Assembly (NCBI GenBank): GCA_039638595.1
Contig: JBDIWM010000019.1
Location: forward strand, 1-38,129
DNA: 38,129 bases
Direction: 5' to 3'
Origin: Atribacterota bacterium
GTDB lineage: Bacteria > Atribacterota > Atribacteria > Atribacterales > Caldatribacteriaceae
Shown here: positions 1 through 38,129 of the stretch, in pieces
Layout of the letters: each line of letters opens with the position of its first letter
Numbering within the stretch: position 1 is the first letter of the stretch
Notes under the pieces: generated by a model
Database searches by the model: none
What the model saw: only the letters and a program-made list of their open reading frames with translations
What the model was told of the DNA's origin: nothing
Position numbers and translations under genes: made by a program

Positions 1-2
1 TG

Positions 3-317
3 GAAGTGCTTCAGCGTTACCCTGAGTTGGAAGGGATTTATATCGCCACGGCCAATTCGATTGCCATTTGCGAGGTGTTGGTAAAAACTCCTTTTTATCG
101 ACCTCCCAAAGTTATCACCACCGACCTTTTTCAGGCCATGATTCCATATTTTCAAAAGGGGGTGATCCATGCCACAATTTTCCAAAATCCGTATCGACAG
201 GGTTTTGAAGCCACCATGTCTCTTTTTCGGTATCTTGTAGAAGGAATCGTGCCGCCTCCGTGTGCGTATCTTGAGCCAATCGTGGTTATGAGGAGTAATC
301 TCGAGTTTTACCTTTGA
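3..317 (+). CDS. LacI-family regulator or sugar-binding protein, C-terminal end (partial)
   Basis: The reading frame is open to the left edge, so only about the last 105 residues are present. The segment resembles the C-terminal lobe of the periplasmic-binding-protein fold used by LacI-type regulators. It contains the 'YPELEGIYIATANS' stretch, a 'ATIFQNPYRQGFEA' stretch (family consensus: Q-x-P-Y-x-Q-G) and a 'VVMRSNLEFYL' end. The lack of any export signal cannot be judged because the N-terminus is missing. It ends 14 bases before a sugar-binding protein gene on the same strand, which suggests a local regulator of the uptake operon that follows. A solute-binding protein of the same fold is the alternative. 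The truncation is caused by the window edge. Confidence 0.65.
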   Translation, partial: EVLQRYPELEGIYIATANSIAICEVLVKTPFYRPPKVITTDLFQAMIPYFQKGVIHATIFQNPYRQGFEATMSLFRYLVEGIVPPPCAYLEPIVVMRSNLEFYL

Positions 318-331
318 GGGAGGGAAAACAA

Positions 332-1669
332 ATGAGAAAAATAATGTTGCCTATCGTTTTCTTAAGTATCCTCGTCTTTGCGGTGCAAGTAGGATATGCG
401 GCGCAACTGACGGTGTGGTCTTCTCCAGACAACGCTGATGCGATTTACGAATTGGCCCAGAACTTTATGCAGAAATATCCTGAGGTGACCATTGAAGTCA
501 CTCCTTTGTCTTGGGAAGTGCTCTATCCCAGGATTTTGCAGGATCTGACGAGTGGAGTTGGTTCGTTCGATGTCACCACTTGGGATCTGATGACGGCTGG
601 GGCCATCGCTCCGGGTATGCTGGACCTGGAAGTCTTTGCCAGCGAACATCCGGATCTGGTAGACCCAAGTTTCGACGATCAGGATTTCATTCCCACCGCT
701 CGGTACGTGTATGGTTACTGGAAGGACAAAAGAATCGGGTACCCCTTTTACGGCGCAGCTATGTTCTTTTTCTATCGGAAGGACCTCTTTGGGGACCAGG
801 GTTTGAAGGAGAAATTCAAGGCAAAATACGGACGAGATTTAACCTTGCCGCAAAATTGGCAAGAAGCCAAGGAAGTGGCGGAGTTCTTCACCAGGAAATT
901 GAATCCAGATTCTCCCACTGAGTATGGTATGGCCCTGATGTTTCCCCGAACCCATACCCTCTTTTACATGTTTTTGAACTTTTTTGGCCCTTATCGGCGT
1001 TCTAAAGAAGGGGTGAGCAAATTTGGACCGGTGGACCTTGACTGGGGAGATTATTTCACCGCTGAGGGAAAACCGGCTTTCAATTCGGAAGAAGGGGTGA
1101 AGGCTCTTCAGGATATGATGGACCTTATGAAGTATGCTCCTGATCCCTTAGGTTCAGACTATGGCGAGACTCTGGAGGCGTTCTCCAAAGGTATGGTGGC
1201 CATGATTCCTCAGTGGACGGCGTGTTTGGCAAGCTGGAAGGAATCCCCAGATTTACAGCCTTTTGAGGAAAAAGTAGGAGTGGCAGTCATGCCTGGTGGT
1301 GCTCCGGTCAGTGGTGGATGGGGAGTGGGAATCAACGCTGCGTCCCAGCACAAGGAGTGGGCATTCCGCTTTATTCAGTATGCCACAAGCAAAGAGGGTG
1401 ACAAAATCCAGTGGCTCAAGTACCGGATTGGTCCTACCCGTCAATCGGTTATTGAGGATGCCGAGGTTCAATCTGATTCACCGTGGCTGGCTGAAGTTTA
1501 CCTCCAGTCATTACAGGGAGCTTCACACCGTCCCAGGATTCCTGAGGAACCGAAGCTAGAAGATGTCCTGGTTGGGACACTTTCGGAAGTTCTCCTCGGT
1601 CAACGACCAAATAGTATTGAAACCCTCAACGAAGTGGCTCAGGAATGGGAAAAAGCTCTGAGAAAATAA
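332..1669 (+). CDS. Extracellular sugar-binding protein of a CUT1-type ABC transporter
   Basis: This 445-residue protein is a family-1 extracellular solute-binding protein, which captures a sugar or oligosaccharide outside the membrane for the permeases encoded next. Residues 1-23 form a signal peptide: a short basic start, a hydrophobic core, and an end at G-Y-A-A. The mature start 'QLTVWSS' and the length are typical of the family. I chose ATG 332 because GAGGGAGGG at 315-323 lies eight bases upstream; a longer frame from TTG 314 has no such site. There is no lipobox cysteine. It is the first gene of an operon with two permeases. A strong hairpin follows its stop after two bases and probably raises its expression over the permeases. 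The substrate cannot be read from sequence. Confidence 0.9.
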   Translation: MRKIMLPIVFLSILVFAVQVGYAAQLTVWSSPDNADAIYELAQNFMQKYPEVTIEVTPLSWEVLYPRILQDLTSGVGSFDVTTWDLMTAGAIAPGMLDLEVFASEHPDLVDPSFDDQDFIPTARYVYGYWKDKRIGYPFYGAAMFFFYRKDLFGDQGLKEKFKAKYGRDLTLPQNWQEAKEVAEFFTRKLNPDSPTEYGMALMFPRTHTLFYMFLNFFGPYRRSKEGVSKFGPVDLDWGDYFTAEGKPAFNSEEGVKALQDMMDLMKYAPDPLGSDYGETLEAFSKGMVAMIPQWTACLASWKESPDLQPFEEKVGVAVMPGGAPVSGGWGVGINAASQHKEWAFRFIQYATSKEGDKIQWLKYRIGPTRQSVIEDAEVQSDSPWLAEVYLQSLQGASHRPRIPEEPKLEDVLVGTLSEVLLGQRPNSIETLNEVAQEWEKALRK

Positions 1670-1671
1670 AC

Positions 1672-1705
1672 TAAAAAGGGGAGGAGTATCCCCCTCCCCT
1701 TTTTA
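1672..1705 (+). terminator. Hairpin terminator/attenuator after the binding-protein gene
   Basis: A perfect 13-bp stem (arm 1672-1684 pairs with 1693-1705) has an 8-base loop. The GC-rich core GGGGAGG/CCTCCCC is flanked by an A run on the 5' side and a T run on the 3' side, which makes it terminator-like in both directions. It sits between the binding-protein gene and the first permease gene. The likely role is partial termination or 3'-end protection, giving more binding protein than permease. Confidence 0.8.
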
Positions 1706-1723
1706 TAACAACGGAGAGTATTG

Positions 1724-2611
1724 ATGGGAAAACGCGTAAGAAAGAAGAAAGTAATAGGGTTTTTAATGATTCTCCCTTTACTTCTTGTGTTTCTGGGTCT
1801 TACCATATACCCATTTGTGTATATGATTTACATGTCCTTTCATCGCTACAATCTGGCTTCCTGGGAAAAGCCAGAGTTTATCGGTTTTGGAAATTACCGG
1901 GAGATATGGCGGGATCGAACTGCTCGTTCGAGTGTCGATTTTACTGTACTCCTCCTTGTGACTGCGGTACCCCTGGAAATTATTCTGGGAATTGGTATTG
2001 CCTTTTTGTTACGTGATTTCTTTGGGGAGAGAGTTTTTCGCAGCTTGCTTCTTACCCCCATGATGGTTCCAGCCGTGGTGGCAGGAATTGCCTGGAAAAT
2101 GCTCTACAATTTTGAGTTCGGTCCGGTCAACTATTTTTTCTCCCTTTTAGGGATTGCTAAAGTATCCTGGTTGGGGACTCAATTATTCTCCCGTTTGGGA
2201 GTGGTTCTTATCGATGTATGGCAATGGACTCCCTTTGTATTCCTGATTCTCTATGCCGGATTGCAATCCATTCCCAGGGATGTGGTGGAAGCGGCTCTGG
2301 TTGATGGAGCAAGTGGCTTCAGTGCCCTGCGCTACATAGAGCTCCCCTTGCTTCGACCTTTGGTCTGGGTGGTACTCATTATCCGTCTCATCGATGTGCT
2401 GAAAATTTTTGATATTGTTTACATGGTCACCTTTGGTGGACCGGGGTCGGCTACCCACTCCTACAGTTTTTACATCTACAAAGTGGGGGTTTCCTTTGGC
2501 TGGGACGTTGGGTATGCATCAGCACTGAGTATGCTTTTACTTGTGGCGGTTACGGTGCTCACCAACATACTCATTCGAACGGTCCGTCTGAAAGAGACTC
2601 TGGAGTTATAG
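1724..2611 (+). CDS. CUT1 sugar ABC transporter permease, MalF/UgpA type
   Basis: This is an integral membrane permease of 295 residues with about six hydrophobic segments. The binding-protein-dependent permease EAA loop is visible ('EAALVDGASG', beginning at Glu189), which is where the cytoplasmic ATPase docks. The N-terminus is basic (GKRVRKKK) before the first membrane segment at about residues 11-35. ATG 1724 is preferred over TTG 1721 because GGAGAG at 1713-1718 then has five bases of spacing. It pairs with the next gene as a heterodimer. No ATPase gene accompanies these permeases, so a shared MsmX/MalK-type ATPase encoded elsewhere must be assumed. Confidence 0.9.
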   Translation: MGKRVRKKKVIGFLMILPLLLVFLGLTIYPFVYMIYMSFHRYNLASWEKPEFIGFGNYREIWRDRTARSSVDFTVLLLVTAVPLEIILGIGIAFLLRDFFGERVFRSLLLTPMMVPAVVAGIAWKMLYNFEFGPVNYFFSLLGIAKVSWLGTQLFSRLGVVLIDVWQWTPFVFLILYAGLQSIPRDVVEAALVDGASGFSALRYIELPLLRPLVWVVLIIRLIDVLKIFDIVYMVTFGGPGSATHSYSFYIYKVGVSFGWDVGYASALSMLLLVAVTVLTNILIRTVRLKETLEL

Positions 2612-2620
2612 GAGGGAGCA

Positions 2621-3463
2621 ATGCGCGGAATAGGAGTGATTAAGGGAATAATCGTGGGGATTGTGCTTTTTTTCTTTCTCTTCCCGGTATACTGGCTGGT
2701 TACCACCGCTTTTAAAAGGAGCGAGGACTGGTTTTCCTGGCCTCCTTCATTTTTGTTTTCGCCCACTCTGGGCAATTTTCTGGGTTTGGAGGGAGGATTT
2801 TTTGGGAGCACTACCACCGCTATTGCCACCATCACTCCCTACCTTCGTAATAGCGTTGTCGTGGCTCTGCTTGTGGCCTGCCTTTCCACGGTCATTGCGG
2901 CATTGTCTTCTTACGCCATTTCGCGTTTCAAAATTGGTGGGATGGGTTTTGTATCCTGGATTATCTCTATTCGGATGTTACCACCCATTGCTTCGGCACT
3001 TCCTCTCTACATCATTTTTAGTCGTCTCCACCTTATCAACACCTGGTGGGCTTTGATTCTTTCCCACCTGGTCTTTACCACTCCGTTCAGTACCTGGATT
3101 TTACTCACGTTTTTTAACGAAGTTCCCCGTGAGCTGGATGAAGCTTCTTTCGTAGATGGGGCAAACACCTGGCAGACCTTTCTGTGGGTGGTGCTTCCTT
3201 TAAGTGCTCCTGGACTGGCGGCAGTGGCCACCCTGGCTTTTATCCAGAGCTGGGGTGAATTCCTGATGGCTTTAGTCCTCACCACCGGTAAAGAAGCGCA
3301 AACCTTACCCATTTATCTTGGACGATTCATCACCGGGTGGCGTATTGCCTGGGGACCGCTGGCTGCGGCAGGTATTGTGACCATGCTCCCGGTTATCCTT
3401 TTCTCTCTTTTAATGCAGCGCTACCTGATTCGAGGTCTCACTTTTGGAGCGGTCAAAGGATAA
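2621..3463 (+). CDS. CUT1 sugar ABC transporter permease, MalG/UgpE type
   Basis: This is the second permease, 280 residues with about six membrane segments. The EAA-type loop reads 'DEASFVDGANTWQ' from about residue 173, followed by the conserved 'LPLSAPGLAAVATLAFI' segment typical of the MalG group. AGGAGGG at 2610-2616 lies four bases before ATG 2621. The gene begins nine bases after the first permease gene. Family knowledge places it with the preceding gene in one transport channel. The transported sugar is unknown; the kinase and aldolase-family genes downstream suggest a monosaccharide or a simple derivative. Confidence 0.9.
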   Translation: MRGIGVIKGIIVGIVLFFFLFPVYWLVTTAFKRSEDWFSWPPSFLFSPTLGNFLGLEGGFFGSTTTAIATITPYLRNSVVVALLVACLSTVIAALSSYAISRFKIGGMGFVSWIISIRMLPPIASALPLYIIFSRLHLINTWWALILSHLVFTTPFSTWILLTFFNEVPRELDEASFVDGANTWQTFLWVVLPLSAPGLAAVATLAFIQSWGEFLMALVLTTGKEAQTLPIYLGRFITGWRIAWGPLAAAGIVTMLPVILFSLLMQRYLIRGLTFGAVKG

Positions 3464-3481
3464 AAGAAGGAGGGAAATGGG

Positions 3482-3859
3482 ATGTTTCGCGCAATCACCA
3501 TAACGACCACCAAAAGAGAAGAAGTGATCGATATCACAGCCCTCGTGGAGGGGGTGGTGCGGGAATCACAGGCCCGCGAAGCGGGGGTTTTTGTCTATGT
3601 GCCGCACTCTGACGCTGCTGTAAATATTCAGGGTGCGGTGCTAGAAGACCCACCCTTAAATCGCCTTTTGAAAAAGGTACTACGAGAAGAGAGTGGATTT
3701 GAAGAACCCCAAACCGGCGCGGCGTTTGTTGCTCCAACGGAGGTGCTTATCGCGATAAACGGAAAACTCCTTCTGGGTGAGGGACAGCGGATTTATTTCT
3801 ATGAATTTAATGGACCTAAGGCTCGCTCGGTGTATGTGCTGGTTATCCAGGCTTTGTGA
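3482..3859 (+). CDS. YjbQ/UPF0047-family protein, diverged
   Basis: This 125-residue protein belongs to the YjbQ (UPF0047) family; some members have weak thiamine-phosphate synthase activity, but the real role is unsettled. The hallmarks seen are the start 'MFRAITITTTKREEVIDIT', the 'VYVPHSDAAVNI' stretch holding the first conserved histidine, and the C-terminal 'NGKLLLGEGQRIYFYEFNGP'. The family normally carries a second histidine in a 'aHl' motif before the NGKLLLG stretch. Here that region reads 'GAAFVAPTEVLI', so this histidine is missing, and the protein is slightly short. It begins 18 bases after the permease gene with AAGGAGGG upstream, so it is probably part of the transporter operon. 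An enzymatic role is doubtful. Confidence 0.8.
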   Translation: MFRAITITTTKREEVIDITALVEGVVRESQAREAGVFVYVPHSDAAVNIQGAVLEDPPLNRLLKKVLREESGFEEPQTGAAFVAPTEVLIAINGKLLLGEGQRIYFYEFNGPKARSVYVLVIQAL

Positions 3860-4100
3860 GTCACCGAGTGGTTCAGTGTTTTCTGCCTTAGACCGTGCGG
3901 GGTTTCCTTTTTAGTGTTCTTCAGATTGTGGTAGAACGGATTATCATTCGAAGCTATTACGGCATGAAGATCGGTATCCTATCAAAAGAGGCTCCCAGTG
4001 TGTCTCCTTTATTTTCCTCCAGGGATTTGATATCCTTAAACAAGGTAAGGAAAGGCAAGGGATTGTCCTGAGACTGAGTAGAGGCGGGAGGGAAAAAATC

Positions 4101-5057
4101 ATGAACGTTGGATGCCTGGGAGAATTGTTGGTTGAGATTATGCGGGACCGGGTTGATGAACCTCTGGGGGTTCCGGGAATTTTTGTTGGTCCCTTTCCCA
4201 GTGGTGCTCCTGCAATTTTCGCCGATTGTCTGGCCCGCTTGGGGGAAAAGGTGTTCTTCGTGGGAGCGGTAGGAAATGATGACTTTGGAACACTCATCGT
4301 AGAGCGTCTGCGGGGAGATGGGGTGGACATTTCTGGTATCAAACGGCTCCCTGATTTTACCACCGGCGTTGCTTTTGTGACTTACTTTAGCGATGGAAGT
4401 CGTAAGTTTATCTACCATATTTCCCGGGCGGCGTCCGGTCAGATTTTCCCCCAGGATATTTCTGATGATGTTTTTTCACGCCTTGATTTTCTCCATGTGA
4501 TGGGTTCTAGTATGCTGATTAACGACCAGTGTCGGGAATCGTATCTCAAAGCCATGAAGCTGGTGAAAGGGGGAGGTGGAAAAATAAGCTTTGATCCCAA
4601 TTTCCGTCCAGAACTCTTGGGAAAAGAGAAAGCTCGGGAACTCTTCCAACCCATCTTGCGGGAAAGTGCAGTGATATTCCCAACTGCTGAAGAAATTCTG
4701 GTGTTGACCGATGAAAGCGATGTTGACCGGGCTTGTGAAAAAGTTCTTTCGCAGGGTCCAGCAATTGTGGCTCTCAAAAGAGGGGAAGCGGGTTCGGTGA
4801 TCTATACGAAGGATGGAAAATGGGAGGTTCCGGCATTTATGGTGGAGGAAATCGACCCCACCGGAGCGGGAGATTGTTACTGTGCTGGGTTTTTGGCTGG
4901 TCTGGCGCAAGGTTTGCCGCTTCCGGAGGTGGGAAAGCTTGCCAATGCTGTGGGGGCTCTGGCGGTAACCAAAAAAGGGCCCATGGAGGGGGCACCGACG
5001 TTAACGGAAGTGAAAGAGTTTATGGCTCGAGCTGAAAGGAGAGAACATCGTTGCTGA
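4101..5057 (+). CDS. PfkB-family carbohydrate kinase
   Basis: This 318-residue ribokinase-fold enzyme is predicted to phosphorylate a sugar or sugar acid using ATP in the cytoplasm. The C-terminal PfkB signature 'DPTGAGDCYCAGF' spans about residues 252-264, with Asp258 as the catalytic base. 'FDPNFRPELLG' is the usual nucleotide-side motif seen in fructokinase and 2-keto-3-deoxygluconate kinase members. The N-terminal glycine-rich 'GAPAIFADCLARLG' region is also present. ATG 4101 follows GGGAGGG at about 4086-4092. The gene overlaps the next one by seven bases, so the two are probably co-translated. The substrate is not readable; the aldolase-family neighbour suggests a hexose phosphate route such as tagatose or fructose. 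Confidence 0.88.
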   Translation: MNVGCLGELLVEIMRDRVDEPLGVPGIFVGPFPSGAPAIFADCLARLGEKVFFVGAVGNDDFGTLIVERLRGDGVDISGIKRLPDFTTGVAFVTYFSDGSRKFIYHISRAASGQIFPQDISDDVFSRLDFLHVMGSSMLINDQCRESYLKAMKLVKGGGGKISFDPNFRPELLGKEKARELFQPILRESAVIFPTAEEILVLTDESDVDRACEKVLSQGPAIVALKRGEAGSVIYTKDGKWEVPAFMVEEIDPTGAGDCYCAGFLAGLAQGLPLPEVGKLANAVGALAVTKKGPMEGAPTLTEVKEFMARAERREHRC

Positions 5058-6370
5058 GACGAGATGAAGTTGACCAGAGTTTCATCCGGCAAGAGGCTCG
5101 AAAAAGGAATAAGGCTGTGGTTGATTTTTTGATGGAGATGGTGCAGAAATTGTCCGTTCGGGAAAGGCAATCGTACACCATCCTGGCGGTGTGTCCCAAC
5201 TCAGAAACGGTGATTAAAGCTGCCTTGCGGAGTGCCAAACGGGCCAATGCTCCCATTAAGTTTGCAGCTACCTTAAACCAGGTGGACGTTGACCGCGGGT
5301 ATACGGGTCTCACCCAGAGAGAATTTGTGGAGCTCGTTAAAATGGAGGCAGAATCTATCGATTACCAGGGACTCATCATCATTGCTGTGGACCATGGTGG
5401 TCCATGGGTCAAGGATATTCAAAGTATGGAGAACTGGTCTCTGGAACGCTGTATGGAATGGACCAAGAAGTCTTTTGGAGCTGCAATTTCAGCTGGATAT
5501 GACCTTCTCCATGTAGACCCCACAGTAGACAAAACTATCCCCAGAGATTCAACCATTCCCGTCGAGTGGGTTATCGGGCGAACCATCGAACTCATTCGGC
5601 ATGCTGAAACCTACCGCCGGAAGGGAGGATTTCCACCCATTTCGTATGAAGTGGGCACCGAAGAGGTCCACGGAGGATTGGCTGATATGGAGGTTTTCGA
5701 GCGTTTTCTTGCCGGACTCAAAAATGGCCTCCGTGAGGCTTCTTTGGAAGATATCTGGCCCATCTTTGTAGTAGGGAAAGTGGGAACGGACCTTCATACT
5801 ACCCTTTTTGATCCGGAAGTGGCTCAGGAACTTGCTCGGAAAGTCCGGAGTTATGGTTCCTTTATCAAAGGTCATTACACCGACTATGTGGAGAACCCCG
5901 AAGCCTATCCCCGGTCGCAGATGGGGGCGGCAAACGTGGGGCCGGAATTTACCGAGGAGGAGTACGAAGCGTTGCAGGAACTGGTGCACATTGAAGAACA
6001 GCTTTTTGCCCAGAGGATGATTCCCCGAAAATCCGATTTTCTCCAGGTTCTTACTGAAGAGGTTGAAGCCAGTGGGAGATGGAAAAAATGGCTCCAGGAT
6101 GATGAAAAGGGCAAAAATCTTTCCGAACTGACGCCGGAACGAAGGTCGTGGCTTTTGAAAACCGGGTGTCGTTATGTGTGGGCTCAACCTCGGGTGGTGA
6201 AGAGTCGCCTCCTTCTCTATCGTCACCTTTCTCAGAATGGGTACCAGCCGGAGGAGATCGTGATGGCGCGGATTGAAAAAGCCATGGATAAGTACTTCCG
6301 AGCTTTTAATCTTCTGGATTTGGAGGAGAAGTTGAAGGGAATCATGAAAGATCTAAAAGGAGTTTCTTAG
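5051..6370 (+). CDS. GatZ/KbaZ-like tagatose-1,6-bisphosphate aldolase-family protein
   Basis: This 439-residue protein resembles the GatZ/KbaZ/AgaZ family. In enterobacteria that family is the non-catalytic partner needed for GatY/KbaY aldolase activity. Matching motifs are 'NQVDVDRGYTGLT', 'VDHGGPW' (family DHLGP), 'HVDPTVD', 'YEVGTEEVHGG', 'GHYTDY' (family HSTDY) and 'NVGPEFTEEEYEAL' (family KVGP.LTFA.REAL). TTG 5051 is supported by AAAGGAGAG at 5036-5044. It overlaps the kinase gene, giving a kinase-aldolase pair behind a sugar transporter. No GatY-type class II catalytic subunit is encoded in the window. The family assignment is firm, but the reaction is inferred. Confidence 0.82.
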   Translation: MLRRDEVDQSFIRQEARKRNKAVVDFLMEMVQKLSVRERQSYTILAVCPNSETVIKAALRSAKRANAPIKFAATLNQVDVDRGYTGLTQREFVELVKMEAESIDYQGLIIIAVDHGGPWVKDIQSMENWSLERCMEWTKKSFGAAISAGYDLLHVDPTVDKTIPRDSTIPVEWVIGRTIELIRHAETYRRKGGFPPISYEVGTEEVHGGLADMEVFERFLAGLKNGLREASLEDIWPIFVVGKVGTDLHTTLFDPEVAQELARKVRSYGSFIKGHYTDYVENPEAYPRSQMGAANVGPEFTEEEYEALQELVHIEEQLFAQRMIPRKSDFLQVLTEEVEASGRWKKWLQDDEKGKNLSELTPERRSWLLKTGCRYVWAQPRVVKSRLLLYRHLSQNGYQPEEIVMARIEKAMDKYFRAFNLLDLEEKLKGIMKDLKGVS

Positions 6371-6560
6371 AAGGGCTTTTGTTTTGCCAAAGGTGGCTGG
6401 TCTATTTTTATCTTTAAAGGAGGTTTGGGGAAAGCAAGGAAGCGGTAACTCTTTCGTGTGAGAAAGACGTATATGGGTTCTTGGTTCAAGGTGCGGATGC
6501 TTTGGTGAGTAAGGGGGAAATTAACTACTCGTGTGAGTCTTTCTTTGGGAGTGGTGGGCA

Positions 6561-7118
6561 ATGGAAGTGTGGATTGGTGGGTGTCGACTATCATTAATTC
6601 AGGGAGATATTACCAATCAAGAAACCGAAGCGATTGTAAATGCAGCCAATACTCGTCTTGCCGGGGGTGGAGGCGTTGATGGTGCCATCCATCGGGCTGG
6701 AGGATCGGTGATCGCTGAAGAGTGTCGGAAAATTGGAGGATGTCCTGTAGGGAAAGCAGTGCTCACCAGTGGTGGGAACCTGAAGGCCAAATACGTCATC
6801 CACGCTGTGGGGCCGATTTACCAGGGAGGGAAGAATCGTGAAGCAGAACTCCTTCGCAGCGCGTATCTTTCGAGCCTTGCTCTGGCGAAGGGAAAAGGTA
6901 TTGCTTCCATCTCCTTTCCTTCCCTTTCTACCGGGGCCTATGGGTATCCAGTAAAAGAAGCTGCTCAAATCGCGCTTCAGGCTGTGCTTGATTTTATGAC
7001 CGAAAATCTAAACGGCCCGGTTCGGGACATTGTTTTTGTCCTTTTTGCCCTGCAGGATTTGCGTGTCTACCAAGAAACCCTGCAGGAGGTGCTTCGAACG
7101 AGAGGCATCGAACCCTAA
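6561..7118 (+). CDS. Macrodomain protein, O-acetyl-ADP-ribose deacetylase type
   Basis: This 185-residue single macrodomain is of the YmdB/TM-macro type, which binds ADP-ribose and hydrolyses O-acetyl-ADP-ribose or ADP-ribose esters. The motifs are 'QGDITNQETEAIVNAAN' near the N-terminus, the glycine-rich 'GGGGVDGAIHRAGG' loop, 'GGCPVGKAVLTSG' and 'SFPSLSTGAYGYP'; these build the ADP-ribose pocket. The length is typical. The gene stands alone on the plus strand, 190 bases after the aldolase-family gene. Its stop overlaps the stop of the convergent rdgB gene in the shared bases CTAA. No ADP-ribosyltransferase or sirtuin lies nearby, so the partner is unknown. Confidence 0.92.
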   Translation: MEVWIGGCRLSLIQGDITNQETEAIVNAANTRLAGGGGVDGAIHRAGGSVIAEECRKIGGCPVGKAVLTSGGNLKAKYVIHAVGPIYQGGKNREAELLRSAYLSSLALAKGKGIASISFPSLSTGAYGYPVKEAAQIALQAVLDFMTENLNGPVRDIVFVLFALQDLRVYQETLQEVLRTRGIEP

Positions 7119-7708
7119 AGTTCGTGGATTAAAAACTCAGCGCACTTTCTAAAAGCTTGAGCTCGGTGGCTGTAGCGATTTTTCACTGCTGCGCCAAGCT
7201 GAGCAAAGGTTTTCTCGAAGGGTGGGAAAACGAAAATTGGGTCATAGCCGAAACCCTGATTGCCTTGTGGTTTTTGGGCGATCCATCCTTCGCAGATTCC
7301 CTCGAAGAGTTTTTCTCCTCCAGGAAAAACCAAGGCCGCCACACATACAAAGCGGGCGGAGCGCCTTTCCGGTGGTAATCCTTCGAGACGTTTTAGAATT
7401 TCGCTGATTTTATCCTGAAACGGGAGGTTGCTCCCCCCAAATCGGGCCGATTGAATGCCCGGTGCACCATGAAGGGCGTCGATTTCCAGTCCTGAGTCCT
7501 CCCCAATACAGATTTCTCTGGTGTGCTGAAAACCGTATCTTGCTTTGAGGAGCGCATTTTCAGCGTAACTGGCTCCAGTTTCCTCGATGTCAGGAAGCGA
7601 ATAGAAATCGTGAATGTTACGTACTTCCAGATTAAAAGGAGCAACAATCTCCTGGATTTCCCGAATTTTTCCAGCGTTTCGGCTCACAAGGTAAAAGAAC
7701 CGTTTCAT
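7115..7708 (-). CDS. rdgB: XTP/dITP diphosphatase (RdgB/HAM1)
   Basis: This 197-residue nucleotide house-cleaning enzyme hydrolyses XTP, dITP and ITP to the monophosphates, keeping deaminated purines out of DNA. The HAM1 motifs are '[13 protein letters not shown]' at the N-terminus, '[20 protein letters not shown]' in the centre, '[18 protein letters not shown]' and '[10 protein letters not shown]' near the end. The N-terminal '[11 protein letters not shown]' is the usual first beta strand. It overlaps the end of the upstream rph gene by four bases (ATGA), and the rph-rdgB order is a common bacterial pair. The gene belongs to a minus-strand operon running down from ssb. Confidence 0.95.
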
Positions 7709-8433
7709 GGCAATCCTCTTTCTAGGACTTTCCGTTCCAGAAGGATAATTTCCTGAATCCCTTTTTGGGCAAAATCGAGAAGCGTATTTAAAGTATCCCT
7801 GGGGAACGGGTCTTTTTCTGCTGTACCCTGGATTTCCACCAGTTTTCCGCTCCCGGTCATCACCATATTCATATCAACCTGAGCATTGGAATCCTCTTCA
7901 AAGTTGAGGTCTAAGAGCACCTGCCCTCCTACTACTCCCACACTGACTGCAGCCAGATAATCTTTAATCAGACCTCCTTTGTTGAGGAGGCCTCGGTCGA
8001 TATAGGTCCATAGGGCGTCAACCAGCGCGATGAAAGCACCAGTAATGGCTAGAGTCCTGGTGCCACCGTCGGCCTGCATGACGTCGCAATCCACGAGGAT
8101 GCTTTTTTCCCCAAGTCGTTCGAGGTTGGTGACGGCTCGCAGGGTCCTTCCGATGAGGCGCTGAATTTCATGGGTCCTTCCTCCAACCTGTCCTCGGACC
8201 ACGTCCCGGATGTTGCGGGTAGTGGTGGCGCGAGGGATCATGGCGTATTCAGCAGTAATCCAACCCTGACCGGTGTTCCGTAAAAAAGGTGGGACTTTGT
8301 CTTCGATAGAAGCTGAACACACAATGCGATTATGACCGGCTTCGATGAAAACCGAACCTTCAGCATATTTGAGATAATTTCTCTGAATGGAGATGTGTCT
8401 TAATTCATCGGGTTTTCTTCCGTCATTCCGCAT
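7705..8433 (-). CDS. rph: Ribonuclease PH
   Basis: This 242-residue phosphate-dependent 3'-5' exoribonuclease trims tRNA and other RNA 3' ends. Clear family motifs are '[14 protein letters not shown]' at the N-terminus, '[18 protein letters not shown]', and '[20 protein letters not shown]', the phosphate and active-site region. The frame is open up to 8511, but ATG 8433 matches the family start. AAGGAAGGG lies six bases upstream of it, so the extra 26 codons are discarded. With this start the gene leaves a 49-base gap to the GerM-domain gene. It is followed by rdgB with a four-base overlap. Confidence 0.95.
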
Positions 8434-8482
8434 GAGTGACCCTTCCTTTTCTTTCTTGAGGTAGTTTCCCAGTTCCTGAAAA

Positions 8483-9118
8483 CTAACGAACTTGGGCAAT
8501 GAGTTTTTCATCCCTTTCTAATGGTTTGGAGATGTCAATGTGACCACAAAGTGTTAATTCTTCTTTTCCATTGATCAAAATTTTGACCCTTTTGATTCCC
8601 GGAAGGGCGGTCAGCGTATCCACAACGGCATAGACGCTCAGGAGTTCTTGAGAGGTGCCGCCAGACTGGTTACGCATCATTTCTTCGCTCAGGTCCACAT
8701 ACACGACTTCTTGGTCTTGGAATACAGCATTTAAACGGGTGGAAGGCGGAATGGGATTAAAAAGGGAAGTATTTTTGGGTCCTTGCAGGAGTGCCTTTAC
8801 GATGTCTTCTAACCATGTTTCGCTGCGAGGGATTTTTCGCGTTTCTCCGAAGAGAGCCGTGAACTCAGGGTTGGTAAAATAGAGCGTTACTTCTACTTCC
8901 TTTCCGGTTGGGACTGGGGTTTGACTTAAGGCGGGCTCGTGCGAAACTGGAGAAGAAGAGGGTTTTTCTCCTTGAGAAGAAATGAGGCGGAAAACCAACT
9001 CTCCTCCGTAGACCACCCCGAAAAAGAGGACGATTCCCAAAAGGATGTAGAAAAGTGGTGACCGACTTACACCTTTTATGTTCTTATTCTTTCTCGATTT
9101 CCACTTCTTTTTTTCCAT
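8483..9118 (-). CDS. GerM (GerMN) domain membrane-anchored protein
   Basis: This protein has one N-terminal membrane segment (about residues 22-45), a Ser/Pro-rich linker and a C-terminal GerMN domain, so the domain should lie outside the membrane. Visible GerMN features are '[10 protein letters not shown]', 'VKALLQGP', '[10 protein letters not shown]' and '[25 protein letters not shown]'. GerMN domains occur in spore germination proteins and also in many non-sporulating bacteria, where they often sit beside amidase and rph genes as here. I place the start at ATG 9118, with GGAAGAG about nine bases upstream. GTG 9127, which overlaps the amidase stop as GTGA, is possible. The function is unknown, presumably cell-wall related. 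Confidence 0.85.
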
Positions 9119-9123
9119 TTTTC

Positions 9124-10743
9124 TCACTCTTCCAGGAGTTTTTTCGCTGCTTCGCTCTGAGAAAATGCTTTGATCGCTTCGGCTATTCCCTGAGCAATCT
9201 TACTCTGAAAGGTGGAAGAAGCCAGATTTTTGGCCTCTTTAGGATTGCTCAGAAATCCAATCTCTACAAGAACCGCTGGAGAGTAAATATTGCGTAAAAC
9301 CACCAGGGGTGCTTCCTTGGTGCCTCGTTTGACCTGTCCGGTCCGGGCCGTGACTCGCTCAATCAGCATGCTTCCAAGTTTTAAGCTGGCTTCTCTGCTA
9401 CTTCCGTAGTATGCTGAAGCGAGGACCGCGTCAAAGACGTTGCGATTTTGGTCTCTTTCCTTTTCCGCCAGAAAGCGTTCATTTTCTCGATTGGCTACCT
9501 CAAGTGCGCTCTCTCCTTTGGGTTTAGAGTTTCCCACGAATACCTCTATTCCAGAAGCCGAAGGATTGGGTGCAGCATTACAGTGAATGCTTATGAATAC
9601 AAGCGGGACAATTTTGTTGACCAGAGCATAACGCGCTTCAAGCGTGGGGTAGGTATCGTCGGAGCGGGTCATAAAGACTTGAAATCCCTCTTTTTCTAAG
9701 AGTTCTTTTAATCGCTTCGCAACGCTCAGCACGATTGCTTTTTCCTGGTACCCATTTTGAACGCATCCCGGATCCTGACCCCCGTGACCCGGATCAATCA
9801 CAATGGCTTTGGGATTCAGGCGGTCAAGGGTGCTCGACTTGGGGATTGGTGTTGTTTTAAATGGTGTTTCCTGGGGAGTTATGGAGGGCGCTGGTGAGGG
9901 AGTGGGAACCGCAGTGACGAATGGTTTGGTTTCGGCTTCAACCAGGGAGACAAAATCAAAGTAGAGGCGCGGGTTCGTTCCCCCAGGTAGTTTTCCATCT
10001 TTTATTCCCACCGTCTGGGTAAAAAACACCGTGATGAGGACTCGGTCCGCTTCTTTTCTGGTTTCGATACGGTTTACTCGTTTATCGTTGATCGAGAGAA
10101 TCGGAGATACGTTCTGGGTGTCACAATTGCGTAGAACAACATCCAGTTTGTTCCTGGTTCGGTCTATCTGATAGGAGTAGGAAGGAAGGTTACCCGAAAA
10201 ATCAAGGGTTACCCGGGTTCGGGCCTCGTTTTCGTAGGAATGATACCGAATCCCGGAGAGAGAAGGGGTACGGTAAGGAGTTTCAGTGGGTTGAGGAGAA
10301 GGTGATTCCTTGATTTGGGTTCTGTCTTCGGAAGAACGGAGGGTAATAGAGAATAAACGACTGAGCAGGTTGAAGGAAACGTAGGCTGTGTTACCTTCAA
10401 TAAAGATGTCTTTCTCGGAAAAAGGTAGCTCTTTTTCTCCTGAAACCACTGTACTTTTATCCAGCGAAACGGTCCAAATTTGCTTTTCCAGCCTCAGATG
10501 AACCTTTTTCATAATGGGAGAATAGTAAGCGATGCCTCCGAGTTCTTCGAAAAGTTCCTCCACGGCAACATACAGGATTCCACTTGCGACTTTGGTTTTG
10601 GCCTGTGAAACCAAAAGTTGGCCATCAATTTCGACATTCACGGCGGCTAGCGCTCTCGGATTGATAGAAAATAGAAGAAACCCGGTTAGAACCGCAATAA
10701 ACAGCTTAGAAAGGAGGTATGCCGGCTTCTTGGTCGTTTTCAA
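9124..10743 (-). CDS. N-acetylmuramoyl-L-alanine amidase with AMIN-like domain
   Basis: This 539-residue exported cell-wall hydrolase is predicted to cleave the bond between N-acetylmuramic acid and L-alanine. It carries a signal peptide (residues 1-34, ending at ALAA), a copper-amine-oxidase-like N-terminal region, an AMIN-type domain at about 165-270 that would target it to the envelope, a Pro/Thr-rich linker, and a C-terminal Amidase_3 domain. The zinc-site motifs are 'IDPGHGGQDPG', 'SIHCNA' and 'VEIGFLSNPKE'. The TTG start at 10743 has GGAGG about nine bases upstream and overlaps the ssb end by 38 bases, suggesting coupled translation. The domain order matches the AmiC type found in division and cell separation. 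Confidence 0.92.
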   Translation of the reverse strand: MKTTKKPAYLLSKLFIAVLTGFLLFSINPRALAAVNVEIDGQLLVSQAKTKVASGILYVAVEELFEELGGIAYYSPIMKKVHLRLEKQIWTVSLDKSTVVSGEKELPFSEKDIFIEGNTAYVSFNLLSRLFSITLRSSEDRTQIKESPSPQPTETPYRTPSLSGIRYHSYENEARTRVTLDFSGNLPSYSYQIDRTRNKLDVVLRNCDTQNVSPILSINDKRVNRIETRKEADRVLITVFFTQTVGIKDGKLPGGTNPRLYFDFVSLVEAETKPFVTAVPTPSPAPSITPQETPFKTTPIPKSSTLDRLNPKAIVIDPGHGGQDPGCVQNGYQEKAIVLSVAKRLKELLEKEGFQVFMTRSDDTYPTLEARYALVNKIVPLVFISIHCNAAPNPSASGIEVFVGNSKPKGESALEVANRENERFLAEKERDQNRNVFDAVLASAYYGSSREASLKLGSMLIERVTARTGQVKRGTKEAPLVVLRNIYSPAVLVEIGFLSNPKEAKNLASSTFQSKIAQGIAEAIKAFSQSEAAKKLLEE

Positions 10744-11197
10744 GGGGAATATCCTCCAGTTCTCCTAATGGCTTTTCTTCCATCTCGTGGGTGAAGGGTT
10801 CCATCATCTCGGAATCTGATTGCACTTCAAAATCTGGGAGTTCCCGCACTTCTTCTTTAATGCTCCGGGGAAGGCTTAAAAACTGAATGTTTTCGGCTCG
10901 TACTTCGTATGAAACGCGGCGTTCACCTTCCTTGCCTTCCCAGGAATTGGAACGAAGTTCTCCCACCACGGCGACTCGGCTTCCTTTGTGTAAATAACGC
11001 GCACAGATTTCGGCTAATTTTGACCAGGCAGAGACATTGATATAGGTCACTTCTTCAACTGGGCCATTTTTCCCCTGATAACGGCGGTTCATGGCAATAC
11101 TGAAGCGACAAACCGGGGTTCCCTGAGGGGTGTAGCGGAGATCCGGTTCCCGGGTCAAGTTGCCGATGCCAAAGAAATAATTGATATCTCGACTCAT
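10706..11197 (-). CDS. ssb: Single-stranded DNA-binding protein
   Basis: This 163-residue SSB has an OB fold over about residues 1-108 ('NYFFGIGNLTREPDLRYTPQGTPVCRFSIAMN' region, 'YINVSAWSKLAEICARYLHKGSRVAVVGEL' region). It has an acidic, flexible tail ending in 'AGIPPF'. The tail tip is the docking site for repair and replication partners; the usual tip is D-D-I/L-P-F, and here it is G-I-P-P-F. ATG 11197 has GAGGGAAA seven bases upstream. It is the first gene of a run of overlapping or closely spaced minus-strand genes (ssb, amidase, GerM, rph, rdgB). Some bacteria have several SSBs; whether this is the main one cannot be told. Confidence 0.93.
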   Translation of the reverse strand: MSRDINYFFGIGNLTREPDLRYTPQGTPVCRFSIAMNRRYQGKNGPVEEVTYINVSAWSKLAEICARYLHKGSRVAVVGELRSNSWEGKEGERRVSYEVRAENIQFLSLPRSIKEEVRELPDFEVQSDSEMMEPFTHEMEEKPLGELEDIPLENDQEAGIPPF

Positions 11198-11268
11198 ACT
11201 TTTTCCCTCGTTTGCTCTTCGATCTCCTTATGAGTTTAACACATGGCGGGGAAAGGTTAAAGCGCTTT

Positions 11269-12099
11269 CTATCGAAAAATCATGTACACCTCTTCTCGTC
11301 TGTGCTGAAGAAGGGGGAGCGACCTTCTGACTCTCTTAATCTCTCCAAGGTCAAGGTTTTCCATCAAAAAACCTTCTTCTTCTCCCATTTCGCGTATCAC
11401 CTGACCCCAGGGGTTGACGATTATGCTGTGTCCGTATGCTCGATATTGGCTTTCGGGATTTGGAGCCGGTGAAGCACCGATCATGAAAACCTGGTTGTCT
11501 AAGGCTCTGGCCCGAAAAGTCAGTGTCCAGTGTAATGGCCCAGTGATATGGTTAAAAGCGGCTGGGACTACGACCATCACCGCTCCTTTCAGAGCGTAAA
11601 AGCGAGCAACTTCGGGGAAACGCACGTCATAACAGATCATAACCCCGATTTTTCCCCAGGGGGTATCAAAGAGCGTGGCAGAATCGCCCGGAGAAAAAAC
11701 TCTGGATTCCTTAAATTCAAGCCTTTCGAGTTCTACGTCGAAAAGGTGGATTTTCCGGTGTCGAGCGACCAGTTCTCCCTGAGGATTGAAGATAAACGAA
11801 GAATTGTAGAATCGACCGTTGAATCGTTCGGGGATTGAGCCGCCCACAAGGTAAATGCGGTGTTTCTTGGCCAGTTGCGCAAGAAGAGTCAGTGCTTCTC
11901 CCTGGGGAAAGCTTTCAGCAAAAAAGGGAAAATATTTGAGCTCATAAGGACAAACAAACATTTCGGGTAAAACCACTATCTCAGCTCCGTTTTGAGCTAC
12001 CGTGCTTACCCAGTATTCCACTTTATCCAGATTCTTCTTTTTACCTTTCTCAACCCGAAATTGGGTGACCCCAACGCAGACTTTCTCCATGTTCCTCAT
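11269..12099 (-). CDS. Carbon-nitrogen hydrolase (nitrilase superfamily, omega-amidase type)
   Basis: This 276-residue cytoplasmic amidohydrolase has the complete nitrilase catalytic triad: Glu46 in 'VVLPEMF', Lys116 in 'RHRKIHLF' and Cys156 in 'MICYDVRFPE'. The arrangement and the 'HWTLTFRARALDNQVFMIGASP' region are closest to Nit2-like omega-amidases, which deaminate alpha-ketoglutaramate. Other small amides are possible substrates. The start could be ATG 12099 or ATG 12090; neither has a strong Shine-Dalgarno site. The gene ends 71 bases before ssb on the same strand and is divergent from the lpxB-related gene. The two may share overlapping -10 elements in the gap. Confidence 0.88.
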   Translation of the reverse strand: MRNMEKVCVGVTQFRVEKGKKKNLDKVEYWVSTVAQNGAEIVVLPEMFVCPYELKYFPFFAESFPQGEALTLLAQLAKKHRIYLVGGSIPERFNGRFYNSSFIFNPQGELVARHRKIHLFDVELERLEFKESRVFSPGDSATLFDTPWGKIGVMICYDVRFPEVARFYALKGAVMVVVPAAFNHITGPLHWTLTFRARALDNQVFMIGASPAPNPESQYRAYGHSIIVNPWGQVIREMGEEEGFLMENLDLGEIKRVRRSLPLLQHRREEVYMIFR

Positions 12100-12120
12100 C
12101 TTTCGAGAACAAAAACTTCT

Positions 12121-12132
12121 GTATTATAATAC
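12121..12132. promoter_or_regulatory. Palindromic divergent -10 element
   Basis: The 12-bp palindrome GTATTATAATAC contains TATAAT on both strands (12125-12130 plus, 12123-12128 minus). It lies in the 94-base gap between the divergent nitrilase and lpxB-related genes. No good -35 boxes are seen at 17 bp on either side, so promoter activity is a guess based on the -10 match and position. Confidence 0.4.
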
Positions 12133-12193
12133 TGCTAATTCGGAAGTGCGTTTTACAACCAGTCCTTTCATGGTGTCCCGGTGGTGAGAATTT

Positions 12194-13225
12194 GTGCCCC
12201 GCTACTTCATTATAGCAGATGGGGAAATCGAGGAAAAAATATCAGTGGCTCTGTATCGAGAACTTAAACAGAAGTCACCCCGAAGCCCGGTGTTCTTTTT
12301 AAGTCTTCTCAGGCCTGGAAACTTTCGTAAGAGAGGACTGAAGGAAACACGGTGGCGGGGTTCTCGACATGGAATGCTCTTCTGGTACTCTTTTTGTAAG
12401 ACTTTCTGGCGCCGTCGGGGATGGAAAGAAGACTTAGTGCTTGTTGGTGGAAGAACATTTCCCCTTTTGCTGATTTTTCTTCTGACAGGTAAAAAGGCTT
12501 TCTTTATCGGTGTCAGTAAAACCTGGGAGGAATCGTTTCGCTTCTTCCAGCTTTTCTTCGTGCGATATTTTGCTAAGACTGTTTTTCTCAACGATCAGGA
12601 TCGGGTTAAGGAACTTCGTCAGCGAAACATTCCTGCATACTTTTCGGGAAATCTCTTGGCAGATTTCCTCTCACCTGGAGATTTTTCCTTTCCTGCAGGG
12701 GAAAAAACGGTTTTTTCTCTCTTTCCCCGAGCTTCTCATGTAGAGCATGATTTGAGTTTCCTGCAGGAAACCGTCGATATGATTGCTTCTCGTACACCGG
12801 CGTACTTTCTCCTGGTTATTCCCAAGGGGACCAAGGTTCATGAGATTCGGAAATACGCTGAGGGAACGGGATGGCACTGGCGAAGAAGTTTAGAGGGAGA
12901 AGTGATGGAAGGGTATCTGTGTAAGGATAAAATCTATATCAATGTGACCACCTTTTACCAGGAGGCATTGAATCAGAGCGATTTCGTAATCAGTTTCGAC
13001 CCAGTAAGGACGATTCAGGCGGTGGGATTGGGGAAAAAGATTGTTCCTGTTTCCATGCTCACACCAAAAGAGGTCTTGGCCCTCCTTGCCAATCCCACTT
13101 ACCTTTTTGAGCACAATTTACTTCTTTCCCGTCGTTTCGGAGAAAAGGGTGGGATCGGAAGTGTGGCCTGTTTTTTGCTTTTTGGAGTGGTCGAGGACAG
13201 GAGGTTTGTGGCGAAAGGAGCGTGA
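12194..13225 (+). CDS. lpxB-related glycosyltransferase-like protein
   Basis: This 343-residue protein resembles the lipid-A-disaccharide-synthase-related family (a GT-B-like fold described in cyanobacteria and other bacteria), based on general layout. It has an N-terminal Rossmann-like half. The middle 'TVFLNDQDRVKELRQRNIP' followed by 'YFSGNLLADFL' corresponds to the family's 'GNPMMD' motif. A C-terminal half follows after 'KTVFSLFPRAS', ending in 'GIGS'. It is shorter than the usual ~390 residues and strongly diverged. The start GTG 12194 has only a weak upstream site (GGTGAG). Its stop overlaps the nadC start, so it is in the NAD operon. Function unknown; envelope glycolipid synthesis is an inference. 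Confidence 0.55.
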   Translation: MPRYFIIADGEIEEKISVALYRELKQKSPRSPVFFLSLLRPGNFRKRGLKETRWRGSRHGMLFWYSFCKTFWRRRGWKEDLVLVGGRTFPLLLIFLLTGKKAFFIGVSKTWEESFRFFQLFFVRYFAKTVFLNDQDRVKELRQRNIPAYFSGNLLADFLSPGDFSFPAGEKTVFSLFPRASHVEHDLSFLQETVDMIASRTPAYFLLVIPKGTKVHEIRKYAEGTGWHWRRSLEGEVMEGYLCKDKIYINVTTFYQEALNQSDFVISFDPVRTIQAVGLGKKIVPVSMLTPKEVLALLANPTYLFEHNLLLSRRFGEKGGIGSVACFLLFGVVEDRRFVAKGA

Positions 13226-14088
13226 TGGGTGTGGAAGATTGGCCATTATGGATTGTCGATCAGCATATTGAAAAATTTTTACAGGAAGATGTTGGAGCTG
13301 TGGACCTGACTACCCAGGGTATGGGGGAGCTTACCGGACAGACCATTCGAGCTTGTGTTGTAGCCAAGCAGGAGGGCGTGATGGCGGGGGGGCAATTTGC
13401 TCTACGGGTGTTTACCTTTCTTGATCCGGAAATAAAAGGAGAGATAGTCGTCCAGGATGGGACTTTTTTTCGATCCCGAGAAGTTTTAATGCGCCTTTCT
13501 GGAAGTGCTGGTGCGATGCTCACTGGAGAGAGGACCGCATTGAATCTGCTGCAGCGTCTTTCTGGTATTGCCACGAAAACCAGGGAGATGGTGAATCTCG
13601 TGGCGGATCTGGGGGTTAAGATCGCTGATACTCGTAAAACCACGCCTGGTCTTCGTATTTTTGAAAAGTACGCAGTGCGTTGTGGAGGAGGAATCAATCA
13701 TCGTTTAGGACTTTATGATTGTGTGCTCATTAAAGACAATCATATTACGCTTTGTGGCTCCCTACAAAAAGCGATACAGGAAGTTCGTTCCAGAATTCCC
13801 TTTACCACCAAAATTGTGGTGGAATGTGCAAGTATTTCGCAAGTACGGGAAGCTCTGGAGGAAAAGGTGGATGTGGTCATGCTTGACAATATGAGTCTTG
13901 AGGATATAAGGCAGGCAGTGCGAATAGCGAAGGGAAAAGCAATCATTGAGGCTTCGGGTAACGTCAATCCTCACAACGTGCGCCTTATTGCTGAGCAAGG
14001 GGTGGATGTGATCTCCACCGGATATATCACTCATCATGCTTCCTGGATTGATATGAGCCTGGAGATAGGGGGTCAAAATGGACTGTGA
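13225..14088 (+). CDS. nadC: Nicotinate-nucleotide pyrophosphorylase (carboxylating)
   Basis: This 287-residue quinolinate phosphoribosyltransferase converts quinolinate and PRPP to nicotinate mononucleotide in de novo NAD synthesis. Family motifs are 'EDVGAVDLTTQG', 'GERTALNLLQRLSGIAT', 'ADTRKTTPGLRIFEKYAVRCGGGINHR', whose arginines and lysines bind quinolinate, 'LIKDNHI', 'VECAS' and 'EASGNV'. ATG 13225 is preferred over GTG 13222 because AAAGGAG at 13214-13220 then has four bases of spacing. It overlaps the preceding stop by one base (TGATG) and the nadB start by 11 bases. The quinolinate synthase gene nadA is not in the window. Confidence 0.95.
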   Translation: MGVEDWPLWIVDQHIEKFLQEDVGAVDLTTQGMGELTGQTIRACVVAKQEGVMAGGQFALRVFTFLDPEIKGEIVVQDGTFFRSREVLMRLSGSAGAMLTGERTALNLLQRLSGIATKTREMVNLVADLGVKIADTRKTTPGLRIFEKYAVRCGGGINHRLGLYDCVLIKDNHITLCGSLQKAIQEVRSRIPFTTKIVVECASISQVREALEEKVDVVMLDNMSLEDIRQAVRIAKGKAIIEASGNVNPHNVRLIAEQGVDVISTGYITHHASWIDMSLEIGGQNGL

Positions 14089-15640
14089 TGTATTGGTAAT
14101 TGGCAACGGTATCGCTGGAAGTGTTACGGCCTTGCTTCTGGCTGAACAGGGATTTCGAGTCGTCCTTCTCACCAAGGGAGAGACCCTGGAAGAAACCAAC
14201 ACAGCTCAGGCTCAGGGTGGAATTGTGTTTCGAGGACCTGGTGACAGCGCTACAAGTCTCTATGAGGATATCACGAACGCTTCTTCTGGTTCTTCGTCAA
14301 AGCACATTGCGCGTCTTGTGTCTCGTTTGGGTCCGGTGCTGGTGAAAAAGATTCTCTTTGAGTATTTGAGCATTCCCTTCGACCGGGATGCAGAAGGGAA
14401 TCTTGATTTTTTTCGGGAGGGCGCTCATTCACTTCGTCGTATCCTCCATGTGAAGGATTATACCGGTCGGGTTATTCAGCAGGTTCTGAACGAGAAGGTA
14501 AAAGCACATCCCTTAGTGGAGCTCGGGAGTGGCTTCATGAGTTTGGAATTGATCATTTCTTCCTATCATGCTCAGGACTATTCGTGGCGGTATAAACCTC
14601 GAGAATGTTGGGGTGCCTATGTACTCGATAGAAAGAGGAGAGAAATTATCCCCATCCTTGCCCCAAACACCGTTCTTGCTACGGGTGGTCTCAACGCAAT
14701 CTATGAATATTCTTCTGGTGGTTCCTGGAATACCGGGGATGGCCTGGTTATGGCTACTCGAGCGGGGGCGTACCTTACGAATATGGAGTATGTCCAGTTT
14801 CATCCTACGCTTTTTTTCTCTCCTAAGCCTTCTGGTGCGTTCCTTATTTCAGAGGTTGTGCGGGGAGAAGGGGCAGAACTTGTTGACCGCCAGGGTCGGT
14901 CTTTTATGCATAAATATCATCCTATGGGAAGCCTTGCTCCTCGGGATGTGGTGGCCAGGGCGATTTTTCGAGAATTGCAAAGGACCCAGGAAAAGTGTGT
15001 GTACCTCGATTTGTACAAGCGTCTTTCTCCAGAAAAAATTAGAACAGCTTTTCCAGGGATCTATGAAGAGCTTCTCGGCCGTGGTCTCGATATCACGAGA
15101 GAACCAATTCCAGTCGTTCCAGGAGCCCATTTTCTCTGTGGAGGCATTCTCACCGATAGCTGGGGGAGAACGAACTTGGGTCGGTTATATGCAGTAGGAG
15201 AAGTTGCCTGCACGGGTCTTCATGGGGCAAACCGGTTAGCTTCCACCAGTCTTCTGGAAGCTCTGACTTTTAGTTACCAGATTGCTCGCCGGATTGTGAA
15301 AACTCAAGATCCTTTTCCCCGTGTTTCTATCCTGCCCTGGGAAGAAAAAATAGGAGATCCACCCCCGGCCAGCGTGGTCGAAGAATTGCAAAAGATGGTG
15401 AAAACCAATACCTGGAAGCACGTGGGCCTTATTCGCCATCGACAAGGTCTTTCCCATGCGAAAGAATTGTTGCTTCAGCTCACTAGAGAAGTAGTCACCC
15501 TGCGAAATACGTACGGGGTTTCTATGGAAACCGTGGAGCTTGCCAACATGGTGAAAAGCGCTCTTCTGGTTACTGAGAGCGCTTTACGAAATCCTTATTC
15601 CTGTGGTGCTCATTTCCGGATTGATTCTCTCAAATCGTGA
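14078..15640 (+). CDS. nadB: L-aspartate oxidase
   Basis: This 520-residue FAD enzyme oxidises L-aspartate to iminoaspartate, the first step of NAD synthesis; in anaerobes fumarate can be the electron acceptor. The N-terminal dinucleotide site is 'VIGNGIAGSVTALLLAEQG'. 'NTAQAQGGIVF' is the FAD-contact motif, 'HPTLFF' and 'RGEGAELVD' are in the fumarate-reductase-like active site, and 'GEVACTGLHGANRLASTSLLEAL' is the family signature. A helical C-terminal domain follows. It overlaps nadC by 11 bases. Its 3' end overlaps the convergent YvcK gene by 31 bases. The length fits NadB rather than succinate dehydrogenase or fumarate reductase, and no partner iron-sulfur subunit is nearby. Confidence 0.95.
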   Translation: MDCDVLVIGNGIAGSVTALLLAEQGFRVVLLTKGETLEETNTAQAQGGIVFRGPGDSATSLYEDITNASSGSSSKHIARLVSRLGPVLVKKILFEYLSIPFDRDAEGNLDFFREGAHSLRRILHVKDYTGRVIQQVLNEKVKAHPLVELGSGFMSLELIISSYHAQDYSWRYKPRECWGAYVLDRKRREIIPILAPNTVLATGGLNAIYEYSSGGSWNTGDGLVMATRAGAYLTNMEYVQFHPTLFFSPKPSGAFLISEVVRGEGAELVDRQGRSFMHKYHPMGSLAPRDVVARAIFRELQRTQEKCVYLDLYKRLSPEKIRTAFPGIYEELLGRGLDITREPIPVVPGAHFLCGGILTDSWGRTNLGRLYAVGEVACTGLHGANRLASTSLLEALTFSYQIARRIVKTQDPFPRVSILPWEEKIGDPPPASVVEELQKMVKTNTWKHVGLIRHRQGLSHAKELLLQLTREVVTLRNTYGVSMETVELANMVKSALLVTESALRNPYSCGAHFRIDSLKS

Positions 15641-17049
15641 GAGACTCTTCCGTTCTGGCCCTTCCGCCATCCTTTGACCAGGCGTACAATTTTCAGGTTT
15701 TTCAATCCCTGATTTCCCTGTAGGGCGAAATAGAGACTGAAGAACGGTTTTTCCGTAAGGAGGATTTCAATAAGAGCCTGGGCCAGTTTTTCGGAATCAT
15801 GGCGGGTTGGGGCTTCCGGAGAGAGGAGCGGTGCTTCGAGAATTTTGGTGTGAGCATGGAGGTTCAAACGGTCGATAACAATGTGGGTAATACCATTTTG
15901 GTTTAGTTCTTCCAGGATGTCTGGGGAGGGAAGTTCTCCGTTAACTAGCACATAGTTCACCCGTTCTGGGGGGATCAATGCAAAGAGGGCGTTCAGGTGG
16001 TCGGTAAAGGTGTACCCGTCGGTTTCACCGGGCTGGGTGGTGATGTTGCATACAAAAACCAGTGGTGCTGAGGAGCGGAGGATTGCTTCTCGAACTTCTT
16101 CAACCGCCAAATTGCAGAGAACGCTGGTATAAAGACTTCCCGGACCAAGAATCAGGAGATCCGCTTCCTCTAGAGCTTTAATCACTTCGGGGGTGGTCCG
16201 CACAGAAGAGGGTTCCAGAAAAATCCTTTTGATGCGTTTCTGGCATTTTCCCACATTTGATTCTCCCTGAATGATGGAGCCGTCTTCACACTCTGCTTTG
16301 AGCAGAACATTTTCCAGCGTTGTTGGCAGGACCCTTCCCCGCACAGCCAGAACTTTGCTCGATTCAAGGATGGCTTTCTGGAAGTCTCCAGTAATTTGCG
16401 TGAGGGCAGTGATAAAAAGGTTTCCCACGTTATGCCCTTTCAGTTCCTCGTTGTCGGGGAAACGATACTGGAACAGTTCTCTCATTAGGGGTTCAACATC
16501 AGCAAGGGCAATGAGGCAGTTACGAATGTCTCCTGGAGGGAGAACTCCCATTTCTCGTCGCAATCTTCCTGAGCTTCCTCCATCGTCGAAAACGGTGACA
16601 ATGGCAGTGACATTCGCCGTGAAATTTTTGATTCCGTGGAGCAAGGTATAAAGACCATGTCCTCCTCCAACAGCTACAATGTGAGGACCCCGTTCCAGAC
16701 GTCTTTTTCGAAATACTTTATCCACGATTTCTCTTTCCGCTGAGGGAGTAATGGCCCCGAGAATAGAGCGGTTCATTCGTTGTAGACCGTAAACGATGAG
16801 AATGGTTCCTCCTGCCAGCCAGAGCGTTCCAAAGAGCACCGCCAGCGGGTAGCTGCGCATGGCTTCAAATACAAGTTGCCGCCAGTACCGGTAGAGAACT
16901 CGAAAATAAGGGTTGGAAAGAATGAGGCTCATCCCCAGAGAAATCATCATGACTCCTAAAACTGCCAGGAGTAACCATCTTTTCACCCGCATTCCCGGGT
17001 AGAACCAGCGCCAAACCCTTGCTTTTCGAGAAGAAACCTCTGTATCCAT
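15610..17049 (-). CDS. yvcK: YvcK/CofD-family protein with N-terminal membrane segments
   Basis: This 479-residue protein belongs to the gluconeogenesis-factor YvcK family, related to the 2-phospho-L-lactate transferase CofD; it binds UDP-sugars and affects wall synthesis and central carbon flux in Bacillus. The hallmarks are 'VAVGGGHGLYTLLHGIK', 'VFDDGGSSGRLRREMG', 'PPGDIRNCLIAL', 'GHNVGNLFITAL', 'LILGPGSLYTSVL' and 'CNITTQPGETDGYT'. Two predicted membrane segments at about 23-46 and 66-90 precede the domain, as in longer YvcK members. Its start lies 96 bases from the divergent ROK gene, with a GAGAGGTG site about five bases upstream of ATG 17049. The rapZ and whiA genes often next to yvcK are absent here. 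Confidence 0.9.
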   Translation of the reverse strand: MDTEVSSRKARVWRWFYPGMRVKRWLLLAVLGVMMISLGMSLILSNPYFRVLYRYWRQLVFEAMRSYPLAVLFGTLWLAGGTILIVYGLQRMNRSILGAITPSAEREIVDKVFRKRRLERGPHIVAVGGGHGLYTLLHGIKNFTANVTAIVTVFDDGGSSGRLRREMGVLPPGDIRNCLIALADVEPLMRELFQYRFPDNEELKGHNVGNLFITALTQITGDFQKAILESSKVLAVRGRVLPTTLENVLLKAECEDGSIIQGESNVGKCQKRIKRIFLEPSSVRTTPEVIKALEEADLLILGPGSLYTSVLCNLAVEEVREAILRSSAPLVFVCNITTQPGETDGYTFTDHLNALFALIPPERVNYVLVNGELPSPDILEELNQNGITHIVIDRLNLHAHTKILEAPLLSPEAPTRHDSEKLAQALIEILLTEKPFFSLYFALQGNQGLKNLKIVRLVKGWRKGQNGRVSHDLRESIRK

Positions 17050-17065
17050 TGTTCACCTCTCCCTT

Positions 17066-17086
17066 GGAGTAATTTTATTTTACTCC
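17066..17086. promoter_or_regulatory. Inverted repeat in the yvcK-ROK gap (possible operator)
   Basis: GGAGTAA (17066-17072) and TTACTCC (17080-17086) form a perfect 7-bp inverted repeat with a 7-base AT-rich centre. It lies between divergent yvcK and the ROK regulator gene, 25 bp upstream of the regulator's -35 box and 16 bases before the yvcK start codon. It could be an operator or, as RNA, a small hairpin in the yvcK leader. No second copy was found elsewhere in the window. Confidence 0.35.
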
Positions 17087-17110
17087 CAAAAGTCAAACTT
17101 GGAAAGAACG

Positions 17111-17139
17111 TTGTCACCTTGATTTGAAAGGCATATAAT
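17111..17139 (+). promoter_or_regulatory. Sigma-70-type promoter of the ROK regulator gene
   Basis: TTGTCA at 17111-17116 and TATAAT at 17134-17139 are separated by exactly 17 bp, one mismatch from consensus overall. Transcription would be expected to start near 17146, which coincides with the first ATG of the ROK gene, so the transcript may lack a leader. Confidence 0.8.
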
Positions 17140-17145
17140 AAAAGC

Positions 17146-18369
17146 ATGGGAAATCAATGGATGGGAGATAACCTCTTTGATGTAAAGGTCAAAAATCGTT
17201 CTTTGGTTTTGAGACTTCTCAAAAAAAAGGGTCTCATGTCGCGCATTGACCTGGCTCGGATTACTGGGCTGACGCAACCGACCATTACCAACATCGTGAA
17301 TGACCTTCTCTCGGTCAATCTCCTCAAAGAGGTTGGTGTTTCCGATACCCCGACAGGACGAAAGCCCATTTTGCTTGCCGTTAACGACCAGGCCTTTTAC
17401 ATCGTGGCCATTCATTTTACCCGACGAGGTTTTTCCATTGCGTTGACTGATCTGGGTCCTAATATCCTTTTCCGTAGGGATTCGCACTATAGTCTCCTTG
17501 AGAACACGGATTTGGCTCTCCTCGAACTCCAGAAGGAGTTCATTCATGTTCTGGAATTCGCCACCCAGTCCCTGAGTCTTATTCTGGGAATTGGGGTGAG
17601 CGTTCCTGGACCGGTTGATACAGAGTCCTGTACCATTCTCGCCCACCCTACTTTTTTGCGTTACCGGAACCTGGATTTGCGAAAGTACCTTTTTGAATAT
17701 GACCTTCCCATTTTTATGATGAATGATGCTCACGCAGCGTGTTTGCATGAAACCTGGAGTGGACAAGCCAGGGAAGCAGAAAACATGGTTTATTTTATGG
17801 TGGGCGAAGGAGTGGGAACTGGAGTATTGGTGGAAGGAAAGATTTACGAGGGGGTAAACCGGAAAGGGGGAGAGGTCGGACATACCAGTATCAACATCTT
17901 TGGTCCTCGCTGTGTCTGTGGGAACTATGGTTGTTTGGAGATGTACTGTAGCACTGATAACATTGTGGAAAAGGCCAGAGAGATTGCCTGGTTCGGAGGA
18001 AATGGGTACTTGAAAGCTATTCTGGAAAAAGAAGGGAGACTCGAATTTCATCATCTTTTAGAAGGAGCACGAAGCGGGGATGCAACGTCCTTGCAGCTCC
18101 TGCAGCAGTTGGGTCAGTATATTGGGATTGGGGTTGTGCACTTGATTAACCTTTATGATCCAGAAATGGTGGTTATTGGAGGTCAAGCTTCACTGGCTCA
18201 GGAATTCATCGAAAGTTCGGTCAAACAGGTGGTGGAAGAACGCCTCCTTTATCGGGAGTATGTGACACCACAAATCCATTATTCGAAGTGGGGGAATGAT
18301 GTAACCCTCCTCGGGTCGGCAACCATTGTACTCGATCACTTTATTGCTGGAGATTTAGGGAGATTTTAG
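17146..18369 (+). CDS. ROK-family transcriptional regulator (XylR/NagC type)
   Basis: This 407-residue repressor-like protein has an N-terminal winged-helix segment ('SRIDLARITGLTQPTITNIVNDLL', about residues 32-56) followed by a ROK sugar-binding domain. The zinc motif C-x-C-G-x2-G-C-L-E is visible ('CVCGNYGCLE'). The N-terminal phosphate loop D-x-G-x-T of ROK kinases is replaced by 'AIHFTRRG', so sugar kinase activity is unlikely and the protein probably senses a sugar. ATG 17146 coincides with the predicted transcription start; ATG 17161 is the alternative. Neither has a good ribosome site. The target genes cannot be read. Its stop overlaps that of the NusG-II gene in the bases TTAG. Confidence 0.9.
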   Translation: MGNQWMGDNLFDVKVKNRSLVLRLLKKKGLMSRIDLARITGLTQPTITNIVNDLLSVNLLKEVGVSDTPTGRKPILLAVNDQAFYIVAIHFTRRGFSIALTDLGPNILFRRDSHYSLLENTDLALLELQKEFIHVLEFATQSLSLILGIGVSVPGPVDTESCTILAHPTFLRYRNLDLRKYLFEYDLPIFMMNDAHAACLHETWSGQAREAENMVYFMVGEGVGTGVLVEGKIYEGVNRKGGEVGHTSINIFGPRCVCGNYGCLEMYCSTDNIVEKAREIAWFGGNGYLKAILEKEGRLEFHHLLEGARSGDATSLQLLQQLGQYIGIGVVHLINLYDPEMVVIGGQASLAQEFIESSVKQVVEERLLYREYVTPQIHYSKWGNDVTLLGSATIVLDHFIAGDLGRF

Positions 18370-18716
18370 TGCATCATTCGAATTAGGACTTTATTGGGCA
18401 CGCAGGCAATGAAGTCCGTATTATCGGGTATTTTACCCATTTTCATACAGGTTTTGTCTGGGCAGGGCGAAAAGGCCACCCAGGTTTTCCCGTTTTTGAT
18501 CATCACCGTGGTTTTTCCTAGGGGACCCTTAAGATGAAGTGTCTCTTCTAAATTTGGTGTGATAGTGAGTTTCCTTTTCCCTTCCAAGCTTTCAATGAGG
18601 ATTGTGTACGATGAGGAATCCTCCTGGATGGGAAAATATTTGAATACCAGAAGGAACCCAAAAACGACCCCTATGGCGATGAGGGGGAAGATATCGTTCC
18701 GGCGCAGAAAGTACAT
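18366..18716 (-). CDS. NusG domain II-containing membrane-anchored protein
   Basis: This 116-residue protein has one N-terminal membrane segment (about residues 9-28) and a C-terminal NusG domain II-like fold. The characteristic cysteine motif reads 'CPDKTCMKMGKI' followed by 'DFIACVPNKVLIR'. Such stand-alone proteins are common in anaerobes and often lie near redox or FMN-binding genes. Their function is not established, and they are distinct from the transcription factor NusG. The start ATG 18716 has only AAAGAG upstream and lies 46 bases inside the end of rex, so translation is probably coupled to it. The rex neighbour hints at a redox link. Confidence 0.82.
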   Translation of the reverse strand: MYFLRRNDIFPLIAIGVVFGFLLVFKYFPIQEDSSSYTILIESLEGKRKLTITPNLEETLHLKGPLGKTTVMIKNGKTWVAFSPCPDKTCMKMGKIPDNTDFIACVPNKVLIRMMH

Positions 18717-19342
18717 GGGTTTTTGTCTCTTTCTAAATCATAAAGGAGGGTTACCAGGCCCGTTTCTAAGCATTCGTTACGTACCACCACTCCCGGGGGA
18801 AGCTGAAGAAGAGTTGGGGAGAAGTTCCATATACCCCGGATGCCTGCTTCAACAAGTTGCATGGCTGCTCCTTGAGCTTCCTGAGGCGGAATGGCGATAA
18901 TCCCGATCTCAGCCTTCAGGGTCCTGGCCATTTCTTTTATCTTTTCTACCGGATATACGGTGACTCCACCAACCTGAGTCCAGTGTTTTCCCGGATTCTT
19001 CTCAAAGGCACAGCCGATTCGAACCCCATAACGGAAAAAACCAGGATAATTGATGAGTGCTTTACCTAAGTTTCCTACCCCAACAAGAACTGCCCAGCGT
19101 TCTTTGTGGATTCCAAAAAGCATCTTGAGTTTTTTGATCATCATATTCACAGGATAGCCCTTTTTGGGCACTCCTTCGATTTCGATGAGTGCCATATCTT
19201 TTCGTACCTGGGTCTCATCGACCCCTAAGAGGGAAGCAATGGCTCTGCTGGTAAGATAAAACTTCTCAGAGGTCCAAGACTCATGGGCAAGATGATAACA
19301 ACGGATTAACCTTTGTGCACTTTTTGGGGGAATATTCTTCAT
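18671..19342 (-). CDS. rex: Redox-sensing transcriptional repressor Rex
   Basis: This 223-residue repressor reads the NADH/NAD+ ratio and controls fermentation and electron-transfer genes. The N-terminal winged helix ('TSRAIASLLGVDETQVRKDMALI', about residues 31-53) is followed by a Rossmann domain with the NAD-binding 'GVGNLGKAL' at 88-96. The C-terminal domain-swap helix is present. Extension to 19399 is possible, but ATG 19342 has GAGGGAGGG seven bases upstream and gives the family length. An AAAAGT/ACTTTT inverted repeat lies just upstream at 19362-19381 and may be part of its control region. Likely targets include the por operon, which is an inference. Confidence 0.94.
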   Translation of the reverse strand: MKNIPPKSAQRLIRCYHLAHESWTSEKFYLTSRAIASLLGVDETQVRKDMALIEIEGVPKKGYPVNMMIKKLKMLFGIHKERWAVLVGVGNLGKALINYPGFFRYGVRIGCAFEKNPGKHWTQVGGVTVYPVEKIKEMARTLKAEIGIIAIPPQEAQGAAMQLVEAGIRGIWNFSPTLLQLPPGVVVRNECLETGLVTLLYDLERDKNPCTFCAGTISSPSSP

Positions 19343-19361
19343 GCTTTTCCCTCCCTCTGTG

Positions 19362-19381
19362 AAAAGTATTGTAACACTTTT
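19362..19381. promoter_or_regulatory. Inverted repeat upstream of rex (possible operator)
   Basis: AAAAGT at 19362-19367 and ACTTTT at 19376-19381 form a 6-bp inverted repeat around TATTGTAAC. It lies 19 bases upstream of the rex start codon. It does not match the common Rex box (TTGTGA or TTGTTAA half-sites) well, so autoregulation is only a possibility. Confidence 0.25.
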
Positions 19382-19428
19382 GCCAGAGTTATCAAGCACA
19401 CTTCATGTCTTTTCGGAAAAATTTTCGC

Positions 19429-19457
19429 TTGTAAAAGATAGCCCTTCTTCTTATAAT
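19429..19457 (+). promoter_or_regulatory. Promoter of the tRNA-Ser/SRP RNA cluster
   Basis: TTGTAA (19429-19434) and TATAAT (19452-19457) are separated by 17 bp. The expected transcription start near 19464 precedes the tRNA by about 14 bases. It may also drive the SRP RNA and dnaX, as no terminator is seen in between. Confidence 0.72.
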
Positions 19458-19477
19458 TATCCTGGAAAGAAGAAGAG

Positions 19478-19573
19478 GGAGAGGTGGCTGAGCTGGACGA
19501 AGGCGCCCGCCTGGAGAGCGGGTAGACAGGTCACAAACCTGTCTCGTGGGTTCGAATCCCACCCTCTCCGCCA
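19478..19573 (+). tRNA. tRNA-Ser (GGA anticodon)
   Basis: The acceptor stem GGAGAGG (19478-19484) pairs with CCTCTCC (19563-19569), followed by discriminator G and an encoded CCA at 19571-19573. The anticodon stem CCCGC/GCGGG encloses the loop CTGGAGA, giving anticodon GGA, which reads TCC and TCT serine codons. The long variable arm (about GACAGG/CCTGTC) is typical of serine tRNA, and GGTTCGAATCC forms the T arm. It is the first gene of a transcript with SRP RNA and dnaX. Confidence 0.97.
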
Positions 19574-19583
19574 GGTTTGCCTC

Positions 19584-19855
19584 TAATCGTGCTTAGACGG
19601 GGAGTTAGCGGTGCCCTGGACCTGCAATCCGCTATAGCAGGGTCGAAATCCGATGTGAGGTTCTTTCTTTCAGTGTTGGTTAGAAAGAGGAGGCGTTGAA
19701 GGTCGGGTCTTACGCGACGAATCCTTGCTAACCCCGCCAGGTCCGGAAGGAAGCAACGGTACGCAGGGCTCTTCGGGTGCCGTGAGGGTGCCTGGCTGGA
19801 GTTTTGCTCTTCTGACACGGCTGGAAGGAAGGTATCGAGCATCGGCGCACGGTTA
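19584..19855 (+). ncRNA. ffs: Signal recognition particle RNA, large bacterial type
   Basis: This is the SRP RNA (scRNA) of about 272 bases. The conserved domain IV loop is seen as 'CCAGGTCCGGAAGGAAGCA' at about 19738-19756, with the closing strand 'GAGGGTGCCTGGC'. The Alu-like 5' part contains 'GGTGCCCTGG' and 'GCAATCCGCTATAGCAGGG', very like the Bacillus RNA. The ends pair (TAATCGTGC at 19584 with GCACGGTTA at 19855), which sets the limits. It begins 10 bases after tRNA-Ser and ends 31 bases before the dnaX start. It forms the core of the particle that targets membrane and secreted proteins with Ffh. Confidence 0.95.
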
Positions 19856-19886
19856 GGGGCAATTTGTGTGTTTTGAGGTGAACGGT

Positions 19887-21539
19887 TTGTCATACCTCTC
19901 GTTATATCGGAAGTGGAGGCCGTACCGTTTTGAGGATGTGGTGGGGCAGGAAATTGTGGTTCAAATCCTCTCCAACTCTCTTCGCGAGGGAAAAATAACC
20001 CATGCCTACCTTTTCTCTGGTCCCCGGGGAGTGGGTAAAACTACCACTGCTCGAATTCTCTCTATGGCGGTGAATTGTAAGGAAGGAATTACTCCTACTC
20101 CTTGTGGAACATGTGCGAATTGCCTTGCCATCCGGCAGGGGAATTCTCTCGATGTTTTAGAAATTGACGCTGCTTCGCACCGGGGAATTGAGGAAATCAG
20201 AGAACTTCGCGAAAAAACCAAATATGCCCCACTCGAATCCCGTTTCAAAGTGTATATCATCGATGAAGTGCACATGCTTACCAATGAAGCTTTCAATGCC
20301 CTGTTAAAAACCTTAGAAGAACCACCCCAGCACGTGATTTTCATTCTAGCAACCACCGATGCCCACCGAATTCCCGAAACCATCGTTTCTCGCTGTGTGC
20401 GATTTCTGTTTAACCCCATTCCTCACCGGCTCATCGTTGAGCAACTCTGGAAAATGGCTCAAGAAGAGGGAGTAAGGATTGAGGACGATGTTCTTCATCT
20501 TGTGGCTCGCAAGGCGGAAGGGTCTTTACGAGACGCTGAAGTGTTTTTAGAACAACTTTTTTCCTGGGGTGAGAAACACGTTACGCTTCCTTTAGCTTCG
20601 CAGATCTTGCGAGAGGTTGATGAGGAAGAATTATCCCGGTTTCTGGAAATTGCCCAAAAAGGGTCTCGGGGTGAGGTTTTGTGTCTCCTCCATCAATGGA
20701 TTGAGCGGGGGTTGAGTCCTGAGGATATTGTGAAGAGTTTGCTCCGGTTCTTTCGGGATCTGGTCGTGGTTTCAGCGCTGCGGAACCACCCCATCATGGA
20801 TATTCCAGAAGAACGAAAAGCTCGGCTCAGTGCACTCCTTACCTTCTGCAAGGTGGATTCTCTCCGGGCAGTCCTTGAAGAGCTCCAGAACGTGGAGATG
20901 CACTCACGTCGTTCCCTGCAACCCCGAATTGTTCTTGAAATTGGGGTGTTGAAGATTGCTGAGATGATGGGTTCTTTCAATTCTTTCGCAGGGATGGAGT
21001 CCACAGTTGCCTCGGTTGACTGTGTGACCAAAGCGCTTGAGGTTTCCCCTCCTTTCAACGGAGAACCACAGGATGATGTGTGGCTGCGGGTTTTGGAAGA
21101 GGTTAAGAGAGCGAAGATTTCTCTCTATGCCTTCCTCCAGGCTGCAGAGGTACAAAAAAATTCTTCGACCTGGAGACTCGTTTTTGCCCCGCATTGCCAG
21201 TTCCATAAGGAGAGTGTGGAGCGAAAAGAGAATTTGCTCCTGCTTGGAGAACTGTTGAAAAAAGTCACTGGAGAACCTTGTGAGATTGAATGCACGGTGG
21301 CTGATGGACCAGTAACATCCTGGGTTGCTCCCTCTGTTCTGTCGTCTTCTTTCGAAGGGAATAAAAAAACCAGAAAGACTAAGAAGGAGGATAAGCCACT
21401 CCTTCTTGAAATCACTGACTTGTTTGCTGGAATCGTGGTAAACTATTCCGTGAGCGAAGAAATGAGGGGTGAATGGGAAAATGCAGAACTGGAAAAACCT
21501 GATGAAGGAAGCCCAGAAGATGCAGGCGAAAATGGCTAA
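19887..21539 (+). CDS. dnaX: DNA polymerase III subunits gamma/tau
   Basis: This 550-residue protein is the AAA+ clamp-loader motor of the replicative polymerase. The Walker A 'GPRGVGKT' lies at residues 45-52, the zinc cysteines at 64, 73, 76 and 79, the Walker B 'VYIIDEVHML' follows, and the sensor 'TIVSRC' contains the arginine finger. The TTG start at 19887 gives the family N-terminus 'SYLSLYRKWRP' and has GAGGTG six bases upstream; GTG 19866 is the longer alternative. An A7 run at 21363-21369 lies late in the gene, and a -1 shift there would meet a stop within four codons. The last 59 bases overlap the ybaB gene. Confidence 0.95.
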   Translation: MSYLSLYRKWRPYRFEDVVGQEIVVQILSNSLREGKITHAYLFSGPRGVGKTTTARILSMAVNCKEGITPTPCGTCANCLAIRQGNSLDVLEIDAASHRGIEEIRELREKTKYAPLESRFKVYIIDEVHMLTNEAFNALLKTLEEPPQHVIFILATTDAHRIPETIVSRCVRFLFNPIPHRLIVEQLWKMAQEEGVRIEDDVLHLVARKAEGSLRDAEVFLEQLFSWGEKHVTLPLASQILREVDEEELSRFLEIAQKGSRGEVLCLLHQWIERGLSPEDIVKSLLRFFRDLVVVSALRNHPIMDIPEERKARLSALLTFCKVDSLRAVLEELQNVEMHSRRSLQPRIVLEIGVLKIAEMMGSFNSFAGMESTVASVDCVTKALEVSPPFNGEPQDDVWLRVLEEVKRAKISLYAFLQAAEVQKNSSTWRLVFAPHCQFHKESVERKENLLLLGELLKKVTGEPCEIECTVADGPVTSWVAPSVLSSSFEGNKKTRKTKKEDKPLLLEITDLFAGIVVNYSVSEEMRGEWENAELEKPDEGSPEDAGENG

Positions 21540-21792
21540 GGTTCAGGAAGATTTGAAGATGAAGACCGTCGAGGCCCAGAGTGGTGGAGGAATGGTTCGG
21601 GTGGTATGCAATGGACAACAGGAAGTCCTTGGTATTACCATTGAACCCGAACTCCTGAAAGAAGACGATATCGAGATGCTTCAGGACCTGGTTCTTTTGG
21701 CAGTCAATGAGGCGTTGCAGAAATCGAGGGCTCTGGCTCAGGAGGAGTTAGCCAGAATCACCGGTGGATTTGATATTCCGGGTTTGTTTTAG
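21481..21792 (+). CDS. ybaB: YbaB/EbfC nucleoid-associated protein
   Basis: This 103-residue DNA-binding protein forms tweezer-like dimers on the nucleoid. Family signs are the N-terminal helix 'LMKEAQKMQAKMAKVQEDL', then 'SGGGMVRVVCNGQQEVLGITIEP', and the 'FDIPGLF' end. ATG 21481 gives the usual start; a GTG at 21469 in the same frame is possible but has no properly spaced ribosome site. It overlaps dnaX by 59 bases and precedes recR by 15 bases, the standard dnaX-ybaB-recR arrangement, so it is probably translated by coupling. Confidence 0.93.
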   Translation: MQNWKNLMKEAQKMQAKMAKVQEDLKMKTVEAQSGGGMVRVVCNGQQEVLGITIEPELLKEDDIEMLQDLVLLAVNEALQKSRALAQEELARITGGFDIPGLF

Positions 21793-21807
21793 AAGGGTGA
21801 GCGAAAA

Positions 21808-22419
21808 TTGAAAGAGGTGTATCCCGAAGCGCTGGGGCGGCTTATTTTTGCTTTTTCAAGGCTTCCGGGCATTGGTCCCAAGACCGCCCAGCGTCTGGCT
21901 TTTTACCTTGCGAAGTCGAAGGGAGGAGAACTCGAGGAGCTTATTACTTCCTTGCAGGGAATCCAGCGCATTGGCTTTTGTTCTATCTGTGGATTTTATA
22001 GTGAGGGAGAAATATGCACCATCTGTAAGGATGAAGAGCGAGACCGAGGTATGATCTGTGTGGTGGAAAGGCCTCAGGATATCATTGCTCTGGAAAAAGC
22101 AGGTTTTAGGGGTACATATCATGTTTTGCAGGGAGTGCTCTCACCCCTGGCGGGAGTTGGGCCGGATGATTTACGAATCAGAGAACTCTTGCAGAGAGTG
22201 ACACAGGGTGGGGTAAGGGAGGTGATTTTAGCGATTAACCCTTCCGTGGACGGAGAAGCGACGGCGCTTTTTTTGGCTGAAAAGTTGCGCAGTTCCCCGT
22301 TGAAAATTACACTCATTGCCCGAGGTTTGCCTTCAGGTGGTGACCTGGAGTTTGCTGACGAAATTACCCTCTCACAGGCTTTAGAAGGACGACGAGAGCT
22401 GAGGAAGGAGGTCTTTTAA
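21808..22419 (+). CDS. recR: Recombination protein RecR
   Basis: This 203-residue recombination mediator works with RecO (and RecF) to load RecA at gaps. The helix-hairpin-helix 'RLPGIGPKTAQRLAFYL' is at the N-terminus. The zinc finger is 'CSICGFYSEGEICTIC', followed by the Toprim domain ('GMICVVERPQDIIALEKAG', 'NPSVDGEATALFLAEKL') and a Walker-B-like C-terminal segment 'ARGLPSGGDLEFADEITLSQAL'. The TTG start at 21808 has AAGGGTGAG nine bases before it at most. It is last in the dnaX-ybaB-recR run, and the por genes follow two bases later on the same strand. Confidence 0.95.
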   Translation: MKEVYPEALGRLIFAFSRLPGIGPKTAQRLAFYLAKSKGGELEELITSLQGIQRIGFCSICGFYSEGEICTICKDEERDRGMICVVERPQDIIALEKAGFRGTYHVLQGVLSPLAGVGPDDLRIRELLQRVTQGGVREVILAINPSVDGEATALFLAEKLRSSPLKITLIARGLPSGGDLEFADEITLSQALEGRRELRKEVF

Positions 22420-22421
22420 TC

Positions 22422-22994
22422 TTGGAAAAACCGTTGGAAATTCGGTGGCATGGTCGTGGTGGCCAGGGTGTGGTGACGGCATCGAGGATTCTGGCCGATG
22501 CCCTTCTTCGGGAGGGAAAGTACTTTCAGGCTTTCCCTGAGTATGGACCAGAAAGGATGGGTGCTCCAGTAAAGGCATACAATCGGGTGAGTGAAAAGCC
22601 CATCAACATTCACTGTGGGGTTACGAATCCCGAGATTGTGGTGGTGGTTGATCCTACCCTTTTTGGAGCGGTTGATGTTCTGGAAGGTCTGGGGGTGGAT
22701 GGCATCGTGGTGGCTAATTTCCCCAATTCTCCGGTAAAATTGCGAGAATTGTTGGGTTTCCAGACCGGTACAGTAGTTACAGTGGATGCGTCAAAGATTG
22801 CCCGAGAAGTTCTGGGAAGAGTAGTTTTGAATACGCCGATGCTTGGGACGCTGTGTCGAGTTTTTAACCAGGTGAAGATGGAAACGGTTCTTGAAGCGGT
22901 ACGTTCCCAGTTTGGAGAGAAATTAAGATCGGAAGTCATTGAAAAAAATCTGACCTGTCTCAAGAGAGCTCACGAGGAGGCGCAGGTAGGATGA
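22422..22994 (+). CDS. porC: Pyruvate-type:ferredoxin oxidoreductase gamma subunit
   Basis: This 190-residue gamma subunit belongs to a heterotetrameric 2-oxoacid:ferredoxin oxidoreductase. Its motifs are 'RWHGRGGQGVVTASRILADAL' near the N-terminus and 'FPEYGPERMGAPVKAYNRVS', typical of pyruvate synthase gamma chains. The TTG start at 22422 follows AAGGAGGT at 22405-22412. Its end overlaps the delta gene by four bases. The enzyme oxidises pyruvate to acetyl-CoA, CO2 and reduced ferredoxin, the central step of anaerobic sugar fermentation. The pyruvate specificity is inferred from overall similarity; a 2-ketoisovalerate enzyme is the main alternative. Confidence 0.92.
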   Translation: MEKPLEIRWHGRGGQGVVTASRILADALLREGKYFQAFPEYGPERMGAPVKAYNRVSEKPINIHCGVTNPEIVVVVDPTLFGAVDVLEGLGVDGIVVANFPNSPVKLRELLGFQTGTVVTVDASKIAREVLGRVVLNTPMLGTLCRVFNQVKMETVLEAVRSQFGEKLRSEVIEKNLTCLKRAHEEAQVG

Positions 22995-23278
22995 GTAAAC
23001 TCAAGGGTTGGAAAGAACTCGTTCCTGGTGGAATCATTACCGAATCAGGCAATGCTCGGGATTACAAAACTGGTGACTGGAGAACCGAAAGGCCTCAAGT
23101 GAACAAGGAAAAGTGTATCAATTGCTTTTTCTGCTGGGCATACTGTCCTGATGGTTCGGTTAAGGTTGATGCGGATAAAGGGGTCATGGTTGGCTTTGAT
23201 TATGACCACTGCAAAGGCTGTGGTATCTGTGCGAGTGTTTGCCCTTCCAAGGCCATTGACATGATTCCGGAAAGGTAG
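22991..23278 (+). CDS. porD: Pyruvate-type:ferredoxin oxidoreductase delta subunit (2[4Fe-4S])
   Basis: This 95-residue ferredoxin-like subunit carries electrons from the thiamine centre to ferredoxin. Two [4Fe-4S] motifs are seen: 'CINCFFCWAYCP' at about residues 42-53 and 'CKGCGICASVCP' at about 75-86. The N-terminal extension 'GWKELVPGGIITESGNA' is typical of PorD. ATG 22991 overlaps the gamma stop. It sits between the gamma and alpha genes, the order gamma-delta-alpha-beta known from Thermotoga and Pyrococcus. Confidence 0.94.
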   Translation: MSKLKGWKELVPGGIITESGNARDYKTGDWRTERPQVNKEKCINCFFCWAYCPDGSVKVDADKGVMVGFDYDHCKGCGICASVCPSKAIDMIPER

Positions 23279-23297
23279 AAGAAAGGACGGTACGAAG

Positions 23298-24500
23298 ATG
23301 GCCAAAGTCATCAACTTCAAAACGAGAACCATGGGTCTCAATGGGAACGCGGCAGTGGCCTATGCCATGAAGCAAATTAATCCGGATGTGGTGGCTGCCT
23401 ACCCCATTACTCCCCAAACCGATTGTGTGGAACGTTTCGCGGAGTACGTCAGTGCAGGGCTGGTGAAGACTGAGTTTGTAACAGTGGAGAGTGAACACAG
23501 CGCCATGAGTGCCTGTATCGGTGCAGCTGCGGCGGGGGGCCGGGTCATGACTGCAACCGCGGCCAATGGCCTTGCGCTAATGTGGGAAGTCCTATACATT
23601 GCCGCCAGCATGCGTTTACCCATCGTGATGATGGTCACGAACCGTGCTCTCTCCGGAAACATTAACATCCATTGTGACCATTCTGATACCATGGGAGCCC
23701 GTGACGCGGGATGGATCCAGCTTTTCTCCGAGAATGCCCAGGAAGCGTATGATAACATCATCCAAGCGGTGAAGATTGCCGAAGACCTGAATGTTCGCCT
23801 CCCGGTAATGGTAATGCAGGATGGATTCATCATCAGCCACGCGGTAGAAAGAGTGGAAATCCTGGACGATGAATTGGTGCAGAACTTTGTTGGATCCTAT
23901 AAACCGGTGCATCCACTCCTTGATCTTTCGCACCCTGTAACCTATGGCCCTTTAGACCTTTTTGATTATTACTTTGAACACAAACGTTCTCAGATTGAAG
24001 CAATTGATCACTCTTTCCCCATTATTAAAAAGGTAGGCGAAGAATTTGGAGAAATCTCGGGGCGAAACTACGGACTTCTTGAGTCGTACAGGCTCGATGA
24101 CGCTGAATATGCCGTGGTTGCTCTAGGGTCCACTTGCGGAACGGCCAAAGAGGCAGTAAATGCCTTGAGGGAAAAAGGAGAAAAGGTTGGACTCTTGAAA
24201 ATACGGTGTTTCCGCCCATTCCCCAAAGAAGAAATCATCAAAGCCTTGGTGCCGCTACGAGGTGTTGCGGTTCTGGACCGTTCGGTTTCCTTTGGTGGCT
24301 TTGGGGGACCGGTCTTTACTGAGATTCGTTCTGCGTTGTACGACGCACCGTCGCGCCCGCTTGTGATTGATTTCTTCTATGGTCTGGGTGGACGGGACAT
24401 CTACCCAGAAGATATTGTCAAAGCTCTAAATCAGATTGAAAACCTGGTGCAAAAGGGCAAAGTTGAAGAGCACATTGGATATCTGGGTTTGCGAGAGTAA
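23298..24500 (+). CDS. porA: Pyruvate-type:ferredoxin oxidoreductase alpha subunit
   Basis: This 400-residue alpha subunit provides half of the active site. The N-terminal 'NGNAAVAYAMKQINPDVVAAYPITPQT' is the family signature, followed by 'VTVESEHSAMSACIGAAAAGGRV' and the 'TATAANGLALMWEVLYIAASMRLPIVM' stretch. 'VLDRSVSFGGFGGPVFTEIR' marks the C-terminal domain. The size suits the split four-subunit enzyme. The upstream GGACGG is a modest ribosome site, and the gene starts 19 bases after the delta stop. Confidence 0.94.
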   Translation: MAKVINFKTRTMGLNGNAAVAYAMKQINPDVVAAYPITPQTDCVERFAEYVSAGLVKTEFVTVESEHSAMSACIGAAAAGGRVMTATAANGLALMWEVLYIAASMRLPIVMMVTNRALSGNINIHCDHSDTMGARDAGWIQLFSENAQEAYDNIIQAVKIAEDLNVRLPVMVMQDGFIISHAVERVEILDDELVQNFVGSYKPVHPLLDLSHPVTYGPLDLFDYYFEHKRSQIEAIDHSFPIIKKVGEEFGEISGRNYGLLESYRLDDAEYAVVALGSTCGTAKEAVNALREKGEKVGLLKIRCFRPFPKEEIIKALVPLRGVAVLDRSVSFGGFGGPVFTEIRSALYDAPSRPLVIDFFYGLGGRDIYPEDIVKALNQIENLVQKGKVEEHIGYLGLRE

Positions 24501-24513
24501 GGGAGGCGAAAAC

Positions 24514-25434
24514 ATGCCCAGTCTAAAAGAATTGGCCAAGAGAAAGGAAATGCTCACCCCGGGACACCGGCTCTGTGCCGGTTGTGGTGCCCCGATTGCT
24601 GTGCGTTTGATTTTGATGGCAGCCGATAAACCGGTTGTAGCGGCGAATGCCACTGGATGTTTGGAGGTCTCGACTTCTATTTTTCCTTACACTGCCTGGG
24701 ATATCCCCTGGATTCACAATGCCTTTGAGAACGTAGCGGCAACCATTTCCGGGGTGGAAAGTATGTACCGGGCGAAAAGAAAAAAAGGAGAAATTACCGA
24801 AGAAGTCTATTTTGTGGCTTTTGGAGGAGACGGTGGAACCTACGATATCGGGTTGCAATCCCTCTCCGGGGCTTTGGAACGTGGGCATCGTTTTCTCTAT
24901 GTTTGCTACAATAACGAGGCCTATATGAATACTGGTATTCAGCGTTCCAGCGCCACACCCCTGGGTGCCTGGACCACTACCAGTCCCGATGGTGAAGCTC
25001 AACCTGGAAAGCTTCAGTGGCGGAAGAATCTGACGGAGATTGTGGTTGCGCATGGTGTTCCCTATGTGGCTCAATCGGCACCCTGGAACTGGAGGGATCT
25101 AACTAGTAAGGCCGAGAAGGCTTTTCATACCAATGGTCCTTCGTTTATCAATGTTTTGGCTTCCTGCAATCGGGGTTGGCGACATCTACCCAATGAAACC
25201 CTGAAAATCATGCAGCTGGCCAGTGAATGCTGTATCTGGCCCATGTATGAGGTGGAAAACGGTAAATATCGCCTTACCTATAAACCGAAAGAAAAGAAAC
25301 CGGTTGAAGAGTGGCTCAAAGCCCAGGGAAGATTCAAGCACCTTTTCACGCCGGAGAATCGCCATCTTGTGGAGGAAATCCAGGCTTACGTTGATAAAGA
25401 GTGGGAGCTCCTTCTCAAGCGCTGTGAGGCATAA
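24514..25434 (+). CDS. porB: Pyruvate-type:ferredoxin oxidoreductase beta subunit
   Basis: This 306-residue thiamine-diphosphate-binding subunit has the cofactor motif 'GGDGGTYDIGLQSLSGALERG' and 'YNNEAYMNTG'. It has the cysteines that hold its own [4Fe-4S] cluster: 'LCAGCGAP', 'TGCLEV' and the later 'SCNRGW'. The frame is open back to 24436, but ATG 24514 has GGGAGGCG just upstream and gives the family start, so the extra 26 codons inside porA are discarded. It is last of the four genes; a long hairpin follows and then the rubredoxin gene. Confidence 0.94.
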   Translation: MPSLKELAKRKEMLTPGHRLCAGCGAPIAVRLILMAADKPVVAANATGCLEVSTSIFPYTAWDIPWIHNAFENVAATISGVESMYRAKRKKGEITEEVYFVAFGGDGGTYDIGLQSLSGALERGHRFLYVCYNNEAYMNTGIQRSSATPLGAWTTTSPDGEAQPGKLQWRKNLTEIVVAHGVPYVAQSAPWNWRDLTSKAEKAFHTNGPSFINVLASCNRGWRHLPNETLKIMQLASECCIWPMYEVENGKYRLTYKPKEKKPVEEWLKAQGRFKHLFTPENRHLVEEIQAYVDKEWELLLKRCEA

Positions 25435-25440
25435 GCACGT

Positions 25441-25493
25441 AACGAAAATTCCGGGGAAGTGTGTATCATCAAGTCTTCTCTGGAATTTTCGTT
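25441..25493 (+). terminator. Long hairpin after porB
   Basis: The arms 25441-25459 and 25475-25493 form a 19-bp stem with only two G-T pairs and a 15-base loop. The outer 12 bp (AACGAAAATTCC and its complement) are perfect. There is no clean T run after it, so it may act as a 3'-end stabiliser or a weak terminator between por and the rubredoxin gene. Confidence 0.6.
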
Positions 25494-25541
25494 CCTGATG
25501 GTGGTTGTTGTTTATAGAAATTTTCGAGGGGGAGGTGCAGG

Positions 25542-25703
25542 ATGGATAAGTACGTGTGTCTGATTTGTGGATATGTCTATGACCCGGAAAAGGGAGATCC
25601 CGATGCTGGTGTTGCACCGGGAACCCCCTTTGAAGCGTTGCCTCCCGACTGGATTTGTCCGGTCTGCGGAGCGAGCAAGGACCAGTTTGAAAAACAGTCC
25701 TGA
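25542..25703 (+). CDS. Rubredoxin
   Basis: This 53-residue rubredoxin carries one iron held by four cysteines in the pairs '[10 protein letters not shown]' and '[14 protein letters not shown]'. The spacing and the central '[17 protein letters not shown]' are classic. GGAGGTG at 25531-25537 lies four bases before ATG 25542. It follows porB by about 107 bases across a hairpin. Rubredoxins carry electrons in anaerobes, often to oxygen- or superoxide-scavenging enzymes. A role taking electrons from the neighbouring oxidoreductase or ferredoxin is an inference. Confidence 0.97.
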
Positions 25704-25735
25704 AGGAGGGAGGTCATTCCGGGAATTATTGTTCG

Positions 25736-25765
25736 TTGACAAGCTTGAGGGACCGATGATAGACT
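25736..25765 (+). promoter_or_regulatory. Putative promoter of the ribose-type transporter operon
   Basis: A consensus TTGACA (25736-25741) is followed after 18 bp by TAGACT (25760-25765), which matches four of six bases of TATAAT. Transcription would begin near 25772, leaving a leader of about 90 bases that contains a 12-codon reading frame with its own ribosome site. Confidence 0.5.
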
Positions 25766-25783
25766 GAAAAAAGGGGGTGAGAG

Positions 25784-25822
25784 ATGGAAAGGGGATTTTG
25801 GATTGATGTTTCGTTTTGGTAA
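25784..25822 (+). CDS. Possible 12-residue leader peptide
   Basis: ATG 25784 is preceded by GGGGGTGAG, a strong ribosome site, and opens a frame of 12 codons (MERGFWIDVSFW) ending at TAA 25820-25822. It lies 38 bases upstream of the sugar-binding protein gene, which has its own site (GAGAGGGGGGG). No attenuator stem is evident. The peptide is too short to identify, and translation is only suggested by the ribosome site. Confidence 0.35.
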   Translation: MERGFWIDVSFW

Positions 25823-25860
25823 AGAATTGATCACATTTTTGAGAGGGGGGGTTTGAAGCA

Positions 25861-26844
25861 ATGAAGAAATTGGTTATTGTTTCTCTGGTTTTAATTTTGA
25901 TGGTTGGCCTTCTGGGAGGTTTTGCTCTGGCTCAGGGTAAAAAACCAAAAATTGCTTGGTGTCCGGCGATTGATGACCCATTCTACTACATGATTGGAAA
26001 AGGTATCGCTGACAAAGCGAAAGAGTTGGGTCTTGAGCTCTTCGTATCTGAATACCCCAAGGCTTGGGGTCCAGAAATCCAGGTGCCAATTTTGGAAGCG
26101 GTTGCGGCTCGGGGAGACATTGATGTCATTATTACCGGTCCAACTTCCAAAGAGGCGCTTATTGCTCCACTCAAGAGAATTCATGATAGTGGTATCGAAA
26201 TCATTACTGTGGATACCTATATTGGTGATGGTGATTACTCCAAACCCAGTGAGTACTCCTTCCCGCTTACCTTTATTGGAACGGACAACTTCCAGGGTGG
26301 TGTGGAGGTCGCTCATCATCTGGCAGAAATGATTGGGAAGAAAGGTAAAGTCTTTATTGAAACCACCAACCCCGATGTATCGAGCGTGGTGGAACGAGTA
26401 GAAGGATTCAAAAAAGGAATGTCAGAATATCCTGACATTGAAATTGTGGGTGTGGAATACAATCTCGATGTGCAGGAAAAGGCCCAACAACAGGTTGCAG
26501 CAGCTTTACAGGCAAATCCCGATATTGTGGGAGTTTTCGGTACCAACCTCTATAGTGCCCAGGGTGCTTATCAGGCCGTGGTAAATGCCGGTCTCACTGG
26601 AGCTGTAAAGATTGCTTCCTGGGATGCCACCGAGGACCTGATCAAGGCCCTGAGAGAAGGGAAAGTGGACCTGGTTCTAGCACAGAAACCCTATGAGATT
26701 GGAACTCTGGCGGTTGAGGCAGCTTATCAGTACTTTGTGGAAGGGAAGGAAATTCCGAAGAGAATGGTTCCTCGTTTCTTCTTCTTCACCAGGGATAACG
26801 TCGATGACCCAGAGTCGCAGCAGTATATCTATCGAGCAGACTGA
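25861..26844 (+). CDS. Sugar-binding protein of a ribose-type (CUT2) ABC transporter
   Basis: This 327-residue protein has a periplasmic-binding-protein type-1 fold (Peripla_BP_4). The signal peptide spans residues 1-25 (basic start, hydrophobic core, end at ALAQ). The mature part starts 'KKPKIAWCPAIDDPFYYMIGKG'. It holds the usual ribose-type landmarks 'FIGTDNFQGG', 'VERVEGFKKGM' and 'IASWDATEDLIKALREGKVDLVLAQKPYEIG'. ATG 25861 has a very G-rich ribosome site. It starts an operon with two permeases and one ATPase. A perfect 28-bp palindrome follows its stop after three bases. The ligand is unknown; its relatives bind pentoses, hexoses or polyols. Confidence 0.92.
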   Translation: MKKLVIVSLVLILMVGLLGGFALAQGKKPKIAWCPAIDDPFYYMIGKGIADKAKELGLELFVSEYPKAWGPEIQVPILEAVAARGDIDVIITGPTSKEALIAPLKRIHDSGIEIITVDTYIGDGDYSKPSEYSFPLTFIGTDNFQGGVEVAHHLAEMIGKKGKVFIETTNPDVSSVVERVEGFKKGMSEYPDIEIVGVEYNLDVQEKAQQQVAAALQANPDIVGVFGTNLYSAQGAYQAVVNAGLTGAVKIASWDATEDLIKALREGKVDLVLAQKPYEIGTLAVEAAYQYFVEGKEIPKRMVPRFFFFTRDNVDDPESQQYIYRAD

Positions 26845-26847
26845 CAA

Positions 26848-26875
26848 GTGGGGAGGGGCATATGCCCCTCCCCAC
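26848..26875 (+). repeat. Perfect palindrome after the binding-protein gene
   Basis: A 28-bp perfect palindrome with 14-base arms meets at CATATG (core GGGGAGGGGCAT). It starts three bases after the stop of the sugar-binding protein gene and ends 14 bases before the permease start. There is no T run, so transcript protection or processing is more likely than termination. Confidence 0.85.
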
Positions 26876-26889
26876 ACAACGAAGAAACG

Positions 26890-27963
26890 ATGGAGAACAA
26901 TCGTTTAAGCTTTGGGCAAAGGGTTGCGATTCAGGTTGGCCGCAACTGGGTTACGCTGTTCCTCGTTGTTCTCGTAGTCCTTTTTAGCCTTACTGGAAGG
27001 GGGTTTTTCTCTCCGAAAACGCTCAATAATGTCCTCCTCACCTCTTCTCCGGCGCTTCTTCTTGCTGCTGGAGAGACGTTTGTCATCATCACCGGGGGGA
27101 TTGACCTCTCGGTGGGATTTGTGCGGGGTCTCATTTCAGTTATTTCAGCGATTATCATGCGCGACCTCTATGCTCAAGGGTATTCGCCTTCCTTCTGTAT
27201 TCCACTGGGGATTGTGGTTGGTTTGGCGCTGGGTCTTTTACCAGGACTCATCAATGGAATTCTGGTGGCACGATTCAGGGTTCCTCCTTTTATCGCCACT
27301 TTAGGAATGTATGGGGTGGCCAATGGCTTTGCGCTTCGCTTTTCCAAAGGTTTCCCAATTACCTTTCTTCCTCCAGAAGTGGGCCAAATTGGGAACGGGT
27401 TTTTTGCCTATTTTCTCCCTGGCAGGGGGGTATCATTTTTTGAAAGGCATCCTGATATTGTGGAAGGGGAAATGCGGAACCTCATTGGTATTGTTCCGTA
27501 TTCCATTGTGGTGGTAGCGGTACTCCTTTCAGTCTTTGCCTTCATCCTCTCCCGTACCCAGTTTGGCCAGCACGTCTATGCCATTGGTGGGAACATCGAT
27601 GCAGCGCGCAGAGCGGGCATTCCTGTGGATCGGGATCTCATCCGGGTTTACATGATTTCCTCTTTCTTTGCCGCGTTATCGGGGGTGATGTCTACCCTGA
27701 TTTTCTCCATTGGAACTCACACCCAGTTTTCGGCCAGCCTTGAACTGTTTGCCATCGCTGCGGTGGTCATTGGTGGAGCAAGCCTCATGGGAGGGAAAGG
27801 AAGCATCTGGGGAACCACGTTGGGGGTTTTCGTGCTGGCGCTTTTAGAGATTGGTTTCCTCATGAGTGGGATTTTACCGTTTTACCGCTATATCGCCGTG
27901 GGAACGATTCTCGTCTTTGCAGTGGTTATTGACCAGACCTTCCCGGAAGTCGTGTATGAGTGA
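26890..27963 (+). CDS. Ribose-type (CUT2) ABC transporter permease 1
   Basis: This 357-residue BPD_transp_2 permease has about ten membrane segments. Conserved stretches are 'LAAGETFVIITGGIDLSVGF', 'VPPFIATLGMYG', 'GQHVYAIGGNIDAARRAGIPV' and 'VVIGGASLMGGKGSIWGT'. It is longer than RbsC (about 320) because of a segment before 'PFYRYIAV' and a loop 'FLPGRGVSFFERHPD'. ATG 26890 is the family start; an in-frame GTG at 26848 lies inside the palindrome. The ribosome site (GAAGAAA) is weak. Two DNA stretches of 66 and 160 bp are identical to the next gene, as described in the findings. Confidence 0.9.
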   Translation: MENNRLSFGQRVAIQVGRNWVTLFLVVLVVLFSLTGRGFFSPKTLNNVLLTSSPALLLAAGETFVIITGGIDLSVGFVRGLISVISAIIMRDLYAQGYSPSFCIPLGIVVGLALGLLPGLINGILVARFRVPPFIATLGMYGVANGFALRFSKGFPITFLPPEVGQIGNGFFAYFLPGRGVSFFERHPDIVEGEMRNLIGIVPYSIVVVAVLLSVFAFILSRTQFGQHVYAIGGNIDAARRAGIPVDRDLIRVYMISSFFAALSGVMSTLIFSIGTHTQFSASLELFAIAAVVIGGASLMGGKGSIWGTTLGVFVLALLEIGFLMSGILPFYRYIAVGTILVFAVVIDQTFPEVVYE

Positions 27964-27974
27964 GGGGTGGAGTA

Positions 27975-29045
27975 ATGGTTTTGTCTGAAAAGGGTCAAGA
28001 GCGTCTGTACCTTTTGGGAAAGAGCTGGATTTTTATTTTTCTCCTTGCCGAAGCGGTCATTTTCAGTCTTACTGGGATTGGGTTCTTCAGCGCAAAAAAT
28101 TTCCAGAATATCCTGGTCGCTTCCACCACCATCATGCTTCTTGCTGCTGGAGAGACGTTTGTCATCATCACCGGGGGGATTGACCTCTCGGTGGGATTTG
28201 TGATGGGGCTTTTTTGCGTCATCAACGCCAAGATTATCGTTGCTCTTCAGGCGGTGGGGGTATCACCGCTTCTTTCTCTTATCATCAGCATAGCCGGGAC
28301 ACTCCTTTTGGGACTTTTACCCGGGCTTTTAAACGGAGTGCTGGTGGCTAAGCTCAAGGTTCCTCCCTTTATCGCCACCTTTGGCATGTACGGCATTGCG
28401 TATGGGCTTTCTGAAATTCTCTGTAATAACGTTCCCATTGCTGGGTTGCCGTCGTTGGTTGGATTCATTGGCAATGGTTATATCCTTTACTATCTTCCGG
28501 GACGAGGCTTTAGCTTTTTTGCCCCACCGGAGGGCATTAGTCGGGCTGAAATCCGGGCTCTTTTGGCTCTTTTTCCCAACGTGTTTCTTTTTTCCGTTGT
28601 CGCGGTTCTCGTCTTTGCCTTCATCCTCTCCCGTACCCAGTTTGGCCAGCACGTCTATGCCATTGGTGGGAACATCGATGCAGCGCGCAGAGCGGGCATT
28701 CCTGTGGATCGGGATCTCATCCGGGTTTACATGATTTCCTCTTTCTTTGCCGCGTTATCGGGGGTGATGTATACCCTGCGCTTTGTTACTGGTCGAGCCG
28801 ATGCTGGTTCAGCCAGGATGCTGGATTCGGTAGTGGCGGTGGTCATTGGTGGAGCCAGTCTCTATGGAGGAACTGGGAGTATGATTGGCTCAATCATTGG
28901 GACTCTGGTAATTGGAGTTCTAGAAACCGGGATGGTTAACCTGGGATTACCAACCCATAATAAGTATGTCTATGTGGGAATTATTCTGGTGCTTGCGGTG
29001 CTCATTGACCAGTTCTTCCCGGAAATGGTGAAAAAGGGAGAGTAA
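27975..29045 (+). CDS. Ribose-type (CUT2) ABC transporter permease 2
   Basis: This is a 356-residue second permease of the same family. It shares the motifs and loop of the first gene but is otherwise clearly diverged in sequence ('IVALQAVGVSPLLSLIISIAG' in place of 'MRDLYAQGYSPSFCIPLGIVV'). ATG 27975 has GAGGGGTGGAG nearby upstream and starts 12 bases after the previous stop. A pair of distinct permeases suggests a heterodimeric channel, whereas the ribose system uses a homodimer. The gene that follows encodes the ATPase, after four bases. Confidence 0.9.
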   Translation: MVLSEKGQERLYLLGKSWIFIFLLAEAVIFSLTGIGFFSAKNFQNILVASTTIMLLAAGETFVIITGGIDLSVGFVMGLFCVINAKIIVALQAVGVSPLLSLIISIAGTLLLGLLPGLLNGVLVAKLKVPPFIATFGMYGIAYGLSEILCNNVPIAGLPSLVGFIGNGYILYYLPGRGFSFFAPPEGISRAEIRALLALFPNVFLFSVVAVLVFAFILSRTQFGQHVYAIGGNIDAARRAGIPVDRDLIRVYMISSFFAALSGVMYTLRFVTGRADAGSARMLDSVVAVVIGGASLYGGTGSMIGSIIGTLVIGVLETGMVNLGLPTHNKYVYVGIILVLAVLIDQFFPEMVKKGE

Positions 29046-29049
29046 AAAG

Positions 29050-29826
29050 ATGAACGATCGCAAACCACTTTTGGCAGTTCGGGATATCGTCAAGCGGTTT
29101 GGAGGTCTGGTGGCCCTGAACCGGGTAAGTATGGAGGTATACCCTGGGGAGGTGGTTGGACTTCTGGGTGATAATGGTGCGGGGAAGTCGACGCTGATTA
29201 AGATTGTTTCCGGGGTGCACCGGGCTGATGAGGGAGAAATCTTCTTTGATGGAAAAGAGGTTAAGATCGCAAACCCCATGGAAGCACTCAGATTGGGTAT
29301 TGAAACTATTTACCAGGATCTGGCTCTGGCTGAAAATTTGAATGTCTATTCCAATATTTTTTTAGGGAGAGAAAAACTCAGAAAAGCTCTAGGGCTCATC
29401 CCGGTTCTCGACCATGATTACATGCTCCAGGAGTCGAAAAAAGTTCTCCATCGTCTGGGTATTGAAATCCCATCGCTCAAGAATAAAATCAAAAACCTCT
29501 CCGGTGGGCAGAGGCAATCTGTGGCCATTTCCCGCTCCATTTACTGGAATGCCAAACTCCTCATCATGGATGAACCTACTGCTGCGCTGGGGGTGGCTGA
29601 ACAGAGAAAAGTACTCAATCTTGTCCGCACCTTAAGCGAGCAGGGTGTTTCCATCATTATCATCAGCCATCAACTCTATGACGTTTTTCAGGTGGCACAT
29701 CGTTTGGTGGTGCTTCGCCGTGGGGAAAAGGTTGGGGAGCGCCTGACCAAAGAAACGAATCCTGACGAAATCGTGAGTCTCATGGTTGGTGCTGAATTAG
29801 TCCAGGAGACCCGGGGAAGGGGATAA
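29050..29826 (+). CDS. Single-domain sugar ABC transporter ATPase
   Basis: This 258-residue ABC ATPase powers the transporter encoded just upstream. Walker A 'GDNGAGKST' is at residues 40-48, the Q-loop Gln at 89, the signature 'LSGGQ' at 150-154, the Walker B with 'LLIMDEPTAAL' around 170-180, and the H-loop His in 'IIISHQ'. All catalytic residues are present. It is half the size of RbsA, which fuses two such domains, so two copies must assemble. The 3' end overlaps the convergent AraC gene by 30 bases. Similar single-domain ATPases are known in fructose (Frc) and related CUT2 systems. Confidence 0.92.
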   Translation: MNDRKPLLAVRDIVKRFGGLVALNRVSMEVYPGEVVGLLGDNGAGKSTLIKIVSGVHRADEGEIFFDGKEVKIANPMEALRLGIETIYQDLALAENLNVYSNIFLGREKLRKALGLIPVLDHDYMLQESKKVLHRLGIEIPSLKNKIKNLSGGQRQSVAISRSIYWNAKLLIMDEPTAALGVAEQRKVLNLVRTLSEQGVSIIIISHQLYDVFQVAHRLVVLRRGEKVGERLTKETNPDEIVSLMVGAELVQETRGRG

Positions 29827-30684
29827 TGGTTTTCGAGGTTTTGAGACGTCCCTTTCCTGGAAGAAATGCATCCTACGCCATTCAGCGGGATTCATACCAG
29901 TATTTCGGCGAAAGGTTTTGGAAAATTGCTGGACGTTGGCAAATCCCAGTTTCAAGGCGATGTCAGTGACGCTGTACTCGGCGTGGAGGAGCATGCATTT
30001 ACTCCGTTGCAGTCTCAGAGCGGTGAGGTACGCTTTGGGGCTTACTCCCACGTAACGACGGAAGAGGTCCCGAAAGTGCTGGGGGGAGAGGCCGACTTCA
30101 CGGGCAATCTGCGCGATTTTGACTTTTTCGTACGCCCTTTCCCGAAAAATATCAAGCGTTCGCTCGATGGTTGCTTTTTGTTCAGGATTCAGATAAGGAA
30201 GTGAACCCCGTTCGTGGCTGCGCAGAAGGAGGACGATGAGTTCTTGCAGGAGTGCCTGACACTGGAGTTCACCCCAAGCAAGGTTTCCAGCACACTCCCA
30301 CTGAATCCGGTGGGCAAGGTCTAAGAAAATACTCGCTTCTAAGGGGAAAAGCCTGAAGTGGCCGATTGGGGAAGCATTAGTGAGGACCCGTAAAAGATCA
30401 GGAGGGAGAAAGGCGAATTGAATCACTACAAACTGAACCCCAAAATTAGAATCAGCCTGAAACCCGTGGGCGATACCTGAAGGGAAGAAGAACACCTCAT
30501 TTTCCTCGAACAATTCTTCCCTGGAATGGAGTAAGATGGTACACCTTCCCGATTTCACCAACCCCAGTTCGTGAAGCACATGATGATGGGGAAGCGCTCG
30601 CCAACAAGGGGAGTATGGTGGTTCGATGATTACCGCGTACTGACTTTTCCGCTGATTACTCAACGAGAATGATTCGAGTGACAT
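29797..30684 (-). CDS. AraC-family transcriptional regulator
   Basis: This 295-residue regulator has an N-terminal cupin-like sensing domain ('HHHVLHELGLVKSGRCTILLH', 'VFFFPSGIAHGFQAD') and a C-terminal double helix-turn-helix. The HTH region carries 'VKIAQIAREVGLSPQHFRDLFRRYVGVSPKAYL' and 'SVTDIALKLGFANVQQFSKTFRRNTGMNPAEWRR'. The HHH residues may bind metal or the sugar. It is divergent from the isomerase gene, so it probably controls the downstream catabolic operon and perhaps the upstream transporter. A 10-bp inverted repeat in the gap is a candidate site. Confidence 0.9.
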   Translation of the reverse strand: MSLESFSLSNQRKSQYAVIIEPPYSPCWRALPHHHVLHELGLVKSGRCTILLHSREELFEENEVFFFPSGIAHGFQADSNFGVQFVVIQFAFLPPDLLRVLTNASPIGHFRLFPLEASIFLDLAHRIQWECAGNLAWGELQCQALLQELIVLLLRSHERGSLPYLNPEQKATIERTLDIFRERAYEKVKIAQIAREVGLSPQHFRDLFRRYVGVSPKAYLTALRLQRSKCMLLHAEYSVTDIALKLGFANVQQFSKTFRRNTGMNPAEWRRMHFFQERDVSKPRKPLSPSPGLLD

Positions 30685-30704
30685 CTATTCCGGTTCCTTT
30701 CTTT

Positions 30705-30740
30705 TTTGACAACAAAAAAAGCGAAAATAGTGTTGTCAAA
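30705..30740. promoter_or_regulatory. Inverted repeat operator candidate between araC-type and isomerase genes
   Basis: TTTGACAACA (30705-30714) and TGTTGTCAAA (30731-30740) are exact 10-bp inverted copies separated by 16 bp. Each arm contains a TTGACA sequence, so the arms could also be -35 boxes in opposite directions. The right-arm box (TTGTCA, plus) and the left-arm box have no good -10 at 17 bp. The location and symmetry fit a binding site for a dimeric regulator, probably the AraC-type protein. Confidence 0.55.
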
Positions 30741-30867
30741 TCTTCTGAGGTTTTTGTTAAATAATATCAGAAAATGAGTAAATTGCAACACGAAAAGTAG
30801 GTGTTATTAAAGAAGTTTGAGCAATAATTTTGTGCAGCCTTTTTGACCAGTACAGGGAGGTGTACGT

Positions 30868-31704
30868 ATGATTATTGGAGTGAATGGCGAGTTTGTGAGG
30901 CATGCAGACAAATCCTTTGAGTATGCAGTGGAAAAAGCCGCCCAGATGGGGTATGAAGCATTTGAGCCGATTCTCCTTGATGGTCGAGATCTTCTGGTCG
31001 AAGCTGGGTATTACCATGCCATTAGTATGGACGAGGATGCCTTTTATTACCGGGATTTTTTAGCTTCTTTTGGAATGAAGTTCTCGGGGGTTTCGGCTCA
31101 TGCCCCGCTGATGCGACCCGACGTGGGGGTCCCATTTTTACGGCGTGCCATTCGCTTTGCATATCAGCTTGGGGCACCGGTGGTGAATACTGATGAAGGT
31201 CTAAAACCCAGGTGGATGAGTGATGAAGAGGCGTTCCAAATCATGCGGTACAGCCTCACGGTGGTACTGCAAACCGCGGAACGGTATGGAATTTACATCG
31301 GTATTGAGCCCCATAACGAATTTACCACTAACCCTGAAACGCTGGAGCGGATTTTGCATCTTGTGGATTCACCCTTATTGCGGGTGAATTTTGATACTGG
31401 AAACTCCTTTATCAGTGGTCATGACCCGTATAAGGCGCTTGAAGCGGTTGCGAACCGGGTGATTCATGTCCATGCTAAGGACATTGGTGGGGCACTGCTT
31501 GATGAGCGAGGGAAAGTTCATGGCACTCCCGTTGGTGTTGCTTGTGGGGATGGGGTGATTGATTGGGAACGGGTAATGACCATCCTGTCTCGGGTAGGAT
31601 ACGAGGGGGCATTGAGCGTCGAATGTGGTACTGAAGAACAGGCAAAACGGAGCCTTCAGCATCTTCTTGAGTTGCGAAAAAACTTGGGTTTTAGAGTAAA
31701 GTGA
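30868..31704 (+). CDS. Sugar phosphate isomerase/epimerase (xylose-isomerase-like TIM barrel)
   Basis: This 278-residue TIM-barrel enzyme is predicted to interconvert sugars, for example a ketose 3-epimerase or inosose/hydroxypyruvate-type isomerase. The probable divalent metal ligands are seen in order: Glu in 'GIEPHNEF', Asp in 'NFDTGNS', His in 'VIHVHAKD' and Glu in 'LSVECGTE'. GGGAGGTG is nine bases before ATG 30868. It is the first gene of the operon that continues with an ABC ATPase, and its TGA overlaps the next start. The substrate is unknown; the transporter and SDR downstream suggest a polyol or uncommon ketose. Confidence 0.85.
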   Translation: MIIGVNGEFVRHADKSFEYAVEKAAQMGYEAFEPILLDGRDLLVEAGYYHAISMDEDAFYYRDFLASFGMKFSGVSAHAPLMRPDVGVPFLRRAIRFAYQLGAPVVNTDEGLKPRWMSDEEAFQIMRYSLTVVLQTAERYGIYIGIEPHNEFTTNPETLERILHLVDSPLLRVNFDTGNSFISGHDPYKALEAVANRVIHVHAKDIGGALLDERGKVHGTPVGVACGDGVIDWERVMTILSRVGYEGALSVECGTEEQAKRSLQHLLELRKNLGFRVK

Positions 31705-33197
31705 TGACCCAAACGGTTCTTGCTCTTCAAAATGTCACCAAGGTTTTCCCGGGAGTGGTCGCTTTGGATGGGGTATATTTGACCCTCCAGAAAGGGGAAA
31801 TTCAGGGTCTTGTGGGTGAAAATGGGGCAGGGAAATCAACGCTGGTGAAAATCATTTCTGGAGCGCTTCGGCCTGATGGAGGAACCATCACCATCGAAGG
31901 TAGGTCGTTTTCAGCATTAACTCCCTACCAGGCTCGGCGTCTGGGAATTGCCACCGTTTATCAAGACCAGCAACTTGTACCGACACTCTCGGTTGCCGAA
32001 AACATTTTTCTGGGACGTGAATATTGCACTCCTTTTGGACGAGTTGACTTTCGTAAAATCGTTACCGAAACCGAGAGAATGTTCCGACAATTCGGTGTAA
32101 CGATTGATCCAAAAGCAAGAGTTGAAGATCTTCCTGTGGCTAAAAGACAGGAGGTGGCAATTTTCAAAGCTTTAGGGGAGAACGCCAAAGTACTCCTTCT
32201 TGACGAGCCCACCGCTGCTCTCTCGGGGGAACAGGTCCAATTGCTCTTTTTCTTTATTGCGCGACTTATCGAGCATGGGATGACAATTCTCTATATTTCC
32301 CATCATCTTGATGAGGTGTTAACCATTGCTCGACGGATCACCGTTCTTCGTAACGGAAAATGTGTGGGAACTTTCGACCGAGAAAGTCTGAATAAGGAAA
32401 CCCTGGTGGAAAAAATGGCTGGACATGCTCTGCATGGAGAAACAAAACATGTTCAGCGACTCTCTGGAGCCGTCATCTTGGAAGGAAAAGAACTCTCTGA
32501 CGGGGTAAGTTTTTCCAGGGTGACTATTTCCGTCCGAGAGGGGGAAATTGTGGGACTCCTTGGTGTGACTGGTTCAGGAGCCCAGGAGGTACTAAGAACC
32601 TTTTTTGGACTGCGACCTCTTCGGCAAGGAACCATTTTTGTGAGAGGTATGCCGTGCCGATATCCTTCCCCTTCAGGTATGGTCGCTCAGGGGGTGTTTT
32701 TTATGCCCGAAGAGATGCGGCGAGAAGGATTGGTCCTTCCCCTCTCCTATCCAAAAAATGTGACCCTGGTGCGACTTCGCAAGGTCACCCGGTACGGTAC
32801 GATTCATCTTAAAAAGGAGGAAAGTGCTACGGAACCATACGTCCAAACCCTCAATATTCGCCTGCCTCGCCTTCATGCTGAAGTGGGTACACTCAGTGGT
32901 GGAAACCAGCGGAAGGTACTTTTAGCCCGAGCTTTGTTTTCCGATGCCAACATCTGGTTACTGGAAAACCCCACTCAGGGAATCGATGTGGAAGCTCGTC
33001 AGGAGGTTCAGAGACTGCTTCTTGAGGCACGAGCGATGCAAAAGGCTATCCTCCTTTTCTCTTCAGACCTTGATGAACTGGCGAAACTTGCAGACCGTAT
33101 CCTTGTGTTTCGTAACGGCCGGGTGAGTACTGAAATTCACGAACCGTGGCAGGTGACACCTAAATACTTACTCAGTCTTATGCTTGGGGGTGAATAG
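31704..33197 (+). CDS. Sugar ABC transporter ATPase, RbsA/MglA type (two domains)
   Basis: This 497-residue protein has two tandem ABC domains. Domain 1 has Walker A 'GENGAGKST' (about residues 38-46), a degenerate signature 'LPVAKRQEV' and Walker B 'VLLLDEPTAAL'. Domain 2 has a degenerate Walker A ('GVTGSGAQEVL', usual for the family) and a good signature 'LSGGNQRKVLLARAL'. Its Walker B reads 'IWLLENPTQGID', with Glu-Asn in place of Asp-Glu. The pattern implies one competent ATP site. ATG 31704 overlaps the isomerase stop by one base (TGATG); GTG 31701 is possible. The permease gene follows after one base. Confidence 0.9.
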   Translation: MTQTVLALQNVTKVFPGVVALDGVYLTLQKGEIQGLVGENGAGKSTLVKIISGALRPDGGTITIEGRSFSALTPYQARRLGIATVYQDQQLVPTLSVAENIFLGREYCTPFGRVDFRKIVTETERMFRQFGVTIDPKARVEDLPVAKRQEVAIFKALGENAKVLLLDEPTAALSGEQVQLLFFFIARLIEHGMTILYISHHLDEVLTIARRITVLRNGKCVGTFDRESLNKETLVEKMAGHALHGETKHVQRLSGAVILEGKELSDGVSFSRVTISVREGEIVGLLGVTGSGAQEVLRTFFGLRPLRQGTIFVRGMPCRYPSPSGMVAQGVFFMPEEMRREGLVLPLSYPKNVTLVRLRKVTRYGTIHLKKEESATEPYVQTLNIRLPRLHAEVGTLSGGNQRKVLLARALFSDANIWLLENPTQGIDVEARQEVQRLLLEARAMQKAILLFSSDLDELAKLADRILVFRNGRVSTEIHEPWQVTPKYLLSLMLGGE

Positions 33198-33198
33198 C

Positions 33199-34116
33199 TT
33201 GAAGATCGAGCTCCGGGGAAGGAATGTCCTTCTTCTTGTCCTTGTAGCCATTGTGTTGATTAGTGGGGTTGTGAATCCACGTTTTTTGAGCGTACAGAAT
33301 TTTCTCAACATTCTCCTCCAGATTTCGGTCCTGGGCATGGTCAGTTTGGGGGCGACAGTGCTCCTTGTTTCGGGAAATCTGGACCTTTCGGTGGGAAGCC
33401 TCATCTCCCTGAGTGCGTACGTTGCCGGAATGGGGCTTTTGCGTGGTGTCTCCCTTCCTCTGGCGATATTTCTTTGTCTTTCTGTCGCCACGCTTTTTGG
33501 TTTTTTTAACGGTTTTTTAACCTCTCTGGAACGGGCACATCCCTTCATCATCACTTTAGGTATGATGACCTTTCTGCAGGGTATTGCTGTGGTCATCAGC
33601 CGGGGGAGCCCTATTAACGGTATGGGTGGTCTCTATGAACTGATTGGCATTCGGAGTATTCTCAGAATTCCCTTTCCGGTCATCCTTTTTGGGGTGCTCT
33701 TTATGTTCACCTCCTTTTTCCTGCGTCATTTACCCCTGGGACGGTACGCCTATGCCATCGGAGGCAATCAGGAGGCTTCGCGACTTTCGGGGATCCGGGT
33801 GGGGCGGGTTAAGATAGCCCTGTATGCCATAAATGGGCTTTTTGTGGGCATCGCTGCCCTGGTTCTCAGCGGGATTCTTGATTCGGCGCTCCCTACCATG
33901 GGAACAGGATATGAGTTGCGAAGTATTGCGGCGGTGGTTATTGGTGGTACGCCCCTTTTCGGAGGCCGAGGCGGAGTATGGGGAACGCTCCTTGGGGTCT
34001 TTCTTTTAGGACTGGTTTCAAACAGCTTGAACCTCATGGGCATCAGTGCGAATTTCCAGAACGTGGTTCTGGGAGCCATCATGGTGATGGCAGTGATGTT
34101 CCAGGGGTCTCGATAA
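33199..34116 (+). CDS. Ribose-type ABC transporter permease
   Basis: This 305-residue permease of the RbsC family has about nine or ten membrane segments. Landmarks are 'VSGNLDLSVGSLISLSAY', 'AHPFIITLGMMTFLQG', 'GRYAYAIGGNQEASRLSGI' and 'AAVVIGGTPLFGGRGGVWGTLLG'. TTG 33199 is chosen because GGGGGTGA (33186-33193) lies five bases before it, and it begins one base after the ATPase stop; TTG 33184 and GTG 33190 are upstream alternatives without a site. It pairs with the RbsA-type ATPase and the following binding protein. Length and sequence place it nearer RbsC than the two permeases upstream. Confidence 0.9.
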   Translation: MKIELRGRNVLLLVLVAIVLISGVVNPRFLSVQNFLNILLQISVLGMVSLGATVLLVSGNLDLSVGSLISLSAYVAGMGLLRGVSLPLAIFLCLSVATLFGFFNGFLTSLERAHPFIITLGMMTFLQGIAVVISRGSPINGMGGLYELIGIRSILRIPFPVILFGVLFMFTSFFLRHLPLGRYAYAIGGNQEASRLSGIRVGRVKIALYAINGLFVGIAALVLSGILDSALPTMGTGYELRSIAAVVIGGTPLFGGRGGVWGTLLGVFLLGLVSNSLNLMGISANFQNVVLGAIMVMAVMFQGSR

Positions 34117-34192
34117 AGGGGGTGGGAAGAGAATCTATAAGAAGAAAATAAATGGGAGAAGTCTTATGGATACTGAAAGGAGGATGAGTGAC

Positions 34193-35197
34193 ATGAAGCG
34201 CTTTTCGATTGGATTGTTGGTCGTGGTATTCGGGTGGGTAGTCTTTCTGGGCGCGGTTTGGGCGGAAGAAAAAACGGTAGAAATTGCTTTTATCCGTGCT
34301 ACAGGAGAACCGTATTATCAGTATGGTTCGCAAGCTGCTGAAGTTGCCGCCAAGAAACTGGGTGTGAAGATGATCATTTACACCTCAAACCTTGATCCGG
34401 CTCAGGAACTGGCTAACGTTCAAGATGCCATTGCCCGAGGCGTAGATGGGATACTCATTTACGCAGTATCGCTTTCTTCAGAGCGTGCAGCGGTGGATAC
34501 GGCGAGCAAGGCTGGAGTGCCAATATTTTTCCAGTACGGATATCATCCCGACCTCCTTCCCAAATCAGCCGGGTTCATGCAAATCGACCTTAAGGGATTT
34601 GCCCGACCACTGGGGGAATGGATGGCAGAAAATCTTACCAAAGGGAAGGTCGCCATTATCGAAGGAACACTCGGCCGGGGTGATGCCGAGGCGTATAGTG
34701 AAGGGTTTAAAGAAGGGTTAGCCAAGAACCCCAATCTCACAGTGGTAGCCCAGGTTTCTGGAGAATGGAATCGACAGAAAGCGTATGAGGCGGCGACCAA
34801 TATCATTACTGCCCACCCAGATCTTGCTGGGCTCTTCGTCCAGAACGAAGACATGGCCGTGGGTGCAGCGAATGCTTTGGAACGATTGGGGAAGTTGGAG
34901 CAGGTTCGAATCGTCTCGCAAAATGGAGCACCCTATGGACTGGATTTGATTAGGGCCGGGAAACTTCAGCTCACCAATGCGAATCCACCCTCTATCGCTT
35001 CGGTTATGGCTTTGCGACTTCTCCTTGGGGTCATTAACGGCGAAATCGAACCAGGCCATTTTTACTGGGCGCCAACCCAGCTCATTGACCAAAACAATCT
35101 AGACGTAGCCTATCGTTGGGATGCTGAAGAAAAGGACATCGAAGCCTGGCTTTCCTTACCTTTGCCAGAGCCGGTGATTCCCCCTCCGGCGTCCTGA
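34193..35197 (+). CDS. Sugar-binding protein of the second ribose-type ABC transporter
   Basis: This 334-residue Peripla_BP_4 protein has a signal peptide (about residues 1-24: MKRFS start, hydrophobic core, end at VWA). The mature part opens 'EEKTVEIAFIRATGEPYYQYG'. Typical stretches are 'DAIARGVDGILIYAVS', 'VAIIEGTLGRGDAEAYSEGF' and 'LFVQNEDMAVGAANALERLG'. ATG 34193 is preferred because AGGAGG (34178-34183) is nine bases upstream; ATG 34166 in the same frame is possible but would add a charged stretch before the signal peptide. A 36-bp perfect palindrome follows three bases after the stop. The ligand is unknown. Confidence 0.9.
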   Translation: MKRFSIGLLVVVFGWVVFLGAVWAEEKTVEIAFIRATGEPYYQYGSQAAEVAAKKLGVKMIIYTSNLDPAQELANVQDAIARGVDGILIYAVSLSSERAAVDTASKAGVPIFFQYGYHPDLLPKSAGFMQIDLKGFARPLGEWMAENLTKGKVAIIEGTLGRGDAEAYSEGFKEGLAKNPNLTVVAQVSGEWNRQKAYEAATNIITAHPDLAGLFVQNEDMAVGAANALERLGKLEQVRIVSQNGAPYGLDLIRAGKLQLTNANPPSIASVMALRLLLGVINGEIEPGHFYWAPTQLIDQNNLDVAYRWDAEEKDIEAWLSLPLPEPVIPPPAS

Positions 35198-35200
35198 AAA

Positions 35201-35236
35201 TTCCTCCTCCCGGAAGAATTCTTCCGGGAGGAGGAA
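35201..35236 (+). repeat. Perfect 36-bp palindrome after the second binding-protein gene
   Basis: The 18-base arms meet at GAATTC and pair perfectly, giving a very stable hairpin. It begins three bases after the stop of the sugar-binding protein gene. There is no T run on its 3' side, so an RNA-protecting or processing role is more likely than classical termination. Confidence 0.85.
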
Positions 35237-35300
35237 GGAACTCGCGCTGTTTCTGGTATACTGGTAAGGAGTCGTTTTGGAAGGGGGGAAACAGGGCGCT

Positions 35301-36095
35301 ATGGATTTACAGCTGCAGGACAAAGTGGCGGTCATCACTGGAGGAAGTATTGGTATCGGAAAAGCGGTGGCGGAAGAATTCGCCAGAGAAGGTGTCCACC
35401 TCGCCCTATGCGCGAGGAACAAGGAGCGGGTAGAAACGGTCGCAGGGGAGTTGGCAGAAAAGTATGGAGTACAAACCCTTGGTATGGACTGTGATGTGAC
35501 GAAAAAGGACGATATTGAGCGGTTTATTGGGGCAGTGGCCAAGATCTTTCAGGGTGTGGATATTCTCATCAATAATGCTGGAACCGGAAGCGCGGAAAAG
35601 ATTATGGACGCCACCGATGAGCGGTGGCAGTACTACTGGGACCTTCATGTGATGGCGGCGGTACGGATGTCAAGAGCGGTGGTGCCCTTCATGCAAAAAC
35701 GGGGTGGAGGGGTGATTATCAATAATGCCTCAATCTGCGCTCGCCAGCCCCTTGACTACGAACCAATTTATAATGTGACCAAGGCGGCCCTTGCCATGTT
35801 TTCGAAGTGTCTGGCCAATGAATTGATTTCCTATAATATCCGGGTGAACTGTGTAAATCCTGGCCTAATTCTCACTCCCGACTGGTATAAAACCGCCGGT
35901 ATCCTTAGTAAGGATCTGGGAATCACACCCGAAGAATACCTGGAGCGCATTGCAAAAGAACATGCCCCGATCGGTCGTTTTGCTCACCCCGAAGAACTGG
36001 CCAAGTTTTTTGTGTTTCTGGCTTCTCCCTGCGCCAGTTACTGTGTGGGTTCCACCTATTACGTGGATGGTGGCTGGCTCAAAGTAGTCATTTAG
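35301..36095 (+). CDS. Short-chain dehydrogenase/reductase
   Basis: This 264-residue NAD(P)-dependent oxidoreductase of the classical SDR family has the cofactor motif 'TGGSIGIG' at residues 13-20 and 'NNAG' at 91-94. The catalytic Ser144, Tyr157 and Lys161 are seen in 'NNASICARQP' and 'YNVTK'. ATG 35301 is the family-like start, but TTG 35277 has the better ribosome site (AAGGAG at 35266-35271, five bases away), so eight more residues are possible. It lies between the sugar-binding protein and the UroD-like gene. It probably oxidises or reduces the sugar or polyol brought in by the transporter; the substrate cannot be read. Confidence 0.88.
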   Translation: MDLQLQDKVAVITGGSIGIGKAVAEEFAREGVHLALCARNKERVETVAGELAEKYGVQTLGMDCDVTKKDDIERFIGAVAKIFQGVDILINNAGTGSAEKIMDATDERWQYYWDLHVMAAVRMSRAVVPFMQKRGGGVIINNASICARQPLDYEPIYNVTKAALAMFSKCLANELISYNIRVNCVNPGLILTPDWYKTAGILSKDLGITPEEYLERIAKEHAPIGRFAHPEELAKFFVFLASPCASYCVGSTYYVDGGWLKVVI

Positions 36096-36110
36096 AGGGG
36101 GGATTTTTCG

Positions 36111-37301
36111 GTGTGCTCTCAAGAAACACGCTACCAGACTCGTTTGAAACGCTATCTCGCCGCTATGCGGAACGAAAAACCGGATATGGTTCCCATTCGG
36201 CTCTTTGTGGCGGAGTTCACCGCCAAATATGCCGGTTTCACCTGCCAGGATGTCACCCAGGACTATCGAAAAGCCTTTGAAGCGGTGTTACGCTGTGTTG
36301 AGGATTTCGACTGGGATGCCGTGGTTGGAAATATGGTTTACGTCTTTGCTGGAATTCCTCAAGCTATGAACCTTTCTTATTATGCTTTTCCCGGGGTAGA
36401 ATTACCGCCCGATGTGGGTTTCCAGTATCTGGAACCACCTGAAGACAGGGCATTTATGCGGGAGGAGGAATATGACCTCCTCATTGAGGACCCCACGGGG
36501 TATCTCTTTAACGTGTGGTTTCCGCGTGTATCCAGAGATGCCGTTCCCATGGGAGTACCGGTAACCTTTCGTAACAATCTCGCCTACCTCAAGGGGGGTA
36601 TGGCCATGCTCGACTACTTTACGGCTCTGGGGAAGCAGAATGAAGCGTTAAGGGAAAGGGGAGTGGTTCCGGCAATCTGTGGGATTCTGAAAGCCCCGCT
36701 TGATATTCTTGCCGATAAGCTCCGGGGGTACTATGGTTTGGCTCGGGATCTCATCGAGCGGCCCCGGAAAGTACAGAAGGCCTGCGAAGCCTTAATGCCA
36801 CACCTCTTGAAAGTGGCTCTTTTGAGTGCTGACCCGGAAAAAGAGCTCCCAGTCACCATGTGGATGCACCGCAGCTGTGTTCCGTTCATTTCCATGGAGC
36901 ACTTTCAAAATATCTACTGGCCCACGACCAAACCCATCCTGGAAGAGCTCTGGAAGAATGGTCATCAAGTCCTCATGTACGCCGAGGGAAACTGGGATGC
37001 ACACTTGGAAGCCTTTCGGGAACTTCCTCCAGGAAGTGTGATTTACCATGTGGATCGGGGGGACCTCTTTAGGGCGCGGAAAGTTTTGGGTGACCGCTTT
37101 GCTCTAAGCGGAGGATTTCCGAATGACCTTTTGACGTTTGGCAAGCCGGAAGAGGTGCGGATGATGTGTCGTACAATCATCGAAGGTGTAGCTCGGGATG
37201 GTGGCTATATCATGGATGCTGGAGCCATTATCCAGAATGATGCTTCCATTGAAAATGTTAGGGCATTGACTGAGGCCACCCGGGAGTATGGACAATATTA
37301 A
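36111..37301 (+). CDS. Uroporphyrinogen-decarboxylase-fold protein (UroD/MtaA-like)
   Basis: This 396-residue TIM-barrel protein belongs to the UroD superfamily, which holds haem decarboxylases and corrinoid methyltransferases such as MtaA and CmuA. Family-like regions are 'LAAMRNEKPDMVPI' near the N-terminus, 'GHQVLMYAEGNWDAHLEAF' (about residues 284-302) and 'GDRFALSGGFPNDLLTFGKPEEV', with 'GGYIMDAGAIIQNDASIENV' close to the end. Zinc-methyltransferase members carry H-x-C where this protein has 'YAEG' (Tyr290, Glu292), and no matching late cysteine is evident, so the usual zinc site seems lost. It lies 15 bases after the SDR gene. GTG 36111 has GAGGGGGG upstream. The role is unknown. Confidence 0.72.
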   Translation: MCSQETRYQTRLKRYLAAMRNEKPDMVPIRLFVAEFTAKYAGFTCQDVTQDYRKAFEAVLRCVEDFDWDAVVGNMVYVFAGIPQAMNLSYYAFPGVELPPDVGFQYLEPPEDRAFMREEEYDLLIEDPTGYLFNVWFPRVSRDAVPMGVPVTFRNNLAYLKGGMAMLDYFTALGKQNEALRERGVVPAICGILKAPLDILADKLRGYYGLARDLIERPRKVQKACEALMPHLLKVALLSADPEKELPVTMWMHRSCVPFISMEHFQNIYWPTTKPILEELWKNGHQVLMYAEGNWDAHLEAFRELPPGSVIYHVDRGDLFRARKVLGDRFALSGGFPNDLLTFGKPEEVRMMCRTIIEGVARDGGYIMDAGAIIQNDASIENVRALTEATREYGQY

Positions 37302-37317
37302 AAGGGGATGAGGCCAC

Positions 37318-37482
37318 ATGGAGGAAAAGGAGATACGAAAACCAGGGGTGTGCTTTCCCTGGGAAGAAAAGCGAAAAGAACTCCCAGAGTTGCTAGGAAG
37401 CCCGGAACTCGTGCAGAAAATCTGGGAAGAAATCGACCTTCTGGGCTATATTTTTATCTGGCACTGTCTGGTCTCATTTTAG
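37318..37482 (+). CDS. Small protein of 54 residues, unknown function
   Basis: ATG 37318 opens a 54-codon frame ending at TAG 37480-37482. It begins 16 bases after the UroD-like gene. A GATGAGG stretch upstream could serve as a ribosome site. The product is charged at the N-terminus ('MEEKEIRKPGVCFPWEEKR'), then has 'LPELLGSPELVQKIWEEIDLLG' with a short hydrophobic end 'YIFIWHCLVSF'. I do not recognise it. The stop overlaps the convergent CcdA-like gene's stop by the same four bases TTAG seen at another gene pair, which argues that it is a real gene. A competing frame over the same bases (37308-37526) has no family likeness. Confidence 0.5.
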   Translation: MEEKEIRKPGVCFPWEEKRKELPELLGSPELVQKIWEEIDLLGYIFIWHCLVSF

Positions 37483-38129
37483 GCGATTGCACCCTCAAGA
37501 AGGAGAACGCTGAGCACCACAAATAGGCCTGCCAGAGCCAGTTTGGAAGCAAAGACATTCTTGCGACCGAATTGAACGAGTGCTTTGGATTGGCTACCGA
37601 AGAAGATGCTGAGGAAAACGACGATGAGCGGTACGATAAAGAATGCGTTGTAGAAAAGGAGATACCCAAGCGCTCGCAAGCGGTACTCTTGAACTTCCCG
37701 AGCGATGTACATGATGGTAGGCAGGTACACTTGGCCGGTGCACCCCGCTTCGACGATGGAGATGACAAAGCCGCTCAAGATCGCGGCCAGGAAAAATCCC
37801 CGGTTGGTGAAACTTTCTTTGAGGTACTGGTTGATTTTCACCCGCCAACCCTTGGGAAGTCCTAAGGTCATTTCTGTGTCTTTTCCTGTTTTGCGGTACG
37901 AAAAGGCATCCTTGATGCTCAGTGCTGCAAGGACAATCAAAATGCCTGCCATCACCCCATAGACCACTCGGGAAATGACCTGGTAGACCGAAAGGCTTCG
38001 CCACACCTCAAAGATTCCGATCCCAAGGAAGAGATACGTGACAAATACCGCCACGGCATACGTGGTTCCCACTTCCACGATACGCCGCCGATTGTGTCCC
38101 AGCACAAGAAGGAGATTGACCATGAAGAT
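37479..38129 (-). CDS. CcdA/DsbD-type membrane protein, partial (N-terminus off the window)
   Basis: The frame runs to the right edge, so the start lies outside; at least 216 residues are present with about five membrane segments. The sequence 'LLLVLGHNRRRIVEVGTTYAVAVFVTYLF', then 'GFVISIVEAGCTGQVYLPTIMYIA' and 'RALGYLLFYNAFFIVPLI', fits the cytochrome c biogenesis protein CcdA or DsbD transmembrane family. That family passes reducing power from the cytoplasm to thiol proteins outside. Only one of the two catalytic cysteines (in 'EAGCTGQ') is in view; the first would be near the missing N-terminus. It is convergent with the small protein gene. Confidence 0.72.
   Translation of the reverse strand: MFMVNLLLVLGHNRRRIVEVGTTYAVAVFVTYLFLGIGIFEVWRSLSVYQVISRVVYGVMAGILIVLAALSIKDAFSYRKTGKDTEMTLGLPKGWRVKINQYLKESFTNRGFFLAAILSGFVISIVEAGCTGQVYLPTIMYIAREVQEYRLRALGYLLFYNAFFIVPLIVVFLSIFFGSQSKALVQFGRKNVFASKLALAGLFVVLSVLLLEGAIA

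Follow-up and report, generated by a model that had tools for sequence, protein, structure and literature searches.

Two neighboring permease genes of a sugar ABC importer, encoded in the genome of an Atribacterota bacterium, share two short tracts of identical DNA that arose by gene conversion, an origin that is well supported, and conversion of the longer tract has occurred at least five times independently at this locus among related genomes. This longer tract is predicted to encode the cytoplasmic loop that docks on the ATPase. Reading the conversion and the symmetry of the docking interface jointly, we consider it quite likely that this is recurrent concerted evolution limited to the ATPase-docking segments of otherwise diverged paralogues. 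The selective part of this reading, i.e., why conversion stays at the loop, is one that we infer, and either interface symmetry or simply local homology could account for it.

The window (the whole stretch of DNA that was analyzed, 38,129 nucleotides) is an entire contig (C19) of an assembly of 83 contigs (G000), and loci related to its operon come mostly from Atribacterota ('Candidatus Caldatribacterium' and relatives). The operon (Table 1) is best explained as encoding one heteromeric sugar importer, made up of a binding protein, the two permeases A and B, and one ATPase with a single domain. Both permeases score 127-128 bits against PF02653 (BPD_transp_2, cut-off 26.8), and a search of NCBIfam, in which no equivalog cut-off was reached, returned permeases of the RbsC, MglC, YtfT/YjfF and LsrC/LsrD type as top matches. 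The ATPase aligns solely to the first half of two-domain ATPases (RbsA/YtfR type). Such a single-domain ATPase was seen in 27 of the 28 related loci scanned, the remaining locus having no ATPase in view. Given that the GTG at 26848 called by ORF callers lies inside a perfect palindrome, the ATG at 26890 is more probably the start of permease A. A strong RNA hairpin at this palindrome has a folding energy of -31 kcal/mol for 66 nt (z-score -6.3); it is possibly an attenuator or an mRNA stabilizer and may set the expression ratio of binding protein to permease. Downstream, an AraC-type regulator (29797-30684, minus strand) overlaps the end of the ATPase gene on the opposite strand, followed by a sugar isomerase/epimerase-like TIM barrel (30868-31704) and a second sugar transporter (31701-33197) with a classical two-domain ATPase, i.e., both ATPase architectures adjoin within the window.

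Table 1 Features of the importer operon and of the two homogenized tracts (T1 and T2), in window coordinates
Feature	Position	Strand	Remarks
Periplasmic sugar-binding protein gene (PF13407)	25861-26844	+	Same operon as the permeases; profile match
Perfect 28-nt palindrome GTGGGGAGGGGCATATGCCCCTCCCCAC	26848-26875	.	Junction of binding-protein gene and permease A; minus-strand self-match
Permease A (PF02653)	26890-27963	+	Open frame from GTG 26848
T1 in permease A	27058-27123	+	Residues 71-92; predicted cytoplasmic TM2-TM3 turn with GIDLSVG
T2 in permease A	27532-27691	+	Residues 229-281; predicted coupling-helix loop and flanking helices
Permease B (PF02653)	27960-29045	+	4-nt overlap with the end of permease A
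T1 in permease B	28137-28202	+	Residues 60-81
T2 in permease B	28611-28770	+	Residues 218-270
Single-domain ABC ATPase	29050-29826	+	258 aa; serves both permeases

T1 (66 nt) and T2 (160 nt) are identical between the two genes and lie at the same offset of 1079, while outside of them identity falls to ca. 0.3-0.6 per 50 nt, with a weaker patch of 0.76 near 27251-27300. The initial annotation, made from the letters alone, had given exactly these coordinates, lengths and offset, had correctly placed the GIDLSVG and AIGGNIDAARRAGIP motifs within the tracts, and had described the divergence around them that the flanking identities bear out. Among codons that specify the same residue in both permeases, all 73 scorable ones within the tracts are identical (T1 22/22, T2 51/51) as against 50 of 120 elsewhere (Fisher p=5e-8 for T1 and 2e-15 for T2). 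Direct repeats longer than 14 nt were absent from 19 of 20 other permease regions of the same genome, the exception being on contig C60.

Relatives were collected by DNA, protein and pattern searches, the two genes were codon-aligned and the comparison set comprised one genome per species. Synonymous identity between A and B in T2 is complete in the genome of the window (51/51) and nearly so in G014 (45/46), lower in G012 (40/46), G026 (38/44) and G009 (33/44), and 30/43 at an Aerophobota locus (L029). T2 is unconverted in G017 (13/37), G020 (15/35) and G015 (17/36), i.e., at 35-47%. T1 is converted in the genome of the window and in G009 (22/22 each), partly so in G012 and G026, and unconverted in G014 (8/20). 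In trees built from the sequence outside T1 and T2, all A genes fall into one clade and all B genes into another, each with 100/100 support, and the N- and C-terminal halves of both window genes each follow their own orthologues. In the T2 tree, however, the A and B copies of G000, G009, G012, G014 and G026 each join the partner from their own genome, and monophyly of A on T2 is rejected (AU p=2.2e-4; 4.2e-5 without the window genome). Pairing by genome, together with this rejection, establishes the minimum of five independent conversions. Thus, the comparison of silent divergence with orthologues that the initial annotation had proposed shows tracts homogenized within genomes and flanks that follow orthology; its suggestion of independent homogenization in related genomes is realized in at least five lineages, and its reading of the tracts as gene conversion agrees with silent sites that are identical or nearly so between paralogues in several genomes. 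The extent of T1 homogenization differs among G009, G011 and G007, so turnover by conversion seems to continue within a genus, judging from these three genomes.

The same comparisons bear on explanations that dispense with conversion. The initial annotation had offered selection on DNA or RNA as an alternative, e.g., a structured or regulatory element in both genes, and the lack of any silent change across 226 bp within this genome fits it. But identical synonymous codons between species amount to 0.36 in T1, 0.40 in T2 and 0.37 in the rest of the gene, so that orthologous tracts differ at ca. 60% of same-residue codons just as the remainder does. Such ordinary silent divergence rules out constraint at the DNA or RNA level, and we regard this alternative as exceedingly improbable. 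It is equally hard to believe that strong protein conservation and codon bias produced the identity by chance: the encoded segments are indeed conserved, but same-residue codons agree at only ca. 40% elsewhere in the genes and at 35-47% in the T2 of G015, G017 and G020, and these silent-site counts led us to reject this explanation. A false tract, created by an assembler that used the reads of one copy for both, is very unlikely, though slightly less so than the previous two. In its favor, contigs C69 and C60 of this genome end in the tract of a second system (see below), contigs of the g4 genus end in T2, and G011 carries a loop-like tandem copy. Against it, the tract is correctly flanked in the genome of the window, where the N- and the C-terminal half of each gene agree with the orthologues of that gene, a result that also rules out a swap of gene halves by the assembler. 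Moreover, a genome assembled in one contig (G014) carries an exact run of 135 nt in T2, so collapse during assembly is not needed, and the partly decayed tracts of G009, G012 and G026 could not have been produced by collapse. Breakage of contigs inside T2 (G004, G006, L046 and L047) itself indicates a real, long exact repeat at this place.

The AlphaFold model of permease B (pLDDT 86.6) places two helices (227-237 and 239-244) between TM6 (207-225) and TM7 (249-275), and both fall within T2. These are predicted to be the coupling helices, making T2 the putative cytoplasmic loop that docks on the ATPase, although T2 also extends past the coupling helix into the adjoining helices. By counting helices, with the basic loop VAKLKV set inside, T1 would be the cytoplasmic turn between TM2 and TM3. 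Top Foldseek matches, all weak, were BtuCD, PsaBC, HmuUV and their relatives; BtuCD and HmuUV matched with a probability of 1.0 but E-values of ca. 0.004-0.02 and TM-scores of 0.39-0.47, and a sequence search of the PDB gave no relative. In importers of the BtuCD type, the equivalent loop forms the docking contact with the ATPase. The earlier guess that the homogenized region includes the part that contacts the ATPase is thus in line with the predicted fold and with the comparison of ATPase architectures described below.

Conversion has also affected a second system of this genome, an operon in which the ATPase gene lies between the two permease genes (permA'-ATPase-permB'). Its permA' is split over contigs C69 and C60; when these are joined, a 164-bp identical tract runs across YATGDNKDAARAMGINTDWVK and spans the same coupling loop as T2 of the window system, while contig C60 alone shows a 99-nt repeat reaching the contig end. 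The two contigs (L185 on C69 and L129 on C60) overlap by 56 nt within the homogenized tract, and the assembly is broken exactly there. Orthologues of this system are converted at the same spot in G002, G003, G009, G011, G014 and G007, give a weaker signal in G013, and are unconverted in G015, G017, G019, G020, G022 and G039. Outside the tract, A' and B' form clean separate clades, and inside the tract the copies pair by genome in relatives, as at the window locus, and monophyly of A' is rejected (AU p=4.7e-5). This system was converted independently in about four lineages.

We surveyed 42 permease pairs from the permease regions of three genomes (G000, G014 and G017), sorted by the type of ATPase. 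Mean loop identity was 0.83 in the eight pairs served by a lone single-domain ATPase, 0.38 in the 25 whose ATPase has two domains and 0.31 in the nine that come with two ATPase genes. The excess of loop identity over the remainder differs by ATPase type (Mann-Whitney p=2.8e-5), a value that overstates independence, as the eight single-ATPase pairs are four systems recounted over up to three genomes. Runs of more than five identical codons occur, among these 42 pairs, only where there is a single ATPase domain, and in the three genomes pairs with a two-domain ATPase or with two ATPase genes are without conversion. The two permeases of a single-ATPase pair are also more alike outside the loop (0.44 vs 0.25 in the others). 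One exception (L137, G000:C62:2849-5586) combines two permeases and a single-domain ATPase, yet has divergent loops (0.35), and in G028, G032 and G039 the loops are only 0.69-0.73 identical and unconverted, so loop identity is not obligatory. Few permease pairs were present in six distant genomes from outside the phylum.

Our preferred scenario is as follows. A and B are old paralogues that have diverged in their substrate-facing and membrane parts, and homologous recombination between the tandem copies (gene conversion, presumably RecA-dependent) repeatedly moves short segments from one gene to the other. Copies last mainly in the two predicted cytoplasm-facing segments, foremost in the coupling-helix loop and less so in the TM2-TM3 turn. 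The product of one ATPase gene would form a homodimer whose two docking sites are equivalent, and it may be for this reason that the two permeases stay alike where they dock. Changes by conversion at the docking loop would then be neutral or useful and would preserve homology for further conversion, and those elsewhere would blend two specialized permeases and be lost.

Alternatively, conversion may be real but its site set by the mechanics of recombination alone, i.e., conserved segments seed the exchange, divergence of the flanks stops it, and the symmetry of the ATPase contributes nothing directly apart from ordinary conservation of the protein. We see this as a real possibility, though less likely than not. 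T1 and T2 have the highest protein similarity even where they are unconverted (0.91 and 0.70 vs 0.45 in G017), permeases paired with a two-domain ATPase are locally too dissimilar to seed recombination, and lineages without conversion exist. However, loops are most alike precisely in the single-ATPase pairs, so a reason at the protein level is needed first, and the second system, where the ATPase gene separates the permeases, has been converted at the same spot. Extending the interface reading to a general rule, whereby a shared homodimeric ATPase leads conversion to maintain identical docking loops over order-level time spans while the rest diverges, is a step that we propose but hold to be less likely than not. 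If the rule were true, subunit stoichiometry would predict the intragenic site of conversion.

T2 may also be a hot spot of gene fusion. The single hybrid permeases of G001 and G002 might be real deletion products of unequal crossing-over, which would be compatible with interface-limited conversion, and we find this about evenly balanced. In the G001 hybrid (L025) the sequence switches cleanly from A to B inside T2, and this genome has no other match for the missing 27700-28600 stretch; G002 has the same A-front and B-back form in a decayed operon with intact neighbors. In the latter (L044:5000-8150), the binding-protein gene, the permease gene and the ATPase region are all interrupted by stops and frameshifts. 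On the other side, coverage of the G001 contig is only 3.2, repeats that exceed the assembly word could have been collapsed, the lost 1.1-kb piece could be unbinned, and the reciprocal form in G011 looks like an assembly loop. This last one (L008:1911-3876, G011:C148) has a B front and an A back followed by a near-exact repeat (unit of 1080 bp, ca. 860 bp copied, one single-base gap) up to the contig end. It is probably such a loop, a very recent tandem duplication being the alternative, and with ca. 860 bp copied with one gap to the contig end we do not accept it as a true reciprocal crossover product. All in all, the G002 hybrid is probably real, that of G001 may be real or an assembly artefact, and that of G011 is doubtful.

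What stands out is that concerted evolution is confined to a docking loop, that it recurs within an order in two transporter systems, and that it correlates with the number of ATPase domains. The recurrence, the second system, the hybrid genes and the link to a single-domain ATPase all go beyond what the initial annotation had noticed. If the link to the ATPase holds, heteromeric transporters driven by a symmetric motor could be recognized from sequence alone, and the pairs would serve as a natural experiment on whether both docking sites must match. Such tracts also cause breaks or false joins in metagenome assemblies and can yield false hybrid genes.

Gene conversion as such is ordinary, and the best-known bacterial examples of concerted evolution involve entire genes or domains. 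The permeases have Pfam family PF02653 in common with classical CUT2/RbsC-type permeases (RbsC, MglC, YtfT/YjfF, LsrC/LsrD), but these are partnered by a two-domain ATPase (RbsA/MglA/YtfR/LsrA type), whereas the window operon, unlike classical CUT2 systems (RbsABC/MglABC type), combines one single-domain ATPase with two different permeases. In the open-access literature we found no description of conversion between pairs of ABC permeases. Long-lasting recurrent concerted evolution is known for 26 prokaryotic genes, mostly subunits of stable complexes, for which paralogue interference has been discussed (PMC6053082). As with the permeases, paralogues within a genome are closer there than orthologues, but transporters and permeases go unmentioned in the main text, and the cases are genes and not docking-site segments (PMC6053082). 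Another related case is the pair mtrA-1/mtrA-2 of the methanogen mtr operon, with its long-lasting and domain-limited gene conversion (PMC4632066). Like the permeases, these are paralogues of the same operon that stem from an ancient duplication and show recurrent homogenization of one domain over a long time; in mtrA, however, the whole non-membrane domain is homogenized and the membrane anchor differs (PMC4632066), whereas in the permeases it is ca. 50 codons around the docking loop of a membrane protein, in two separate pairs. That conversion is confined to a docking loop, recurs there and is linked to the architecture of the ATPase appears to be new.
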